Notes under the pieces: model-generated
Databases searched by the model: none
Seen by the model: the letters and a program-made list of their open reading frames with translations, nothing else
What the model was told of the DNA's origin: nothing
In this document: in pieces, positions 1-64,000 of the stretch
How positions within the stretch are numbered: the stretch's first letter is position 1
Layout of the letters: each line of letters starts with the position of its first letter
Translations under genes and position numbers: made by a program
From: Polaribacter septentrionalilitoris
GTDB taxonomy: Bacteria > Bacteroidota > Bacteroidia > Flavobacteriales > Flavobacteriaceae
Assembly (NCBI RefSeq): GCF_009832745.1
Contig: NZ_VRMJ01000041.1
Location: 191,001 to 255,000 of the forward strand
Length of the DNA: 64,000 bases
Direction of reading: 5' to 3'

Positions 1-160
1 AGTTTTTGCTTTTTTAATTGCAACTGTACCTTCTTACCATGGGTACTATGTAAAAGGAGGTTCTATAGCTGTTGGAAGGGCAAGTACACAATCTGTAGTT
101 TGGACTACCATTTTAATAGTTATAGCCAATTATTTTTTAACTCAAATGCTATTGACATAA
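1..160 (+). CDS. MlaE-type ABC transporter permease, C-terminal end (partial)
   Basis: The window opens inside this gene; 52 residues and a TAA stop are visible. The reading frame encodes the segment HGYYVKGGSIAVGRAS followed by a hydrophobic helix ending in LTQMLLT. This matches the conserved C-terminus of MlaE/YrbE permeases (the VGxAST motif and the last membrane helix). MlaE proteins are the inner-membrane permease of phospholipid-trafficking ABC systems. The stop lies three bases before the start of an MlaF-type ATPase, as expected for an operon. The start and most of the protein lie upstream of the window. The family is clear; the transported lipid and direction are not. Confidence 0.85.
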   Translation, partial: VFAFLIATVPSYHGYYVKGGSIAVGRASTQSVVWTTILIVIANYFLTQMLLT

Positions 161-163
161 CCT

Positions 164-931
164 ATGATAGAAGTAAAAGACTTACATAAAGGATTTGGAG
201 ACGTAAAAGTTTTAAAAGGCATTTCAGCTACTTTTCATCCAGGGAAAACAAATTTAATCATCGGTCAAAGTGGTTCTGGAAAAACAGTTTTTTTAAAATC
301 CTTAATAGGATTACATACTCCAGAAAAAGGGACAATTTCATTTGACGGGAGAATAAACACGCAGTTTACACAAGATCAAAAACAGCAGTGGAGGCAAGAA
401 ATTGGTATGGTTTTTCAAGGGAGTGCTCTATTTGATTCGCAAACCGTAGAAGATAATGTAATGTTTCCTCTAAAAATGTTTACAACAAAGTCTGAGGATG
501 AAATGTTAGAAAGAGTAAACTTTGTGCTAAATCGTGTGAATTTAGAAAATTCGAATAAAAAATTACCAGCAGAACTCTCTGGAGGTATGCAAAAAAGAGT
601 TGCCATAGCTAGAGCAATTGTCATGAATCCTAAATATTTATTTTGTGATGAGCCTAACTCGGGTTTAGACCCAAGAACTGCTATTGTAATCGATAATTTA
701 ATCCAAGAAATTACAGATGAATATAAAATAACAACAGTAATTAATACACATGATATGAATTCTGTTATGGAAATTGGAGAAAAAATAGTTTTTTTAGAGA
801 ACGGTAAAAAAGCATGGGAAGGTACTAGTGATGATATGTTTAAAACTGATAATGAAGCTGTTGTGAGTTTTGTGTATTCTTCTAATTTATTTAAAAAAGT
901 TAGAGAAGCGTATTTAAGAGAAACAAAATAA
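164..931 (+). CDS. MlaF-type ABC transporter ATP-binding protein
   Basis: A complete 255-residue ABC ATPase. Walker A is GQSGSGKT at residues 34-41, the Q-loop is around Q85, the signature LSGGM is at 138-142, and Walker B ends in D162-E163 followed by the D-loop SGLD. The H-loop is in NTHDM near residue 200. The variant signature (LSGGM rather than LSGGQ) and the overall length are typical of MlaF. It would energise lipid transport across the inner membrane with the MlaE-type permease that ends three bases upstream. An MlaD-like substrate-binding protein is not visible downstream; it may lie before the window or elsewhere. A tRNA promoter follows within 10 bases of the stop. Confidence 0.92.
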   Translation: MIEVKDLHKGFGDVKVLKGISATFHPGKTNLIIGQSGSGKTVFLKSLIGLHTPEKGTISFDGRINTQFTQDQKQQWRQEIGMVFQGSALFDSQTVEDNVMFPLKMFTTKSEDEMLERVNFVLNRVNLENSNKKLPAELSGGMQKRVAIARAIVMNPKYLFCDEPNSGLDPRTAIVIDNLIQEITDEYKITTVINTHDMNSVMEIGEKIVFLENGKKAWEGTSDDMFKTDNEAVVSFVYSSNLFKKVREAYLRETK

Positions 932-938
932 AAAAAGG

Positions 939-969
939 TTTGTTTTTTATAAAATAACTTATATATTTG
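939..969 (+). promoter_or_regulatory. Bacteroidota-type promoter for tRNA-Lys
   Basis: TTTG at 939-942 and TATATTTG at 962-969 are separated by exactly 19 bases. This is a perfect match to the Bacteroidota housekeeping consensus TTTG-N19-TAnnTTTG. The expected transcription start lies about 15-20 bases before the tRNA. Confidence 0.8.
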
Positions 970-992
970 CAGCCGCTAAAACGAAAAAGAAT

Positions 993-1065
993 GACCTGGT
1001 AGCTCAGTTGGTAGAGCATCTCCCTTTTAAGGAGAGGGTCCTGGGTTCGAGCCCCAGCCCGGTCA
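993..1065 (+). tRNA. tRNA-Lys (anticodon TTT)
   Basis: A 73-nt cloverleaf can be drawn by hand: acceptor GACCTGG/CCCGGTC, D-arm GCTC/GAGC, anticodon arm TCTCC/GGAGA with loop CTTTTAA (anticodon TTT), T-arm CTGGG/CCCAG with loop TTCGAGC, and discriminator A. CCA is not encoded; CACA follows. The fifth acceptor pair is a U-C mismatch (see findings). A strong promoter precedes it and a long hairpin terminator follows it, so it is probably a single-gene unit. Confidence 0.95.
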
Positions 1066-1071
1066 CATTTT

Positions 1072-1105
1072 AAGACTCCATACAACTTGTATGGAGTCTT
1101 TTTTT
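1072..1105 (+). terminator. Intrinsic terminator of tRNA-Lys
   Basis: Perfect 14-bp inverted repeat (AAGACTCCATACAA / TTGTATGGAGTCTT) around a single C, followed by a run of T. It lies seven bases after the tRNA. Confidence 0.85.
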
Positions 1106-1162
1106 ATTCAACATTTTTTACAACATTGAGAATCTTAATTTTTAATTTGTATTTTTAATGAT

Positions 1163-1702
1163 ATGCAAAAAATCTATTTCTTAATCATTTTACCAATTCT
1201 TATGGCTACTCAAGATAATATCATCTTCGATTTTACTACTAATGCTAATACATCAAATTGGAGGGTTGTTGATGATGTTGTTATGGGAGGAAAGTCTAAT
1301 GGAGATTTTAAACTGAATAAAGATGGTTTTGGTGAATATTCAGGTAAAATTTCTTTAGAAAATAATGGTGGATTTTCATCGTTAAGATATCGTTTTAAAG
1401 AAAAAAGTATCAAAGGTTTTTCAAAAGTAATCTTAAAGATCAAAGGTGATGGTAAGAAATATCAGTTTAGAATAAAAAAAGATAGCAATGACTCCCATTC
1501 ATACATTTCGTCATTTTCCACAAATGGAAATTGGCAAACCATTGAAATTAATTTATCAGAAATGTATCCTGCTTTTAGAGGTCGTGTTTTAGATATGGAA
1601 AACCTGTCATCAGACTCAATAGAAGAAGTTGCTTTTTTAATTGGTAATAAAAAAGAAGAAGATTTTAGACTTTATATCGATAAAATATCTCTTGAGAAAT
1701 AA
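1163..1702 (+). CDS. CIA30 family (NDUFAF1-like) protein
   Basis: 179 residues. A hydrophobic N-terminus (about 1-16) looks like a short signal peptide. The rest is a single CIA30/galactose-binding-like beta domain. The CIA30 hallmark WRVVDDVVMGGKSNG sits near residues 33-47, and the C-terminal strand pattern FRLYIDKISL fits the family. CIA30 was first described in mitochondrial complex I assembly. Bacterial members are poorly characterised and are often exported, so no specific role is claimed. It is a monocistron between the tRNA terminator and a DUF389 gene. Confidence 0.8.
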   Translation: MQKIYFLIILPILMATQDNIIFDFTTNANTSNWRVVDDVVMGGKSNGDFKLNKDGFGEYSGKISLENNGGFSSLRYRFKEKSIKGFSKVILKIKGDGKKYQFRIKKDSNDSHSYISSFSTNGNWQTIEINLSEMYPAFRGRVLDMENLSSDSIEEVAFLIGNKKEEDFRLYIDKISLEK

Positions 1703-1754
1703 TAAAATTTTCTGAAATCTTTTTTTGTATCTTTCCCTTGTAAAATAACCTTTG

Positions 1755-3227
1755 ATGGAAGAAGATATTCAAAAAAACAATCCTCAAAAATTAGGAAAGG
1801 ACGCTAAAAACAATTTGCAAGAAGAAGCAAAAGGTTTTTTTGAGAGCGTTAAGATTTATTTAAAAGAACTCTTAGATTTTAGAGATGATACAGATCACGA
1901 AGCCACAATAGATGCAATTAAAGCAGACATTCCTTTTAAAGGAGCTACAGCTTGGATTCTCATTTTTGCAGTCTTTGTTGCATCTATTGGTTTAAATGCC
2001 AATTCTACAGCAGTTGTTATTGGAGCCATGTTAATATCACCTTTAATGGGGCCAATTTTGGGTATTGGAATGTCTTTTGCATTAAACGATATCAATACAT
2101 TTAAAAAGTCGTTAATTAACTTGGGGACAATGATTGTTCTAAGTTTGTTTGCATCATTTTTATTCTTTTATTTCTTTCCATTAAGCGAAGATAATTCTGA
2201 ATTATTAGGGAGGGTTAGTCCAGATATTCGTGATGTTTTAATTGCTTTTTTTGGTGGTTTAGCATTAATGGTGGCTAGAACAAAAAGAGGTACAGTAGCT
2301 TCTGTTATTTTTGGTGTTGCTATTGCAACTGCATTAATGCCTCCATTATGTACAGCTGGTTATGGTTTGGCAAAAGGAAACTGGCCTTATTTTTTTGGAG
2401 CATTATATTTATTTACAATTAATACTATTTTTATTGCTTTGGCAACCTTTATTGTGTTAAAGCTTTTGCGTTTTCCTATGCATAAATACGCAAATGCAGC
2501 CAAAAGAAAACGTTATGCAACAGTAGCTACCGTAGTTGGAATTGCAGTAATGATTCCAGCTATTTTTACTTTTTTAAGAGTGTTTAATGATAATCAAGTA
2601 AATACTCAAATTAATGGTTTTATCAATAATGAAATTAAATCTAATAAGTATTTACAATTAATAGATTGGGATAAAAATTTAGATAAGAAAGAAATTTATT
2701 TGAACTTCTTTAATGAAATTACTGAAGCTACAGAAAACGATTTAAATAATGAATTAACTGATGTCAAAGAATATCCAAATTTAGGGGAGTTCAAATTAAG
2801 AATTAAAGGAAGTGATACAAAGAGTTTTGCTCTAATTACAGCAGCATATAAAGAAAAACGAGAAGAACTACAAGAAAGTAAAAATATCATAGCTGGTTTA
2901 CAAAAACAAATAACAGAGTTGCAGCAAACCATTACTACTTTAAATGATAGAATAGAACAAGATGCGCTTAACAAAAATCAAAAAGTAGTTGCTTTTAGTA
3001 GGATAGCAAAAGATGCCAAAATTAGATATGTTGATATCGAAGCAATTGGTTTTGCAAGTGTTTTGTCCTCTAAAGATTTTATAAAAATAGATACTATACC
3101 AGTAGCAACTATAAAATGGAATATTAAATTACCTGATAGCATTATCAATCCAAAAGAAAAAGAATTAAGAATTTGGCTTCAAAAAGAATTGGAGTTAGAT
3201 ACCCTTTTTATTAAAAGAGAAAAATAA
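1755..3227 (+). CDS. DUF389 integral membrane protein
   Basis: 490 residues starting at the ATG; a TTG three bases earlier is in frame but unnecessary. A charged N-terminal segment of about 55 residues is followed by six hydrophobic segments between roughly 60 and 275. These contain the DUF389 signatures SIGLNANSTAVVIGAMLISP and MPPLCTAGYG. The C-terminal 200 residues are hydrophilic, with a short coiled-coil stretch around 360-400. DUF389 proteins are membrane proteins of unknown function. The soluble extension suggests a sensing or assembly part (inference). The next gene is convergent. Confidence 0.85.
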   Translation: MEEDIQKNNPQKLGKDAKNNLQEEAKGFFESVKIYLKELLDFRDDTDHEATIDAIKADIPFKGATAWILIFAVFVASIGLNANSTAVVIGAMLISPLMGPILGIGMSFALNDINTFKKSLINLGTMIVLSLFASFLFFYFFPLSEDNSELLGRVSPDIRDVLIAFFGGLALMVARTKRGTVASVIFGVAIATALMPPLCTAGYGLAKGNWPYFFGALYLFTINTIFIALATFIVLKLLRFPMHKYANAAKRKRYATVATVVGIAVMIPAIFTFLRVFNDNQVNTQINGFINNEIKSNKYLQLIDWDKNLDKKEIYLNFFNEITEATENDLNNELTDVKEYPNLGEFKLRIKGSDTKSFALITAAYKEKREELQESKNIIAGLQKQITELQQTITTLNDRIEQDALNKNQKVVAFSRIAKDAKIRYVDIEAIGFASVLSSKDFIKIDTIPVATIKWNIKLPDSIINPKEKELRIWLQKELELDTLFIKREK

Positions 3228-3239
3228 AAAAAATAATTT

Positions 3240-3833
3240 TTAGTGATTGTATTTAGAGACTTCAACATTTTGGTTGAATAAGTATACTCTTTTATTGGTC
3301 ATGTTTAAGCATTCAAATCGAGTTCTTCTTTTCTCACCTCGCTTGTAAATGGTGTTTTTAAATTTAAACAAATTACCAACTGGAATTTCAAAAATAAAAT
3401 TTTTTCCGGCTTCAGCAATGTTTCCACGTAGCGCTAAAGAGAGATTTACATCAGCATCAGTACTAGCTTTTGGGTTTTTTAGATATTTGGCAAGATGTGG
3501 TAAAATTTCATTTGGATAAATTTCTGGTCGTAAAAAAGGCAACATCAAATGCTGAAAAACAGCTTTCCATTCTTTGCCATGAGGTTGAACTCGCCCAAAT
3601 TTTTGATGCGTAACATGATGAGCAATTTCATGAACTAAAGTCAATAAAAACTGAAAAGGATTTAAATTATTATTTACGGTAATTTGAAATCTTCCATTTG
3701 GAAGTTTTCTAAAATCACCATGTTTAGTTTGTCTCTGATTTACAATTTTTAATGTAAAGTGATGTTCATTAATTAAAAATTGAACAAAAGGAATTGCTTT
3801 TTGAGGTATGTATTTTTGATATTCTTGTTCCAA
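3240..3833 (-). CDS. SprT-like zinc metalloprotease domain protein
   Basis: 197 residues. The zinc motif HEIAHH (HExxH) is near residue 88, in the SprT-like context VHEIAHHVTHQKFG, and a further conserved HGxEW follows. The C-terminal part is basic and rich in beta-forming residues. A CxxC zinc ribbon, present in many SprT proteins, is not obvious here. SprT/Spartan family proteins include DNA-protein crosslink proteases, but the function of the bacterial ones is largely unknown. The start is three bases from the stop of the upstream SDR gene on the same strand, so the two are probably co-transcribed. Confidence 0.82.
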   Translation of the reverse strand: MEQEYQKYIPQKAIPFVQFLINEHHFTLKIVNQRQTKHGDFRKLPNGRFQITVNNNLNPFQFLLTLVHEIAHHVTHQKFGRVQPHGKEWKAVFQHLMLPFLRPEIYPNEILPHLAKYLKNPKASTDADVNLSLALRGNIAEAGKNFIFEIPVGNLFKFKNTIYKRGEKRRTRFECLNMTNKRVYLFNQNVEVSKYNH

Positions 3834-3836
3834 AAA

Positions 3837-4517
3837 TTAAGGAGTTGAAGAGGATACTTGTAAGACTTTTCCGTTGTAAAATTTATTTCCAGTTAGTGCA
3901 AAATCATAGATGTAATTGGCCATTTCTTTTGCCGAAATTGGAGCTTGATAACCAGGGAAAGCTTCTTCTAGCATTTCAGTTTGTACAGCTCCTAAAGCTA
4001 AAACATTAAATGCAATTTGTTGTTCTTTATACTCTTCAGCAAGTAATTCAGACAATGTAATTACAGCACCTTTTGCTGATGAATATGCTGCTAAACCTGG
4101 AAACTTCATGCTTCCTTGAATTCCTCCCATACTACTTATAGTAACTACATGAGCGCTTTTGGTCATTTTCGGAATTAACAATTTTGTCAATTCAGCAACC
4201 GCAAAAACATTTACTTTATACACTTCTAAAAAATCTTCTGAGGTCAGTTCTGTAAAAGCTTTATTAATTAGTTTTCCTGCATTATTGATTAAAACATCAA
4301 CATGATTCCAGTTTGTATTAATGAAATCAGTTACTTTATTAAAGTCAGAAGTTTTAGAAATATCAACAGAAAGTGAAGTGATATTTTTATGATTAATATC
4401 TGATAGAGGCTTGGAATTTCTAGAAATAGCCAAAACTTGATGTCCGTTATTCGCAAATTGCTGAGCCAATTCAAAACCAATTCCTCTGCTTGTTCCCGTT
4501 ATTACAACATTCTTCAT
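3837..4517 (-). CDS. Short-chain dehydrogenase/reductase (SDR)
   Basis: 226 residues, a classical SDR. The nucleotide motif TGTSRGIG is at residues 8-15, NNAG is near residue 78, the catalytic Ser is in TISSMGG and the catalytic Tyr-Lys pair is in YSSAKGA. The substrate cannot be read from the sequence. It starts divergently from the amidohydrolase (65-base gap) and is followed after three bases by the SprT-like gene. Confidence 0.88.
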   Translation of the reverse strand: MKNVVITGTSRGIGFELAQQFANNGHQVLAISRNSKPLSDINHKNITSLSVDISKTSDFNKVTDFINTNWNHVDVLINNAGKLINKAFTELTSEDFLEVYKVNVFAVAELTKLLIPKMTKSAHVVTISSMGGIQGSMKFPGLAAYSSAKGAVITLSELLAEEYKEQQIAFNVLALGAVQTEMLEEAFPGYQAPISAKEMANYIYDFALTGNKFYNGKVLQVSSSTP

Positions 4518-4582
4518 TATTCGTTCTTTAGAGAAAGCAAATTACTTAAAATTTCATACATTTAAAGACAAAATCCAATCAA

Positions 4583-5863
4583 ATGAAAAAAATTATCCTA
4601 TCACTTATTACGGTTTTCTTTTTACAAAATGTTTTAGCACAATCAACCTATATTTTATGTGGTAAATTAATTGATACCAAATCTGGTAAAATAGAATCAA
4701 AAAAAACAATCTTAGTTCAAGGTAATAAAATTGTAAATGTTTTTGATGGATATATCATGCCGAAAAGTAAAACAGCCAAAAAAATAGACTTAAGAGATAA
4801 AGTGGTAATGCCTGGTTTGATTGATATGCACGTTCATATAGAGATGGAATTTGATGCTAAAACTAGATTAAGAAAGTATATTGCTAATGAGGCTGATGTA
4901 GCTTTTAATTCAGTTGGTTTTGCAAAGTCTACTTTATTAAATGGATTTACAACCGTAAGAGATTTGGGAGGAACAGGAGTTAATATTTCTGTAAGAAATG
5001 CTATAAATGCTGGTAAAATCGCTGGACCAAGAGTTTTTACAGCAGGTAAATCTTTAGCAACTACAGGAGGTCATGCAGATCCTACAAACGGAAGTAGTAG
5101 AAAATTAATTGGTGATCCTGGACCAAAAGAAGGTGTTGTAAATTCTGTAGAAGATGCTAAAAAAGCAGTAAGACAACGTTATAAAAACGAAGCAGATTGT
5201 ATAAAAATTACAGCAACAGGAGGTGTGTTAAGTGTTGCGAAATCTGGTGATAATCCACAATTTACAATAGAAGAAATAAAAGCAATTTGTGATACTGCAA
5301 AAGATTACGGAATGCACGTTGCTGCTCATGCACATGGTGATGAAGGTATGCAAAGAGCTATTATTGGTGGTGTAAAAACAATTGAACATGGAACTTATAT
5401 GAGTGATGAAACCATGGACTTAATGAAAAAACACGATGCGTTTTTAGTACCTACAATTACGGCAGGAAAAGAAGTAGAAGAGAAAGCAAAAATTAAAGGA
5501 TTTTATCCAGAAATTGTGGTTCCAAAAGCGTTAGCAGTTGGTCCACAAATTCAAGGGACTTTTGCTAGAGCTTATCAAAAAGGTGTTGGAATTGCATTTG
5601 GTACAGATGCAGGTGTTTTTAAACATGGAAATAATGGAAAAGAGTTTGGTTATATGGTAGAAGCAGGAATGCCTGCAATAGAAACCATTCAATCTGCAAC
5701 CATTACCAATGCTAAAATCTTACAAATGGAGAATGAAATAGGGCAAATTAAAAAAGGATTTTTTGCTGATATTATTGCGGTTGATGACAATCCTACAAAA
5801 AAAATCGAAACTATGGAAAATGTAGTTTTTGTGATGAAAAATGGGGTGGTATATAAGCAATAA
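4583..5863 (+). CDS. Secreted amidohydrolase family protein (imidazolonepropionase/prolidase-like)
   Basis: 426 residues with a signal peptide ending near LAQ (about residue 19). The metal-dependent amidohydrolase barrel shows HVH in MPGLIDMHVHIE, a likely carbamylated Lys in DCIKITATGG, His ligands in HAAHAHGDEG and TIEHG, and the final Asp in GTDAG. This matches the exported amidohydrolases of Bacteroidota related to Xaa-Pro dipeptidase/imidazolonepropionase-type enzymes. A role in periplasmic peptide or amide hydrolysis is inferred. It has its own 5' region, divergent from the SDR, and its end converges on the lipoprotein gene 13 bases away. Confidence 0.88.
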   Translation: MKKIILSLITVFFLQNVLAQSTYILCGKLIDTKSGKIESKKTILVQGNKIVNVFDGYIMPKSKTAKKIDLRDKVVMPGLIDMHVHIEMEFDAKTRLRKYIANEADVAFNSVGFAKSTLLNGFTTVRDLGGTGVNISVRNAINAGKIAGPRVFTAGKSLATTGGHADPTNGSSRKLIGDPGPKEGVVNSVEDAKKAVRQRYKNEADCIKITATGGVLSVAKSGDNPQFTIEEIKAICDTAKDYGMHVAAHAHGDEGMQRAIIGGVKTIEHGTYMSDETMDLMKKHDAFLVPTITAGKEVEEKAKIKGFYPEIVVPKALAVGPQIQGTFARAYQKGVGIAFGTDAGVFKHGNNGKEFGYMVEAGMPAIETIQSATITNAKILQMENEIGQIKKGFFADIIAVDDNPTKKIETMENVVFVMKNGVVYKQ

Positions 5864-5876
5864 TACAAAAGGGTTG

Positions 5877-7394
5877 CTAATCCTCATCCTTAAAAATAAT
5901 ATGTTGATACGCTCCAATATCTGGAGCATTGGTTCTGTTTACGCCTAAAATATCTAAAGAAAAAGGAGTGGCTACTGCTTTATTAATTGCATCTGAATCT
6001 TGCCCAATAATAAAATCGTTTTTTTGAGAATCTCTAAAATTAGGGTTGCCGTTTAAAATATTGTTTTGATAAAAGAAGTTTGAAAAATCCATTTCTGGTA
6101 CATCTTTAAAAGTATCGTTGGTGTCGTTAAATTTAATTAAAGAGTTACTAATGTTGTAATTAAATAACACGCCTGCATCTAGTTTATCTAAAACAAACTC
6201 GATATTGTTGTTTCCATCAAAAATACAATTGGTAAAATTGGCTGCTTTTAAATCTCTTACAATAGCAGTTTCTTGTCCGTTATCATCTGTAAAAGTGATA
6301 AAATTATTTACCAAAACAGCAGGTAATTGGCGTAAACTATTATTCCAATAATTGGCAAAAGTACAATGCGTAAAATTATAAGTGCCTCCAATTGTAGCAG
6401 CTAATGAAGTTTGTCCTGCATCACCAATCACTAAATTGTGTCCCTCAACATTGGCTTCTCTAGCTAGAATTCCATAATTTGAATGATTGTAAATTTCTGA
6501 GTTTTCTAATTTTAAAGTAGGTGTTTTTTCAGCTCCAATGCTATCTACTAAAATGCCAATAATTCCGTTTTTAATAATGGCATGTTTAATTTCATTGTCT
6601 TTGCTTCCTGCTCGCATCCAAATAGTCCCCCATTGTCCTGGGATATCATCAAAACTGTTTTCTAAACGATCTCCTTGAAAGGTAACTTTTTCAGCCAAAG
6701 TACCGTTGACTTTTAATGTGGCTTTGTTGTCTATAATTAATCCTGAATTATCATGGAAATGAATGTTTGCTCCAGCTTCTATTGTTAATGTTTTATTAGC
6801 GGGTACAGCAGCAAAACCATAAATAACAGTAGGTTTTGAGTTTGTAAAGGTTAGCTCAGAATCTGTTAAAAAACGACCTTTTAAAGTGGTTGGTTGTCCG
6901 TCTAAAGTTAAACTATCAATTTTCATAGTAACTGCATCTTTATCAGGATAAATGAAGTTAGCATCATTGACTAAGGTTACTAAATCAACGTCTTGTTGGT
7001 TGTCTCCATTGTCAAATAAAATTCGATCTGTATATAAAGGGTTTGATACGGCATTAATATCAATAGTCGTTTCTACAAAAACAAAAATGCTGTCTTTGGC
7101 AAGAATATCTACATCTGTAAATTCTTTTCCAGGAATTCCATCTACATTTAAACGGTAATTAGAGCTTGTTCCGTTTTCTAACTCAATTCTTGGAATAGTA
7201 ATGGCTTGATTAGTTTTGTTATATACTTTTAGGTTATAAGTTGCAGAACCAATGTTGGTGAAGACAGTATCTAAATAAACAGTGTCTTTTGAGAACTGTA
7301 ATTGACCAAAACTAGGCACGGTTTCAAAATCTTTTCTACAAGAACTTATGGAAATAAGTAAAACACACGCTAAAAAAGTCAGTAAATATTTCAT
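5877..7394 (-). CDS. Lipoprotein with right-handed beta-helix repeats
   Basis: 505 residues. An N-terminal lipoprotein signal has its lipobox ending in SSC at about residue 19. Residues 30-140 look like an immunoglobulin-like surface domain (LDTVFTNIGSATYNLKVYN). From about 170 to 470 there are repeating short beta segments rich in N, G and I (for example LENSEIYNHSNYGIL), as in parallel beta-helix proteins. The C-terminus carries an IGAYQ-type motif often seen in such proteins. It is probably anchored to the outer membrane; some relatives bind polysaccharide but no catalytic site is evident. It follows the glutaminyl cyclase gene by 42 bases and may be co-transcribed with it. Confidence 0.82.
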   Translation of the reverse strand: MKYLLTFLACVLLISISSCRKDFETVPSFGQLQFSKDTVYLDTVFTNIGSATYNLKVYNKTNQAITIPRIELENGTSSNYRLNVDGIPGKEFTDVDILAKDSIFVFVETTIDINAVSNPLYTDRILFDNGDNQQDVDLVTLVNDANFIYPDKDAVTMKIDSLTLDGQPTTLKGRFLTDSELTFTNSKPTVIYGFAAVPANKTLTIEAGANIHFHDNSGLIIDNKATLKVNGTLAEKVTFQGDRLENSFDDIPGQWGTIWMRAGSKDNEIKHAIIKNGIIGILVDSIGAEKTPTLKLENSEIYNHSNYGILAREANVEGHNLVIGDAGQTSLAATIGGTYNFTHCTFANYWNNSLRQLPAVLVNNFITFTDDNGQETAIVRDLKAANFTNCIFDGNNNIEFVLDKLDAGVLFNYNISNSLIKFNDTNDTFKDVPEMDFSNFFYQNNILNGNPNFRDSQKNDFIIGQDSDAINKAVATPFSLDILGVNRTNAPDIGAYQHIIFKDED

Positions 7395-7436
7395 AAAATC
7401 AATTTGTTATAAAAGTAAAACTTTTTATGAATACAA

Positions 7437-8501
7437 TTATTGTTTTTTTATCAATTCAATTTCGAATAATTTTCCCCAGTTTTTTCCTGTTACAAAAAGT
7501 CTATTGTTTTCAGTATCGTAAGCTATTCCGTTTAAGACTTCGTCTTGCGATACTAGTTTTTGCGTTTTTTTCATTTCTTTTTCTAAAGGTCTTAAATCAA
7601 CCAAACCTTCAACAATACCTGTATTTGGGTCGATAATAGTTATCGTGTTTTTTTGATATTTGTTGGCATATAGTTTACCATTTACTAATTCTAACTCGTT
7701 CAAATCACCAACAGCATATTTATTGGTATATGCTTGAATCGATTTTTTTTCTTTCAATGTTTCTGGATCTAAAAACCAAATTTTATTTGTCCCATCAGAT
7801 TTTATCAATTCAGAACCATTATGTGTCAATCCCCAACCTTCTCTACTATTATTGTATGTAAATTCTTTCTCTTGTTCAAAAGTATCTAAGTTATAAACAA
7901 AACCTTTTTTAGCTTGCCATGTTAACCAATAAATTTTATTGTTGAAGATGGTCATTCCTTCACCAAAATATTGTTTGTCTAAAGCTACTTTTTGTAATAC
8001 TTTTCCTGTTTTTACTTCTACTTTACGTAAGGTTGATTGTCCTCTGCGTCCTGTAGTTTCGTATAAATAACCATTATGGTATTCTAGTCCTTGAGTATAA
8101 GCTTTATTATCATGAGGATATTCATTGATAATGTTATAGTCATACACAAGAGGCGCTTTATTGGCAACAACTTCAAAAGAATTGTTTACCTTTTTACTTT
8201 TACCATCAAAAAAAACTAACGCAGAAATAGAATGTTTCCCAATTCCGTAATCTTTAGTATTTATAGTTAATGAACTTCCTTTTGCTTTAACTTCTTTTCC
8301 GTTGACAAAAAACTGCATATTTTTTACAGGTTTGCCTTCTTTTTCTTTTAAAGTAACTGTAATATTTTCATTTAGTTTGACTTGTTTTTTATGTTGTAAT
8401 GTAAATTTATACACATCAGAACAAGAAATCATCATTAAAATTGAGAACAAAAGGGCAGTTACATAGGTAGAAAGCTTCATTTTAGGCATTTTATTTTTCA
8501 T
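7437..8501 (-). CDS. Glutaminyl-peptide cyclotransferase (plant/bacterial type), lipoprotein
   Basis: 354 residues. The N-terminus has a lipobox-like MISC at about residues 24-27. After an Ig-like segment (about 40-115) comes a five-bladed propeller of the bacterial/plant glutaminyl cyclase family. Its motifs include FTQGLE-like YTQGLEYH, ETTGRRGQS, GEGMT, EGWGLTH, DGTNKI, LNELE and GIAYD. These enzymes cyclise N-terminal Gln to pyroglutamate on peptides in the periplasm or at the surface. Two further in-frame Met codons (residues 5 and 8) could be the real start. It is divergent from rpmE2. Confidence 0.88.
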   Translation of the reverse strand: MKNKMPKMKLSTYVTALLFSILMMISCSDVYKFTLQHKKQVKLNENITVTLKEKEGKPVKNMQFFVNGKEVKAKGSSLTINTKDYGIGKHSISALVFFDGKSKKVNNSFEVVANKAPLVYDYNIINEYPHDNKAYTQGLEYHNGYLYETTGRRGQSTLRKVEVKTGKVLQKVALDKQYFGEGMTIFNNKIYWLTWQAKKGFVYNLDTFEQEKEFTYNNSREGWGLTHNGSELIKSDGTNKIWFLDPETLKEKKSIQAYTNKYAVGDLNELELVNGKLYANKYQKNTITIIDPNTGIVEGLVDLRPLEKEMKKTQKLVSQDEVLNGIAYDTENNRLFVTGKNWGKLFEIELIKKQ

Positions 8502-8526
8502 ACTTCAAATAAAAACAAATTATTTA

Positions 8527-8556
8527 TTTGTAAATTAAAAATTATCGTTAAATTTG
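8527..8556 (+). promoter_or_regulatory. Promoter of rpmE2
   Basis: TTTG at 8527-8530 and TAAATTTG at 8549-8556 with an 18-base spacer. This is one base from the Bacteroidota optimum of 19. It leaves a leader of roughly 95 bases before the L31 start. No zinc-regulator site could be recognised. Confidence 0.65.
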
Positions 8557-8657
8557 CATCCTCAAAATAGTAAATAACAACTATTTAGAGATTTGAGTAA
8601 AACCTTACCAACTTTACTCAGTGCAAACATAACATTAAAGTATTAAAATATTATAAA

Positions 8658-8909
8658 ATGAAAAAAGGAATTCATCCAGAAAATTATAGAATGATGGCTT
8701 TTAAAGATATGTCTAATGGAGATGTATTTATAACTCGTTCTACAGCAGACACTAAAGAAACTTTAGAAGTTGATGGTGTTGAGTATCCTTTAGTAAAATT
8801 AGAGATTTCAAGAACTTCTCATCCATTTTACACTGGTAAATCTAAATTGGTTGATACAGCAGGACGTATTGACAAGTTTAAAAACAAATACGCAAAATTC
8901 AAGAAGTAA
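8658..8909 (+). CDS. rpmE2: 50S ribosomal protein L31, type B
   Basis: 83 residues beginning [11 protein letters not shown], with the family motifs VFITRSTA and [18 protein letters not shown]. It has no CxxC pairs, so this is the zinc-independent type B (long) form. In many bacteria the type B form replaces the zinc-binding form under zinc limitation. In Bacteroidota it is often the only L31, and whether a second copy exists cannot be seen here. It is flanked by a good promoter and a terminator, so it is a single-gene unit. Confidence 0.97.
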
Positions 8910-8934
8910 TTCTTTAGAATTTTCAAAATATTTA

Positions 8935-8963
8935 AAACCTCAACTCATGTTGGGGTTTTTTTA
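8935..8963 (+). terminator. Intrinsic terminator of rpmE2
   Basis: AAACCTCAAC / GTTGGGGTTT hairpin of 10 bp (one G-U) with loop TCAT, followed by a T run, 25 bases after the L31 stop. Confidence 0.85.
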
Positions 8964-8970
8964 TTGCTTT

Positions 8971-9070
8971 TTTCGGGCGTTTCCTTTCAGGTCAGGCTTT
9001 TCGTTACAATCTTTTTATTCATCCTTCATAAAAAGGATTTTCACTACAATCCTTAACGCAACTTATTTGT
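8971..9070 (-). repeat. Dispersed intergenic repeat, copy 1 (inverted relative to copy at 31.7 kb)
   Basis: Read on the minus strand this stretch contains TTGCGTTAAGGATTG, then CCTTTTTATG, AATAAAAAGAT, TAACGAAAAGCC and GAAACGCCC, in the same order as in the stretch at 31695-31830. The blocks match with small differences and the middle is shorter here. It encodes nothing plausible. It lies between the rpmE2 terminator and the GltB-like gene. Confidence 0.7.
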
Positions 9071-9135
9071 AAGCTATTGTTATAAATTTAGACGAAAAGC
9101 GTATTTTTAGCATCCTTTACATTAAAAATTTGATA

Positions 9136-10641
9136 ATGAGAAACACTATTTTAGCCATACTTATAATTACCACAATTTTATTTGGAGTTTTAGTTTATTT
9201 CATTCCACAGATAGGAACAATTATATTATTGTCAATTTCAAGTGTATTAACTTTGATTGCTATTTACGATAGTTTACAAACCAAACATTCTTTGTTAAGA
9301 AGTTTTCCTTTGGTTGCACGATTACGGTGGTTTTTTGAAGAAGAAAGAGAGAAAATACAACAGTATTTTATTGAAGACGATTTAAGCGGAACACCAATAA
9401 ACAGAGAAAAGAGAAGTATAGTTTATCAACGTGCAAAACTAGAAAAAGAAACTATTCCTTTTGGAACACAACACGATGTTTATAAAAAAGGATATGAATT
9501 TGTAAAACATTCTTTGTTTCCAAAAGATCATCATCAAATAAAAGGAGAAAAAGTACTTTTTGGTTCAGACAAATGTAAGCAACCATATAGAAGTTCTATT
9601 ATTAATATCTCTGCAATGTCTTTTGGCTCTTTAAGTAAAAATGCAATAAAAGCACTAAATCAAGGTGCAGCAATGGGTAATTTTGCACATAATACAGGAG
9701 AAGGAGGAATATCACCTTATCATTTACAAGGTGGTGATTTAATTTTTCAAGTGGGTACAGGGTATTTTGGAGCAGGAAAAACCGTAGAAGGAAAACGCGT
9801 TTTTGATGATGCAATTTTTAAAGAAAATGCTATTAGACCACAAGTAAAAATGATTGAAATTAAATTCTCTCAAGGTGCTAAACCAGGTCATGGAGGAATT
9901 TTACCAGCTCAAAAAAATACCCAAGAAATTGCAACCATAAGAAAAGTTGAACCTTTTACGCAAGTAGATTCACCTCCAAGTCATTCTGCATTTTCGAATT
10001 TTGAAGAAATGATTACTTTCATACAAAAAGTAAGAGATTTATCGGAAGGAAAACCAGTAGGAATTAAATTTTGTGTTGGAGATACCGATGAAATTGAACA
10101 AATGATTCAAACTTTTGCAAAGGCTGATAATTATCCAGATTTTATAGCGGTAGATGGTGGAGAAGGAGGTACTGGTGCAGCTCCTCCAGAATTTACAAAC
10201 TACATTGGTACACCTTTACAAGAAGGATTGGTTTTTGTAAATACACTTTTAAAGAAATATAAATTAAAAAATCAAATAAAAATTATTGCTAGCGGAAAAG
10301 CCATTGATGCTTTTGATGTTATTAAATACTTAGCATTGGGAGCAGATGCCATAGCAATGGCAAGAAGTTTTATGCTAAGTTTGGGCTGTATTCAGGCTAG
10401 AGAATGTAACTTAGATACCTGCCCTGTTGGTGTAGCAACCCAAGATGATGATTTGGTAAAAGCTTTGGTGGTTGAAAAGAAAAATGTACGAGTTAAAAAT
10501 TATCATGATAAAACCATAAAAGCAGTAAAAGAAATGACTGCCGCTATGGGGTTAGATTCAATTGCTGATATTGAATCTAAACACATTTTTAGAAGAGAAA
10601 AGAAAGATATAATTGAAAACTTAGAAAATATTTATACTTAA
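9136..10641 (+). CDS. FMN-binding glutamate synthase-like (GltB central domain) membrane protein
   Basis: 501 residues from the ATG; a TTG two codons earlier is also in frame. Two hydrophobic helices (about 5-23 and 25-45) anchor the protein. Then comes a GltB-like FMN barrel: SAMSFGSLSKNA, GEGGISPYH, GGEGGTGAAPPEF and a 3Fe-4S-type cysteine pattern C-x5-C-x4-C (CIQARECNLDTC, about 415-426). It lacks the amidotransferase and C-terminal beta-helix domains of true glutamate synthase, so glutamate synthesis is unlikely on its own. Its stop shares one base with the start of ypdA, which suggests translational coupling and a redox partnership (inference). Confidence 0.85.
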   Translation: MRNTILAILIITTILFGVLVYFIPQIGTIILLSISSVLTLIAIYDSLQTKHSLLRSFPLVARLRWFFEEEREKIQQYFIEDDLSGTPINREKRSIVYQRAKLEKETIPFGTQHDVYKKGYEFVKHSLFPKDHHQIKGEKVLFGSDKCKQPYRSSIINISAMSFGSLSKNAIKALNQGAAMGNFAHNTGEGGISPYHLQGGDLIFQVGTGYFGAGKTVEGKRVFDDAIFKENAIRPQVKMIEIKFSQGAKPGHGGILPAQKNTQEIATIRKVEPFTQVDSPPSHSAFSNFEEMITFIQKVRDLSEGKPVGIKFCVGDTDEIEQMIQTFAKADNYPDFIAVDGGEGGTGAAPPEFTNYIGTPLQEGLVFVNTLLKKYKLKNQIKIIASGKAIDAFDVIKYLALGADAIAMARSFMLSLGCIQARECNLDTCPVGVATQDDDLVKALVVEKKNVRVKNYHDKTIKAVKEMTAAMGLDSIADIESKHIFRREKKDIIENLENIYT

Positions 10642-11603
10642 TGAAGAACATTGATGTTGTTATTATTGGTGGAGGACCTATTGGAATTGCTTGCGGATTA
10701 GAAGCGCAAAAAAAAGGATTTTCATACATCATTTTAGAGAAAGGACCTATTGTGAACTCGCTCTATAATTATCCTATAAATATGCAGTTCTTCTCATCAT
10801 CAGAACGTTTAGAAATTGATGATATTCCGTTTATTAGTAAAGAGGCAAAACCGAGTAGAAGTGAAGCTTTAGAATATTATAGAAGAATTGCAACCTCAAA
10901 TAAACTCAATATTCATTTGTTTGAAAAAGTAGAAAAGGTAGTTAAAAACGAAGGTTTTTTTTCTGTAGAAACTACAAAAGACAACTATCAAGCAAAAAAT
11001 GTAATTGTAGCTACAGGTTTTTATGATATCCCAAATAAGCTAAATGTTTTTGGTGAAGATTTACCAAAAGTAGCTCATTATTATAAAGATCCTCATTTTT
11101 ATGCAGGACAAAAATTAGCGATTGTTGGTGCCAGTAATTCAGCGATTGACGCTGCGTTAGAATGCTGGCGAAAAGGTGCTGAGGTAACTTTAATTATTCG
11201 TGGAAATGAAGTTGGGCAGCGTGTAAAATATTGGGTAAGACCACATATCATCAATAGAATAGAAGAAGGAAGTATCAAGGCTTATTACAATGCGAATATT
11301 TCGGAAATTAGGGAAACAGAAATCGATATCAAAACTAAAAACGGAATAGAAACTATAGAAAATGACTTTGTTTTAGCTTTAATTGGCTACAGACCCAACT
11401 TTTATTTTTTAACCCAATTGGGTATTTCACTTTCTAACGAAACAAAAAAACCGACTTACAACCCAGAAACTATGGAGACAAATGTAAAAGGTGTTTATTT
11501 AGCTGGAGTAATTTGTGGAGGTATGGAAACTCACAAATGGTTCATAGAGAACTCTCGTATTCATGCTAAAATGGTTGTGGATGATATTCTAGAGAAAACT
11601 TAA
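10641..11603 (+). CDS. ypdA: YpdA family bacillithiol-disulfide reductase-like flavoprotein
   Basis: 320 residues, the usual YpdA length. The FAD motif GGGPIGIACG is at residues 9-18, the second dinucleotide site GASNSAIDAALE is near 168, and the family-specific N-terminal region NYPINMQFFSSS near 50-60 is present. The C-terminal motif VYLAGVICGGMETHKWFIENSR is split by the FAD-binding loop. YpdA reduces oxidised bacillithiol with NADPH, and many Bacteroidota make bacillithiol. It begins on the last base of the upstream GltB-like gene. Its transcript probably ends at the hairpin just downstream. Confidence 0.9.
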   Translation: MKNIDVVIIGGGPIGIACGLEAQKKGFSYIILEKGPIVNSLYNYPINMQFFSSSERLEIDDIPFISKEAKPSRSEALEYYRRIATSNKLNIHLFEKVEKVVKNEGFFSVETTKDNYQAKNVIVATGFYDIPNKLNVFGEDLPKVAHYYKDPHFYAGQKLAIVGASNSAIDAALECWRKGAEVTLIIRGNEVGQRVKYWVRPHIINRIEEGSIKAYYNANISEIRETEIDIKTKNGIETIENDFVLALIGYRPNFYFLTQLGISLSNETKKPTYNPETMETNVKGVYLAGVICGGMETHKWFIENSRIHAKMVVDDILEKT

Positions 11604-11646
11604 ATTTTTAATTTTGCTAGCATATCACGTTTATGATACGTTTTGT

Positions 11647-11674
11647 AAACGAAACTATCAAATTTCGTTTTTTT
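11647..11674 (+). terminator. Terminator after ypdA
   Basis: AAACGAAA / TTTCGTTT 8-bp stem with an 8-base loop followed by four more T, about 45 bases after the ypdA stop. The stem is AT-rich, so it is of moderate strength. Confidence 0.6.
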
Positions 11675-11709
11675 AAGTTGCAAAATCAACAATAAAAATT
11701 ACTTGTTTT

Positions 11710-11744
11710 AATAAAAAAACCACCTCAAAAAAATGAGGTGGTTT
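11710..11744 (-). terminator. Terminator after gcvP
   Basis: Perfect 11-bp stem AAACCACCTCA / TGAGGTGGTTT at 11717-11727 and 11734-11744. On the minus strand the stem is followed by a run of seven T, 18 bases beyond the gcvP stop. Confidence 0.85.
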
Positions 11745-11761
11745 ACAATAGACTATTTGTC

Positions 11762-14647
11762 CTACATATAATCTTCTATTGGGTTACAAGAACAAATTAA
11801 GTTTCGATCACCAAAAGCATCATCTACTCTTCTTACAGAAGGCCAAAATTTATTATCAGCAATGTATTCTAAAGGAAAAGCCGCTTGTTTTCTTGTGTAT
11901 GGTAAATCCCATTCATCAGATGTTAACATGGCTTGTGTATGAGGAGCATTTTTTAAAGGATTGTTTTCATCCTCTTTTGTAGCAACTTCAATTTCTTTTC
12001 TGATAGAAATCATGGCATCACAAAAACGATCTAATTCTGCTAAACTCTCAGATTCTGTAGGTTCTATCATCATAGTTCCACCTACTGGAAAAGATACTGT
12101 TGGTGCATGAAAACCATAATCTATCAAACGTTTTGCAATGTCTACTACTTCAATTCCATTTTGTTTAAAATCTCTACAATCAATAATCATTTCGTGAGCT
12201 GCACGACCTTTTTCTCCAGTATACAAGGTATCATAATGACCTTGTAAACGTTCTTTGATGTAGTTTGCATTTAAAATAGCATTCTTGGTAGAATTGGTTA
12301 ATCCTCTAAAACCAAGCATGGTAATGTATCCGTAAGAAATTAAACAGGCTAAAGCAGAACCCCAAGGTGCAGCAGAAATAGCTGTAATTGCGTTTTCTCC
12401 TCCAGTTTCTACAACAGGATTTGTTGGTAAAAACGGGACCAATTGAGGTGCGACACAAATAGGGCCAACTCCAGGGCCACCACCTCCATGAGGAATGGCA
12501 AAAGTTTTGTGTAAGTTTAAGTGACAAACATCAGCACCAATTGTAGCAGGATTTGTCAATCCAACTTGAGCGTTCATGTTTGCGCCATCCATGTATACTT
12601 GTCCACCATTATCATGAATAATTTTGGTAATTTCTTGAATAGCACTTTCAAAAACTCCATGAGTAGAAGGGTATGTTACCATTAACGCAGCCAAATTGTC
12701 TGAATGTTCTTCAGCTTTTGCGCGTAAATCTTCTACATCAATATTACCGTTTTCATCAGTTTTAGTTACCACAACTTTCATACCTGCCATAACTGCTGAG
12801 GCAGGATTTGTTCCGTGTGCAGAAGCAGGAATAATACAAATATTTCTATGATAATCTTTTCTAGATTGATGATACGCTCTAATAGTCATTAAACCAGCAA
12901 ACTCACCTTGAGCACCAGAATTGGGTTGTAAAGATGTGCCAGCAAAACCAGTAATAATATTTAATTGATGTTCTAATTTTTTTAAAACTTCTTGATATCC
13001 TTCAGCTTGATTTAAAGGTACAAATGGGTGAATATTTCCCCACTGTGGATCACTTAGAGGCAACATCTCTGAAGCTGCATTCAACTTCATGGTACAAGAA
13101 CCTAAAGAAATCATAGAATGATTTAATGCTAAATCTTTACGCTCTAATTTCTTGATGTAACGCATCATGTCTGTTTCAGATTGATACGTGTTAAAGATGT
13201 CATTGTCTAAAAAGGATGTATTTCTTTGTATGTTTTCAGAAATTACTTCAAAATCAGAATGAAAAGGCTCTTGCGTTAAAATTTGAGAAAACGTATCGTA
13301 ATTCTCTTCTTTCACTGGGTTTGGACGTTTTTTTACTTGACCTAAAAGTGTAAATAAGGTCATTAAGTCTTTTTGAGTAGTTGCCTCATTTAAAGAAATA
13401 GACACTAAATTATCAGAAATATAATTAAAGTTTACTTCAAAAGATTCAGCTATAGGTCTTAAACGAATAGCATCAATCTCAACTAAAAGAGTATCAAAAT
13501 AAGAAGAATTCAATTGTTTAAAACCAGCTTTTTCTAAATAATTAGCAACTAGTTTTGTTTTGTTGTGTACGGTATCTGCAATGTATTGTAAACCACTTTT
13601 ACCATGATAAACCGCATACATTCCTGCCATTACTGCCAATAAAACTTGTGCAGTACAAATGTTAGACGTTGCTTTTTCGCGTTTAATGTGTTGTTCGCGT
13701 GTTTGTAATGCCATACGTAAAGCTCGTTCTCCGTTTTTGTCTTTGGTTACACCAATAATACGTCCAGGAATACTTCTTTTGTATTTTTCTTTAGTAGCAA
13801 AATAACCTGCATGAGGACCTCCGTAACCTAAAGGAATTCCAAAACGCTGCGTGGTTCCAACAACTACATCAACACCAAATTCAGCAGGTGCTTTTAATTT
13901 TACTAACGATAAAATATCAGCAGCAACTGCTACTTTTATATTTTTTTCATTTGCTTTTGCTACAAAATTGGTGTAGTCGTATACTTGTCCGTGTTTTCCA
14001 GGATATTGTAAAATTGCTCCGTAAAACTCATCAGAAAAATCAAATTCTTCATGATTTCCAATAACAAGCTCAACACCAATAGGAGTAGAACGTGTTTGTA
14101 AAACCGACAAAGTTTGAGGTAGAATTTCTTCAGAAACAAAAAACTTACAAACTCCAGCTTTTTTCTGAGCTCTTTCTCGCACATCAAATAACAATGCCAT
14201 GGCTTCTGCTGCAGCTGTAGATTCGTCTAGCAAAGAGGCATTTGCCAACTCCATTCCTGTTAAATCACAAACCATAGTTTGATAATTTAACAACGCCTCT
14301 AGACGTCCTTGAGCAATTTCTGCTTGATAAGGTGTGTAGGCAGTATACCACCCCGGATTTTCTAAAATATTACGTTGAATAACACTAGGTACAATCGCTT
14401 CGTGATATCCTAAACCAATATAACTTTTAAAAACTCTATTTTTTTCTGAAAGTTTTTTAATATGTGCCAAGTATTCGTATTCGCTCATAGCAGGCGCTAA
14501 ATCTAAATCCTCTTTTAGGCGAATATTATCTGGCACAGTTTCTAAAATTAACTGATCTAAACTGTTAGCTTTAATAGTAGCTAGCATTTTTTCTTGCTCC
14601 TCTTTGTTAGGGCCAATATGTCTAAGTTGAAACGAATTTGTGTTCAT
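11762..14647 (-). CDS. gcvP: Glycine dehydrogenase (decarboxylating), P-protein
   Basis: 961 residues, full length for the single-chain P-protein of the glycine cleavage system. It has two homologous halves. The N-terminal half starts at RHIGPN, and the C-terminal half carries the PLP lysine K714 in LNLHKTFAIPHGGGGPG. Also visible are GSCTMKLNA, SAHGTNPAS and the end motif SVRRVDDAFGDRN. With the T, H and L proteins it decarboxylates glycine and passes CH2 to tetrahydrofolate. Those partners are not in the window. No glycine riboswitch is visible in the 186-base upstream region. The gene is monocistronic, with a clear terminator. Confidence 0.98.
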   Translation of the reverse strand: MNTNSFQLRHIGPNKEEQEKMLATIKANSLDQLILETVPDNIRLKEDLDLAPAMSEYEYLAHIKKLSEKNRVFKSYIGLGYHEAIVPSVIQRNILENPGWYTAYTPYQAEIAQGRLEALLNYQTMVCDLTGMELANASLLDESTAAAEAMALLFDVRERAQKKAGVCKFFVSEEILPQTLSVLQTRSTPIGVELVIGNHEEFDFSDEFYGAILQYPGKHGQVYDYTNFVAKANEKNIKVAVAADILSLVKLKAPAEFGVDVVVGTTQRFGIPLGYGGPHAGYFATKEKYKRSIPGRIIGVTKDKNGERALRMALQTREQHIKREKATSNICTAQVLLAVMAGMYAVYHGKSGLQYIADTVHNKTKLVANYLEKAGFKQLNSSYFDTLLVEIDAIRLRPIAESFEVNFNYISDNLVSISLNEATTQKDLMTLFTLLGQVKKRPNPVKEENYDTFSQILTQEPFHSDFEVISENIQRNTSFLDNDIFNTYQSETDMMRYIKKLERKDLALNHSMISLGSCTMKLNAASEMLPLSDPQWGNIHPFVPLNQAEGYQEVLKKLEHQLNIITGFAGTSLQPNSGAQGEFAGLMTIRAYHQSRKDYHRNICIIPASAHGTNPASAVMAGMKVVVTKTDENGNIDVEDLRAKAEEHSDNLAALMVTYPSTHGVFESAIQEITKIIHDNGGQVYMDGANMNAQVGLTNPATIGADVCHLNLHKTFAIPHGGGGPGVGPICVAPQLVPFLPTNPVVETGGENAITAISAAPWGSALACLISYGYITMLGFRGLTNSTKNAILNANYIKERLQGHYDTLYTGEKGRAAHEMIIDCRDFKQNGIEVVDIAKRLIDYGFHAPTVSFPVGGTMMIEPTESESLAELDRFCDAMISIRKEIEVATKEDENNPLKNAPHTQAMLTSDEWDLPYTRKQAAFPLEYIADNKFWPSVRRVDDAFGDRNLICSCNPIEDYM

Positions 14648-14729
14648 TAAATAAAGTTTAATTTAGGCTTATTTCAATCGATTTAGTTATGTTAAATTAT
14701 AGTTGGTAAATCGTTAAAATTTTGCGCAA

Positions 14730-14737
14730 CAAAAATA
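14730..14737 (-). promoter_or_regulatory. Candidate -7 element for gcvP
   Basis: On the minus strand, TATTTTTG fits TAnnTTTG about 85 bases upstream of the gcvP start. The -33 position reads GTTT, offset by one base from TTTG at the 19-base spacing, so the -33 match is imperfect. Confidence 0.35.
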
Positions 14738-14821
14738 CGCAATAAAAGAAATATGTAAACCCTGTTTTTATGCAAAACAATGTTAATTATTAACTAAATA
14801 GATTAATTATAAACAATAGGT

Positions 14822-14829
14822 TATTTTTG
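14822..14829 (+). promoter_or_regulatory. Candidate -7 element very close to the UbiA-like gene start
   Basis: TATTTTTG fits TAnnTTTG and ends only four bases before the ATG at 14834, so a transcript from it would be leaderless or nearly so. No good TTTG lies 19 bases upstream. Confidence 0.35.
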
Positions 14830-14833
14830 TGAG

Positions 14834-15661
14834 ATGAAGGGTATTAAATTAATTTTTAATTTTTACATCAACACAAGTATTCATGTTGCTTTAGCTGTGT
14901 ATGCTTTTTTAAGAATTACAGAATTGTATTTTGATTTACCATACAATCAAAATTTATATTACTTTGTGTTTTTTGGAACTATTACAGGCTATAATTTTGT
15001 AAAATATGCTGGTGTAGCAAAGTTACATCATAGAAGTTTGACAAAAGGTTTGAAAAATATTCAAATTTTTTCATTTTTTTCATTTTTAGCGTTGTGTTAT
15101 TATGCCTTTAAAATTTCTTTAGAAACTTTATTTTTCACCATCCCTTTTTGTTTGTTAACAGTTTTATATGCAGTTCCTTTTTTAAGTGGATTTGAAAAAA
15201 ATCTAAGACAAATCAGTTATCTTAAAATCATTGTAGTAGCTTTAGTTTGGGCAGGGTTTACGGTGTTAATTCCAGTACTTGATGCAGGAAAAGGAATAGA
15301 GTTTAACACTGTTTTAATGCTTTTGCAACGTTTTTTAATTGTAGTAGTTTTAATCTTGCCTTTTGATATTAGAGATGTGAAATATGATGCGATTTCTTTA
15401 CAGACAATTCCTAAGAAAATAGGAGTAGAAAAAACAAAAAAAATAGGCTTAATATTGTTGGTTTTCTCTCTAGTTTTAGAGTATTTAATGCCTTTTTCTA
15501 ATTGGGTAAAAACACCTTTTATGTTGTTCTTTTTTATCGCTATTTTATTGTTAATGAGAGCAAAAATTAATCAATCTAAATACTTCAGTTCTTTTTGGGT
15601 AGAAGCACTACCCATTGTTTGGTGGTTACTTCTTTTAGGATTTGATAATTTTTCACACTAA
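14834..15661 (+). CDS. UbiA superfamily-like membrane protein
   Basis: 275 residues with about seven to eight hydrophobic segments. The motif FDIRDVKYD (around residues 178-186), followed by TIPKKIGVEKTKKIG, resembles the second Asp-rich motif of UbiA prenyltransferases. The first Asp-rich motif (NxxxDxxxD), expected near residue 55, reads GYNFVKYAG without the acidic residues. It could therefore be a diverged or inactive prenyltransferase. It is divergent from gcvP with a short AT-rich spacer. The substrate is unknown. Confidence 0.65.
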   Translation: MKGIKLIFNFYINTSIHVALAVYAFLRITELYFDLPYNQNLYYFVFFGTITGYNFVKYAGVAKLHHRSLTKGLKNIQIFSFFSFLALCYYAFKISLETLFFTIPFCLLTVLYAVPFLSGFEKNLRQISYLKIIVVALVWAGFTVLIPVLDAGKGIEFNTVLMLLQRFLIVVVLILPFDIRDVKYDAISLQTIPKKIGVEKTKKIGLILLVFSLVLEYLMPFSNWVKTPFMLFFFIAILLLMRAKINQSKYFSSFWVEALPIVWWLLLLGFDNFSH

Positions 15662-15748
15662 AAGTTATTTTTTTTATGCTATTTTTTGATATTTCAGACA
15701 AATAAAACAGATATCGTAAAACTGTAAATTTACTTCTTAAATCTCTAC

Positions 15749-15756
15749 TATATTTG
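15749..15756 (+). promoter_or_regulatory. Candidate -7 element for serA fusion gene
   Basis: TATATTTG matches TAnnTTTG, 39 bases upstream of the ATG. There is no TTTG at the expected -33 position. A GTAAATTTAC palindrome lies just upstream at 15724-15733. Confidence 0.4.
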
Positions 15757-15795
15757 TAGATTTACACACTTAAATCAACCAAGGTTTTATAAGTA

Positions 15796-17688
15796 ATGAT
15801 TACTACAAAAAGAAATTACATTTTTGATTTTGACAGCACATTAACTCGTGTAGAAGCTTTAGATGTTTTAGCAGAAATTACGCTAGAAAACAATCCTAAG
15901 AAAGATGAAATTATTCAAGAAATAATAGATATCACTAATTTGGGGATTGATGGAGAAATCTCTTTTACAGAGTCTTTAGAAAGAAGAATCAAGTTGTTAG
16001 AGGCAAACAAATCTGACTTAGATGATTTGGTAGTTGCATTAAAAAAGCAAGTATCTAAATCTATAGAAAGTAATAAAGAATTCTTTGAAGAATTTGCAGA
16101 TGATATTTATGTGATTTCCTGTGGATTTAAAGAGTTTATAGATCCAATAGTTGCAGAATATAACATTCCATCAGAAAGAGTATTTGCAAATACTTTTGAA
16201 TTTGATAAAGATGGAAAAATTGTAAGTTTTGATAGTGCTAATCCACTGTCTCAACACAATGGAAAAATCAAGTGTTTAAAAGACATGAACCTTGAAGGAG
16301 AAATACAAGTTATTGGCGATGGTTATAGCGATTATGTAACTCGTGAAGCAGGTGTAGCTGATAAGTTTTTTGCTTACACAGAAAATGTTTCGCGTGACAA
16401 AACAACACAAAACGCAGACCATATTGCCCCGAATTTAGATGAATTTTTATACGTTAACAAGTTGCCAAGAAATATAAGTTACCCAAAGAACAGAATTAAG
16501 ATTTTATTATTAGAAAATGTACATCCAGATGCGTTTGCCAAACTTTCATCAGATGGATTTTCAGTAGAAACTGTATCTAAAAGTTTGTCTGAAGACGAAC
16601 TGATAGAAAAAATAAAAGACGTACACGTTTTAGGAATTCGCTCTAAAACTAACGTAACCCAAAAAGTGGTTGATGCTGCAGAAAAATTGATGGTGGTTAG
16701 TGCATTTTGTATTGGTACAAAACAAATCGATTTAGAAGCGTGTAAAGAAAAAGGAATTGTGGTATTTAACGCGCCTTACAGTAATACACGTTCTGTGGTT
16801 GAGTTAGCTATTGGAGAAATTATTATGTTAATGCGTTCTGTGTTTCAAAGAAGTACAGAAATTCATAATGGTCTGTGGCAAAAAACTGCTGAAGGTTCAA
16901 GAGAAGTTCGTGCAAAAAAATTAGGAATTGTTGGTTATGGTAACATTGGTAAGCAATTATCTGTTTTAGCAGAAGCTTTAGGAATGGATGTGTATTATTA
17001 TGATGTTGAAGATAAATTAGCCTTAGGTAACGCAACAAAAGTTAGTAATTTAGAAGAGTTATTGTCTATTTCTGATGCAGTTAGTTTGCACGTAGATGAT
17101 AATGCAGCTAATAAAAACTTCTTTGGAGCTAAAGAAATTGCTGCGATGAAAGATGGAGCAGTATTAGTGAATTTAGCTCGTGGTTTTGTAGTAGATATTC
17201 CTGCGTTAGTAGATGCTTTAAAATCTAAAAAATTAGCAGGTGCAGCAATAGATGTGTATCCTTCAGAACCAAGAAAAAATGGTGAATTCATTACAGAATT
17301 ACAAGGCTTACCAAATGTAATTTTAACACCTCACGTAGGTGGAAGCACAGAAGAAGCACAAAGAGATATCGCTGATTTTGTACCAAATAAAATTATGGCA
17401 TATATCAATTCAGGTAATACAGTTGATGCTGTAAACTTTCCTAATATTCGTTTGCCAAGACAAACTAATGCACACCGTTTTTTACACATTCATAAAAATG
17501 TGCCAGGTGTGATGGCAAAAATCAATAAGATTTTAGCAAAATATGATTTGAATATCAATGGACAATTTTTATCTACAGATCCAAAAGTGGGTTACGTTAT
17601 TACAGATTTAGATAAAGAATATAATAAAGAAGTAATCGAAAAACTAAGAAAAGTAGAAGGTACAATTAAATTCAGAGTACTGTATTAG
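15796..17688 (+). CDS. serA: Phosphoserine phosphatase-like HAD domain fused to D-3-phosphoglycerate dehydrogenase
   Basis: 630 residues, far longer than a usual SerA (about 410-530). Residues 1-215 are a HAD phosphatase resembling SerB: DFDST with D11 and D13, the motif-II Ser in VISCGF, and GDGYSD with D175 and D179. From about 230 comes a full D-3-phosphoglycerate dehydrogenase: Rossmann GYGNIG (G380, G382, G385), VNLARG, and the catalytic His in HVGGST at H513. A C-terminal ACT-like domain (about 550-630, HKNVPGVMAKIN) probably senses serine. The fusion would link the first and last steps of serine synthesis; SerC is not here. Fusions of this kind occur in Bacteroidota. Phosphatase activity is inferred from intact motifs. 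Confidence 0.93.
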   Translation: MITTKRNYIFDFDSTLTRVEALDVLAEITLENNPKKDEIIQEIIDITNLGIDGEISFTESLERRIKLLEANKSDLDDLVVALKKQVSKSIESNKEFFEEFADDIYVISCGFKEFIDPIVAEYNIPSERVFANTFEFDKDGKIVSFDSANPLSQHNGKIKCLKDMNLEGEIQVIGDGYSDYVTREAGVADKFFAYTENVSRDKTTQNADHIAPNLDEFLYVNKLPRNISYPKNRIKILLLENVHPDAFAKLSSDGFSVETVSKSLSEDELIEKIKDVHVLGIRSKTNVTQKVVDAAEKLMVVSAFCIGTKQIDLEACKEKGIVVFNAPYSNTRSVVELAIGEIIMLMRSVFQRSTEIHNGLWQKTAEGSREVRAKKLGIVGYGNIGKQLSVLAEALGMDVYYYDVEDKLALGNATKVSNLEELLSISDAVSLHVDDNAANKNFFGAKEIAAMKDGAVLVNLARGFVVDIPALVDALKSKKLAGAAIDVYPSEPRKNGEFITELQGLPNVILTPHVGGSTEEAQRDIADFVPNKIMAYINSGNTVDAVNFPNIRLPRQTNAHRFLHIHKNVPGVMAKINKILAKYDLNINGQFLSTDPKVGYVITDLDKEYNKEVIEKLRKVEGTIKFRVLY

Positions 17689-17698
17689 ACTTCTTAAT

Positions 17699-17753
17699 TA
17701 ATAAAACACAAAACCCTTCAAAATTAACGTTTGAAGGGTTTTGTGTTTTATTA
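17699..17753. terminator. Bidirectional terminator between serA and the J-KTSC gene
   Basis: A perfect 24-bp inverted repeat (17699-17722 and 17730-17753) with a 7-base loop. A/T runs on both flanks of the GC-richer core let it serve both convergent genes. Confidence 0.9.
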
Positions 17754-17767
17754 AAATAGCTTATTTG

Positions 17768-18214
17768 TTAAGCCATTACTGCAGCTTTTTTAGACTTTCT
17801 ATACAAAAAGGAATTGAAAATATTTCTTTTTCCAAAATTGTTTATAGATTTTGCATTTATAAATTTTCCGAAAAGAATTTTATTCACTCCAAAATATTCA
17901 TATGTATTTCCATCAGAAAATGTTACTTCTAAGGTCATACTTTTGTGATGCCAATCTGCAACTTGAAACTCAGTAATTGTTTTTTTATAAGATTCTAAGT
18001 TTGCTTCTTTAGTCTCTGGAGCAATACTTACTAAAAAATGATAACCATCAATAATTTTAGTGCTTACAATTTCTGCTTCAGCTTTTTTGGTTTCATCTGT
18101 AAATTTATCTGGATGCCACTCTTTAACCAAGCCTCTATAAGTAGATTTTAATTCTTTTAGATTAATTGAACCTTCAACATTAAACAGCTTTTTGTATTCT
18201 TTTACTCGTTTCAT
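17768..18214 (-). CDS. J-domain plus KTSC domain protein
   Basis: 148 residues. Residues 1-65 form a DnaJ-like J domain with the HPD motif (WHPDKF, near residues 33-38) between two helices. Residues 85-145 form a KTSC-type domain (YEYFGVNKILFGKFINAKS). J domains stimulate Hsp70 ATPase, so a DnaK partnership is plausible; dnaK itself lies 27 kb away. The C-terminal KTSC part is of unknown function. It is transcribed after the NlpC/P60 gene with an 80-base gap and ends at the shared bidirectional terminator. Confidence 0.78.
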   Translation of the reverse strand: MKRVKEYKKLFNVEGSINLKELKSTYRGLVKEWHPDKFTDETKKAEAEIVSTKIIDGYHFLVSIAPETKEANLESYKKTITEFQVADWHHKSMTLEVTFSDGNTYEYFGVNKILFGKFINAKSINNFGKRNIFNSFLYRKSKKAAVMA

Positions 18215-18237
18215 TTTGTATTATTTCAAATTGCGGG

Positions 18238-18245
18238 CAAAAGTA
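18238..18245 (-). promoter_or_regulatory. Candidate -7 element for the J-KTSC gene
   Basis: TACTTTTG on the minus strand fits TAnnTTTG, 23 bases upstream of the ATG. No matching -33 element was found, so this is tentative. Confidence 0.35.
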
Positions 18246-18294
18246 TTGTAATTAAATGGATAATGAATTGAATTTAAGCTAAATAATTATAGTA

Positions 18295-19473
18295 TTATTT
18301 CTTCTTTAAATCAATAATCATTTTATCTTTAAAACCTAAATAACGTCTGCTTCCTAAGTATCTATTTTTATTGAATTCATCATAGTGAGGTTGTTTTTCA
18401 TTCACAGAAGAAATATGTACATTTCCAGAAGCGTGAATAAATTCTTTTTTGTCATTTCCTAACCAAATAGCAACATGAGTTACTCTTTGTTTTTTATCTG
18501 GAGTCGCTTTTTTTCCAAAGAAGAGCAAGTCTCCTTTTTGCAAATCAGAAAAATTTAAATTTTTATCAATAATTTTTCCTGCATGTATTTGTTGTGAGGC
18601 ATCTCTAGGAATGATAAATCCGTTCATTAAGTATACCATTTTTGTAAAACCACTGCAATCCATTCCTTTGGCAGAAGTTCCTCCCCATAAATATGGAAAT
18701 CCACTCATTTTTTTTGCAATTAATTCTATATTTTCTTGTGATGGAATAAGGTTTTGCAACCAAGAATGATATAATACCGCTTCATTTTTTTTGATGAAAC
18801 CTGTTCTGTTATCAGGATATGCTACTTCAAAATATTCATTACTTTCTTTAATAAACTTTAATTTTCCTCCAAGTGTAATATCAGAAATAATTTCTGAATC
18901 TTCGTTTTTATCTTTATAGACGTAACCAAAATTTTTATTAAAAATCACCTTTTCAGTTGAGTTCCATGCATCAAATTCGCCTTTATTCATCTTAGTAATT
19001 CCTCCTTTATCAACCCAGGAAATATAATTATCAGGAGTTTGTATTCTATAAAAATCTCCTTTTTTATCTAATACTTTTAAAGACATTCCTAATAAACCTT
19101 GTGTGCCTAATTCTGCAGAATGTTTGGGTTCAGAACGAATATTGATTACAGAATTTCTAGCGACAGCGTACATATTATTGCCAATAACTGTGTCTGGTAA
19201 AACTCTAACTTTACTGATAAAATTAATTTCAAAACTTTTTAAACTATCTAACAGTTTTTCATAGGCAGCTTTAGAGTTTGTCTCTCCAGTAAGTAAAATG
19301 TTATCATCATAACTATCAATTTTTATATCATAAATAATAACTCTTTTGTCGGGTGCAAACTCTTTTTTTATATTTTGATTTACACCCTCTAATCCAATCT
19401 CTATAATTGAACTGTTACTACAAGAAACAAGTAAAGAAAGTAAAAAAAACAAAGAATACTTTAACAATCTCAT
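18295..19473 (-). CDS. NlpC/P60 family cell-wall endopeptidase, lipoprotein, with SH3 domains
   Basis: 392 residues. The lipoprotein signal ends in LLVSC (about residue 18). After a variable N-terminal region come two bacterial SH3-like segments (about 100-160 and 175-230). A C-terminal NlpC/P60 domain has the catalytic Cys in DCSGF (about 270) and a catalytic His in THVAIWLG (about 335). It is predicted to cleave peptidoglycan stem peptides in the periplasm. It is divergent from kynU, sharing a 107-base intergenic region. Confidence 0.9.
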   Translation of the reverse strand: MRLLKYSLFFLLSLLVSCSNSSIIEIGLEGVNQNIKKEFAPDKRVIIYDIKIDSYDDNILLTGETNSKAAYEKLLDSLKSFEINFISKVRVLPDTVIGNNMYAVARNSVINIRSEPKHSAELGTQGLLGMSLKVLDKKGDFYRIQTPDNYISWVDKGGITKMNKGEFDAWNSTEKVIFNKNFGYVYKDKNEDSEIISDITLGGKLKFIKESNEYFEVAYPDNRTGFIKKNEAVLYHSWLQNLIPSQENIELIAKKMSGFPYLWGGTSAKGMDCSGFTKMVYLMNGFIIPRDASQQIHAGKIIDKNLNFSDLQKGDLLFFGKKATPDKKQRVTHVAIWLGNDKKEFIHASGNVHISSVNEKQPHYDEFNKNRYLGSRRYLGFKDKMIIDLKKK

Positions 19474-19531
19474 AAGTCGTTTTTTTAGTTTTAAAAAATA
19501 AAGATAGTAATTTTTGAACTCAAATAATTCA

Positions 19532-19562
19532 TTCTCAAAATCAATTGTTTTATCTTTGAGAA
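19532..19562. promoter_or_regulatory. Dyad and candidate -7 element upstream of kynU
   Basis: TTCTCAAA (19532-19539) and TTTGAGAA (19555-19562) are perfect 8-bp inverted repeats with a 15-base spacer. The right arm overlaps TATCTTTG (19551-19558), which fits the Bacteroidota -7 consensus 22 bases before the kynU ATG. This is a plausible operator/promoter for the kynurenine run. No clear -33 element is visible. Confidence 0.45.
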
Positions 19563-19580
19563 AATCATTTTTCTAAATTA

Positions 19581-20843
19581 ATGAAGTATCAAAATTCGTT
19601 GGCTTTTGCCAAACAATTAGATAAGGAGGATAAACTTTCTTCTTTACGAAATCGATTTCTTATTCCAAAAGATAAAAATGGAGATGACTGGTTGTATTTT
19701 ACGGGAAATTCTTTGGGTTTACAGCCAAAATCAACCAAAGACTATATCAGTCAAGAATTAGAAGATTGGGCAAATTTAGGTGTAGAAGGGCATTTCGAAG
19801 CAAAACATCCTTGGATAAACTACCATGAGTATTTAACTGATAAAATGGCAAAAATTGTTGGAGCAAAACCCCCTGAGGTTGTGATAATGAACACATTGAC
19901 AACCAATTTGCATTTGTTGATGGTTTCATTTTATCAGCCAACAAAAACAAAGTATAAAATTGTTATTGAGAGTGATGCATTTCCATCAGATAGATATGCT
20001 GTAGAATCTCAATTAAAATTTCATGGATTTGATGCAGATGAAGGTGTAATTCTTTGGAAACCAAGGGTGGGTGAAGAGTTATTAAGGATAGAAGATTTAG
20101 AAGAAATTCTTACCAATCAAGGTGATGAAATTGCAATGCTGTTAATTGGAGGCTTAAATTATTATACAGGTCAGTTTTTAGATTTGAAGAGAATTGCTGA
20201 AATTGGTCATGCTAAAGGTTGTGTAGTTGGAATTGATTTAGCGCATGGAGCAGGAAACGTTCAGCCCAATTTGCACGATTCTGGGGTTGATTTTGCAGCA
20301 TGGTGTACCTACAAGTATTTAAATTCGGGTCCAGGTAGTATTGCAGGGTTATTTGTTCATGAAAAGCATGCATACAAAAAAGACTTACCACGTTTTGCAG
20401 GTTGGTGGAATCATAACAAAGAAACACGTTTTAATATGCGTCAACCTTTTGATGTGTTACCGGGAGCTGAAGGTTGGCAATTGAGTAATCCTCCAGTTTT
20501 AGCGATGGCACCTATTTTGGCTTCGTTAGATTTGTTTGAAGAAGTTGGTATGGATGCTTTAAGAGAAAAATCGGAAAAATTAACAGGTTATTTTGAGTTT
20601 TTAATTAATGAAATTGGCTCTGATGATATTAAAATTATTACTCCAAAAAAACCAAAAGAAAGAGGTTGCCAATTGTCTATTCAAGTAAAAAATGCCGACA
20701 AAAGTTTACATAAAAAATTAATGGAAAATCATGTGATTACAGATTGGAGAGAGCCAGATGTTATACGCTGTGCACCTGTGCCAATGTATAATTCTTTTGA
20801 AGATGTTTATCAAATGGTTGAAATTTTAAAGAAATATTTATGA
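19581..20843 (+). CDS. kynU: Kynureninase
   Basis: 420 residues, standard length. It is a PLP fold-type I enzyme: YFTGNSLGLQPKS near residue 35, Asp in GIDLAHGAGN, PLP-binding K245 in WCTYKYLNSGPG, and RFAGWWNH and NPPVLAMAP later. It hydrolyses kynurenine or 3-hydroxykynurenine to anthranilate or 3-hydroxyanthranilate plus alanine. With kmo two genes downstream, the 3-hydroxy substrate is likely. Its end overlaps the S41 peptidase start by four bases (ATGA). It is the first gene of the co-directional kynurenine run. Confidence 0.97.
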   Translation: MKYQNSLAFAKQLDKEDKLSSLRNRFLIPKDKNGDDWLYFTGNSLGLQPKSTKDYISQELEDWANLGVEGHFEAKHPWINYHEYLTDKMAKIVGAKPPEVVIMNTLTTNLHLLMVSFYQPTKTKYKIVIESDAFPSDRYAVESQLKFHGFDADEGVILWKPRVGEELLRIEDLEEILTNQGDEIAMLLIGGLNYYTGQFLDLKRIAEIGHAKGCVVGIDLAHGAGNVQPNLHDSGVDFAAWCTYKYLNSGPGSIAGLFVHEKHAYKKDLPRFAGWWNHNKETRFNMRQPFDVLPGAEGWQLSNPPVLAMAPILASLDLFEEVGMDALREKSEKLTGYFEFLINEIGSDDIKIITPKKPKERGCQLSIQVKNADKSLHKKLMENHVITDWREPDVIRCAPVPMYNSFEDVYQMVEILKKYL

Positions 20844-22051
20844 GTAAAAAATTAATGGGTTTTCTTTTTGTGATGCAAGTATTTTTTGTGCAAGCGCAAA
20901 GTAAATACCAGCAAGATTTTAATTTTTTCTGGGAAACCATCAACATAGAATATGCCTATTTTGATGCCAAACAAACCAACTGGAAAAATGTAAAAGAAGT
21001 TTACAAGAAAAAATTAGCCTCTATAAAAGAAGATTGGGAATTTACCTATTTAATAGAGTTGATGAAACATGAACTTTATGATCCACATTTTACGTTAAAT
21101 AGAAATTTAGCTTTTTCTTTTCGGTTAATTCCTAATGATTTAGATGCGCATATTACTGTAAAAAATAATAAATATTATATTGATGATATAAGACAAGATT
21201 ATAAAATTACAGAATCAATATTAAAAATTGGTGATGAAATTTTAAAGGTAAATGGAGAGGATTTAGAAGTTATTTTGAAAAGAAATTATCCAGAATCCAT
21301 TAAAAATCCAAATGATGAAGTAAAAGAATATTTTGCCAATTTAATTTTTACAGGAAGACATAATGAGCCTAGAAATATTACTGTGCGTCAAAATGGAAAC
21401 ATAAAAACAGTAGCTTTAGAAAAAGCAACGGCTATTGTAAAAAGTAATAAATTACTAGAGTTTACAACTTTAAAAAATAATATTGGTTATATAAAAATCA
21501 ATAATTCTTTAGGCAATAATAATGTAATTAAACAATTTCCAAAAGCTGTAGACCAATTGCAAAATACAAAAGCAATTATTATCGATTTAAGAAATACACA
21601 TAGTGGAGGTAATACAGATGTAGCAAAGGCAATTATGGGGAAATTCATTCAGAAAGAAATTCCCTATCAAATTCATGAAAGAGTTGGTTTAGAAAGAGAG
21701 TTTGGTATTAAAAGAAAATATATTGAAATTCTATCGCCCTTAAAAAAACCTTATTTAAAACCTGTGTATGTTTTAGTAAGTAGATGGACAGGAAGTGTGG
21801 GTGAAGCAATAGGACAAGGATTTTCTAATATTTCCACAGCTACAGTTGTTGGTACAAAAATGGCGCAACTTTTAGGAGCAATTAATTGTAGAACATTACA
21901 AAACTCTAAGTTGAGATATTGTTATCCTTTTGAGAAGCTTTATAGCACAAGTGAAATTCCAAGAGAGGATTTTAAACCTCAAATTCAGACGAAAAATTAC
22001 AAGGAAACCTATTTAAAAGTGATGCAAATAATTCATGGACAAAAAAGATAA
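20840..22051 (+). CDS. S41 family (C-terminal processing/tricorn-like) peptidase, secreted
   Basis: 403 residues with an N-terminal signal peptide ending in VQAQ (about residue 20). After a helical N-terminal region and a degenerate PDZ-like segment (about 100-140), the S41 catalytic core shows IIDLRNTHSGG and the nucleophile S319 in RWTGSVGEA. It is probably a periplasmic serine protease. It overlaps kynU by four bases and kmo by 17, so it is translated from the same mRNA as two cytosolic kynurenine enzymes. Its link to that pathway is inferred only from context. Confidence 0.85.
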   Translation: MSKKLMGFLFVMQVFFVQAQSKYQQDFNFFWETINIEYAYFDAKQTNWKNVKEVYKKKLASIKEDWEFTYLIELMKHELYDPHFTLNRNLAFSFRLIPNDLDAHITVKNNKYYIDDIRQDYKITESILKIGDEILKVNGEDLEVILKRNYPESIKNPNDEVKEYFANLIFTGRHNEPRNITVRQNGNIKTVALEKATAIVKSNKLLEFTTLKNNIGYIKINNSLGNNNVIKQFPKAVDQLQNTKAIIIDLRNTHSGGNTDVAKAIMGKFIQKEIPYQIHERVGLEREFGIKRKYIEILSPLKKPYLKPVYVLVSRWTGSVGEAIGQGFSNISTATVVGTKMAQLLGAINCRTLQNSKLRYCYPFEKLYSTSEIPREDFKPQIQTKNYKETYLKVMQIIHGQKR

Positions 22052-23459
22052 AATACTAATTATAGGAGCGGGTTTATGTGGAAGTTTACTGGCTTTAAGA
22101 TTGGCACAAAGAGGCTACAAAGTTGAAGTTTATGAAAGCAGACCCGATTTAAGAAAAGTAGATATTTCTGCAGGTAGATCTATCAATTTAGCACTTTCAG
22201 ACAGAGGTTTAAAAGCCTTGCGTTTGTGTGGAATGGAAGAAAAAGCTAGAGAAATTTGTATACCTATGTATGGCAGATTAATGCATGACAAAGATGGCAA
22301 TACATTTGCTTCTAATTATTCTGGTAGAGAAGGTGAGTTTATCAATTCCATTTCTAGGGGAGATTTGAATGCCATTTTATTAGACGAAGCAGAAAAACAT
22401 GAAAATGTAAACATTCATTTTAATAAAAAATGTAAACGTGTTGATATAGAAAATACCATAGCTCATTTTAAAGATTACAAAACCAAAGAAGAATTTTCTG
22501 TGGATGCAACTGTTATTTTTGGTGCAGATGGTGCAGGTTCCTCTTTACGAAAAAGCTATATCTCTGAGCGTAAATTTTTATTTAGTTACTCTCAGAATTA
22601 TTTAAATCATGGGTATAAAGAACTAGAAATTCCTGCTGATACAAATGGAAATCACCAAATAAGTAAAGGGCATTTGCACATTTGGCCTCGAGGCGATTTT
22701 ATGTTGATAGCACTTCCAAACATGGATGGTAGTTTTACAGTAACTCTATTTTTAAGTTATGATGAAGGTGGATATAATTTCAATAATTTAACTTCCGAAG
22801 AAAAAATCACTCAATTTTTTGAGCAAGAATTCCCAGATGCTTTGGCTTTAATTCCGAATATAAAGGAAGAGTTTACAAACAATCCAACAGGACCTTTAGG
22901 AACCGTAAAATGCAGTCCTTGGAGCTATCAAAATAAAACCTTGTTAATGGGAGATGCAGCACACGCAATTGTACCTTTTTACGGACAAGGTATGAACGCT
23001 TCTTTTGAAGATGTTTTTGTTTTTGATGAAGTTCTTTGTCATTTCGAGCGCAGTCGAGAAATCTTTAATTGGGAATCCGTTTTTAAAGCCTATCAAAAAG
23101 CACGTAAAAAAGATACAGATGCTATTGCAGATTTAGCGATTGACAATTTCTATGAAATGAAAGACCATGTTGCAAATCCGTTGTTTAAAGAAAAACGAAA
23201 AATAGAAATGGACTTGGAAAAAAACTTTCCAACTCAATATTCCTCTAAATACTCTTTGGTAACTTTTAATGAAAATATGGGGTACAATGAAGCTATGAAT
23301 CGAGGTAGAGCACAAGATAAAGCACTATTAAATTTAATTGCAGATGATGAAGTTCATACACATTTAAACATGTCAAAAGACGAACTAAAGGTTATTTTAG
23401 AAAAGGTAAAAGTAGAAACAGAAGAAATTTTAAGAGAAGATAAAATTGCGGGATTATAA
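22035..23459 (+). CDS. kmo: Kynurenine 3-monooxygenase
   Basis: 474 residues. The FAD GxGxxG site is G11-A-G-L-C-G16. The KMO-typical RSINLALSDRG is near residue 55, and the second FAD motif is in LLMGDAAHAIVPFYGQGMNA near residues 305-325. It hydroxylates L-kynurenine to 3-hydroxykynurenine with NADPH and O2. The segment C335-H-F-E-R-S-R-E-I, just after the FAD motif, is encoded by a known type of flavobacterial palindromic repeat (see repeat feature). It sits where a variable surface loop would be expected, so function is probably kept. Confidence 0.96.
   Translation: MDKKDKILIIGAGLCGSLLALRLAQRGYKVEVYESRPDLRKVDISAGRSINLALSDRGLKALRLCGMEEKAREICIPMYGRLMHDKDGNTFASNYSGREGEFINSISRGDLNAILLDEAEKHENVNIHFNKKCKRVDIENTIAHFKDYKTKEEFSVDATVIFGADGAGSSLRKSYISERKFLFSYSQNYLNHGYKELEIPADTNGNHQISKGHLHIWPRGDFMLIALPNMDGSFTVTLFLSYDEGGYNFNNLTSEEKITQFFEQEFPDALALIPNIKEEFTNNPTGPLGTVKCSPWSYQNKTLLMGDAAHAIVPFYGQGMNASFEDVFVFDEVLCHFERSREIFNWESVFKAYQKARKKDTDAIADLAIDNFYEMKDHVANPLFKEKRKIEMDLEKNFPTQYSSKYSLVTFNENMGYNEAMNRGRAQDKALLNLIADDEVHTHLNMSKDELKVILEKVKVETEEILREDKIAGL
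23037..23064. repeat. Palindromic repeat TGTCATTTCGAGCG... embedded in kmo
   Basis: The 28-base stretch starting TGTCATTTCGAGCGCAG and ending TCGAGAAATCT resembles the short palindromic repeat widespread between genes in Flavobacteriaceae. Here it is read in frame and encodes CHFERSREI inside Kmo. The first 11 bases are identical to the arm of the inverted repeat at 34341-34351. Confidence 0.65.
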
Positions 23460-23470
23460 TTTTTTTTAAA

Positions 23471-23550
23471 GCTAATCCTGCTTTTCGCACTCGCTTTTTT
23501 TGCTGAAAAAGCAAAAAAGAGCTCAAACAAATGCTGCAATCAGGGCTAAA
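23471..23550. repeat. Intergenic hairpin-containing repeat after kmo
   Basis: The 145-base kmo-DUF1697 gap holds GCTAATCCTGCTTTTCGCACTCGC, split by a hairpin made of TTTTTTGCT, loop GAAA and AGCAAAAAA, then GAGCTCAAACAAATGCTGC and CAGGGCT. The layout resembles dispersed flavobacterial intergenic repeats. It differs from the repeat at 8971 and 31695. The hairpin could also attenuate the transcript. Confidence 0.45.
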
Positions 23551-23604
23551 CTCGTTTATAAAAACATTGAATAAGAATTAAGATACAGCAAGTTTATAAC
23601 ATTA

Positions 23605-24126
23605 ATGAAAACATACATCATTTTACTTCGCGGAATTAACGTATCAGGAAAAAACAAAATTCCGATGGCAGATTTGCGTGAATTGTTAAATGATTTACAA
23701 TTCAAAAATGTGCAAACATACATTCAAAGTGGTAATATTATTTTAGAATCAGCTTTAGACAAAACAGCCATTTGTAATCAAATTAAAAACGGAATACAAG
23801 ACAAATTTGGTTTCGATGTTCCAGTTTTAGCAAGAACCATTTCAGAATGGGAAAATGCGATTGAAAAGTATCCTTTTTCAACTGAAAACGAAAAAATAGT
23901 TGCATTTGCATTTTTGAATCAAGTTTCAAATGAAAAAACAATTGATATTAAAAATATAGGAGGAGACAAATACAAAATAATCGATGATATTGTTTATTTA
24001 TACTGTCCATCAGGTTTTGGAAAAACAAAGCTAACAAACAACATTATTGAGAAAAAATTAAATTTAATAGCAACAACAAGAAATTTAAGAACAACTATAA
24101 AATTACTAGAGATAGCAACAAAATAA
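23605..24126 (+). CDS. DUF1697 family protein
   Basis: 173 residues. The family start [19 protein letters not shown] is followed by [13 protein letters not shown] and a C-terminal [13 protein letters not shown], all diagnostic of DUF1697. The family has a known fold but no established function. It starts after the intergenic repeat and ends one base before the aminomuconate deaminase-like gene. Its place in a kynurenine run may be incidental. No signal peptide. Confidence 0.88.
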
Positions 24127-24127
24127 T

Positions 24128-24532
24128 ATGTCAGAAAAAAAAGTAACACCCAGAGGCGCTTATCCACATATAAAAGTTGTGGGCGATTTTATTTTTGTTT
24201 CAGGAACAAGTTCAAGAAGAGCAGACAACACTATTGCAGGTGTTGTTATTATTGATGAAATGGGAACAAAAAAATTAGATGCATACTTGCAAACAAAAGC
24301 AGTTTTAGAAAACATCGATAAAAACTTAAAAACTTTCGGCTCAAGTTTACAAGATGTGGTAGATGTTTCTTCTTTTTTAGTAAATATGAATGATTTTGCA
24401 GACTATAATAAAGCGTACGCAGAATTTTTTGAGAAAGAAACTGGCCCAACAAGAACCACTGTTGCTGTGCATCAATTACCACATCCAGATTTGGTGGTTG
24501 AAATTAAAGTTACTGCTTATAAGAAACAATAG
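24128..24532 (+). CDS. RidA family protein, probable 2-aminomuconate deaminase
   Basis: 134 residues of the RidA/YjgF fold. The motif [16 protein letters not shown], the central [13 protein letters not shown] and the C-terminal [13 protein letters not shown] are close to the 2-aminomuconate deaminase (AmnD/NbaF) branch rather than to housekeeping RidA. It would convert 2-aminomuconate to 4-oxalocrotonate plus ammonia, the step after the aldehyde dehydrogenase encoded 5 kb downstream. Context in the kynurenine run supports this. A generic enamine deaminase role cannot be excluded. Confidence 0.82.
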
Positions 24533-24584
24533 ATGAATAAAGTTGCTTAAAGAAATATTTCTATTAATTATTAAATACCAACCA

Positions 24585-27500
24585 ATGAAAATACTCAAAC
24601 TACTTCTTATTTGTATTTTTTTTATACCATTATCAAGTAATGCGCAAAAAAGAAAAAAGAAAAGAAAAGAACCTGCTATAAAAATTACAGATTCATTATT
24701 TCACGGATTAAAATGGAGAAATATAGGCCCTTTTCGAGGAGGAAGAAGCGTAACTTCTACAGGTGTTATTGGGCAACCTCACACCTATTATATGGGTTCC
24801 ACAGGAGGTGGAGTTTTTAAAACTACAGATGATGGTATTTCATGGAAAAATATTTCAGATGGATTTTTTAAAACAGGTTCTGTGGGTTCAATTGCAGTTT
24901 CTGAAAGTGATGTTAATATTGTTGTAGTTGGAATGGGTGAACATGCTGCTCGTGGAGTAATGACTTCTATGGGAGATGGAGTATACAAATCTATGGATGT
25001 AGGAAATACTTGGGAGCATTTAGGTTTAGAAAAAACACGTCATATTTCTGATGTGATTATTCATCCTACAAATCCAGATGTAATTTATGTAGCTGCACAA
25101 GGAGCACAATATGCTTCCTCTGAAGAAAGAGGAATTTATAAAACTACAGATGGAGGAAAAAATTGGGAGAAAGTATTATATGTAAATGAATTTACAGGAG
25201 CTTCTTCTTTAACTATGGATATGAATAATCCTAGAATTTTATACACTTCTATGTGGCAACATAAACGTTATCCTTGGTATATGGAATCTGGAGGAGAACA
25301 TTCAGGATTGTATAAATCTATTGATGGTGGAGATACTTGGCAAAAAATGAAATCAGGATTACCTAAGGCATTTGGTAAATCAGGAATTTCTGTGTCACGA
25401 GCAAATTCTAAAAGAGTATTTGCTGTTATTGAAGCAGAAGGAAAAAAAGGAGGAGTTTATAGGTCAGACGATGCAGGTAAAAAGTGGATTCAAGTAAATA
25501 GCAATCGAGTTAATATTGCTAGATCTTGGTATTACATGGAAATTTTTGCTGATCCTCAAAATGAAAATGTAGTGTATGTGTTAAATGCACCAGTTATGAA
25601 ATCTATTGATGGAGGAAAAAGCTTTACCAATATTCCTGTTCCTCATGGAGACAATCATCATCTTTGGATTAATCCTTATGATAATAAAAATATGATTAAT
25701 TCGAATGACGGTGGAGTAAACATTTCTTTTAATAGCGGAAAAAGTTGGAGTACGCAGCAGAATCAATTGACATCTCAATTTTATAGAGTAATCACTGATA
25801 ATTTAGTTCCTTATAATTTGTATGGTGGTCAACAAGATAATTCAGCAATTGCAATTGCAAGTAGAACTAATGATGCTGGAATTGATTGGAAAGATTGGTA
25901 TTCAGTTGCTGGTGGTGAAAGTGCATTTATTGCTTTTGATCCAAATAATCCAGAAATTGTTTATGGAGGAACTTATCAAGGAAATATAAGTAAGTGGACA
26001 AAATCTTCAAGAACACAAAAATCAATTAAAGAATATCCAGAATTAGGCTTAAGTATTGCTCCAAAAGATGCTAAATATCGTTACAATTGGAATGCACCAA
26101 TTATTACATCACCTCATAATAGAAAAACAATTTATCACGCAGGAAATGTAGTTTTTAAAACCACTGATGAAGGAATAAATTGGACAAAAATTAGTGCTGA
26201 TTTAACAAGAAATGAAAAAGACAAACATGGTGCAGGAGGTGGACCTTACACAAATGAAGCTGCAGGAGGTGAAAATTACAATACGCTAACTGCTTTAGTA
26301 GAATCGCAACATCAAGAAGGAGTTTTGTATGCAGGGAGTGATGATGGTTTGGTACATATTACAAAAAATGGAGGTGCAACTTGGGAAAACATCACACCAA
26401 AAGAAATACAAGGTGGAATTATAAATAGTATTGATGTTTCCGAACACGATCCTGCAACAGCTTATATTGTTGTGATGCGATACAAATCTATGGATTTGAA
26501 TTCTTATATCTTTAAAACTAATAATTATGGACAATCTTGGACAAAAATTGTAAAGGGTTTAAACGATCCAAATGGTTTTGTAAGAGTAGTTAGAGCTGAT
26601 AAAAAACGCAAAGGTTTGTTGTATGCAGGAACTGAAACAGGATTATATGTTTCTAATGATGATGGCGCTTTTTGGCAAAGGCTCAATCTAAATTTTCCAA
26701 TAGTTGCCATTAATGATTTAATTATTCAGGATAACGATTTGGTGGCAGCTACTTCAGGTCGTGGATTTTGGATTTTAGATGATTTAGCAGTCTTACAAAA
26801 TATGGTTAATAATAACAAGGATGTTGAAATTTATAAACCAAAAAACACCTATAGAATAATTGGAGGACAATCTAAAGCAGTGGGTCAAGGTCAAAACCCA
26901 AAAAGTGGAGTCACGTTTGATTATTATTTGGGTAAAGATGCTGATACTTTACAATTAAAATTAGAGGTTTTAGAAGGTTCAAAAGTGATAAGAACTTACA
27001 CCAATAAAAAGCCAAAAGGATTTAAATCTTGGCCTGGGGGACCCTCAAAACCTCAGGTTTTACCTTCAAAGAAAGGATACAATAGATTTACTTGGGATTT
27101 TCAAAGAGAGGCGATTCCATCAGTGAATGAAGTATTTGTTTTTGGAGGTCATGCAGGTTCAACTGTTGCTCCAGGGAAGTACACATTACGTCTGACTTTA
27201 AACCAAGAAACTGCAGAAACTGAAGTGACTATTTTGCCAAATCCTGCAATTAAATCAAATACTAAAGATTTTGCTGAACAACAAGAAATGTTAGTGAGTA
27301 TTGATGCTATTTTAAAAGACATGCACAGTTCTGTAAATGAAATGCGATCTGCAAAAAAACAATTGAATCACTATGCAAAACTTTTAAAAGATAAAGACGA
27401 TAACAAAGCACTTCTTGAAAAAGGAAAAGCTTTATTAAAAAGAATTAATAGCTGGGAAGAAAACTTGATTCAAGCAAAACAAAAAACATTTCAAGATGTC

Positions 27501-27728
27501 ATCAATTTTAATAATAAATTGAATGCACAGTTAATTCAATTGAAAAGTTATATAGATGAAGCAAATCCTAAAGTTACATCAGGCGCAAAAGAACGCTATA
27601 AAGATTTACTTAAAGATTGGCAAGTCTATAAAACAGAGCGAGATGCAATTATTAAAACAGATATGAAAGCCTATAATGATTTATTTAAATCGTTGCATAT
27701 TCCTGCTTTGATATTGAAGAAAAATTAA
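24585..27728 (+). CDS. Secreted BNR/VPS10-type beta-propeller protein (glycosyl hydrolase-like)
   Basis: 1047 residues from the Met at 24585. An earlier in-frame TTG would put 14 extra residues before the signal peptide, which ends near SNAQ. The first 740 residues contain many Asp-box/BNR repeats ([38 protein letters not shown] and others) forming a sortilin-like propeller. The C-terminal 250 residues hold a beta-sandwich and a coiled-coil-rich tail. Such proteins are often labelled glycosyl hydrolase, but no catalytic site is established. It is followed four bases later by an M20 peptidase, so the two exported proteins probably act together. Confidence 0.85.
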
Positions 27729-27732
27729 AATC

Positions 27733-29238
27733 ATGAAAAAATATCAAATTTTAATATTGTTGTCTTTTGTATGTTCTTCATTTTTTGCGCAACAAAAATG
27801 GGACAATCAAATTGATGTTAAATTATATTCTGTTTTACAAAATCATAAGGAATTTGTAAGCATTCCCAATTTACCACAAGATGTACAAAATATGTACAAA
27901 AATATTGCTTGGGTAAAAAAGCATTATAAAAAAGTTGGTTTTTCATTCAAAACTTTAGAAGCAACAACATTACCTGTTTTGTTTGCAGAAAAAGAAGTTA
28001 ATCCAAATTACAAAACGGTATTGTTTTATTTTCATTTAGATGGACAAGCTGTTGATCCTGCAAAATGGAATCAGAAAGATCCATTTATTCCAGAACTAAA
28101 AGAGCAGTCAAAGAATGGCAATTGGAATTCCATTTCTTGGGATAATTTACAAAATGAAATTAATGATAATTGGCGCATTTTTGCTAGAGCAGCAGCAGAC
28201 GATAAAGCACCAATTACAATGTTTCTATCTGCTTTAGAACTCTTACAGACCAATAACCAAAACCCTAAATTCAATATTAAAATAATTTTTGATTTAGAAG
28301 AAGAGTATGGTTCTAATGCATTTTTATCAACCCTAGATAAATATAAAAATGCCTATGCATCAGATTATATGATTATTATGGATGGTCCTGCACACAATTC
28401 CAATCAGCCAACCTTAACTTTTGGTTGTAGAGGAATTGCCACTTGTAGCATTACTACGTATGGTGCAAAATTGCCTCAACATAGTGGACATTATGGAAAT
28501 TACACACCAAATCCTGTGTTTACATTATCAAGACTTTTAGCAAGTATGAAATCTGAAGACGGAAAAGTGTTGATTGAAGATTATTATAACGGAATTTTCA
28601 TTAGTGATGAGGTACAACAAATACTAAAATCAGTTCCAGATGATACAGAGTTTATTAATAAAGGTTTGGTGATAACTGAGGCTCAAAAAGTAGGGAATAC
28701 TTATCAAGAAGCACTGCAATATCCATCTTTAAATATCCGTCAAATAGGAACGTCTTGGAAAGGAAAAGGATTAAAAACCGTAATTCCAGAATATGCCAAA
28801 GCAGATATTGATGTAAGATTAGTATCAGAAACAGATGGAAAAGCACAATTAGAAAAGATAAAAAAGCACATTAAAAAACAAGGTTTTTTAGTGTTGGATA
28901 GAAAACCAACAGATGAAGAACGATTAGCGCATAAAAAAATAGTAACTTTTATAGCAAATTCTGGAGTAAATGCATTTCGAACTCCACTAAATTCTCCTTT
29001 TGGAGAAAAATTAAGAACAAGTTTAACCACAACTTTCGGAAAACCGCCTGTAAGTATTAGAACTATGGGAGGCACAGTACCTATTATTCCTGCCATAAAT
29101 AAATTGAAAATTCCTGCCATTATTGTACCTATGGTAAATATGGATAACAATCAACATAGCCCGAATGAAAATATTAGAATAGGCAATATTAGACAAGGAA
29201 TAAAAATTTGTTTATCGATTTTAGAAACGGAATTTTAA
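27733..29238 (+). CDS. M20 family metallopeptidase, secreted
   Basis: 501 residues with a signal peptide ending near FFAQ (about residue 19). The metal-site motifs of M20 peptidases are visible: FYFHLDGQAVD, RAAADDKAP, DLEEEYGSN with the catalytic Glu pair, a dimerisation domain from about 230 to 350, and the final His in DNNQHSPNENIR. It probably hydrolyses dipeptides or N-acyl amino acids in the periplasm. It lies between the BNR protein and the aldehyde dehydrogenase, with gaps of 4 and 11 bases. Confidence 0.9.
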   Translation: MKKYQILILLSFVCSSFFAQQKWDNQIDVKLYSVLQNHKEFVSIPNLPQDVQNMYKNIAWVKKHYKKVGFSFKTLEATTLPVLFAEKEVNPNYKTVLFYFHLDGQAVDPAKWNQKDPFIPELKEQSKNGNWNSISWDNLQNEINDNWRIFARAAADDKAPITMFLSALELLQTNNQNPKFNIKIIFDLEEEYGSNAFLSTLDKYKNAYASDYMIIMDGPAHNSNQPTLTFGCRGIATCSITTYGAKLPQHSGHYGNYTPNPVFTLSRLLASMKSEDGKVLIEDYYNGIFISDEVQQILKSVPDDTEFINKGLVITEAQKVGNTYQEALQYPSLNIRQIGTSWKGKGLKTVIPEYAKADIDVRLVSETDGKAQLEKIKKHIKKQGFLVLDRKPTDEERLAHKKIVTFIANSGVNAFRTPLNSPFGEKLRTSLTTTFGKPPVSIRTMGGTVPIIPAINKLKIPAIIVPMVNMDNNQHSPNENIRIGNIRQGIKICLSILETEF

Positions 29239-29249
29239 AATATTTTCAA

Positions 29250-30692
29250 ATGAAAATTAAAAACTACATCAATAGAGAATTTGTAAATCCAATTTCTAAT
29301 AGTTGGTTAGATAACTACAACCCAGCAATTGGAGAAGTATATGGGCAAATTCCAAATTCCTCAAAAGAAGATGTAGAAAAAGCATATCAAGCTGCAGCAA
29401 AAGCATTTCCAAAATGGAGTAATTTCACATTAGAAGAAAGAAGTAAAATCTTATCAAAAATAGCCGATTTAATTTTAGAGAAATTAGATTTCTTGGCAGA
29501 AGCAGAATCTAAAGACAATGGCAAGTCGATTTCTTTGGCAAAACAAGTTGATATTCCAAGAGCAGCAAGTAATTTTCGTTTTTTTGCAAATGCCATTACT
29601 CAATTTTCATCAGAAAGTCACGAAAGCGTAGGATTAAATGCCATCAATTTTACTTTACGACAACCAATTGGTGTTGTAGGTTGTATTTCTCCTTGGAATT
29701 TACCACTCTATTTATTTACTTGGAAAATTGCACCAGCCATTGCAGCAGGTAATTGTATAGTTGCAAAACCAAGTGAAGTAACACCAATGACAGCCCATTT
29801 ATTAGGAAAAATTTGCAACGAAGTTGGTCTCCCAAAAGGCGTTTTAAATATTGTTCATGGATTAGGTACAACCACAGGTCAAGCAATTGTAGAACACCCG
29901 AAAATTAAAGCAATTTCATTTACAGGTGGCACAAAAACAGGAGCGCACATTGCACGAGTTGCAGCACCTATGTTTAAAAAATTATCTTTAGAATTAGGCG
30001 GAAAAAACCCAAATATCATATTTGCAGATTGCGATTATGAAAAGATGTTAGCAACGACAGTGCGTTCTTCATTCGCAAATCAAGGACAAATTTGTTTATG
30101 TGGAAGTCGTATTTTAGTTGAAGAAAGTATTTATGAGAAATTCAAAAAAGATTTTATTCAAAAAGTAGCTGACTTGAAAGTTGGAAATCCATCAGATTCA
30201 TCAACAGATATTGGAGCATTAGTTTCTAAACAACATTTAGAAAAAGTGAAAAGTTATATTGATATTGTTGAGCAGGAAGGCGGAAAAATTTTATCTGGTG
30301 GTTTAGAAGTAACCTTACCTAATTATGAAAACGGATATTACTTTCAGCCAACTGTCATAGAAATAACAGACAATAAATGTCGTTTAAATCAAGAAGAAAT
30401 TTTTGGTCCAGTTGTAACCATAATGTCTTTTAAAACTGATAAAGATGCCTTAACTTTAGCCAACGATGTAAAATATGGATTATCGGGAACTCTATGGACA
30501 AACAATCTAAATAGAACGATGCAAATTGCAAAACAATTACAAACAGGAATTGTTTGGGTAAATACATGGATGTTACGCGATTTAAGAACACCTTTTGGTG
30601 GGGCTAAAGAAAGTGGAGTAGGACGTGAAGGGGGTTTTGAAGCACTCAGATTTTTTACAGAACCTAAGAATATTTGTATCAAATATGAATAA
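29250..30692 (+). CDS. Aldehyde dehydrogenase, probable 2-aminomuconate-6-semialdehyde dehydrogenase
   Basis: 480 residues from the Met at 29250; a start further upstream would run back into the M20 gene. It is an NAD(P)-dependent ALDH with SPWNLPLYLFTWK, FTGGTKTG, general base E248 in LELGGKNPN and nucleophile C282 in GQICLCGS. Together with the ACMS decarboxylase and aminomuconate deaminase of the same run, it fits AmnC/NbaE (also called 2-hydroxymuconic semialdehyde dehydrogenase), oxidising 2-aminomuconate semialdehyde to 2-aminomuconate. The stop is inside the next start (8-base overlap). Confidence 0.88.
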   Translation: MKIKNYINREFVNPISNSWLDNYNPAIGEVYGQIPNSSKEDVEKAYQAAAKAFPKWSNFTLEERSKILSKIADLILEKLDFLAEAESKDNGKSISLAKQVDIPRAASNFRFFANAITQFSSESHESVGLNAINFTLRQPIGVVGCISPWNLPLYLFTWKIAPAIAAGNCIVAKPSEVTPMTAHLLGKICNEVGLPKGVLNIVHGLGTTTGQAIVEHPKIKAISFTGGTKTGAHIARVAAPMFKKLSLELGGKNPNIIFADCDYEKMLATTVRSSFANQGQICLCGSRILVEESIYEKFKKDFIQKVADLKVGNPSDSSTDIGALVSKQHLEKVKSYIDIVEQEGGKILSGGLEVTLPNYENGYYFQPTVIEITDNKCRLNQEEIFGPVVTIMSFKTDKDALTLANDVKYGLSGTLWTNNLNRTMQIAKQLQTGIVWVNTWMLRDLRTPFGGAKESGVGREGGFEALRFFTEPKNICIKYE

Positions 30693-30903
30693 AGAAATAA
30701 AACAAAAAATCATCCAAGTTTGCGATGAAAAAATTGCTAAAAAAGGAGAAAATGTTGGGTTGTCATTCTATGCGTTTTTCAAGAATAAAAATGACAATCC
30801 TAAATTATTAATGGAAGTTGCCACTTGGTGGATTGAAACACATGCGTTAGATCACTTTGAAAAAGCTGTTAAGATTAAACAAATGATTTTAGAAAATTTA
30901 TAA
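30685..30903 (+). CDS. Small unknown protein in the kynurenine run
   Basis: 72 residues from the ATG overlapping the aldehyde dehydrogenase stop (ATGAATAA). I do not recognise the family. It is predicted mostly helical, starts with a basic helix (MNKEIKQKIIQ), and has a central WWIETHALDHFEKA. There are no cysteines apart from one near the start, no signal peptide and no membrane segment. The overlap and the 2-base gap to the next gene suggest it is a real, coupled member of the operon. It could be a small accessory subunit of a neighbouring enzyme (inference). Confidence 0.7.
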   Translation: MNKEIKQKIIQVCDEKIAKKGENVGLSFYAFFKNKNDNPKLLMEVATWWIETHALDHFEKAVKIKQMILENL

Positions 30904-30905
30904 AC

Positions 30906-31685
30906 ATGAATTTAAACATACAAAACAAAAACGTATTAGTCTGTGGTAGCACACAAGGTATAGGCAAAGCAACTGCAATTTTATTGGCAGAAGAAGGAGC
31001 AAACGTAACTTTAATAGCCAGAAATGAAGAAAAGCTAAAAAAAGTTTTATCAGAATTAAAAAATAATGGACAACAATGTCATGGTTATTTGGTTGCCGAT
31101 TTTTCAAAACCCAATGAGTTAAAAAGTGTATTAGCAAATTCAGAATTACAATTTCATATTTTAGTGAACAATACTGGAGGTCCTGCAGGAGGCCCTATTT
31201 TTAATGCTAAAATAGAAGAGTTCGAAAAGGCATTTACTCAACACTTAAAGTGCAATCATATTTTAGTACAAAATTTAGTTCCGTTTATGAAAACGCAATG
31301 TTTTGGACGCATCATTAATGTCATTTCAACTTCTGTTAAACAACCTTTAGACGGTTTGGGAGTTTCCAATACCATTAGAGGTGCTGTGGCTAGTTGGTCT
31401 AAAACCATGGCAAACGAGTTGGGCGAATTCGGCATCACCGTTAACAATGTATTACCAGGGGCAACAGCCACAGAACGTCTAAAAGAAATTATGAATAACA
31501 AAGCTCAAAAAACAGGGAAACCTTTTGATGAGGTTGTAAAAGCTATGAAAAATACAACACCAGCAAAACGATTTGCAAAACCAGCGGAAGTGGCTGCTGC
31601 TATCGTGTTTTTAGCAAGTGAACAAGCAAGTTATATCAACGGAATTAATATTCCTGTAGATGGCGGAAGAACAAAAAGTTTGTAA
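30906..31685 (+). CDS. SDR family protein lacking the catalytic Tyr-Lys pair
   Basis: 259 residues of the SDR fold. The nucleotide site is GSTQGIG at 14-20, NNTGG replaces NNAG, and the motif PLDGLGVSNTIRGAVAS stands where YxxxK belongs. S154 occupies the Tyr position and R158 the Lys position. The C-terminus (PAEVAAAIVFLAS, INIPVDGG) is normal. A group of FabG-like SDRs with an SNxxR motif is known; their chemistry is unclear. Its place in the kynurenine run suggests a step on a muconate-type intermediate or a non-redox role (inference). Confidence 0.82.
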   Translation: MNLNIQNKNVLVCGSTQGIGKATAILLAEEGANVTLIARNEEKLKKVLSELKNNGQQCHGYLVADFSKPNELKSVLANSELQFHILVNNTGGPAGGPIFNAKIEEFEKAFTQHLKCNHILVQNLVPFMKTQCFGRIINVISTSVKQPLDGLGVSNTIRGAVASWSKTMANELGEFGITVNNVLPGATATERLKEIMNNKAQKTGKPFDEVVKAMKNTTPAKRFAKPAEVAAAIVFLASEQASYINGINIPVDGGRTKSL

Positions 31686-31694
31686 ATTTATAAC

Positions 31695-31830
31695 AAAACT
31701 TGCGTTAGGGATTGAAGTGACATCCTTTTTATGTCAGTTCGAGTTAATTTGTGAAGTATGAACAAATTTGTATCGAGAACAAATAAAAAGATATAACGAA
31801 AAGCCCGACCTTTAGGGAACGCCCAAAAAA
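31695..31830 (+). repeat. Dispersed intergenic repeat, copy 2
   Basis: The gap between the SDR and the dioxygenase contains CTTGCGTTAGGGATTGAAG, CATCCTTTTTATG, AATAAAAAGATATAACG, AAAAGCCCGACC and GGAACGCCC. These blocks recur in the same order, reverse-complemented, at 8971-9070. This copy has a longer middle. It interrupts an otherwise tightly packed run of genes. Confidence 0.7.
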
Positions 31831-31837
31831 TAATAAT

Positions 31838-32377
31838 ATGAGCAAACTAGTACAGCCTTTAAATTTTAAAAAGTGGATTGATGATCATCGACATTTATTA
31901 AAACCACCAGTTGGTAACAAACAAGTTTGGGACAATGGCGAATATATTGTAATGGTGGTTGGTGGACCAAACAACAGAAAAGATTATCACTACAATGAAA
32001 CTCCTGAGTTTTTTTATCAAATAGAAGGAGATATGATTTTAAAAATTATAGATGATAAAGGAGAAATGATTGATGTAGAAATTAATGAAGGAGACATTTA
32101 TATGTTACCTAGTAAAGTGCCGCACTCACCTCAAAGAAAACCAAATACAGTTGGCTTGGTAATAGAATATCCAAGATCTGAAGGCATGTTAGATGCCCTA
32201 GAATGGTATTGCGAAAATTGTGGAAATCAATTGTATAGAGAAGAATTTAAACTAGAAAATATTGAAATAGACATGCCAGTAATTTTCGATAAGTTTTACT
32301 CTGATAAAGAAAAATGCACTTGTAATAAATGTAGAACTTTTATGGAAAAACCCCAAAAAGTAAAAATAAATGAATAG
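31838..32377 (+). CDS. nbaC: 3-hydroxyanthranilate 3,4-dioxygenase
   Basis: 179 residues, a cupin of the bacterial (rubredoxin-tail) 3-HAO type. Metal ligands H51 and E57 lie in DYHYNETPEFF, and the third is H96 in KVPHSPQR. Substrate-binding R47, R100 and E110 are present. A second iron site is formed by C125/C128 and C162/C165, with an extra C160. It opens the ring of 3-hydroxyanthranilate to 2-amino-3-carboxymuconate semialdehyde. It comes first after the intergenic repeat and overlaps the next gene by eight bases. Confidence 0.97.
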   Translation: MSKLVQPLNFKKWIDDHRHLLKPPVGNKQVWDNGEYIVMVVGGPNNRKDYHYNETPEFFYQIEGDMILKIIDDKGEMIDVEINEGDIYMLPSKVPHSPQRKPNTVGLVIEYPRSEGMLDALEWYCENCGNQLYREEFKLENIEIDMPVIFDKFYSDKEKCTCNKCRTFMEKPQKVKINE

Positions 32378-33212
32378 AAAAACTTTTTTAAAGAAAAGTA
32401 TGTATTCTGTTTTAGGACTTGGTCTTTTTACCGGTTTTTATTCATGGCAGTTAGAACCTTTTTGGTTAGAATTTGTTACCCTTAAAATGCCCATTAAAAA
32501 TTTGCCCAAACATTTAATTGGTAAAAAATTAATGCAAATTAGCGATATTCATGTAGGTAATCGATTTGATTATAATTATTTAATAGATTCATTTAAAAAA
32601 GCTCAAAAGTTAAACCCAGATTTTGTGGTTTATACTGGTGATTTTATAGATTATGAAAACCAAGAACAGTTTACGCAATTACGTACTGTCTTTAAACACG
32701 TTGTAACAGGAAAATACGGTACAATTGGCGTTTTAGGGAATCATGATTATGGAAAAAATTGGGCAGAAGAAAAAGTAGCTCAGAATGTAATTTCAATTTT
32801 AAAAGAACATAAAATAGATGTGCTTAGAAATAGTAAAACTAGTTATCAAGGTTTACATTTTATTGGAATAGATGATTATTGGAGCTTTAATTTTTATCCT
32901 AAAAAAGCCACAGCCAACTTAGATAAAAACAAACCTTATGTAGCGCTATGTCACAACCCAGATGTATGTGATTTAGACGTCTGGAATGGTTATGACAGTT
33001 GGATTCTTTCTGGGCATACACATGGTGGTCAAGTAAAACCCCCTTTTCTGCCACCACCAATTTTACCTGTAGAAAATGAAAAATATTCGGCTGGTAAAAT
33101 AGATTTAGATGATGGTAGAACTTTGTATATTAATAGAGCTCTTGGTTGTTTAAGACAAGTTAGATTTAATGTTAGGCCAGAAATTACCTTATTTGAATTA
33201 GAACAAGCCTAA
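32370..33212 (+). CDS. Membrane-anchored metallophosphoesterase (YkuE-like)
   Basis: 280 residues. A basic N-terminus followed by a hydrophobic helix (about 10-28) serves as anchor or signal. The calcineurin-type metal motifs are all present: SDIHVG, TGDFID, GNHDYG, a His in LCHNPD, and GHTHGG. Relatives include YkuE and UDP-2,3-diacylglucosamine-type phosphoesterases of the cell envelope. The start lies inside the end of the 3-HAO gene (ATGAATAG overlap), so it is co-translated. Its role in kynurenine breakdown is not evident. Confidence 0.88.
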   Translation: MNRKTFLKKSMYSVLGLGLFTGFYSWQLEPFWLEFVTLKMPIKNLPKHLIGKKLMQISDIHVGNRFDYNYLIDSFKKAQKLNPDFVVYTGDFIDYENQEQFTQLRTVFKHVVTGKYGTIGVLGNHDYGKNWAEEKVAQNVISILKEHKIDVLRNSKTSYQGLHFIGIDDYWSFNFYPKKATANLDKNKPYVALCHNPDVCDLDVWNGYDSWILSGHTHGGQVKPPFLPPPILPVENEKYSAGKIDLDDGRTLYINRALGCLRQVRFNVRPEITLFELEQA

Positions 33213-33250
33213 AAGAAATCCTTTTTTAGTAACTTCATAATCAATTAAAG

Positions 33251-34339
33251 ATGAAAAAAAGAAAATTACGCATTAACGGTCATTCTCATTTATTACCTTA
33301 TCCAGAAGAAATTCCACAGTTTATGAAAGACAAGGAGATTTTTTGGGTAGATGATGAGCGCAAGCATATGTTGCAAAAAGGATGGAAACGCCCTGTAACC
33401 GATTCTAGTTTTTTTTTGGATGAAAAACTAAAATGGATGGAACGCAACAAAATAGATCATGCAGTTGTGTTGAATTTGTCTCAACTGTATGGAAATGGTT
33501 TGCGTTTAGAAGAAATGAAAAAAGCGTTACGTTTTCAGAACGATTTTAATGCAAAAGTGCAAAGAGAACATCCTTCTAAATTTACTTGTGGTTTTGTGGT
33601 GCATCCTGGTTTTATTTATGGGGCATTAGATGAAATGAAACGTTGTGTAGAAGAATTAGATTTAAAAGTATTGTGTTTACCAACCCATTTTATGGATTCA
33701 ATAGGGCAATGGCGTTGCGTTTTTGATGAAGAAAATGATCGGATTTTTGAGCTCGCAGACAAATACAAACTAGCTATAGAAATTCATCCTTATGATGGAG
33801 ATAAAATGATAAAATTAGAAAATACCAATTGGCGTTTTCATTTAATTTGGATGTTGGCACAATGTGGAGATGCGTATCATTTTTATACGTTAAATGGAAT
33901 GCAAGAGCGTTTTCAAAATATTAGAACTTGTTTTGCTCATGGTGGTCAATTGGCTCAAATGAATTTAGGAAGACGTATTCAAGGTTTTGATGGAAGACCA
34001 GATTTGTTTGAAGGAAAATCACATCCAAGAAAAGCAGTAGGACATAAAAATATCTTTTTTGACACTTTGGTTCACGATACAGATTCATTAGGGTTAATGT
34101 TTAAAAGACAAGGTCCTAAACAAATTTTAATGGGATTAGATGATCCTTATCCATTAGGTGAAATGGAGAGTGACAAACAATCTTCTTATCCTGGAAAAAT
34201 TTTAGATTTAGCGATTGAGAGGAATATTCTCTCTCAAGAAGAAAAAGACGAAATCTGGGAAGATAACGTCTTACAATGGTTATTTGGTGATGATGAAGTT
34301 GCAAAACAAAATCTGGTGAATAAGATTTTGAAAGTATAA
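33251..34339 (+). CDS. 2-amino-3-carboxymuconate-6-semialdehyde decarboxylase (ACMSD-type amidohydrolase)
   Basis: 362 residues of the amidohydrolase/decarboxylase fold. H11 and H13 in NGHSH are zinc ligands, further His ligands lie in AIEIHPYDG and FAHGGQ, and the catalytic Asp is in GLDDPYPLG. The last motif and the neighbours point to ACMSD (NbaD). It decarboxylates the product of the adjacent 3-HAO and so steers the pathway away from quinolinate and NAD and toward catabolism. It is the last gene of the kynurenine run and converges on the minus-strand TPR-like gene. Confidence 0.9.
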   Translation: MKKRKLRINGHSHLLPYPEEIPQFMKDKEIFWVDDERKHMLQKGWKRPVTDSSFFLDEKLKWMERNKIDHAVVLNLSQLYGNGLRLEEMKKALRFQNDFNAKVQREHPSKFTCGFVVHPGFIYGALDEMKRCVEELDLKVLCLPTHFMDSIGQWRCVFDEENDRIFELADKYKLAIEIHPYDGDKMIKLENTNWRFHLIWMLAQCGDAYHFYTLNGMQERFQNIRTCFAHGGQLAQMNLGRRIQGFDGRPDLFEGKSHPRKAVGHKNIFFDTLVHDTDSLGLMFKRQGPKQILMGLDDPYPLGEMESDKQSSYPGKILDLAIERNILSQEEKDEIWEDNVLQWLFGDDEVAKQNLVNKILKV

Positions 34340-34340
34340 T

Positions 34341-34414
34341 TGTCATTTCGATAATAGGAGAGATCTCTTTGTAAATTAATTAAAATTTCTCCTCATTATT
34401 TATTCGAAATGACA
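34341..34414. repeat. Long imperfect inverted repeat between convergent genes
   Basis: The ends TGTCATTTCGA (34341-34351) and TCGAAATGACA (34404-34414) are perfect 11-bp inverted arms. Inside them AATAGGAGA and TCTCCTCATTATT extend the stem imperfectly. It resembles the short palindromic repeats of Flavobacteriaceae and may also act as a bidirectional terminator. Confidence 0.7.
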
Positions 34415-34420
34415 GATTTA

Positions 34421-35044
34421 TTACCCTTGACACTGTTTTAATACTTCTTTAGCTCTTTTTTGTTGAAATTTAGGGTAAAATTCGGTTTCAATTTTCTCTT
34501 TTTTTCCTAGTTCAATGGCGCGTTTAATTTGCTCACAATATGGTTTTGTTGATTTTCCAAAGAATTTAGCTGCACCCATTTCCCATTCCGCTTTTCCTAA
34601 AATAACTCTTGGATTATTTGGTGCGATTTTTAAAGCCTTTGCATATAACATATTGTTTTTTCCAGACAATGTCATTCCATATTTTTGACCATCAAAAGCG
34701 ATATATCCTAAGTTTAATAAAGCTTGAGTAATGATGATTTCTGGATTATTCTCAGAGTTTGCCTTGGCTTCATCTAAAAACGCTTGTGCTTTGTTTAGTT
34801 TTGCCGTTAATTTAGCTTCATCTTTCAAACCAAAGCTTCCTAAAATTTCTACTGTGGCAGCATAGTATGCAGGCAACCATTTTGTAGGTTCTGCCTTTGA
34901 GATTCTTTCAAATAATTGAGAAGCTTCAGTAAGTTGTCCTTTTTCCCATAATCCGAATGCTTTTTGCATTCCTTTCTGATATTTTGTTTGCGCATTTACA
35001 TTTAAGGACATAACTATCCCAATGAATAAAAGTATTTTTTTCAT
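34421..35044 (-). CDS. Secreted TPR-like helical protein
   Basis: 207 residues with a signal peptide ending near VNAQ. The rest is helical with TPR-like spacing (KAFGLWEKGQLTEASQLFERISKAEP; LYAKALKIAPNNPRVILGKAEWEM), each part under 30 residues. The C-terminus is basic and ends with CQG. It probably mediates protein contacts in the periplasm. It is the last of three same-strand genes, after DUF2141 and a TonB-dependent receptor, a grouping seen in flavobacteria. No enzymatic motif. Confidence 0.72.
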   Translation of the reverse strand: MKKILLFIGIVMSLNVNAQTKYQKGMQKAFGLWEKGQLTEASQLFERISKAEPTKWLPAYYAATVEILGSFGLKDEAKLTAKLNKAQAFLDEAKANSENNPEIIITQALLNLGYIAFDGQKYGMTLSGKNNMLYAKALKIAPNNPRVILGKAEWEMGAAKFFGKSTKPYCEQIKRAIELGKKEKIETEFYPKFQQKRAKEVLKQCQG

Positions 35045-35082
35045 AATTAATTGATATTTAAAAAGTTAAACTTTTTTTTTAT

Positions 35083-35511
35083 TTAATCTACAGAGATTGA
35101 AATTGTCTTGTCTGAATTAAGAATAAATTTGGCATCCTTAAATTTTGGAGGCCCCATAAAGCCAGTTGCATCATTAGAAAAACCATAAGGTTCTTTTGGA
35201 ATCCCAAATATTCTAGTGTCCATTTTATTGTTATCATTTTCATCATGAAACAAAGAGACTGCATATTCACCTTTTTTTAATCCTTTAAAATAAGCAACTG
35301 CTTTTTTGTTTTTAACAACTGCATTTGTTCCTTTTGTGTCTTTACTAGATTTTAAAAAGTTCTCTTTATTGTTGTATAATGCAATAAAAACTTTTCCTGT
35401 ATCTGTATCCATTCCTGTGATTTCAATAGTTAAATCGAAAGTTTCTTCTTGAGCTTGGGTAGAGAATACACCACTCAAAATAAAAATTGTAATTAAAAAT
35501 AATTTCTTCAT
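35083..35511 (-). CDS. DUF2141 family secreted protein
   Basis: 142 residues with a signal peptide ending at TQAQ. The DUF2141 hallmarks are present: IALYNNKENFL, GEYAVSLFHDENDNNKMD and FGIPKEPYGFSNDATG. It is a small periplasmic beta-rich protein of unknown function, often found beside TonB-dependent receptors in Bacteroidota. It lies 96 bases downstream of the receptor and 38 bases upstream of the TPR-like gene, all on the same strand. Confidence 0.88.
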   Translation of the reverse strand: MKKLFLITIFILSGVFSTQAQEETFDLTIEITGMDTDTGKVFIALYNNKENFLKSSKDTKGTNAVVKNKKAVAYFKGLKKGEYAVSLFHDENDNNKMDTRIFGIPKEPYGFSNDATGFMGPPKFKDAKFILNSDKTISISVD

Positions 35512-35607
35512 AGTTTGTTTATTGATGATTCAAATATCTGATGTTTTTGTGAGTATTACACAAGAACAATACCGAATTGTTGTTTTTTGTTTCTGAGTTG
35601 TAAAATA

Positions 35608-37767
35608 CTATAAATTATCTAACTGATTTGATTTTTTATCATCACTAATTGTCCAGAAAAATCCAACAAAAAAGAACGTATCTGCATTAGGTACTATAGC
35701 TTGTCTATCAAAATTTCCGTTCATATCTGGTGTGTTTTTATAATTATAACCAAAGACATTTTTTCTCCCTAAAGCATTGTTTACAGAGAAATACAAAATC
35801 TTTTGTTGATCAATTAAATATGCCCAATTTAGACTCACAGAATGATAAGGTGCTGTTTTGTTGTTTAAAAAACCTTGTTCATTTGGGTTGGTATAGGTTC
35901 TTCCAGAGGCAAAATTATAAGTAATTCCTAATTGACTTTTCCAATCTTCTACCCAATGTTTTGCTACAAAAGAAAAGTTATGAGTTGATGCAAAATTTGG
36001 TGTTGCTGTAGTTGTGTAATTTCTGTAATCTCTCTCAGTGTCTAAATAAGAATATGAAATCCAATAATCTGTATTCTTTATTTTACCATTTTGTCTCCAA
36101 AAAACATCAATTCCTTTTGCATACGCAGTTCCATCATTTGAGAAATTCGAATTGAAATTAGGCATATCAGTATCATACTTTACCAAATCATTATAACCTT
36201 TATAATAGGCTTCAATTCTAAAGATTTGATTTTTTTTGGTGTGTTGAAAGTTTGCAATTAAATGTGATGCATTTTCTGCTTTAAAATCTTGATTAAACTT
36301 CAAATAGTTATTACTAGGATTTTGATAAAACTGTCCATAAGCCAAGGAAAACTGTGAGTTTTTACTTGATTTGTAAGATAATGATGCTCTTGGAGATAAC
36401 GTAAATTCATTAGAAAAACTTGAATGTTCTGCTCTTAAACCTATTTTTGTAGCTAAATTTTTAGAAAAAAAGAGATCTGTTTCTGCAAAAGAAGCAAATA
36501 GTTTATTATCAAAACCATAATCAAAAGATTGACTGTTAATAGGAGTATAGTTTTCATTGAATTTGGTAATAAAATATTCTGATCCAATAGCAACTCTAAA
36601 TCTGCTTGAAAATTGCTTTCTTAAATTTACTTTAAAATGAGCTGAATTTTCATTGTTGTTAATCTCGTCATCAATTATTTTTACAGTTGAATTGTCGTTT
36701 GTAAAACTCATTCCAGTTTCAATTTTCCAATTGTTGCCAAATTTGTTTTTATATGAACTATTGATGTATAGGTTTCTGTTTCTTAATCCAAAACGGAATC
36801 CATCAATAAAATTAATATCATCTTGAATAACATCTAAATCCGTGTAACTGAATGCACAATAAACTTTTAGCATAGAATCATCTTTAAAACTATGCCTGTA
36901 AACAGCTTCACCACTTGCAGATTGAAAAGGACTTAACCATGTATTTCTATCAGGAAAAAGTTCTGTATACGGTTGTAAGTTGATATAAGATGTGTTGATG
37001 CTCAATGAGTTATTACCCCAAATTTGTGTATTACCAACACCAACACCAACTGTCATTAATGAAATATCAGTTTTTTCTTGATCTGGTTTGTCAATTGTGG
37101 TTAAGTCTAATACTCCTGAAAGTGCTTGTCCGTATTCAGCAGAATATCCTCCTGTAGAAAAAGTAATTCCTTTGAATAAAAACGGAGAATAACGTCCACG
37201 AGTTGGCGTATTATTTGGTGATGGGCTATAAGGTGTAAAAACACGCATACCATCAATAAAAATTTGCGTCTCTTCAGCATTACCACCTCTAACAAATAAG
37301 CGTCCATCTTCAGCAGCAGCTGAAGTTCCTGGTAGTGTTTGTAGAGCTCCTAAAACATCACCAACAGCACTTGCAGTAGTTACAATATCTAAAGGTTTTA
37401 AAACGGTAACTTTAGCTTTATCTCCTGCTCTAAATGTTCCTGCATTTATAGTTACTGCATCTAAAGTATTGACATCTTCTCTTAGTTTTACTTTTAAATT
37501 ACTGAGTTTTGAAACATCATCCATTTTTACAAAGGGTTCAAAAGAGACAAAAGAAATGACTAAAGTTTGTGTTCCTTTTTCTTCTGTTTTGAATGAAAAT
37601 TCACCTTTGTTATTTGTTGTATCACCATCGTAAGTGCCATCTAAATAAACATTTGCTCCAGTGACAGGTTTGTTTTTTGCATCAATTACTTTTCCTGAAA
37701 TGGTAGTTTGTGCAAAACTTGAGATTTGACTAATTATAAATAGTAAAAATAAAATTCGTTTCATCAT
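35608..37767 (-). CDS. TonB-dependent outer-membrane receptor
   Basis: 719 residues. A signal peptide (about 1-19, ending FAQ) is followed by a carboxypeptidase regulatory-like domain (about 20-105, GKVIDAKNKPVTGANVYLDG). The plug domain (about 115-230) contains VRGGNAEETQIFIDGM, and a 22-stranded barrel fills the rest. It ends in an aromatic-rich FFVGFFWTIS segment but carries about 10 further residues, unlike receptors that end on the last strand. It imports an unknown substrate across the outer membrane. There is no SusD partner, so uptake of a polysaccharide through a SusC/D pair is unlikely. Confidence 0.92.
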   Translation of the reverse strand: MMKRILFLLFIISQISSFAQTTISGKVIDAKNKPVTGANVYLDGTYDGDTTNNKGEFSFKTEEKGTQTLVISFVSFEPFVKMDDVSKLSNLKVKLREDVNTLDAVTINAGTFRAGDKAKVTVLKPLDIVTTASAVGDVLGALQTLPGTSAAAEDGRLFVRGGNAEETQIFIDGMRVFTPYSPSPNNTPTRGRYSPFLFKGITFSTGGYSAEYGQALSGVLDLTTIDKPDQEKTDISLMTVGVGVGNTQIWGNNSLSINTSYINLQPYTELFPDRNTWLSPFQSASGEAVYRHSFKDDSMLKVYCAFSYTDLDVIQDDINFIDGFRFGLRNRNLYINSSYKNKFGNNWKIETGMSFTNDNSTVKIIDDEINNNENSAHFKVNLRKQFSSRFRVAIGSEYFITKFNENYTPINSQSFDYGFDNKLFASFAETDLFFSKNLATKIGLRAEHSSFSNEFTLSPRASLSYKSSKNSQFSLAYGQFYQNPSNNYLKFNQDFKAENASHLIANFQHTKKNQIFRIEAYYKGYNDLVKYDTDMPNFNSNFSNDGTAYAKGIDVFWRQNGKIKNTDYWISYSYLDTERDYRNYTTTATPNFASTHNFSFVAKHWVEDWKSQLGITYNFASGRTYTNPNEQGFLNNKTAPYHSVSLNWAYLIDQQKILYFSVNNALGRKNVFGYNYKNTPDMNGNFDRQAIVPNADTFFFVGFFWTISDDKKSNQLDNL

Positions 37768-37860
37768 TATTGATTTTTTGATGATACAAAGATTTGACGA
37801 TTATCTCTTTTTGAATAAAAAGAAATACCGAGTTGTGAATTTTAAACGATGAGTTGTACG

Positions 37861-38781
37861 TTAAAGCACAGGAATACATAAATCTACAATAAACCTATTT
37901 TCTGGATGTTCATTGCCGTTATTGTAGTAAATTTCAAAAGGATCAATATCTGATTTTTTATAACCATTTTCTGTCATCCAAACAAAAGAAGATTCCCATG
38001 CTTGTTGAAATTCTTGAGACTCAATTTCAAGACGATTTACAATGCATTTACCAGGGTTAATTGATTTTAAATTTACTTCTCCTTCAACTTTAATAGGAGC
38101 ATTTAAAACAATTGCAATACTAGTTCTAATGTTTTCTGGACTCGTAATTTTAGGGCTATCGTGGTAAATGGTAAGCAATCGTAAATTTTCTTGATTCATT
38201 AATCCTTTTGGAGTTGCCCATTGAATTAAGCGATTAAAAACCATTCCAATTTTTTCTAATTCTCCTTGATGCGAAATGCAAGCAATATTTAATTCTTCAA
38301 TTTGTTTAACCTCTGTTTTAGCATTCATTTGTAACCATTTTAGTGCGTTATTGATATTACAAATGTATTGCTCAAAAGTAATTTTGGGTTGACCATTCTT
38401 GCTTTCGTTTTTACAAATCTTGCTATATTTCTCTGGGCTTTCTTTTTTAAATTGATTGGGTGAAAGTCCGTAAAATTTTTTGAAAGCTCTAGAAAATGAA
38501 GATAAATCACCAAAACCAACTTGCTCTGCAACTTCTGTAATTGTTACTTCTTTATGATACAATAAATGTATAGTAGCTTTTTCAATTCTCTTTCTAATGA
38601 TATAATTGGTTAAAGTTTCTCCAACTGCAACAGAAAATAATCGATGAAAATGATAAGGAGAAAAATAGGCTTGTTTTGCAATGATAGATAATGTGAGTTT
38701 TTGAGATATATTTTTTTCAATAAAATCGATAGCTTTATTTAATCTTGCAATATTTTCCTTAGTAGTTGTTGAAAAGTTCAA
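37861..38781 (-). CDS. AraC family regulator with GyrI-like effector domain
   Basis: 306 residues. Residues 8-110 hold the two-helix-turn-helix AraC domain (KLTLSIIAKQAYFSPYHFHR; EVAEQVGFGDLSSFSRAFKK). Residues 150-306 form a GyrI-like/effector-binding domain (VKQIEELNIACISHQGELEK, FIVDLCIPVL). This arrangement is that of Rob/SoxS-like regulators that bind small hydrophobic molecules. Its start overlaps the stop of the upstream membrane protein gene by four bases, so it is the last gene of a compact minus-strand run. Its targets are unknown. Confidence 0.9.
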   Translation of the reverse strand: MNFSTTTKENIARLNKAIDFIEKNISQKLTLSIIAKQAYFSPYHFHRLFSVAVGETLTNYIIRKRIEKATIHLLYHKEVTITEVAEQVGFGDLSSFSRAFKKFYGLSPNQFKKESPEKYSKICKNESKNGQPKITFEQYICNINNALKWLQMNAKTEVKQIEELNIACISHQGELEKIGMVFNRLIQWATPKGLMNQENLRLLTIYHDSPKITSPENIRTSIAIVLNAPIKVEGEVNLKSINPGKCIVNRLEIESQEFQQAWESSFVWMTENGYKKSDIDPFEIYYNNGNEHPENRFIVDLCIPVL

Positions 38782-39164
38782 TGTGTTGATTTTTGTAATC
38801 GATAAAATAAGAATCCGCTTGCAAAATATAAAAATACATCTATAAAGTCTTTGGTATATCTTGCTAAATATTTAGGTAAAATAAACTCAAAAAATAAACT
38901 GTATAAAAAACAGATATATAGAATTATAGATAACGAAAGCATATATTTTTTATCATTTTTAGACCATTTTAAAACCTGCAAACTGATAAAAAGAATAATT
39001 GGAATAATTAAAAAATCATTCAAGTAAAATTGAATAATATTTGGAAGTTCAACAGAAAAATACTGTAAAAAATAGACAATTGTCCCTGTAATAAAACAGA
39101 ATATAAAATAATATGTGAGTTTTGTGTTCAATGTTAACCAGCTGCTACCATTGCTATAAACCAA
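38778..39164 (-). CDS. Small four-helix membrane protein of unknown function
   Basis: 128 residues from the ATG at 39164. A TTG at 39131 would shorten it by 11 residues and remove a 31-base overlap with the upstream gene, so the start is uncertain. Four hydrophobic segments cover most of the length. I do not recognise the family. It contains no obvious catalytic motif; a conserved-looking EFILPKYLARYTKDFIDV lies in the third loop. It overlaps the AraC gene by four bases and so is probably co-translated with it. Confidence 0.65.
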   Translation of the reverse strand: MVYSNGSSWLTLNTKLTYYFIFCFITGTIVYFLQYFSVELPNIIQFYLNDFLIIPIILFISLQVLKWSKNDKKYMLSLSIILYICFLYSLFFEFILPKYLARYTKDFIDVFLYFASGFLFYRLQKSTH

Positions 39165-39439
39165 GCTAATCCTGCTCCAATAGCACTAACTACTAGTATA
39201 GCTGAGTATAGAATCCAACCAAAAATTCGATATATTAAGAATGGATGTTTTTTGAGACGTTCAGCTAAATTTGGGTTTTCTAACTCTTTTTTAACCTCCT
39301 TAATTTGAGCATTTTTAACTTCTTCCGCTTTTAATACTCTCTTTTTAGCATCAGAAATTAGGCTGTTACAAAACGAACAATAATCAGTGTTTGTATTGAT
39401 TGTTCCGCATTCAGAACATTTTATAATTCGTGTACCCAT
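39134..39439 (-). CDS. Small zinc-ribbon membrane protein
   Basis: 101 residues. Residues 8-24 hold two CxxC pairs (CSEC and CSFC), a zinc-ribbon. A charged helix (30-65) and one or two hydrophobic helices (about 70-100) follow. The family is not recognised; such proteins are often membrane-tethered regulators or assembly factors. It begins one base after the NDH-2 gene stop on the same strand. Confidence 0.75.
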   Translation of the reverse strand: MGTRIIKCSECGTINTNTDYCSFCNSLISDAKKRVLKAEEVKNAQIKEVKKELENPNLAERLKKHPFLIYRIFGWILYSAILVVSAIGAGLAWFIAMVAAG

Positions 39440-40732
39440 TTAAAAATTAATCTGCTTGTTTTTGGATTTATAAGGACGAATAATTAATCGAGTTTCTCTA
39501 TCAAAACGAATGTAATTATACACCCAGTTTAGAAAAACAATAGCCTTGTTTCTAAAACCTATTAATGAAAAGAGATGCACAAACATCCAAACAAACCAAG
39601 CAAAAACACCTTGAAATTTCCATTTAGGCAAGTCAACTACCGCTTTGTTTCTACCAATTGTTGCCATGGATCCTTTGTCATTATATACAAAAGGTTTTTG
39701 CTTTTTCTTTCCTAGTTTTAAAAGAATGTTTTTAGCAGCTAATTTTCCTTGCTGAATAGCAGGTTGCGCCATCATTGGATGTCCATATGGGTTTTCTATA
39801 GATGACATACAAGCTACATCACCAATAGCATAGATATTTTGATAATTGATGACCTGATTGAATTCATTAACTTTAATTCTTGCAGCTCTTTCAATAATAC
39901 ATTCTGTATCTAAGCCATCAATAGTTTCTCCCTTTACACCAGCTGCCCAAATAACTGTTTCTGCTCTAAAATGATCTACACCATTGGTTTTTACAATTTT
40001 ACCATCATAGTCTAAAACACGTAAGTTTTTCCAAACATTTACCCTTAGTTTAATTAGGAAATCTTCAGCTTTTTCTGATGCTTTGGCACTCATTCCTTTT
40101 AGTAAACACTCAGAACTTTGAATCAAATTAATTTGCATTTGACGAATATCTAAATCTGGATAATCTTTAGGTAAAATCCCTTTTTTCATTTCTGCTAAAG
40201 CACCAGCTAATTCTACACCTGTTGGTCCACCACCAACAATTACAAAATTCATTAAAGCATTTCTTTCTTCAATATTTGAAGTTAGCAAAGCTTCTTCAAA
40301 ATTTTCTAAAATAAGACTTCTAATATTTAAAGATTGTGGAACAGACTTCATTTCCATAGCAAACTTTTGGATGTTTGTGTTTCCAAAAAAGTTTGTGGTT
40401 GATCCTGAGGCTATGATTAATTCATCATAATCTAAGTCTCCTATAGAAGTTTCGATTAAATTTTGATCAGGATGAATTTTCATTACTTCAGCTAACCTAA
40501 AATAAAAATTTTCTACATCGTTAAATCGTTTTCTAAGCGGAAAAGCAATAGAATCTGGTTCTAAACCACCAGTAGCAACTTGGTAGAGTAGAGGTTGAAA
40601 TGTATGGTAATTGTGTTTGTCAATTAAAACAACTTGTAATTCTTGTTCTTCTAATCCTTTTGCTGCAGCTAAACCAGCAAATCCACCACCAACAATAACG
40701 ACTCTTGGAAAACTTGTTTGTGGTATGTTCAT
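39440..40732 (-). CDS. Type II NADH:quinone oxidoreductase (NDH-2 family)
   Basis: 430 residues. The FAD motif VIVGGGFAGLAAAKG is near residues 12-26, and the NADH motif VIVGGGPTGVELAGALAEM is near 165. AIGDVACM and GHPMMAQPAIQQG give the second FAD contact. The C-terminus has a hydrophobic/amphipathic segment (about 375-410) that attaches to the inner membrane. It passes electrons from NADH to menaquinone without pumping protons. Its start overlaps the upstream SGNH-like gene by four bases (ATGA), an unusual partnership. Confidence 0.92.
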   Translation of the reverse strand: MNIPQTSFPRVVIVGGGFAGLAAAKGLEEQELQVVLIDKHNYHTFQPLLYQVATGGLEPDSIAFPLRKRFNDVENFYFRLAEVMKIHPDQNLIETSIGDLDYDELIIASGSTTNFFGNTNIQKFAMEMKSVPQSLNIRSLILENFEEALLTSNIEERNALMNFVIVGGGPTGVELAGALAEMKKGILPKDYPDLDIRQMQINLIQSSECLLKGMSAKASEKAEDFLIKLRVNVWKNLRVLDYDGKIVKTNGVDHFRAETVIWAAGVKGETIDGLDTECIIERAARIKVNEFNQVINYQNIYAIGDVACMSSIENPYGHPMMAQPAIQQGKLAAKNILLKLGKKKQKPFVYNDKGSMATIGRNKAVVDLPKWKFQGVFAWFVWMFVHLFSLIGFRNKAIVFLNWVYNYIRFDRETRLIIRPYKSKNKQINF

Positions 40733-41640
40733 TCTTTTTTGTTTTTATAATTGGTAGTCGTAATTTTAGTTTTTAGATTAAAATCTCTGATTAACATTTT
40801 AGTGAATTTATCAGCGCCATATTTGTTTAAATGACCAGCATCTTTAAATAACTTAGGGTTTGTAACAGAATCAATATAAGGGAAAATATTTTCTTTTTTT
40901 AATACTTCTTTAAAAGTTGTTTCATTTTTAACATTGTAGTAAGGTGAGGTATAAAAAATTAATTCTATTTTTTTTTCTTTTGCAAAAAGTGAAATCTCAT
41001 TTAATAATTCAGTATCATATTTTTTCTTAAAATCACTACTGATTGTATCAGTTTTTAAAACATTCTCAAGTCCAATATAAAACTTTTTTACTCTTTTTTT
41101 ATTACCTAATTTCAATAATAATTCTCGATAACCAATCTTATATCCATAATTCATATATCTATAAAAAGGAATTTTTGTGTCTTTAAAATAATCTAAATCA
41201 TATTCTTTTAAATGATTATTAATTACTTTATTTTTAATAAATGGTAAAAAATAACTAACTCCACTAAATCTTTTTTTAGATTTTTCTACTAAGTCAGCCT
41301 CATCAATATTTATAAAATATTTTTTAGCACTAATATTTTGTTGCTTTAAAAGTTTTAGTGTTAAAAAAGTTTCAGGTAAATTCTGTCCAGAGATACCAAA
41401 ATTAATACTTTTTTTACCTGTTTCTTTATCTATCATAAAAGTATTAATGTGAAACTCAACCCTAGAAGAGCCTAAAAATATATAATCATATTTTTTACCT
41501 TTATTTTGAAATATATATTCAATTTTTGTTCTTATGGTATCTTTATTTACATAAATATAAGTGTAAGAAAAATCTAGTACAATTAATATTATACCAAAAA
41601 TCAGAATTCTTTTAACTAAATAAATTATAAATTTTTTCAT
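40729..41640 (-). CDS. SGNH-hydrolase-like (AlgJ/PatB-type) membrane-anchored protein
   Basis: 303 residues. The N-terminal hydrophobic helix (about 8-28) is a membrane anchor. A Ser in FLGSSRVEFH (near residue 57) and the late DAGHLNKYGAD (near 275, Asp-His) resemble blocks I and V of SGNH O-acetyltransferases. It follows an MBOAT acyltransferase gene with a one-base TAATG overlap. By analogy to AlgI/AlgJ pairs, the two probably O-acetylate an exported polysaccharide. It ends inside the start of the NDH-2 gene. Confidence 0.78.
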   Translation of the reverse strand: MKKFIIYLVKRILIFGIILIVLDFSYTYIYVNKDTIRTKIEYIFQNKGKKYDYIFLGSSRVEFHINTFMIDKETGKKSINFGISGQNLPETFLTLKLLKQQNISAKKYFINIDEADLVEKSKKRFSGVSYFLPFIKNKVINNHLKEYDLDYFKDTKIPFYRYMNYGYKIGYRELLLKLGNKKRVKKFYIGLENVLKTDTISSDFKKKYDTELLNEISLFAKEKKIELIFYTSPYYNVKNETTFKEVLKKENIFPYIDSVTNPKLFKDAGHLNKYGADKFTKMLIRDFNLKTKITTTNYKNKKE

Positions 41641-43076
41641 TAAAACTGAAAGTATATGAAACTTGAATGGTTTGTAAACTGACCAAAAACTAGTAGCATT
41701 AGAATTATTATTAATTCATTTAAATTTTTAAACCTCCCTTCAAAAGGAGTTTCATTAACTCTATAAAACCACTCAAAACAACAAAAGATGGGTATTAAAA
41801 ATAAAACTTCAAAAGAGAATCTTTCTAAACCACTTATATAGTCTATTTTAAAAGTATTTTGGTTATTAAAAATACCTAAAATATATTTCCATGCATGATT
41901 GACGGTTTCTGCTCTAAAAAATATCCATGCGAATGTGGTAAATATAAAAGTTGAAAATATTTGAAATATTTCTTTTATGTTAGGGATATAGTTGTTTTTA
42001 GCAACAGAATCTGTATGTATTCTATTTTTATTTGTTAGTAATAGCGGTAAAAAGAAAAGAGCATTTAGCCCACCCCAAACAATAAAAGTCCAATTAGCTC
42101 CATGCCAAAAACCACTTACTAAGAAAATAATAAATACGTTTCTTAGTTGTTTCCATTTTGGCCCTTTTGATCCTCCTAATGGGATGTATAAATAATCTCT
42201 AAACCAGGTTGACAATGATATATGCCATCTTCTCCAGAATTCAGCAATATCTCTTGAAAAATATGGGTAATTAAAGTTACGCATTAAGTTAAATCCAAAT
42301 AATCTTGATGTACCAATAGCGATATCTGAATAGCCTGAAAAATCACCATAAATTTGAAATGCAAAATAGATGGCTCCTAATATTAAAGTTAAACTAGATT
42401 GATCTTGATAAGTATCAAAAATTTCATTCACATAAATTGCACAATTATCTGCAATTACAATTTTTTTAAAGAGCCCCCATAAAATTAACTTAATCCCAGA
42501 AACGGCTAAATCGTAATCAAATTTCCTTTTTTGATAAAACTGAGGAAGTAAGTTTGTTGCTCTTTCTATAGGACCAGCAACTAATTGAGGGAAAAAAGAA
42601 ACAAAGCTTGCAAATGCAATAAAGTTTTTTGTAGGTTCTAGTTTATTTCTAAAAACATCTATAGCGTAACTCAATGTTTGAAACGTATAAAATGAAATTC
42701 CTACTGGCAGAATAATATTTAATGAACTTTTATTCATTTGTATCCCTAAATTAGACCAAGCAAGAATCCAATTATCAACAAAGAAATTATAGTATTTAAA
42801 AAAGCCTAATATACCAAGATTGAAAAGCAAACTACACCATAATAAATATCTTCTTTTCTTTTTGTTATCTGTTTTTCTTAGGAGTAAACCAATTGTATAA
42901 TCAAGTATTGTGCTTAAAAAAATTAAACCTAAAAATTTCCAATCCCACCAACCATAAAAAATATAACTAGCAATTAAAATAAGTGAATTTTGTAATTGTA
43001 TTTTTTTAAATACAAACCAATAAAGAAAAAACACTATTGGTAAAAAAAATAAAAATTCAAAAGAATTAAACAGCAT
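41640..43076 (-). CDS. MBOAT family O-acyltransferase (AlgI/DltB-like)
   Basis: 478 residues with about 11 membrane segments. The MBOAT signature is present: RRWHISLSTWFRDYLYIPLGG and the catalytic H325 in FWHGANWTFI. The N-terminus LFNSFEFLFFLPIVFFLYW is typical of AlgI. It would move an acyl group across the inner membrane to an acceptor, with the SGNH-like protein as the final transferase. No alginate or peptidoglycan biosynthetic genes lie nearby, so the acceptor is unknown. It is first in the compact run ending with AraC. Confidence 0.93.
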   Translation of the reverse strand: MLFNSFEFLFFLPIVFFLYWFVFKKIQLQNSLILIASYIFYGWWDWKFLGLIFLSTILDYTIGLLLRKTDNKKKRRYLLWCSLLFNLGILGFFKYYNFFVDNWILAWSNLGIQMNKSSLNIILPVGISFYTFQTLSYAIDVFRNKLEPTKNFIAFASFVSFFPQLVAGPIERATNLLPQFYQKRKFDYDLAVSGIKLILWGLFKKIVIADNCAIYVNEIFDTYQDQSSLTLILGAIYFAFQIYGDFSGYSDIAIGTSRLFGFNLMRNFNYPYFSRDIAEFWRRWHISLSTWFRDYLYIPLGGSKGPKWKQLRNVFIIFLVSGFWHGANWTFIVWGGLNALFFLPLLLTNKNRIHTDSVAKNNYIPNIKEIFQIFSTFIFTTFAWIFFRAETVNHAWKYILGIFNNQNTFKIDYISGLERFSFEVLFLIPIFCCFEWFYRVNETPFEGRFKNLNELIIILMLLVFGQFTNHSSFIYFQF

Positions 43077-43109
43077 TTAGAAAGTTGTTTTTTTACAAAA
43101 GTACATTTT

Positions 43110-43646
43110 TTATTGGCTATGTTTTCTTTTTATTTCTTGTAGTATTTTGTTTGAATTGATGAATTTAGAGATGACTTTATATTGTAATTCTTCTTTTTTG
43201 ATATCAAAATAGTGTGTCCATTTATCATCTTTAAATAAATGATGTATTTGTTGTATTCTTTTTTGAGCCTCAGAATAGGTGAATAGATGTTGATGAAGTT
43301 CTTTTCTAAGAGGATGAATTTTTGCAGATTTTAATTCGTAATCAACAGTTATAAAAAAGTTTTTTTGTGATGAGTTGATGGGGTAGAAGTCTATCCATTT
43401 TGCAAAACCAATAACTGTTTTTTGATTTTTATATTTCTGATTTGTGATTAATTTCCATCTACAATTGGCAACTCTTCCCCAATGATTGGATTTTCGATAC
43501 ACACCTTCATCATTATAAAAATACAAGCTATCAGATTTACTTTTATAATTGGTGTCTTCAGGAAAATCAAAATCATCAACTTGTGTATATTCACAAAAAG
43601 TGTGTTTAAAAAAGTTAGTGGAATTATATTTTTTAAATCCAGGCAT
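43110..43646 (-). CDS. Conserved-looking unknown protein
   Basis: 178 residues, not recognised. No signal peptide or membrane helix is visible. It is rich in aromatic and charged residues (for example RKSNHWGRVANCRWKL, FAKWIDFYPI) and ends in a basic helix IKRKHSQ. It lies directly after the phosphatase gene on the same strand with no gap, so the two are probably one transcript. The codon use and length argue for a real gene. Confidence 0.6.
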   Translation of the reverse strand: MPGFKKYNSTNFFKHTFCEYTQVDDFDFPEDTNYKSKSDSLYFYNDEGVYRKSNHWGRVANCRWKLITNQKYKNQKTVIGFAKWIDFYPINSSQKNFFITVDYELKSAKIHPLRKELHQHLFTYSEAQKRIQQIHHLFKDDKWTHYFDIKKEELQYKVISKFINSNKILQEIKRKHSQ

Positions 43647-44531
43647 TTATTTGATAACTAGTTTTCTAGAAGGTTCTCTTTCAAATCCTTGAACAAATAT
43701 AGTGTCTTTTGTAAATTTAACTTTAGCAAAAGCAGAAGTGTTTTTGGTATCTACCATTCCTTTAAAAGTTAAATAATGCACTTTGTCTACAAGTTGATAA
43801 GCACCATTATGATTGTGACCATTAAAAAATATTTTCACATTTTTATAAGGTTTGATCAATTTTAAAAATTGATCTCTATTCCATAAGTTATCATTATCTA
43901 TAGGATAAATAGGAAAATGACAGTAAAAACCTACCTTTTGATTTTCTTTAATAGCTGTATCTAATTCCGTTTTTACCCAATTAATTTGTGCATTACTTAA
44001 ACCACCATTCCATTTTTTTAAATAGGGTAAATTTTTATCTTTTAAAAGATGAAACAAAGAATCTGTTTGTTGTTCTTTTACTATTGATGTTGTTCCGTAA
44101 AAACTTAAATCATTACCGTCTAAAACAATAAAACGCCAATCATTTTCCACAAAACTATAATATCTAGATGTTAAGTTTAATTTAGAAATGATTTTTTCTT
44201 TATTGGTTTGACCAACATCAAAATCATGGTTTCCTAAAACATGGTATTTTTTTGATTTTAGCTTGTTCCAAGTGGGTAAAATACTGTCTAAACTCCAAAT
44301 TTGTTTGTCAATGAAGTCACCTAAATGAATGGTATAAGTTAACGAATCTTTATTAAATGTTGTAACTGCTTCTTTTAGTCTTTTAGGAGCTTTTTTATAA
44401 TGTCTTCCCCATTTTGCATCACAATTACAATATTGACAATCTGCTATGATTCCTATTTTAAATGAAGAACATGAATTTTGCCCATAATTTGACAATGAGA
44501 TAGATAACAGTAAAAAAAGGAACTTTTTCAT
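43647..44531 (-). CDS. Secreted calcineurin-like metallophosphatase
   Basis: 294 residues from the Met at 44531; a start 18 codons further upstream would place extra hydrophobic sequence before the signal peptide, so I reject it. The signal peptide ends near SNYGQ. Metal motifs are ADCQYC, HLGDFID, GNHDFD, FYCHFPI and GHNHNGAY. The ADCQYCNCD variant, the length and the order resemble bacterial relatives of ADP-ribose/CDP-alcohol diphosphatases. It is predicted periplasmic; the substrate is uncertain. It follows the dnaK terminator. Confidence 0.85.
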   Translation of the reverse strand: MKKFLFLLLSISLSNYGQNSCSSFKIGIIADCQYCNCDAKWGRHYKKAPKRLKEAVTTFNKDSLTYTIHLGDFIDKQIWSLDSILPTWNKLKSKKYHVLGNHDFDVGQTNKEKIISKLNLTSRYYSFVENDWRFIVLDGNDLSFYGTTSIVKEQQTDSLFHLLKDKNLPYLKKWNGGLSNAQINWVKTELDTAIKENQKVGFYCHFPIYPIDNDNLWNRDQFLKLIKPYKNVKIFFNGHNHNGAYQLVDKVHYLTFKGMVDTKNTSAFAKVKFTKDTIFVQGFEREPSRKLVIK

Positions 44532-44564
44532 ATTTGTAAAAATAATCAAAAAGTTGACTTTTTT

Positions 44565-44602
44565 TATAAAAAAAAACGCAATCAATTTAATGATTGCGTT
44601 TT
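44565..44602 (-). terminator. Terminator after dnaK
   Basis: AACGCAATCA / TGATTGCGTT 10-bp stem with loop ATTTAA (plus-strand reading). On the minus strand it is followed by a run of T, about 90 bases beyond the dnaK stop. Confidence 0.85.
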
Positions 44603-44688
44603 AGATATATATAGATTCTGAACACAGTTCAGAGAGTGGACTTATTTCAATTCCTCAAAATCTATACTTCGACTTTGCTTAGCAAAGG

Positions 44689-46593
44689 CTACTTAACTTC
44701 TTCAAAGTCTACATCTTCAACATTGTCTCCTTGATCAGCATTTCCTTCAGGTTGACCTTGTTGTGCTCCTGCATCTGCACCAGCAGCTCCTTGTTGAGCA
44801 GCATACATTTCTTCAGAAGCAACTTTCCATGCTTCGTTGATTTTCTCCATAGCAGCATCAATTTGAGCTAAATCTTTAGACTCGTGAGCAGCTTTTAACT
44901 CTACTAAAGCAGCTTCAATTGGTTCTTTTTTATCCGCAGATAACTTATCACCAAATTCTTTTAATTGCTTTTCTGTTTGAAAAATCATGGAATCTGCACC
45001 ATTTACTTTTTCTGCAGTTTCTTTTGCAATTTTATCAGCATCTGCATTTGCTTCTGCTTCTTGTTTCATTTTTTCGATTTCCTCTTCAGACAAACCAGAA
45101 GACGCTTCTATACGAATATCTTGAGATTTTCCTGTAGCTTTATCTACTGCAGAAACTTTAATGATTCCGTTTGCATCAATATCAAAAGTTACCTCAATTT
45201 GTGGTACACCTCTTTGTGCTGGTGGAATATCAGTCAATTGAAAACGTCCAATTGTTTTGTTATCAGCAGCCATTGCTCTTTCTCCTTGCAGTACGTGAAT
45301 GTCTACAGAAGGTTGATTATCTACAGCAGTAGAAAATACTTGCGATTTTTTAGTTGGGATAGTTGTATTCGCATCAATTAATTTTGTGAATACATTACCC
45401 ATTGTTTCAATACCTAATGATAAAGGTGTAACATCTAATAACAATACATCTTTTACATCACCAGTTAAAACACCACCTTGAATTGCAGCACCTAAAGAAA
45501 CAACTTCATCTGGGTTTACACCTTTACTAGGTGCTTTTCCAAAGAATTTTTCAACAGCTTCTTGAATTGCAGGTATTCTTGTAGAACCACCTACTAATAT
45601 AATTTCATCAATATCAGAAGTTGATAAATCAGCATTTTTTAATGCAGTTTTACAAGGCTCAATTGTTCTTTTTACTAAATCATCAATTAATTGCTCAAAT
45701 TTAGCTCTACTTAGTGTTCTTACCAAGTGTTTTGGTCCGCTTGCAGTAGCAGTTACATAAGGTAAATTAATTTCAGTAGATGAAGAGCTTGATAATTCAA
45801 TTTTTGCTTTTTCAGCAGCTTCTTTTAAACGTTGTAAAGCCATTGGGTCTTTACGTAAGTCCATATTTTCTTCAGACTGGAATTCATCTGCCAACCAATT
45901 GATGATTTTTTCATCAACGTCATCACCACCTAAATGTGTATCTCCATCAGTAGCTAATACTTCAAAAACACCATCACCTAATTCTAAAATAGAAACGTCA
46001 TGCGTACCACCACCAAAGTCAAAAACTACAATTTTCTTATCGTCATTAGCTTTATCTAAACCATAAGCTAATGCAGCAGCAGTAGGCTCGTTAATAATTC
46101 TTTCTACTTTTAAACCAGCAATTTCACCAGCTTCTTTAGTAGCTTGTCTTTGTGCATCGTTAAAATATGCAGGTACCGTTACTACAGCTCCTGTTACATC
46201 AGTTCCTAAATAGTCTTCTGCGGTTTTCTTCATTTTTTGAAGAATCATTGCAGAAATTTCTTGAGGTGTATATAAACGACCATCAATATCTACTCTAGGA
46301 GTATCATTATCTCCTTTTACTACTTTATAAGGTACTCTTTGTACTTCTTGAGAAGATTCAGAGAATTTATTACCCATAAAACGTTTAATTGAATATACTG
46401 TTTTTGTTGGGTTAGTTACTGCTTGTCTTTTTGCAGGATCACCAATCTTACGTTCTCCTCCTTCTACAAAGGCAACAATAGATGGTGTAGTTCTTTTTCC
46501 TTCAGCATTAGGAATTACAACTGGCTCATTACCTTCCATTACAGAAACACACGAGTTGGTTGTTCCTAAATCTATTCCTATAATTTTACTCAT
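44689..46593 (-). CDS. dnaK: Molecular chaperone DnaK (Hsp70)
   Basis: 634 residues. The phosphate motif [12 protein letters not shown] is at residues 4-15, [14 protein letters not shown] and [11 protein letters not shown] are in the ATPase domain, and [10 protein letters not shown] is near 195. The substrate-binding domain has [10 protein letters not shown]. The C-terminal lid ends in a low-complexity Ala/Gly/Gln-rich tail and acidic EEVK. It appears monocistronic: dnaJ and grpE are not adjacent. No CIRCE element is visible upstream. A partial sigma-54-like match lies at 46643-46659 (see rejected). Confidence 0.98.
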
Positions 46594-46759
46594 AATATTT
46601 ATTTTTATTAAATTCTATTTTTCAATTTTACACTTTGTATTAGTCAAATGCTGTGCCAACAGGTTTTTAGCAGTAAAATGTCAGTTTTTTTAAAAAATAA
46701 AAGAATTCATGTGACATATTGACACAAAATGTATCTAATAAAATAGAAACACTCTTAGA

Positions 46760-46790
46760 TTTGAAAACAATCAATATTTTCTTATATTTG
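46760..46790 (+). promoter_or_regulatory. Bacteroidota-type promoter of the DUF2853 gene
   Basis: TTTG at 46760-46763 and TATATTTG at 46783-46790 with an exact 19-base spacer, a perfect match to TTTG-N19-TAnnTTTG. It lies about 48 bases before the ATG. Confidence 0.8.
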
Positions 46791-46838
46791 AGAGGTTCAA
46801 CAAATAATGAATAATACTTAAAACTAAAAAACAAAATC

Positions 46839-47180
46839 ATGAGTAAATTTGACGAAAAAGTTGCTTTGTACAAAAAATTTATGGACGATAGAAATCTACG
46901 TTCTAACACTGAATTATTAGCAGCCGTTACTAAAGGTTTAGGACCTTCTATCTACAAAAAAGATGCAGAAACAGTTTCTGGTTCTGATGCTAAAGAATTG
47001 GCAACTGTTAAAAATAACTTTTTAATTAAAAAATTAGGATTAGCTGATAGCAAAGAACTTGACGAAGGAATTGAAGAAGTGATGGAGAGAATTGGAAAAT
47101 CTGAAAGAAACAAGTACAGAGCATGTGTTTACTATATGTTAGTGAAGAAATTTGATAAAGAATCTGTTTACGGATTCTAA
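46839..47180 (+). CDS. DUF2853 family protein
   Basis: 113 residues, small and helical. The motifs SKFDEKVALYKK, LLAAVTKGLGPSIYKKDA and KNNFLIKKLGL identify DUF2853. No cysteine cluster, signal or membrane segment is visible. The function is unknown. A perfect housekeeping promoter upstream and a terminator downstream make it a well-expressed single-gene unit, divergent from dnaK. A stress link to dnaK is possible only by position. Confidence 0.85.
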   Translation: MSKFDEKVALYKKFMDDRNLRSNTELLAAVTKGLGPSIYKKDAETVSGSDAKELATVKNNFLIKKLGLADSKELDEGIEEVMERIGKSERNKYRACVYYMLVKKFDKESVYGF

Positions 47181-47204
47181 AAATTAACACTTTATTAATA
47201 CTAT

Positions 47205-47235
47205 AAAAAATCCAGCTCATTGAGTTGGATTTTTT
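47205..47235 (+). terminator. Terminator after the DUF2853 gene
   Basis: AAAAAATCCAGCTCA / TGAGTTGGATTTTTT stem of about 12-14 bp with one G-U, ending in six T, 25 bases after the stop. Confidence 0.85.
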
Positions 47236-47269
47236 ACATTTACAGCAAAATATGTAATCAACTTTAAGA

Positions 47270-48694
47270 ATGTCGCAATTTATTAGTGTTTTTGATATGT
47301 TGAAAATTGGTGTTGGTCCATCAAGTTCACATACATTAGGTCCTTGGAGGGCTGCCCAAGAATGGATTCAGAAATTAAGAGACACGTCTCTTTTTGTGTT
47401 TATTGATGCTGTTAAAGTTGATTTATACGGTTCTTTGTCTTTAACCGGAAAGGGGCATGCAACAGACTTGGCTATTTTGTTGGGATTAAGTGAAGCTGAT
47501 CCAGAATACATCCCTATTGAAGATATTTATACGATTGTTGATAGGATAAACGTACAGAAAGAATTGCATTTTAAAGGAGGAAAAAACATTGTATTTCCAA
47601 ACGATTCAATTCAATTTCATAAAGAGTTTTTACCATTTCATGCAAACGGAGTAACCTTTAGAGGGTTTTCTGAGGGCAAAGAAATTTCAACAGAAACGTA
47701 TTATTCAATTGGTGGAGGATTTATCATTCAAGAAAATGACAGTTTAGAAGAAGAAATAGAAATCAACAAGCAAAATTTTCCTTATCCTATAAATCGTGCT
47801 AAACAATTGGAAGAGTATTGTGAAAGAGATGGTTTATTGATTTCAGAAATTGTTTTTAAAAATGAATTGGAAATCAATTCAGCATCAAAAATCGATCTAG
47901 AGTTAGATCGTATTTGGGACACCATGCTAGAGTGTATGTATATTGGTTGTCATACTAAAGGAATACTTCCAGGAGGATTAAATGTAAAAAGACGTGCTTA
48001 TGATACACATCAAAAGCTTATTAAAGATGGCGAATACTCAAACCCAAAAGAATGGATTACTGCTATTAGAAGTATAGAAGTAAAGTTTAGAGAGATTTTA
48101 AAATGGGTGAGTTGTTTTGCTCTGTCAGTTAATGAAGTAAATGCTTCTCTAGGAAGGGTTGTTACAGCACCTACAAACGGAAGTGCAGGTGTAATTCCTG
48201 CAGTTTTAATGTATTATTTAGTGATAGAAAATCATGATGCAGATTTTAAAGAAATCAAGCAGTTTTTATTAACAGCTGGAGAAATTGGCAGTATTTTTAA
48301 AAAGAATGCCACAATTTCAGCGGCAATGGGAGGCTGTCAAGCAGAAATTGGTGTTTCCTCTGCAATGGCAGCAGGAGCATTAACAGAATTGTTAGGAGGT
48401 ACACCTGCACAATCTTTGGTGGCAGCAGAAATAGCAATGGAACATCACTTGGGTTTAACTTGTGATCCTATTGGAGGTTTGGTACAAGTACCTTGTATTG
48501 AGCGAAATTCTATGGGAGCCATTAAAGCCATAAATGCAGCAGAAATGGCGTTAGAAACTGATCCAAAAGAGGTAAAAGTTCCTTTAGATAAAGTTATTGA
48601 TACCATGTGGGAAACTGCAAAGGATATGCACAAAAACTACAAAGAAACCTCTGAAGGTGGTTTAGCAATTAATGTTGGTTTAGCAGATTGTTAA
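47270..48694 (+). CDS. sdaA: L-serine ammonia-lyase (single-chain, iron-sulfur type)
   Basis: 474 residues. The N-terminal regulatory/beta domain begins SVFDMLKIGVGPSSSHTLGP. The alpha domain has CIGCHTKGILPGG-like cysteines (GCHTKG near 228), TNGSAGVIPA, GGCQAEIGVSSAMAA and GLTCDPIGGLVQVPCIER. The Cys residues would bind a 4Fe-4S cluster. It deaminates serine to pyruvate. Together with gcvP and the SerB-SerA fusion it means both serine-making and serine-degrading enzymes lie in this window. Confidence 0.95.
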   Translation: MSQFISVFDMLKIGVGPSSSHTLGPWRAAQEWIQKLRDTSLFVFIDAVKVDLYGSLSLTGKGHATDLAILLGLSEADPEYIPIEDIYTIVDRINVQKELHFKGGKNIVFPNDSIQFHKEFLPFHANGVTFRGFSEGKEISTETYYSIGGGFIIQENDSLEEEIEINKQNFPYPINRAKQLEEYCERDGLLISEIVFKNELEINSASKIDLELDRIWDTMLECMYIGCHTKGILPGGLNVKRRAYDTHQKLIKDGEYSNPKEWITAIRSIEVKFREILKWVSCFALSVNEVNASLGRVVTAPTNGSAGVIPAVLMYYLVIENHDADFKEIKQFLLTAGEIGSIFKKNATISAAMGGCQAEIGVSSAMAAGALTELLGGTPAQSLVAAEIAMEHHLGLTCDPIGGLVQVPCIERNSMGAIKAINAAEMALETDPKEVKVPLDKVIDTMWETAKDMHKNYKETSEGGLAINVGLADC

Positions 48695-48695
48695 A

Positions 48696-48717
48696 ATAAT
48701 TACGAATTCGTAATTAT
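48696..48717. repeat. Perfect 22-bp palindrome between convergent genes
   Basis: ATAATTACGAA / TTCGTAATTAT, centred on an EcoRI-like GAATTC, directly after the sdaA stop and before the yaaA stop. It lacks a clear T run, so terminator function is uncertain. Confidence 0.6.
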
Positions 48718-48727
48718 CAATTTAAAA

Positions 48728-49486
48728 TTACCTCGTAAACACCAAATCAGTTTCAGTAGATAGTTCCTCAGAAAAACCATAACCCTCAACATTAAAACCT
48801 TTTAAATCTTCTATGGTTTCCACATTATTTTCTACAATATATCTAACCATATAACCACGTGCCATTTTTGCATACGTCATAATGGTTTTATATTGTCCGT
48901 TTTTAAAATCTTTAAAAACAGGTGTAATCATGGGTGCTTTTAATGCTTTTTTAGGTAATGCTTTAAAATATTCTGTACTCGCCAAGTTAATAAGTAACTC
49001 ATCATCTTCTAATTCTTCATTTAAAGATTTTGCTAAAGTATCGTCCCAAAACTTGTATAAATTATCTCTTCTTCCTACTTTTAAACGTGTTCCCATTTCT
49101 AAACGATAAGGCTGAATTAAATCTAAAGGTTTTAATAATCCATACAATCCAGAAAGAATTCGCAAGCGATCTTGTAAAAGAGGTAATTTTTCTTCTGCCA
49201 ATGAGTTGACATCAATTCCTTGAAAAACGGCACCTGTAAATGCATAAATTGCTTGTTTTGCGTTTTCTGGAGTAAAAGGTGTTGCCCAGTTTTGGTTGCG
49301 TTCGTAGTTTAATCTTGCCAAGTCATCAGAAATAGACATTAAATCTGATAGTTTATTTTTTGATAATGTTTTTAACTTTTTGTTCAGTTTTTCTGATTGG
49401 TCTAAGAAACGAGGTTGTGTGTGTAAATTTGTAGGTACTTTGCTTTCAAAGTCTAAAGATTTCGCTGGAGATATGATTATTTTCAT
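48728..49486 (-). CDS. yaaA: YaaA family peroxide-stress protein
   Basis: 252 residues from the Met at 49486, where the sequence begins MKIIISPAKSLDFES as in all YaaA proteins. A longer in-frame start exists but is rejected. Family motifs are present: YAFTGAVFQGID, ILSGLYGLLKPLD, RLEMGTRL and LINLASTEYFKA. In Escherichia coli YaaA limits oxidative damage by lowering free iron. It converges on sdaA and shares an intergenic region with the ECF sigma gene. Confidence 0.95.
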   Translation of the reverse strand: MKIIISPAKSLDFESKVPTNLHTQPRFLDQSEKLNKKLKTLSKNKLSDLMSISDDLARLNYERNQNWATPFTPENAKQAIYAFTGAVFQGIDVNSLAEEKLPLLQDRLRILSGLYGLLKPLDLIQPYRLEMGTRLKVGRRDNLYKFWDDTLAKSLNEELEDDELLINLASTEYFKALPKKALKAPMITPVFKDFKNGQYKTIMTYAKMARGYMVRYIVENNVETIEDLKGFNVEGYGFSEELSTETDLVFTR

Positions 49487-49628
49487 TAGAAATAAGGTGC
49501 TTTTATATTGTGATATAAAAATACAAATGATTTCAAAAACAGGTAAGTGATATCGCAAATTAATATCAATAAAACTATTTATAAAATTGATACAATCCTT
49601 AGAAATCAAATTAATTTTATAAATTCAT

Positions 49629-49656
49629 CAAACTAATGTGAAAAATTAGGGTCAAA
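49629..49656 (+). promoter_or_regulatory. ECF-type promoter motif before the sigma factor gene
   Basis: CAAACTA (49629-49635), 15 bases, then GTCAAA (49651-49656). It resembles the sigma-E-type pattern GGAACTT-N15-GTCTAA. It lies 25 bases before the TTG start of the sigma gene. Two similar motifs follow at 50225 and 50786. Confidence 0.6.
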
Positions 49657-49681
49657 AGAATAGAAACTAATAACCCAATAC

Positions 49682-50221
49682 TTGAGTAAAGACGCTGAAC
49701 TTGTAAAAAAGTTAAAAGATCCTACACTAAAAGATAAAGCTTTTAGTGAGTTGCTAGACGTCTATCAAGAGCGTTTGTATTGGCATATTAGAAAATTGGT
49801 AACTACACACGAAAACGCAGATGATGTCTTGCAAAACACCTTTGTAAGAGTGTACAAAAGCATCCATAAATTTGAGGAAAAAAGTACATTACATACTTGG
49901 ATGTATAGAATTGCTTATAATGAATCTATGCGTTTATTAGAGAAAAACAATAAGAAATCGTTTGATGATATTGATGAGATTTCAAGCAGTCATTTAGAAG
50001 TTTTATTTGAAGACGAATATTTTGATGGAAATGAAATTCAGCGAAAATTACAACAGATTATAGACGGATTAAAAGAAAAGCAAAAAAGGGTTTTTCAAAT
50101 GAAATATTTTGATGATTTGAGTTTTCGGCAGATATCCGAAATTTTAAGTATCTCAGAAAGCACATTAAAATCGACCTATTATACAGTGGTCAAAATTATA
50201 GAAGAAAAAATAGTGATATAA
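49682..50221 (+). CDS. ECF-type RNA polymerase sigma factor
   Basis: 179 residues from a TTG; no ATG is available nearby. Sigma region 2 covers about 25-95 (ENADDVLQNTFVRVYKSI, LHTWMYRIAYN) and region 4 about 125-175 (LKEKQKRVFQMKYFDDLSFR, ISEILSISESTLKS). The length and the lack of region 3 mark it as an ECF factor. The next gene encodes a single-pass protein typical of an anti-sigma. The motif upstream and two more downstream suggest autoregulation. Confidence 0.92.
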   Translation: MSKDAELVKKLKDPTLKDKAFSELLDVYQERLYWHIRKLVTTHENADDVLQNTFVRVYKSIHKFEEKSTLHTWMYRIAYNESMRLLEKNNKKSFDDIDEISSSHLEVLFEDEYFDGNEIQRKLQQIIDGLKEKQKRVFQMKYFDDLSFRQISEILSISESTLKSTYYTVVKIIEEKIVI

Positions 50222-50224
50222 ATC

Positions 50225-50252
50225 CAAACTATTTTTAAAAAGTAGGGTCTAA
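50225..50252 (+). promoter_or_regulatory. ECF-type promoter motif before the anti-sigma gene
   Basis: CAAACTA (50225-50231), 15 bases, then GTCTAA (50247-50252). The -10 is a perfect sigma-E-type match. It lies only 10 bases before the ATG, so the transcript would have a very short leader. Confidence 0.6.
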
Positions 50253-50262
50253 CTATTAAATT

Positions 50263-50778
50263 ATGGAAAAAACATCAGAAAATAACAACAAGAACAACTT
50301 TCTAAAAGAAGGTATGCAAAATGATGTTTCTAAACATCATAAAGATTATTTAGGAACAACAATTCCAGAAGGATACTTTGTAAAGTCGAAACTTTCGATT
50401 TTAGAGAAAATCAAAGAAGAAGAAGGAACTGAAGTTCCTAAAAAGAAAAAAATATTTTGGATGCATGCTAATTTTAAATATGCTGTAGCTGCATCTTTGG
50501 TTTTTATATTGAGTTTAACCATTTGGTTACAAAGTTCTAATACAAGTAATGAAACACAAGTTCAAGTAGAATTATTGTCTTTTAATGATGATGTTTTAAT
50601 CAACTCATTATTTGTAGAGGATGACGAATTAGAAGCGTATGCAAAGACTACTTTAATAAATGAAGTAGTGATAAAAGCAGAACTATCTGAACAAAAAATG
50701 GATGACTTAATCTTAGATTCTATGATTTTAGACGACTCATTATCAGATGGTAAGTTTATTGAAACATTAATTTTATAA
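50263..50778 (+). CDS. Probable anti-sigma factor, single-pass membrane protein
   Basis: 171 residues. Residues 1-65 are hydrophilic and presumably cytosolic. One membrane helix runs from about 72 to 91 (YAVAASLVFILSLTIWLQ). An acidic C-terminal part (95-171) is presumably periplasmic. No zinc HxxxCxxC motif is seen. The position directly after the ECF sigma gene and the topology support an anti-sigma role (inference from context). The sequence is not recognisable as a named family. Confidence 0.7.
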   Translation: MEKTSENNNKNNFLKEGMQNDVSKHHKDYLGTTIPEGYFVKSKLSILEKIKEEEGTEVPKKKKIFWMHANFKYAVAASLVFILSLTIWLQSSNTSNETQVQVELLSFNDDVLINSLFVEDDELEAYAKTTLINEVVIKAELSEQKMDDLILDSMILDDSLSDGKFIETLIL

Positions 50779-50785
50779 TTTTTTT

Positions 50786-50813
50786 CAAACTATTTTAGAA
50801 AATGCAGTTCTAA
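50786..50813 (+). promoter_or_regulatory. ECF-type promoter motif before the duplicated-domain lipoprotein
   Basis: CAAACTA (50786-50792), 15 bases, then TTCTAA (50808-50813), 35 bases before the ATG. The -10 differs at one base from GTCTAA. Confidence 0.55.
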
Positions 50814-50848
50814 GAAATAGAAACAATTATTAATTAAACATTTACATT

Positions 50849-51724
50849 ATGAAAACTTCAATTTCAAAAGAGAATATCTTAAAATCTAGTATTTTATTTT
50901 TCTCAATTACAGCGTTTGTTTTATCAGCTTTAGTATTTACCTCTTGTTCAGAATCAGAAGGATTAGAATCTTCTTCTAGTGACGAGGTATTAATATCAAA
51001 AATTGAAACAGCAGCAAAAGTAGCGGTATCTGAATCAGTTTTACCAGCAACAACTCAATCAAGTTTTAACGGAGAATTGGCTGACAGTACTCCTGAGTCC
51101 ATTCAATTCGCAGAGGGTTTAGGTTACAAAGTTTCATTATATACTTTTAATGAATCTAGAGAAGAATTTAATAGTGATGTCTATTTTTCTTTACAAGGAA
51201 GACAATTAGAGGATACAAATGAAAAAAGAGGAAAAAAGAGACGTAAATGTTTTGAGTTTGTTTTTCCAATTGATTTTATCATGCCAGATAATTCATCAAT
51301 CACTTTAAATAGTAAAGAAGACTGGACTTTAATTAGAGATTGGGTAAAAGCAAATCCAGATGCTACAGAACGTCCAGAATTGGTTTTTCCAATAGATGTT
51401 ACTTTAAAAGATGGCACAGTACAAACTTTGTTAGATAGAGATGAGTTAAAAGCAGTGAAAGAAGCATGTAGAAAAGGAAAAGATAAAAGAAAATGTTTTA
51501 GATTGGTATTGCCTGTAAGTTTCACTATGCCAGATGCTACTGTTATAACAGTAGATGAAAGAAAAGATTTTAGAGAAATTAGAAGATGGCACAAGGCAAA
51601 TCCAGATGCAACAGAAAGAGGAATGTTAAATTTTCCTGTTGACATTACTTATAAAGACGGAACTACTGCAACAATTAATGATGCAGATGAAATGAAAGCA
51701 GCCAAACAAAGCTGTAGAGATTAA
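50849..51724 (+). CDS. Lipoprotein with a duplicated ~82-residue domain
   Basis: 291 residues. A lipoprotein signal has its Cys at C33 (VFTSC). The C-terminal half consists of two copies of one domain, residues 133-207 and 215-289, with a period of 82. Each starts KCF, contains MPD and ANPDATER, and ends xAC or xSC, so the two Cys at each copy's ends (C134/C207 and C216/C289) may form disulfides. Each copy itself looks like two related halves (FPID... then FPxD...KDGT). The family is not recognised. It is probably an envelope protein under control of the ECF sigma factor two genes upstream. Confidence 0.78.
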   Translation: MKTSISKENILKSSILFFSITAFVLSALVFTSCSESEGLESSSSDEVLISKIETAAKVAVSESVLPATTQSSFNGELADSTPESIQFAEGLGYKVSLYTFNESREEFNSDVYFSLQGRQLEDTNEKRGKKRRKCFEFVFPIDFIMPDNSSITLNSKEDWTLIRDWVKANPDATERPELVFPIDVTLKDGTVQTLLDRDELKAVKEACRKGKDKRKCFRLVLPVSFTMPDATVITVDERKDFREIRRWHKANPDATERGMLNFPVDITYKDGTTATINDADEMKAAKQSCRD

Positions 51725-51767
51725 TTAAAATTTAGTATTTTAGTAGTTGAGCAAATTAAATAAAAAA

Positions 51768-52241
51768 ATGAAAATCAAAACCATCATTTTACAAGTTAGC
51801 TTTATGAGTTTGATGCTTTTTGGAGGTGCAATTTTTGCTCAGGACTCTAACTACAAGTTAATTACAAAAGAACTTACTGCTGCTCAAAAGACTTTGTTGC
51901 AAAAAGAACGAGAGGTCATGAAAGCAAATAGAGAAGCTTTTAAAGCCACATTAACTAATGAGCAATTGGCAATTCTAAAAGATAAAACAATCTCTAAAAA
52001 CGAAATTAGAAAACGGTTGGTATCTACATTCACCAAAACACAAAGAGAGTTGGTGAGAAATCAACAAGTTCGTTTAAGAAAAACAAGAGAGAGTTTTAGA
52101 AAAACCTTAACTAGAGAGCAAAGAAAAATGCTAAAAGAAAGGATAGATAAAATTAGAAAAGCGAAAGATAGAGGTGAGTTAAAAAATGGTCCTAGACAAG
52201 ACAATCCTAATGGAAGAAAAATAAGACCAAAAAGGAATTAA
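51768..52241 (+). CDS. Small basic helical Spy/CpxP-like periplasmic protein
   Basis: 157 residues from the ATG; a TTG seven codons earlier is also possible. A signal peptide ends near FAQD. The mature part is almost entirely helical, very basic, and has repeated LTxxQ-type motifs (LTAAQKTLL, LTNEQLAIL, LTREQRKML) characteristic of Spy/CpxP chaperones. It probably binds unfolded or outer-membrane proteins in the periplasm (inference). It lies 43 bases after the lipoprotein and nine bases before the barrel protein. Confidence 0.72.
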   Translation: MKIKTIILQVSFMSLMLFGGAIFAQDSNYKLITKELTAAQKTLLQKEREVMKANREAFKATLTNEQLAILKDKTISKNEIRKRLVSTFTKTQRELVRNQQVRLRKTRESFRKTLTREQRKMLKERIDKIRKAKDRGELKNGPRQDNPNGRKIRPKRN

Positions 52242-52250
52242 CGTACATTA

Positions 52251-53153
52251 ATGATTAATTTTTATCAAGAAATAAAAATAAAATTACAAGTTTTAGGGTT
52301 GCTATTGTTTACAATGGCAACCTCTTTTTGTTCTTATGCGCAAGATAATAGAAGTGATGAGGATATAGATATTATTCTAGATGATTTGTTTTTTAGCGAC
52401 CAACAATTTATAGACGAACTTATTGAAGGAGGAACCTCTTACAATTTCCTATACACCTCAATAGGGTACAGTACCAATACTTTTTTTTCAGGTAGAGATT
52501 CTGGTACAGATCAGTTTAATGTCATTCCACAAATTTCTTATTATCACTCTTCAGGATTTAACGCTAGTATTTCAGGGATTTACTATCAAAATTTTGACCC
52601 ACACTGGGATTTTACAAGTGTTTCTTTGGGGTACTTAAATACACTCGGAAAAAAAGATAATTTTATTTACAATGTTGGATATACCAAGTTTTTTTATGCT
52701 GATGATTTTGATGATTTTACGAATTCTATTGATGTAAGTTTTGGGGTTAGAAATAAAAAAAGAACTTTAGGAACAACACTTTCAGCATCTTATTTGTTTG
52801 GATCAGATGAATCTTACCAAATTGTTTCTAGTTCTTTTGCAAGAATAAATTTACTAAGAAAAGCTACATATGCCTTAAGGTTAAGGCCTACCATAAGTTT
52901 TATTGCAGCAAAACAAACCTATACTTTTTTGCAACGTTTTAGAACTAGACCTTTTTTAAGACCAGTTTCTTTAGAGGTTTTTAATGTTTTAAATACGCAG
53001 ATTTCTATTCCTTTATCATTTACAACAAAATCTTGGGATTTTGAACTAAGCTACTACTTAAATTTACCCAATGCAGTAGCTAACGAAAGTGATTTGTCAA
53101 ACACTAGTTTCTTTAATTTTTCTGTTGGTTATTTATTTGATTTGAGTAGATAA
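52251..53153 (+). CDS. Probable outer-membrane beta-barrel protein
   Basis: 300 residues. A signal peptide ends near SYAQ (about residue 31). The rest alternates polar and aromatic residues in short segments (YNFLYTSIGYSTNTFFSG, GFNASISGIYYQNF, SWDFELSYYLNLP) and ends in FNFSVGYLFDLSR, a barrel-type C-terminus. No named family is recognised. As the last gene of the ECF operon it is a likely target or structural partner of the Spy-like protein. Confidence 0.72.
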   Translation: MINFYQEIKIKLQVLGLLLFTMATSFCSYAQDNRSDEDIDIILDDLFFSDQQFIDELIEGGTSYNFLYTSIGYSTNTFFSGRDSGTDQFNVIPQISYYHSSGFNASISGIYYQNFDPHWDFTSVSLGYLNTLGKKDNFIYNVGYTKFFYADDFDDFTNSIDVSFGVRNKKRTLGTTLSASYLFGSDESYQIVSSSFARINLLRKATYALRLRPTISFIAAKQTYTFLQRFRTRPFLRPVSLEVFNVLNTQISIPLSFTTKSWDFELSYYLNLPNAVANESDLSNTSFFNFSVGYLFDLSR

Positions 53154-53182
53154 ATTTTAAATAAATATTTTTTGCATTTAAT

Positions 53183-53216
53183 TATTAATCGTAATATTGC
53201 AATAAATAAATTAATA
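53183..53216. promoter_or_regulatory. Candidate ArsR operator and -7 element
   Basis: A perfect 10-bp core TATTGCAATA (53195-53204) is flanked by perfect 7-bp outer arms TATTAAT (53183-53189) and ATTAATA (53210-53216), with 5-base unpaired steps. The dyad reaches the arsR ATG and overlaps TAATATTG, a one-mismatch -7 element. A TTTG lies 17 bases upstream. Confidence 0.5.
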
Positions 53217-53542
53217 TGGGTTTAACCAAGTCAGAAATATTTACCAAAGAACAAAATCAAATTGCAGAAATTGCAAAAGTTTTAGGACATCCTGCAAGAA
53301 TTGCCATTTTAGATTTTCTAATAAAATTACAATCGTGTGTTTGTGGAGACTTAGTAAAAGAAATTGGTTTGGCACAACCCACAATTTCTCAACACTTAAA
53401 AGAGTTGAAACGAGTAGGAATCATCAAAGGAAAAATAGAAGGAACTAGTGTTTGCTATTGTATTGATGAAGAAAACTGGAATCAAATTAAAGCGACTTTA
53501 AACCACTTTTTAAATAAAAATCCAACAGAAAACTGTTGTTAA
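53216..53542 (+). CDS. ArsR/SmtB family transcriptional regulator
   Basis: 108 residues, a winged-helix repressor. The metal-site Cys pair is in SCVCGDLV (about residues 40-45, the alpha3 CxC position), helix-turn-helix LAQPTISQHLKELKR is near 60, and the C-terminus ends in NCC, which may be an extra thiol ligand. It probably represses its own operon until arsenite binds. It is followed after 11 bases by an arsenate-reductase-like phosphatase. Confidence 0.9.
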   Translation: MGLTKSEIFTKEQNQIAEIAKVLGHPARIAILDFLIKLQSCVCGDLVKEIGLAQPTISQHLKELKRVGIIKGKIEGTSVCYCIDEENWNQIKATLNHFLNKNPTENCC

Positions 53543-53553
53543 CTAAATATAGA

Positions 53554-54171
53554 ATGAGCATTAACAAGCAAATAGAAGAAACAATTTCTACTTTAAAAAC
53601 GGAAAGTATTTCTCAAGAAAGAAAACAAGTATTACAACCTTTAGTCGATTTTATTCAAGAAAAGAAAACTGCTAAAAAGACGATACATCTTAATTTTATT
53701 TGTACCCATAATTCAAGAAGAAGTCATTTAACTCAGATTTGGGCAAAAACAATGGCAGCATACTTTGATATTAAGAATGTAAACACCTACTCAGGAGGCA
53801 CAGAAGCCACAGCAATGTTTCCAAAAGTAGGAGAAACTTTAGTGAATCAAGGGTTCAAAATTCAGAAAATAGCTGAAGTTAAAAATCCTATTTATGCCAT
53901 TAAATATAATGATAACTCACAGCCTATTATCGGTTTTTCAAAAAAATATGATGATGAATTCAACCCAAAATCAGAGTTTGCTGCAATTATGACTTGTTCT
54001 CATGCTGATGGAAATTGTCCTTTTATATCTGGAGCAGCAAAAAGAATTCCAATTACATATGAAGACCCAAAACTATTTGATGAAACTCCACAACAAGCTG
54101 AGAAGTATTTAGAAAGAAGTATACAAATTGCAACAGAAATGTATTATGTATTCTCAACTATTAATAAATAA
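53554..54171 (+). CDS. Low-molecular-weight phosphatase family protein, arsenate reductase-like
   Basis: 205 residues from the ATG; a TTG six codons earlier, overlapping arsR, is less likely. An N-terminal helical region of about 45 residues precedes the P-loop CTHNSRRS (Cx5R, about residues 50-57). Later features are YSGGTEATA, a CSHADGNCP segment and the catalytic-acid-like ITYEDP, which replaces the usual DP. It resembles ArsC-type arsenate reductases that act with thioredoxin or a low-molecular-weight thiol. Its place after ArsR supports arsenate reduction. Confidence 0.85.
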   Translation: MSINKQIEETISTLKTESISQERKQVLQPLVDFIQEKKTAKKTIHLNFICTHNSRRSHLTQIWAKTMAAYFDIKNVNTYSGGTEATAMFPKVGETLVNQGFKIQKIAEVKNPIYAIKYNDNSQPIIGFSKKYDDEFNPKSEFAAIMTCSHADGNCPFISGAAKRIPITYEDPKLFDETPQQAEKYLERSIQIATEMYYVFSTINK

Positions 54172-54180
54172 CATACAATT

Positions 54181-54651
54181 ATGAAATTATCAGAAATAAA
54201 AAATCATTTACAGAATTTAGATCAAATAGCATTTCAGTTGCCTAATGGTAAATTAGTTCCTAGTCATTTTCATGTAACTGAGGTTGGTAAAATTACCAAA
54301 GATTTTATTGATTGTGGAGGCAAAGTTAGAAACGAAACTGTAATTAATTTTCAACTTTGGGAAGAAAATGATTACGATCACAGATTGCATCCAGAGAAAT
54401 TATTAAAGATTATTGAATTGTCTAAAAAAACATTCAATTTTGATGATTTAGAAATAGAGGTAGAATACCAAGGAAAAGAAACTATTGGCAAATACAATTT
54501 AGATTTTGATGGCAAACACTTTTTACTAACTTCTAAAGTAACAGCTTGTTTGGCTTTAGATGCTTGTGGAATACCTGCTCAGAAACCAAGAATCAGAATT
54601 TCTGAATTAGGGCAAACCTCTTGTTGTGATCCTAGTTCTGGCTGTTGTTAA
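54181..54651 (+). CDS. DUF6428 family protein with Cys-rich tail
   Basis: 156 residues. The N-terminal three quarters (LKDLDQ-like LQNLDQIAFQLPNG, HFHVTEVG, FQLWEENDYDHRLHP) match DUF6428, often found in arsenic operons of Bacteroidota. The C-terminal CCDPSSGCC gives four Cys in nine residues. It may bind arsenite or a metal (inference). It lies nine bases after the phosphatase. An arsenite efflux gene (ArsB or Acr3) is not present downstream. Confidence 0.85.
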   Translation: MKLSEIKNHLQNLDQIAFQLPNGKLVPSHFHVTEVGKITKDFIDCGGKVRNETVINFQLWEENDYDHRLHPEKLLKIIELSKKTFNFDDLEIEVEYQGKETIGKYNLDFDGKHFLLTSKVTACLALDACGIPAQKPRIRISELGQTSCCDPSSGCC

Positions 54652-54716
54652 ATTATTTGCTAACTTTTTTCTTATTTAATGTTAAACATTTAAATTTAAA
54701 GAGTAAATAAATAGAG

Positions 54717-54968
54717 ATGATAGTTGTAAAGGCAGTAGAGGTGGCTTCAGAATATTTAAAAAGGTATTTTCCAGACGTCAAAAATATACGAATGGAAGAG
54801 TTTGAATTGACAGAAGATAAAGAATTTTGGTTTATCACGTTAAGCTATACAGAACAAACTTCGCCTGATAAATCTGTACAGGAAAACACAAAATTCAAGA
54901 TATTTAAAATAGAAAACGAAACTTTTTTGGTGTTTTCTATGAAGACAAAAGAATTTAAATCAGTCTAA
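54717..54968 (+). CDS. Small unknown cytosolic protein
   Basis: 83 residues, alpha plus beta in appearance (VKAVEVASEYLKRYFP; FWFITLSYTEQ; FKIFKIENETFLVFSMK). No signal, no membrane segment and no Cys. The family is not recognised. A 65-base AT-rich gap separates it from the DUF6428 gene, and it converges on the rluD-like gene. The codon use and the coherent secondary-structure pattern favour a real gene. Confidence 0.6.
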   Translation: MIVVKAVEVASEYLKRYFPDVKNIRMEEFELTEDKEFWFITLSYTEQTSPDKSVQENTKFKIFKIENETFLVFSMKTKEFKSV

Positions 54969-54982
54969 ATTTTACAATAGAA

Positions 54983-56017
54983 CTAAAATTCATCTTTAGA
55001 ATGCTCAGAATAGGTTCTCCATTTATCTAAGCAATCAGTAATATCTTGAGGAACTTCTGAGTTAAATTGCAAAAATTCTCCAGTTGTTGGATGTGTAAAA
55101 CCCAATGTTTTAGCATGTAAAGCTTGTCTTGGTAATACTTTAAAACAGTTCTGTACAAACTGTTTGTATTTGGTGAAAGTGGTCCCTTTTAAAATGTCAT
55201 TACCTCCATAACGCTCATCATTAAAAAGTGTATGACCAATATGTTTAAAATGTGCTCTAATTTGATGAGTTCTACCAGTTTCTAATTTACATTGTACTAA
55301 AGTAACATAAGTTAAACGCTCTAGAACTTTAAAATGAGTTACTGCATGTTTTCCAAAATCACCATCAGGGAAAACAGACATTTGCAAACGATTTTTTAAA
55401 CTACGTCCAATATTACCTTCTATTCTACCTTCATCTTCTTCAATATTTCCCCAAACCAAAGCATAATACAAACGTTCTGTAGTACGATCAAAAAATTGTT
55501 TTGATAAATGTGCAAGAGCATATTCAGTTTTTGCTACCACTAACAATCCACTGGTATCTTTATCAATTCGATGCACCAAACCTGGTCTTTCGTTAGAATT
55601 TGTTGGTAAATTTTCTATATGATGAATAAGACCATTTACCAAAGTTCCAGAATAGTTTCCATGACCAGGATGAACCACCATTCCTGCAGGTTTGTTTACA
55701 ACAATTACATCATCATCTTCATGTACAATGTCTAAAGGAATATCTTCTGCAACCAATAAGTTTTCATGGGGTGGATATGCCAAAACAACACGAACAACAT
55801 CTTTAGGTTTTACTTTATGATTGGATTTTACTGCAATATCATTCACTAAAATATTGCCTGTTTTTGCAGCTTGCTGAATTTTATTTCTAGTAGCGTTTTC
55901 TATAAAATTCATTAAAAATTTATCAACCCGTAAAGGTACTTGACCATCACCAGCAACAAATTTGTAATGTTCATACAAATCGTCGTTTTCTATATCTTGA
56001 GGTTTATTTTCCTGCAT
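54983..56017 (-). CDS. RluD-type 23S rRNA pseudouridine synthase
   Basis: 344 residues. An S4 RNA-binding domain (about 28-95, LRVDKFLMNFI, VNDIAVKSNHKVKPKD) precedes a RluA-family catalytic domain with the catalytic Asp in HRIDKDTSGLLV (about 153), GRTHQIRAHF and HAKTLGFTHP. Of the RluA family members, RluD is the best fit by S4 domain and length. It lies 21 bases after the PASTA gene on the same strand. Confidence 0.92.
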   Translation of the reverse strand: MQENKPQDIENDDLYEHYKFVAGDGQVPLRVDKFLMNFIENATRNKIQQAAKTGNILVNDIAVKSNHKVKPKDVVRVVLAYPPHENLLVAEDIPLDIVHEDDDVIVVNKPAGMVVHPGHGNYSGTLVNGLIHHIENLPTNSNERPGLVHRIDKDTSGLLVVAKTEYALAHLSKQFFDRTTERLYYALVWGNIEEDEGRIEGNIGRSLKNRLQMSVFPDGDFGKHAVTHFKVLERLTYVTLVQCKLETGRTHQIRAHFKHIGHTLFNDERYGGNDILKGTTFTKYKQFVQNCFKVLPRQALHAKTLGFTHPTTGEFLQFNSEVPQDITDCLDKWRTYSEHSKDEF

Positions 56018-56038
56018 TATAACTTCTCCTAAATCTAT

Positions 56039-56596
56039 CTAATTTCCTTTTCCATCACCTAAAACCAAATCTACAATAGAATTTAAAGGGAGTTTGTCTC
56101 CTGGGTTAATCACCTTATTTTTATAACGTAATCCACGAACAACATCTTTACCAATATCATGTACATATGTAAATTCTGTTCCTACATTTAAACCAATAGA
56201 ACGCAATTGAGAAGTTGCTTGTCTTTTTGTACGCCCGTTTAAATCAGGAATTGTAATATCTCTATACTTCGATGGATTTAAAGTTAAGTAAATTTTTCGT
56301 TTTTCTTTCACAAAACCTCCTGCCTCTGGACTTTGTTCTATTACAGATTTTTTTGGATATTCAGGATTATAACTTGCGCTATCAATTACTATAAAATCTA
56401 GATTCATTTCCTTCAATTTTAAATCAACATCCTCTAAACTCATTTTATGCAAATTAGGAACTTGTATTTTTTGATCATGATTAGTTGTAATTCCTAACCA
56501 ATATTTTAATGCAAAAACAAAGATCAACAAACCAATAATTGCAAAAACAACTTGTTTTAAGAAAGACTTACTTATTAAAAATTTAAAAAGACTCAT
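56039..56596 (-). CDS. PASTA domain membrane protein
   Basis: 185 residues. One membrane helix (about 13-33, VVFAIIGLLIFVFALKYW) is followed by about two PASTA modules with the typical VPNL/IPDL starts (QVPNLHKMSLEDVDL, TIPDLNGRTKRQA) and IDLVLGDG end. No kinase domain is attached. PASTA modules are thought to bind peptidoglycan fragments. The adjacent ddl gene (divergent) supports a cell-wall link. Confidence 0.85.
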   Translation of the reverse strand: MSLFKFLISKSFLKQVVFAIIGLLIFVFALKYWLGITTNHDQKIQVPNLHKMSLEDVDLKLKEMNLDFIVIDSASYNPEYPKKSVIEQSPEAGGFVKEKRKIYLTLNPSKYRDITIPDLNGRTKRQATSQLRSIGLNVGTEFTYVHDIGKDVVRGLRYKNKVINPGDKLPLNSIVDLVLGDGKGN

Positions 56597-56661
56597 TTTT
56601 TGATTTTAAGAACATACAAAGATATAAAAACTAAACGTTGCCTTTTCTATTATTATTTTGA

Positions 56662-56669
56662 TAAATTTG
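56662..56669 (+). promoter_or_regulatory. Candidate -7 element of ddl
   Basis: TAAATTTG matches TAnnTTTG, 20 bases before the ddl ATG. The upstream element is weak (GTTG, 21-base spacer). Confidence 0.4.
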
Positions 56670-56689
56670 TTTTATTATTCTAGTTTTTT

Positions 56690-57670
56690 ATGAAGAAGAA
56701 CATTGCAATTGTTATGGGCGGATATTCATCCGAAGTTAATATTTCTTTAAAAAGTGGAAATGTTGTTTACAATCATTTAGATAAAGAAAAATATAATCCT
56801 TATCGAGTTCATATCCTAGAAGAAAAATGGGTTGCTTTAGATGCTGATGATAATGAATTCTTCATTAATAAACATGATTTTTCTTTTACAAAAAACAATA
56901 AGACAATCACTTTTCATTGTGTTTTTAATGCAATTCACGGAGCTCCAGGTGAAAATGGGAAGTTATTAAGTTATTTAGAACTTTTAAATATTCCGCATAC
57001 ATCTGCACCATTTTATCAAATGGCGCTAACTTTTAATAAGAGAGATACCTTAAGCGTTGTAAAAGAATATGGCATTAAAACGGCTGTTTCTGTGTATTTG
57101 AATAAAGGTGATGAAATAAACCTTCAAAAAATTATCAATAAAGTAGGATTACCTTGTTTTATTAAGCCAAATAATGCAGGTTCTAGTTACGGAATTTCTA
57201 AAGTACATACTTTAGAAGAAATGATGCCCGCAATAGAAAAAGCCTACAAAGAAGATTCAGAAATATTGATAGAATCTTTTTTAGATGGTACAGAAGTTTC
57301 TGTAGGGGTAATTCAATACAAAGGAGAGTTAAAAGTTTTACCAATTACAGAAATTGTTTCTGAAAATGATTTTTTTGATTATGAGGCCAAATATGAAGGG
57401 AAATCTCAAGAAATAACTCCTGCAAGAATATCTAAAGAAGAACATCAACAAGTAGCAAAAACTGCTAAAAAAGTATATTTAATTTTAAATATGTCAGGAT
57501 TTTCACGTTCTGAATATATTTTAGTAAATTGCGAACCATATTTCTTAGAAATGAATACTGTTCCAGGGCTAACAGAAGAAAGCATTTTGCCGCAGCAAGC
57601 ACAAGAAGCAGGAATATCATTAAAAGAACTATTTGATAATGCAATAGAAAGTTCCCTCAATAGATTATAA
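56690..57670 (+). CDS. ddl: D-alanine-D-alanine ligase
   Basis: 326 residues, ATP-grasp fold. N-terminal VMGGYSSEVNISLKSG, substrate motif HGAPGENG (about 84), ATP-grasp core CFIKPNNAGSSYGISK and C-terminal LEMNTVPGLTEES are all present. It joins two D-Ala for peptidoglycan precursors in the cytosol. The divergent PASTA and rluD-like genes and the following coaD form a common flavobacterial arrangement. Confidence 0.96.
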   Translation: MKKNIAIVMGGYSSEVNISLKSGNVVYNHLDKEKYNPYRVHILEEKWVALDADDNEFFINKHDFSFTKNNKTITFHCVFNAIHGAPGENGKLLSYLELLNIPHTSAPFYQMALTFNKRDTLSVVKEYGIKTAVSVYLNKGDEINLQKIINKVGLPCFIKPNNAGSSYGISKVHTLEEMMPAIEKAYKEDSEILIESFLDGTEVSVGVIQYKGELKVLPITEIVSENDFFDYEAKYEGKSQEITPARISKEEHQQVAKTAKKVYLILNMSGFSRSEYILVNCEPYFLEMNTVPGLTEESILPQQAQEAGISLKELFDNAIESSLNRL

Positions 57671-57755
57671 CAGAGCACTTTTAGTTCTAGTATAAAATAT
57701 TTTTCTATTTTTATTGATTATTATTAACTATACTTTACAGTATAAAAGAGGGAAC

Positions 57756-58214
57756 ATGAAACGAGCAATTTTTCCGGGATCTTTTGATCCAATTACTTCT
57801 GGACATCATGATATTATTACTAGAGGAGTAACATTATTTGATGAATTAATCATTGCTATTGGTGTGAATTCTGAAAAAAAATATATGTTCTCTCTAGAAC
57901 AACGTAAAAAGTTTATCGAAGACTCTTTTGCAGATAATCCAAAAATAAAAGTAGTTACTTACAAAGGTTTAACTGTTGATTTTTGCCAAGAAAATAATGT
58001 TGAATTTATTTTACGAGGTTTAAGAAATCCTGCAGATTTTGAATTCGAGAAATCCATAGCCCATACAAATAGAGATTTAGCGCCCATAGAAACTGTGTTT
58101 TTATTAACAGCAGCAAGTACATCATATATCTCATCATCAATTGTAAGAGATGTGATAAGTAATAATGGAGATTACACAAAATTAGTACCCAATAGTGTTA
58201 GAATTAATAAATAA
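57756..58214 (+). CDS. coaD: Phosphopantetheine adenylyltransferase
   Basis: 152 residues from the ATG at 57756; an in-frame TTG 14 codons upstream is not used by the family. Motifs are PGSFDPITSGHHDII (T/HxGH-type nucleotidyltransferase) near residues 7-20, LRGLRNPADFEFEKSIA and ISSSIVRDV near the end. It makes dephospho-CoA from 4'-phosphopantetheine and ATP. A small TATACT/AGTATA hairpin lies just upstream of the start. Confidence 0.97.
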   Translation: MKRAIFPGSFDPITSGHHDIITRGVTLFDELIIAIGVNSEKKYMFSLEQRKKFIEDSFADNPKIKVVTYKGLTVDFCQENNVEFILRGLRNPADFEFEKSIAHTNRDLAPIETVFLLTAASTSYISSSIVRDVISNNGDYTKLVPNSVRINK

Positions 58215-58239
58215 AACAATTAATAGTAAATTAAATAAA

Positions 58240-59208
58240 ATGAAGAAAAATTTAGTTATGATCATCTTATTGATGATATCCTTTGTTAGCTTTTCTCAGT
58301 CTTCTTATCATAAAGCAGGAGATACTCTTTATTACTCAAATAATAGAGCAACCCCCGTAAAAACAAGCACTTTAGTAATTATAAAAGAAACTAATGTTGG
58401 AAAAAACAGCAATGTTTATAAAGTAAACAAATTTGTATTGGATAACTCTAGAAACGAATATGTTTTAGACTCTAAATTTACTACAAATGGCTTACAGGTT
58501 TTAAAAGCTAATGGTCATTTCGAGTCTTATTATGAAAACGGGAATAAAGAATCTGAAGGAGAAACTGTAAATGGTAAAAAAACTAATGGGATTTGGACAT
58601 ATTACTATGAAAACGGTAAGAAAAAATCCGAAGAAAAATTGTCATCAGGTACTTATTTTAGCGATAAAACAGAAAATTTAATCATAAGTTATTGGGATCA
58701 TAATGGAGAGCAAACAGTAATTGACGGAAATGGTTTTGCAGAATACCGAGATAAAGAAGGTTTAATTGAGAAAGGAAGTTATAAAAAAGGCCTAAAAAAT
58801 GGGCTATGGACAGCTTTTGATGGAGAAATAAAAAAATATGAAGAAACTTATAAGAAAGGAAAACTTACCAAAGGAAAAAGCTGGAACCTTGAAGGAGAAA
58901 GTTTTTCTTATAAAGAGGTAAGTTCATTAGCATATTATAAGAAAAAAGATAATAACAATGCTATAAAAAAGTATGTTGACAAACAATTTAACTCAAATAC
59001 GGCAGGAATTGCAGGAAATATTCATGCACATTTTTTAGTTACTAAAGAAGGTTTTGTGGGTAATGTTAAAATTGTAAGAGGGATAACGCCAGATTACAAT
59101 ACAGAAGTTGTGCGCATATTATCTGGAATGAGTGGATGGACACCAGCTAAAAAAAGAGGTCAACCTTACAATTCAACTTACAGTTTAAGTTTACGTTTTA
59201 CAGAATAG
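58240..59208 (+). CDS. MORN-repeat protein with C-terminal TonB domain
   Basis: 322 residues from the Met at 58240; an upstream TTG inside coaD is rejected because the signal peptide begins here and ends near SFSQ. From about 85 to 220 there are MORN/YwqK-type repeats (GHFESYYENGNKESEG, GIWTYYYENGKKKSE, GLWTAFDGEIKKYEE). The last 90 residues match a TonB C-terminal domain (HAHFLVTKEGFVGNVKIVRG, WTPAKKRGQP). It is periplasmic; it could contact an outer-membrane receptor, but it lacks the N-terminal membrane helix of classical TonB. Confidence 0.8.
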   Translation: MKKNLVMIILLMISFVSFSQSSYHKAGDTLYYSNNRATPVKTSTLVIIKETNVGKNSNVYKVNKFVLDNSRNEYVLDSKFTTNGLQVLKANGHFESYYENGNKESEGETVNGKKTNGIWTYYYENGKKKSEEKLSSGTYFSDKTENLIISYWDHNGEQTVIDGNGFAEYRDKEGLIEKGSYKKGLKNGLWTAFDGEIKKYEETYKKGKLTKGKSWNLEGESFSYKEVSSLAYYKKKDNNNAIKKYVDKQFNSNTAGIAGNIHAHFLVTKEGFVGNVKIVRGITPDYNTEVVRILSGMSGWTPAKKRGQPYNSTYSLSLRFTE

Positions 59209-59212
59209 TTTT

Positions 59213-60958
59213 ATGAGAAAAGTAATCGTATTACTTCTTTTTTTAAGTGTTTACTCCTGTAATAAAAGTAATAATAAAAAGAAAGATTTTACAACACTTT
59301 TCGAAAAAACAAAAGGATCTGAAACTCCAGAATACAAAGCTGTTATTTCTTATTACAAAGATTTGGCATCAGCATATTCTGGAGTTTCGTTATTTTCTTT
59401 TGGACAAACAGATTCAGGAGAACCTTTACATTTGGTGGTATATAGCCAGGAAGAAATCTATAATGTCGATGAAATTAAGACTTCATCAAAGAACAGAATT
59501 CTAATTAATAATGGAATTCATCCAGGAGAATCAGATGGTATTGATGCTTCTATGATGCTAATTAGAGATATTGCTCAAAATGATTCTCTTAAAGAAAAAT
59601 ACAAAAACACACTTATTTGTATTATTCCAGTTTACAATATTGGAGGTGCTCTAAATAGAAATTCTCATACAAGGGCAAATCAAAAAGGACCAAAAGAATA
59701 TGGTTTTAGAGGAAATGCCCGAAATTTTGATTTAAATAGAGATTTTATAAAGCAAGACACTAAAAACGCAGCTACTTTTGCAGAAATTTTTCATACTGTA
59801 AATCCAGACGTCTTTATAGATAATCATGTGAGTAATGGTGCAGATTATCAATATGCAATAACTCACTTGTTTACTCAGCATAATAAACTTGGAGGTAGTT
59901 TAGGAAAGTTTTTAGAAACTGAAATGCGGCCTTATTTAGAAAAGTCATTGGTAGAAAAAGAGATTCCAATTACTCCTTATGTTAATGTTTGGGGAACAAC
60001 TCCAGAAACTGGCTTTTCTCAGTTTTTTGATTCTCCAAGATATTCAACAGGATATACAACACTGTTTCATACCTTAGGATTAATGGTAGAAACACATATG
60101 TTAAAACCTTATAAGATTAGAGTTGAACAAACCTATGAATTAATGTTTTCTGCATTGGATTTTACCAATAAAAAATCCAAAGAAATTAAAGACTTAAGAA
60201 GTAAAGCTCTAGATGAAATTTTATCAAATAAAACATATCCAATTGCTTTTAAAGTAGATAGAGGTAATCCAACAGAACTTCAGTTTAAAGGTTACGAAGG
60301 AACTGTTATTGATAGTAAAGTTACTTCTGGTAAACGTTTGTTTTATGATAAAACGAAACCATTTACAAAAGCAACTAAATATTTTAATAATTTTCTAGCG
60401 ACTAAAGAAGTAAGAATACCAAAAGCCTATATTTTACAACAAGGATGGCATAAAGTAATTGATCGATTAAAACAAAACAAAATTACGTTTACAAGATTTA
60501 AAAAAGACACTACAATTAAAGTTGAAGTGAATCATATAGATGATTTTAAAACAAGAAATACAGCTTACGAAGGGCATTATTTACATTATAATACAACCAT
60601 AAAAAAATCTTCAAAAGCAATTCAATTTAGAAAAGGAGATCTGTACATTCCAACGAACCAAAATGGTGTGCGCTACTTGTTAGAAACTTTAGAAGCAGAA
60701 GCTACAGATTCATTTTTTAATTGGAATTTTTTCGATTCTGTTCTACAACAAAAAGAAGGTTACTCAGCTTATGTTTTTGAGGATGTTGCAGAAGAGTTGT
60801 TGGCTAAAAATCCATCACTAAAAAAACAGTTTGAAGAGAGGTTACAAAATGATGAAGCCTTTGCTAAGAACTCAAGAGCACAACTGAACTTTATTTATAA
60901 AAGTTCTTCTCACTACGAAAAAGCGCACTTACGATTACCCATTTTTAAGGTAAATTAA
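59213..60958 (+). CDS. M14 family zinc carboxypeptidase, lipoprotein
   Basis: 581 residues. The lipobox ends in VYSC (about residue 16). Zinc ligands H103 and E106 in HPGES and H205 in DNHVSNG are present, as is the M14 Arg-rich NARNFDLNRDF. The Glu in ETHML-like LMVETHMLKP (about 295) is a candidate catalytic base. The C-terminal 250 residues form an additional beta-rich domain. It probably trims peptides outside the inner membrane. It starts four bases after the MORN/TonB gene and ends two bases before the lactonase-like gene. Confidence 0.88.
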   Translation: MRKVIVLLLFLSVYSCNKSNNKKKDFTTLFEKTKGSETPEYKAVISYYKDLASAYSGVSLFSFGQTDSGEPLHLVVYSQEEIYNVDEIKTSSKNRILINNGIHPGESDGIDASMMLIRDIAQNDSLKEKYKNTLICIIPVYNIGGALNRNSHTRANQKGPKEYGFRGNARNFDLNRDFIKQDTKNAATFAEIFHTVNPDVFIDNHVSNGADYQYAITHLFTQHNKLGGSLGKFLETEMRPYLEKSLVEKEIPITPYVNVWGTTPETGFSQFFDSPRYSTGYTTLFHTLGLMVETHMLKPYKIRVEQTYELMFSALDFTNKKSKEIKDLRSKALDEILSNKTYPIAFKVDRGNPTELQFKGYEGTVIDSKVTSGKRLFYDKTKPFTKATKYFNNFLATKEVRIPKAYILQQGWHKVIDRLKQNKITFTRFKKDTTIKVEVNHIDDFKTRNTAYEGHYLHYNTTIKKSSKAIQFRKGDLYIPTNQNGVRYLLETLEAEATDSFFNWNFFDSVLQQKEGYSAYVFEDVAEELLAKNPSLKKQFEERLQNDEAFAKNSRAQLNFIYKSSSHYEKAHLRLPIFKVN

Positions 60959-60960
60959 AT

Positions 60961-62064
60961 ATGATAAGATTTTTAATAGTTGTAGTTTTAGTAACTTTTT
61001 TTAGCTGCAATAAATCAGAAATGAAAAAAGAAAAACAAATTGATTTCTACATAGGCACATATACAAATGAAGGTAGTGAAGGTATTTATAAGTACTCTAT
61101 TGATGAAAAAGGAATATTGTCCAAAATAGGTTTAGTAGCTAAAACCGAAAACCCTACTTTTTTAGCAAAATCTGATGATAAAAAAACACTATTTGCTGTA
61201 GCAGAAACAAATATAAATGGAACTGGTTTTGTAAAGTCATATAGAATTGAAAAAGATACTTTACACTTAATTAGTAAAGAAGAATCTGGTGGTGCAGGAC
61301 CTTGTTTTATTACAATCAATAAAGATAATTATGTATTAACTGCAAATTATGGTGGTGGAAGTGTTGGGTTATTAAAAGCTAATAAATCAGGAAAATTATC
61401 AAAATTATTGGATGTTCAAAAGCATTATGGAAATGGAACAACAGACAGACAAAAATCACCTCATGCTCATTCAACTTGGTTTCATCCTGCTAAAAAAGAA
61501 ATTATATCTGTAGATTTAGGAACAAATGAATTGTGGTTTTCTACTATTGATGAAAAAGAAAAAACCTTAGTATTATCTAAACAAAGTAAACTAAAAATGG
61601 CAGATGGTTCAGGTCCAAGGCATTTAACTTTTCATCCAAATAACAAATGGATTTATGTATTAAATGAACTAAACAATACTGTTTCTTTAGTGAAAGAAAA
61701 TGAAAGTTTTTATAATATAGATGCTACAGTTTCAATGTTGCCAGCTAATTATTCTAAATATGCAAAAGCAGCGGATATTCATATTTCGAGTGATGGTAAT
61801 TTCTTATATGGCTCTAATAGAGGGCATAATTCAATAGTTATTTATAAAGTAAACCCTAAAGATGGATCTTTAAGTTTGATTGGTTTTGAAAAAGTAAGAG
61901 GAGCTAATCCTAGGAATTTTTCATTAACTCCAGATAATAATTTTTTGTTAGTAGCCAATCAAGACACAAATAATATCATTTCTTTTAAAAGAGATGCTAA
62001 AACAGGAGAACTTACATTTGTAAGCGAAATTTCTGCACCAAATCCCGTTTGCATTTTGTTCTAA
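60961..62064 (+). CDS. Lactonase family (6-phosphogluconolactonase-like) beta-propeller lipoprotein
   Basis: 367 residues. The lipobox ends in FFSC (about residue 18). A seven-bladed propeller of the YbhE/Pgl-like lactonase family follows: IGTYTNEGSEGIYKY, GGAGPCFI, ANYGGGSVGLL, SPHAHSTWFHP, GSGPRHLTFHP and GANPRNFSLTPDN. Cytosolic relatives hydrolyse 6-phosphogluconolactone. The lipoprotein anchor argues for a different, periplasmic sugar lactone here (inference). It follows the M14 gene by two bases. Confidence 0.88.
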   Translation: MIRFLIVVVLVTFFSCNKSEMKKEKQIDFYIGTYTNEGSEGIYKYSIDEKGILSKIGLVAKTENPTFLAKSDDKKTLFAVAETNINGTGFVKSYRIEKDTLHLISKEESGGAGPCFITINKDNYVLTANYGGGSVGLLKANKSGKLSKLLDVQKHYGNGTTDRQKSPHAHSTWFHPAKKEIISVDLGTNELWFSTIDEKEKTLVLSKQSKLKMADGSGPRHLTFHPNNKWIYVLNELNNTVSLVKENESFYNIDATVSMLPANYSKYAKAADIHISSDGNFLYGSNRGHNSIVIYKVNPKDGSLSLIGFEKVRGANPRNFSLTPDNNFLLVANQDTNNIISFKRDAKTGELTFVSEISAPNPVCILF

Positions 62065-62100
62065 AATTTGTGTAACTTGTAGTTTTTAAAAAAATTATAA

Positions 62101-62568
62101 GTGAGCAAAATTTTATCAATTAACGGAAAAACATATATTGTTGACGTACAAGACGAAATGTCTTTGTTGTGGGCTATCAGGGATATTGTAGGATTAACAG
62201 GAACTAAATTTGGATGTGGAGTTGCACAATGTGGTGCTTGTTCTATTTTAATTGATGGTAAACTCACAAAATCTTGCAGTATGCCAGTTTCTTATGGCAT
62301 AGGAAAAGAGATTTTTACTATTGAAGGAACTTCAGAAAATTTAGAGTTTTTAAGAAAAACTTGGAATAATGGAAATGTGCCACAATGTGGATATTGTCAA
62401 TCTGGTCAACTCATTGCAGCAACTGCTTTATTAGATAAAATTGATAACCCAACAGACACAGATATTGATAATGCCATGTCTGATAATATTTGTAGATGTG
62501 GTACATATACAAGAATTCGAAAAGCAATTCATAAAGCTGTTGAACTTAAAAATGAAGAAAATGAGTAA
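62101..62568 (+). CDS. (2Fe-2S)-binding subunit of a molybdenum hydroxylase (IorA/isoquinoline oxidoreductase type)
   Basis: 155 residues from a GTG; no ATG is near. The first plant-type cluster has C39, C44, C47 and C59, and the second has C96, C99, C131 and C133 (QCGYCQSG and ICRCGTY). It transfers electrons from the molybdenum site. It overlaps the large subunit by 17 bases. The arrangement (small Fe-S subunit, then large Mo subunit, no separate FAD subunit) is that of isoquinoline/aldehyde-type dehydrogenases using a cytochrome or quinone acceptor. Confidence 0.93.
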   Translation: MSKILSINGKTYIVDVQDEMSLLWAIRDIVGLTGTKFGCGVAQCGACSILIDGKLTKSCSMPVSYGIGKEIFTIEGTSENLEFLRKTWNNGNVPQCGYCQSGQLIAATALLDKIDNPTDTDIDNAMSDNICRCGTYTRIRKAIHKAVELKNEENE

Positions 62569-64000
62569 GATTCAACAAATTCATCGTCGAGATTTTATAA
62601 AACTTTTAGGAGTAGCTTCAACAGGAATTCTTTTGGGTTGCAATGTTACTTCTGATAAAAAAGATTTTATTCCACAAGTAGCAGGTGTCTTTAATCCCAA
62701 TGTATTTATTCATTTAGAAAAAAATGGAAACGTTACCCTTATCGCTTCTCGATCAGAAATGGGGCAAGGAATTAGAACCTCTTTAGCATCAGCAATTGCA
62801 GATGAACTAGAAGCTGATTGGAAATACATTTCTGTAAAACAAGCCACTGGAGACGAAAAATATGGCAACCAAAATACAGATGGTTCAAGAAGTGTTCGTA
62901 CTCGTTTAGAGCCTATGCGTAAAATGGGAGCAGCTGCAAAAATGATGTTAATTACCGCAGCTGCAAAAAAATGGAAGGTTACTGAAGCTAAATGTAAAGC
63001 CGAAAATCATTTTGTGATAAATACAGTTACAAATGATAAAATTTTCTATGGTGATTTGGTTGATGAAGCCACGAAAATTCCTATTCCAGATGATGAAAAA
63101 ATTCAATTAAAAAAAGTTGAAGATTTTAATTACATAGGCAAAACATTAAAAAGTGTCGATTTAAAAGACTTTACTCATGGAACAGCAACTTATGGAATTG
63201 ATGTTCGAATTCCAAATTTAAAGTTTGCTGCAATAGCAAGGTGTCCAGTTACTTTTGGAACCTTAAAAAGTGTGGATAAATCTGATGCCAAAAATACTCA
63301 TGGAGTAGAGCAAGTTATAGAATTGGAAAGAATTGTTCCTCCAATTGGTCAGTTTTTTGGAGCTTTAGGTGGAGTAGCTGTAATTGCAAATAATACTTGG
63401 TCTGCAATTCAAGGAAAACTGAATTTAAATTTAAAGTGGAATTATGGCGAAAATCAATCTTTTGATACCGATAAATTCAAGAATAAGTTAACAGAAAGAG
63501 TGCACCAAATAGGAAAAGTAGTTCCTGGAAGTAGAGGTAATGTTTCTAATGCTTTTAAAAATGCAGAAAAGATAATAGAAGCCACTTATCATGTACCCTT
63601 TTTAGTACATGCACCCATGGAAGTTCCTAATGCTACTGCTTGGTTTCAAGAGGATAAAATAGATGTTTGGGCACCATTACAAGATCCGCAAACTGCTAGA
63701 GCAGAATTAGCTCATTTTTTTGATATTCCATTAAAAAATATTACTATTAATGTTACTTTTTTAGGAGGAGGTTTTGGACGAAAATCTAAGTCAGATTTTG
63801 TAGTAGAAGCTGTAGCTTTATCCAAAAAGATAAATAATCCAGTACAAGTTGTATGGACTAGGGAAGATGATATTAAACACAGTTTTTATCATGCTTGTAG
63901 TAGTCAATATTTAAAAGGTGCTATAGGTAAAAACGGACAAGTTTTAGGCTGGTTACAGCGTGTTGGGTTTCCATCAATTGTATCGTCATTCAAACCCATG
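62552..64000 (+). CDS. Molybdopterin-binding subunit of isoquinoline 1-oxidoreductase-type dehydrogenase (partial)
   Basis: 483 residues are visible and the gene runs off the window. A second in-frame ATG lies at 62561. A Tat-like signal RRDFIKLLG (about 12-20) is followed by a lipobox-like LLGC (about 27-30). The molybdenum-cofactor domains show SRSEMGQGIRT, PFLVHAPMEVPNATA and GGGFGRKSKSDF. It probably oxidises a small aldehyde or N-heterocycle in the periplasm. Joint export with the co-translated Fe-S subunit, which has no signal of its own, would fit Tat piggy-back transport. Confidence 0.9.
   Translation, partial: MKKMSKIQQIHRRDFIKLLGVASTGILLGCNVTSDKKDFIPQVAGVFNPNVFIHLEKNGNVTLIASRSEMGQGIRTSLASAIADELEADWKYISVKQATGDEKYGNQNTDGSRSVRTRLEPMRKMGAAAKMMLITAAAKKWKVTEAKCKAENHFVINTVTNDKIFYGDLVDEATKIPIPDDEKIQLKKVEDFNYIGKTLKSVDLKDFTHGTATYGIDVRIPNLKFAAIARCPVTFGTLKSVDKSDAKNTHGVEQVIELERIVPPIGQFFGALGGVAVIANNTWSAIQGKLNLNLKWNYGENQSFDTDKFKNKLTERVHQIGKVVPGSRGNVSNAFKNAEKIIEATYHVPFLVHAPMEVPNATAWFQEDKIDVWAPLQDPQTARAELAHFFDIPLKNITINVTFLGGGFGRKSKSDFVVEAVALSKKINNPVQVVWTREDDIKHSFYHACSSQYLKGAIGKNGQVLGWLQRVGFPSIVSSFKPM

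Follow-up and report, generated by a model that had tools for sequence, protein, structure and literature searches.

The consensus of E. coli sigma-E promoters is GGAACTT-N15-GTCTAA. The operon considered here, which lies in a 64,000-nucleotide stretch of DNA from Polaribacter septentrionalilitoris (the window), carries sites of the same layout, with AAC and GTC cores, and differs in that the -35 element reads CAAACTATTT and in that three such sites (P1, P2 and P3) stand in a single operon. An experimentally tested case of a sigma-dependent promoter of an anti-sigma gene is C. glutamicum SigH-RshA. There, going by the accessible part of the report, four housekeeping promoters serve sigH-rshA, rshA has its own promoter driven by the sigma factor of the operon, with starts 62 and 66 nt upstream of the gene, and an excess of anti-sigma factor together with shut-down has been proposed (PMC3489674). 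Compared with that account, our operon is similar in that its anti-sigma gene has a promoter of the class of its own sigma factor, here predicted from the motif, and different in that the sigma gene, too, has a self-type motif, that a third motif follows, that P2 is predicted to be near-leaderless and that, in relatives of the window operon, P2 overlaps the stop codon of the sigma gene.

In M. tuberculosis, as far as the accessible text of PMC10027907 goes, sigE and rseA are said not to share a transcript, an intergenic promoter allows differing expression ratios of the two, and the SigE-dependent promoter of sigE leads to a leaderless mRNA. The likeness to our operon is the promoter in the region between the sigma and the anti-sigma gene, which is a predicted one here; however, the leaderless mRNA of M. 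tuberculosis is that of the sigma factor, whereas in the window operon it is predicted for the anti-sigma factor. Closer in descent, F. psychrophilum, a member of the same bacterial family, has an ECF promoter motif named SM6, and there, too, an ECF/anti-sigma pair is under a promoter of its own class. Unlike the sites of the window operon, SM6 has a -10 box described as CGT, and the portion of the paper accessible to us lists one promoter, before the ECF gene (PMC9723704). Sigma-dependent promoters of anti-sigma genes are, in other words, already known (C. glutamicum rshA), and the P2 arrangement is a variant of them; a description of this arrangement was not found in a literature search, largely at the level of abstracts with open papers in addition.

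The operon and its motifs

The preliminary description had placed motifs of the form CAAACTA-N15-KTCWAA at 49629, 50225 and 50786, before an ECF sigma gene, an anti-sigma-like gene and a lipoprotein-like gene, respectively. The coordinates are correct, the spacer is exactly 15 bases in each, and the genes follow as claimed (Table 1). The genome-wide search that it had called for returned 4 exact matches in 3.45 Mb, 3 of them in this operon and the fourth at C17:68846, and the reversed control pattern gave none in the whole genome. Within the window, P1, P2 and P3 are the only exact matches; with up to one mismatch there are 6 matches against 1.33 expected, a number reached in 0 of 100 shuffles (maximum 5). 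Under a position matrix made from the full set of 189 sites, the three of the window among them, P1 scores 34.8, P2 28.1 and P3 26.6, the runner-up on either strand of the window being at 10.3. All three sites have the layout of an ECF-type promoter, namely an AAC core at -35, a GTC (also TTC) core at -10 and a fixed spacing. In E. coli RpoE promoters, according to the accessible part of the source, the C of GTC stands at -10 (PMC8103513). The +1 positions in Table 1 were predicted by this convention, with the C of GTC (or TTC) set at -10, so that the leader equals the distance between the -10 end and the start codon minus 6.

Table 1. Genes and predicted promoters of the operon (positions in the window)
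Feature	Position	Strand	Description
P1	49629..49656	+	CAAACTA-N15-GTCAAA; predicted ECF promoter of sigma gene; predicted +1 ~49663, leader ~19 nt
ECF sigma gene	49682..50221	+	TTG start, 179 aa, Sigma70 regions 2 and 4
P2	50225..50252	+	CAAACTA-N15-GTCTAA; predicted ECF promoter of anti-sigma gene; predicted +1 ~50259, leader ~4 nt
Anti-sigma-like gene	50263..50778	+	171 aa, single hydrophobic segment after conserved HKxxLGxxIPExYF stretch
P3	50786..50813	+	CAAACTA-N15-TTCTAA; predicted ECF promoter of effector part; predicted +1 ~50820, leader ~29 nt
Putative lipoprotein gene	50849..51724	+	291 aa, two similar internal halves; lipoprotein and repeat read by eye
Small CpxP/Spy-like gene	51768..52241	+	secreted-looking, helical, LTxxQ-like repeats; alternative TTG start 51747
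Last gene of putative operon	52251..53153	+	300 aa, perhaps outer membrane protein; location guessed from sequence

The sigma protein matches Sigma70_r2 and Sigma70_r4_2 above cut-off and TIGR02937 with 95.9 bits (cut-off 42.9), and with its 179 residues has only the sigma2 and sigma4 regions, as an ECF (group IV) sigma factor does. Among the best 80 of 119 related loci, its nearest sequences come from a metagenome-assembled genome labelled Bacteroidia (L007) and from Polaribacter (L005, L006). For the anti-sigma-like protein, no Pfam or NCBIfam family was found at cut-off, one anti-sigma model matching weakly (16.9 bits against a cut-off of 200); its AlphaFold2 model (pLDDT 63, pTM 0.20) was too poor for a structure search, and PDB sequence searches with alignments of this protein and of the CpxP-like one gave nothing meaningful. 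We infer that it acts as an anti-sigma factor from its position, its hydrophobic segment and its homology to another ECF-linked protein (see below).

Of the products further downstream, the lipoprotein-like protein, whose repeated halves read CFxFVFPIDF...KANPDATERP..., matches no family above cut-off, the small protein after it has no Pfam match at E 0.01, and no family was found for the last one. In its predicted fold the small protein may be CpxP/Spy-like: its top match is CpxP (3qzc_A; Z 5.7, rmsd 4.8, 107 aligned) and it matches Spy (3o39_A) at Z 5.0, with unrelated entries at 4.6, while the best Foldseek match has E 0.44 and one relative (L034) gives LTXXQ at E 0.3, below cut-off. An Rfam scan of 49300-53400 returned no family at threshold, and a sigma-70 promoter scan, whose model does not cover the Bacteroidetes type, found 16 sites against 18.5 in shuffles.

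Conservation in related operons

Conservation of the motifs in orthologous operons had been set beforehand as a test of the idea, and in related Flavobacteriaceae operons the idea held up. The comparison covered the best 80 of 119 loci with related sigma genes, plus the window, and used a matrix trained on P1 sites only, from 50 of the 55 non-Polaribacter loci, which was run on the sequence surrounding each gene boundary; dinucleotide shuffles supplied the threshold, taken at their 99.9% point. In Polaribacter-type loci, window included, P1 was found in 23/26, P2 in 25/26 and P3 in 24/24. In the non-Polaribacter loci the counts were 50/55 for P1, which is circular given the training of the matrix, and 32/54 for P2 and 37/50 for P3, which are not. 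At this strict threshold, then, P2 is missing in 22/54 and P3 in 13/50 of the non-Polaribacter loci, and P1 in 3/26 of the Polaribacter-type ones. It should be noted that the loci are related and the counts not independent, and that one locus (L048) has no P2 entry because it lies at a contig end, the site being present in other scans.

The sites have a direction and a fixed geometry. With the 189-site matrix there are 193 forward and 0 reverse matches within the operon stretches, the corresponding counts for 581 kb of flanking control sequence being 8 and 1; the spacer from AAACY to KTCWA is 16 bases long in 172 cases, with at most 10 cases at every other length between 11 and 22. P1 and P3 of one locus carry the same fifth base of the -35 element (AAACT or AAACC) in 55/57 (50 T/T and 5 C/C, with the P3 site entered by hand in two of the C/C loci). 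As for the -10 element, among sites scoring above 13, it is GTC in 23/23 P1 and 24/25 P2 sites of Polaribacter-type loci and TTC in 23/24 of their P3 sites; P3 likewise has TTC in 14/14 Algibacter/Maribacter-type loci and GTC in 11/11 Lutibacter/Flavivirga-type ones. The variant at P3 is constant within lineages and is perhaps a matter of promoter strength.

Some loci depart from the common arrangement. In three Polaribacter loci (L005, which is among the closest relatives of the window, L012 and L080) P1 was not found upstream of the sigma gene, P2 and P3 being intact; these may have lost sigma self-activation and kept the brake. In another Polaribacter locus (L053, 4501-5036), left out of the tree and of the distances below, the sigma gene is frameshifted and the -10 element of P2 altered to GTTTAA, with the P1 and P3 motifs kept. 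Two Tenacibaculum loci, L044 (-1897) and L047 (-1108), have no P1 beside the sigma gene and an identical motif 1.1-1.9 kb upstream, genes perhaps having been inserted between P1 and the sigma gene.

P2 between two genes

The position of P2 relative to the sigma gene varies between lineages. Counted from the end of the sigma stop codon, it starts 3 to 5 nt downstream in Polaribacter and 2 to 3 nt downstream in the Algibacter group. Most Maribacter-type loci, with the C-terminus QTN*, have it 11 nt upstream of that end, and Lutibacter/Flavivirga-type loci 27 nt upstream; in the latter, P2 is wholly within the sigma gene and GTCTAA is the last codon plus the stop. Sixteen loci of this last type have a P2 that scores above 13, and in 16/16 GTC precedes the stop, a codon that makes up 6.8% of their valine codons; the leucine codon supplying CTW is CTA or CTT in 16/16, as against 21% of leucine codons. 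Locus L062, tallied with them as the 17th, lacks both codons and shows no site by score. The residues encoded around the overlapping site vary (ELLTKNKV, QLLTKTQV, ELFSKNKV), and the overlapping placements read the motif in different frames, which indicates that selection acts on the DNA. Mapped onto the sigma tree, the placement classes require 9 changes, compared with a mean of 39 for shuffled labels.

Relative to the anti-sigma gene, P2 hardly moves. From the end of its -10 element to the anti-sigma start codon there are 6-13 nt in 49/56 loci (median 9.5; loci with P2 and without a complete anti-sigma frame are omitted). The seven exceptions are six Algibacter-group loci at 21-26 nt, so that P2 would not be near-leaderless in Algibacter/Mariniflexile-type operons, and one locus (L071) at 42 nt. 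The same distance has a median of 25 nt at P1 (n=72), never under 17, and of 37.5 nt at P3 (n=58), never under 26, with 0/72 and 0/58 at 13 nt or less; all of these distances were drawn from the best 80 of 119 related loci plus the window. Judged by them, the placement of P2 follows the anti-sigma gene and not the sigma gene. The assignment of the start codon bears on this: in 36/55 loci the stretch from P2 to the conserved LG-P-YF core of the anti-sigma protein holds a single start codon, in 19/55, the window included (second ATG 61 nt after P2), further downstream start codons are possible, and in 6/56 an in-frame start codon lies upstream of the end of P2. With P2 tied in this way to the anti-sigma start codon, we infer a near-leaderless mRNA, with a predicted leader of approximately 4 nt in the window.

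A paralogous system

The same genome holds a second ECF gene (C5:1322-1864), whose product is 50% identical to the window sigma factor, with an AACC...GTC site before the gene and the motif TAAACCTTT...GGTCTAA at its stop codon. This gene is present in 53/58 Polaribacter genomes (45/45 good ones) and, with one genome per genus of the family, in 97/110 genera. In 28/30 Polaribacter loci its P2 stands 6-9 nt from the anti-sigma start, and in each of these 28 TAAAC begins with the stop codon TAA; in the remaining two loci GTCTTA stands in place of the -10 element of P2. With the same strict pattern, P1 of this system was found in 15/30. In other genera (7 of the 97 were left out of this survey), P2 lies near the sigma stop in 74/89 (27/29 and 47/60) and exactly at the stop codon in 61 (24 and 37), the stop usually opening the -35 element (TAAACC); an ATG follows 5-11 nt beyond the site in 60/74 (25 and 35), and in 15/89 P2 was not found by the pattern, the patterns of the surveys differing slightly in the allowed spacer and last base. 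As a control, an equally loose pattern near the stop of unrelated reading frames gave 25/428, of which 1 has an ATG 5-13 nt further downstream. Such a stop-codon site was found at 0/13 of the other ECF genes of the genome that were examined, of 20 others above cut-off. The two anti-sigma proteins are homologous over 63 N-terminal columns (hhalign probability 98.2, E 4.6e-14).

Mechanism and alternative explanations

A promoter motif of the sigma factor's own class is present between the sigma and anti-sigma genes. Taken together with its two companions, it makes it highly probable, as far as the DNA alone can tell, that an ECF sigma/anti-sigma operon here carries a series of three promoters that share one specificity and are most likely used by its own sigma factor. 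Free sigma factor, once released from its inhibitor, would read P1, P2 and P3. Reading of P1 would yield sigma factor and all downstream gene products, a positive feedback, while P2 would yield extra anti-sigma factor, a negative feedback that would keep the inhibitor above the sigma factor and end the response. In particular, the inhibitor would rise with free sigma factor independently of sigma synthesis, such that the response stops after the signal. Finally, P3 would raise the lipoprotein-like, the CpxP/Spy-like and the putative outer membrane protein above the regulators. In this scheme, promoter function, recognition by the own sigma factor, the separate transcription of each gene that the preliminary description had proposed, and the two feedback roles are all predictions from the motifs, and in the living cell P2 and P3 may have little or no activity.

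Would the same sequences look different if P1 were the sole working promoter, the operon one transcript, and P2 and P3 mere remnants? The gaps after the first two genes are short (41 nt between sigma and anti-sigma genes, 70 nt between anti-sigma and lipoprotein genes) and a scan of the + strand found no terminator-like site between the first three genes, only a weak one inside the sigma gene, all of which agrees with a single transcript. Remnants, however, would hardly be as frequent as P1 in Polaribacter-type loci (P2 25/26, P3 24/24, P1 23/26), nor would the sequence of P2 be kept while its position shifts into the sigma gene, nor would P2 and P3 persist in L005, L012 and L080, where P1 was not found, and we regard this explanation as very unlikely. 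We give even less credence to the idea that a transcription factor binds the motifs and that they are not sigma promoter elements. The spacer of P2 in the window is, by eye, partly palindromic (CTATTTTTAAAAAGTAG), as such a site might be, but the matches in the operon face the genes, their half-sites and spacing are of the ECF promoter type, and scored with their own matrices the sites average 27 to 31 in the forward direction against -47 to -61 as reverse complements. A palindromic site was rejected on these own-matrix scores, by which the conserved pattern is non-palindromic.

Two further explanations leave the promoters in place and concern their reader and their spacing. The paralogous ECF sigma factor of the second operon might read P2, alone or alongside the window's own sigma factor, given that the motif of the second operon is close (AAACC for AAACT) and that one CpxP/Spy-like gene elsewhere in the genome has both types of site upstream; yet P1, P2 and P3 of the window all have AAACT, while P1 and P2 of the second operon mostly have AACC, and such cross-talk seems unlikely to us. 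A considerably stronger contender, which we would put only somewhat below an even chance, is that P2 owes its near-leaderless spacing to the short intergenic gap that it had to fit, the spacing having no role of its own. The sigma and anti-sigma genes are indeed close together in these operons. That said, the Polaribacter gap of approximately 41 nt could be longer, as the 50-55 nt of the Algibacter group demonstrate, and the distance stays at 6-13 nt across three placement classes and mostly at 5-11 nt in the paralogous system.

If the reading of three promoters used by the operon's own sigma factor is true, an inhibitor promoter of the same class in two paralogous systems would amount to wired-in negative feedback. 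Whether an ECF switch responds in a graded, pulsed or bistable way depends in part on the ratio of sigma to anti-sigma factor. An almost leaderless mRNA at a nearly constant distance is an unusual prediction in this group of bacteria, in which, going by the accessible part of PMC9723704, translation initiation departs from the Shine-Dalgarno pattern. In the overlap of stop codon and promoter element one stretch of DNA would serve two codes, the same bases ending the sigma protein and opening the -35 element (or carrying the -10 element) of the predicted anti-sigma promoter. As a tentative proposal, held with less than even confidence, Flavobacteriaceae may have a class of ECF systems in which a self-sigma promoter is welded to the sigma stop codon and gives a leaderless anti-sigma mRNA, the polycistronic P1 and leaderless P2 mRNAs being translated by different initiation routes, so that the strength of the brake would depend on the state of the ribosomes, independently of the amount of sigma factor.

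Similar sites elsewhere

An attempt to derive a regulon from the motif alone was rejected as mostly noise: AAACTW-N15-KTCWAA has 46 matches in the genome and 38 in the reversed control, and a loose pattern so barely above control is unreadable without gene context. A tighter pattern gave 76 matches in 58 Polaribacter genomes, compared with 52 in the control. Twenty match loci, chosen by eye and not blind, were read, two of them being of the window's own operon type. In the other 18, the site is followed by a CpxP/Spy-like gene in three (L104, L166 and, by flanking sequence only, L173), stands before YHYH lipoproteins in four, sulfatases in three, a large PF17517-type protein in three and a lipoprotein-like gene in one (L176); in four (L111, L155, L156, L174) there is no clear downstream gene, or the site falls within or borders a reading frame. 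Pfam was run on five of the proteins and assigned YHYH (L158), sulfatases (L164, L165) and PF17517 (L152), with no match for the L104 protein; the others were assigned by eye. The genes downstream of these sites are regulon candidates only.

In other Polaribacter genomes, the operon-like sites at L158, L168, L175, L179, L164, L165, L178, L152, L171 and L177 stand before YHYH lipoproteins, sulfatases and large PF17517-type proteins (four of the ten examined with Pfam), a hint of lineage-specific regulons of secreted proteins. At L104 (G000:C20:123357 and downstream), elsewhere in the genome of the window, the CpxP/Spy-like gene is preceded by two sites (1501-1527 and 1661-1688), the first like those of the window operon and the other like those of the second system. 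The first also occurs in G005, upstream of a similar gene, and in G046, where the gene was judged by flanking sequence only.
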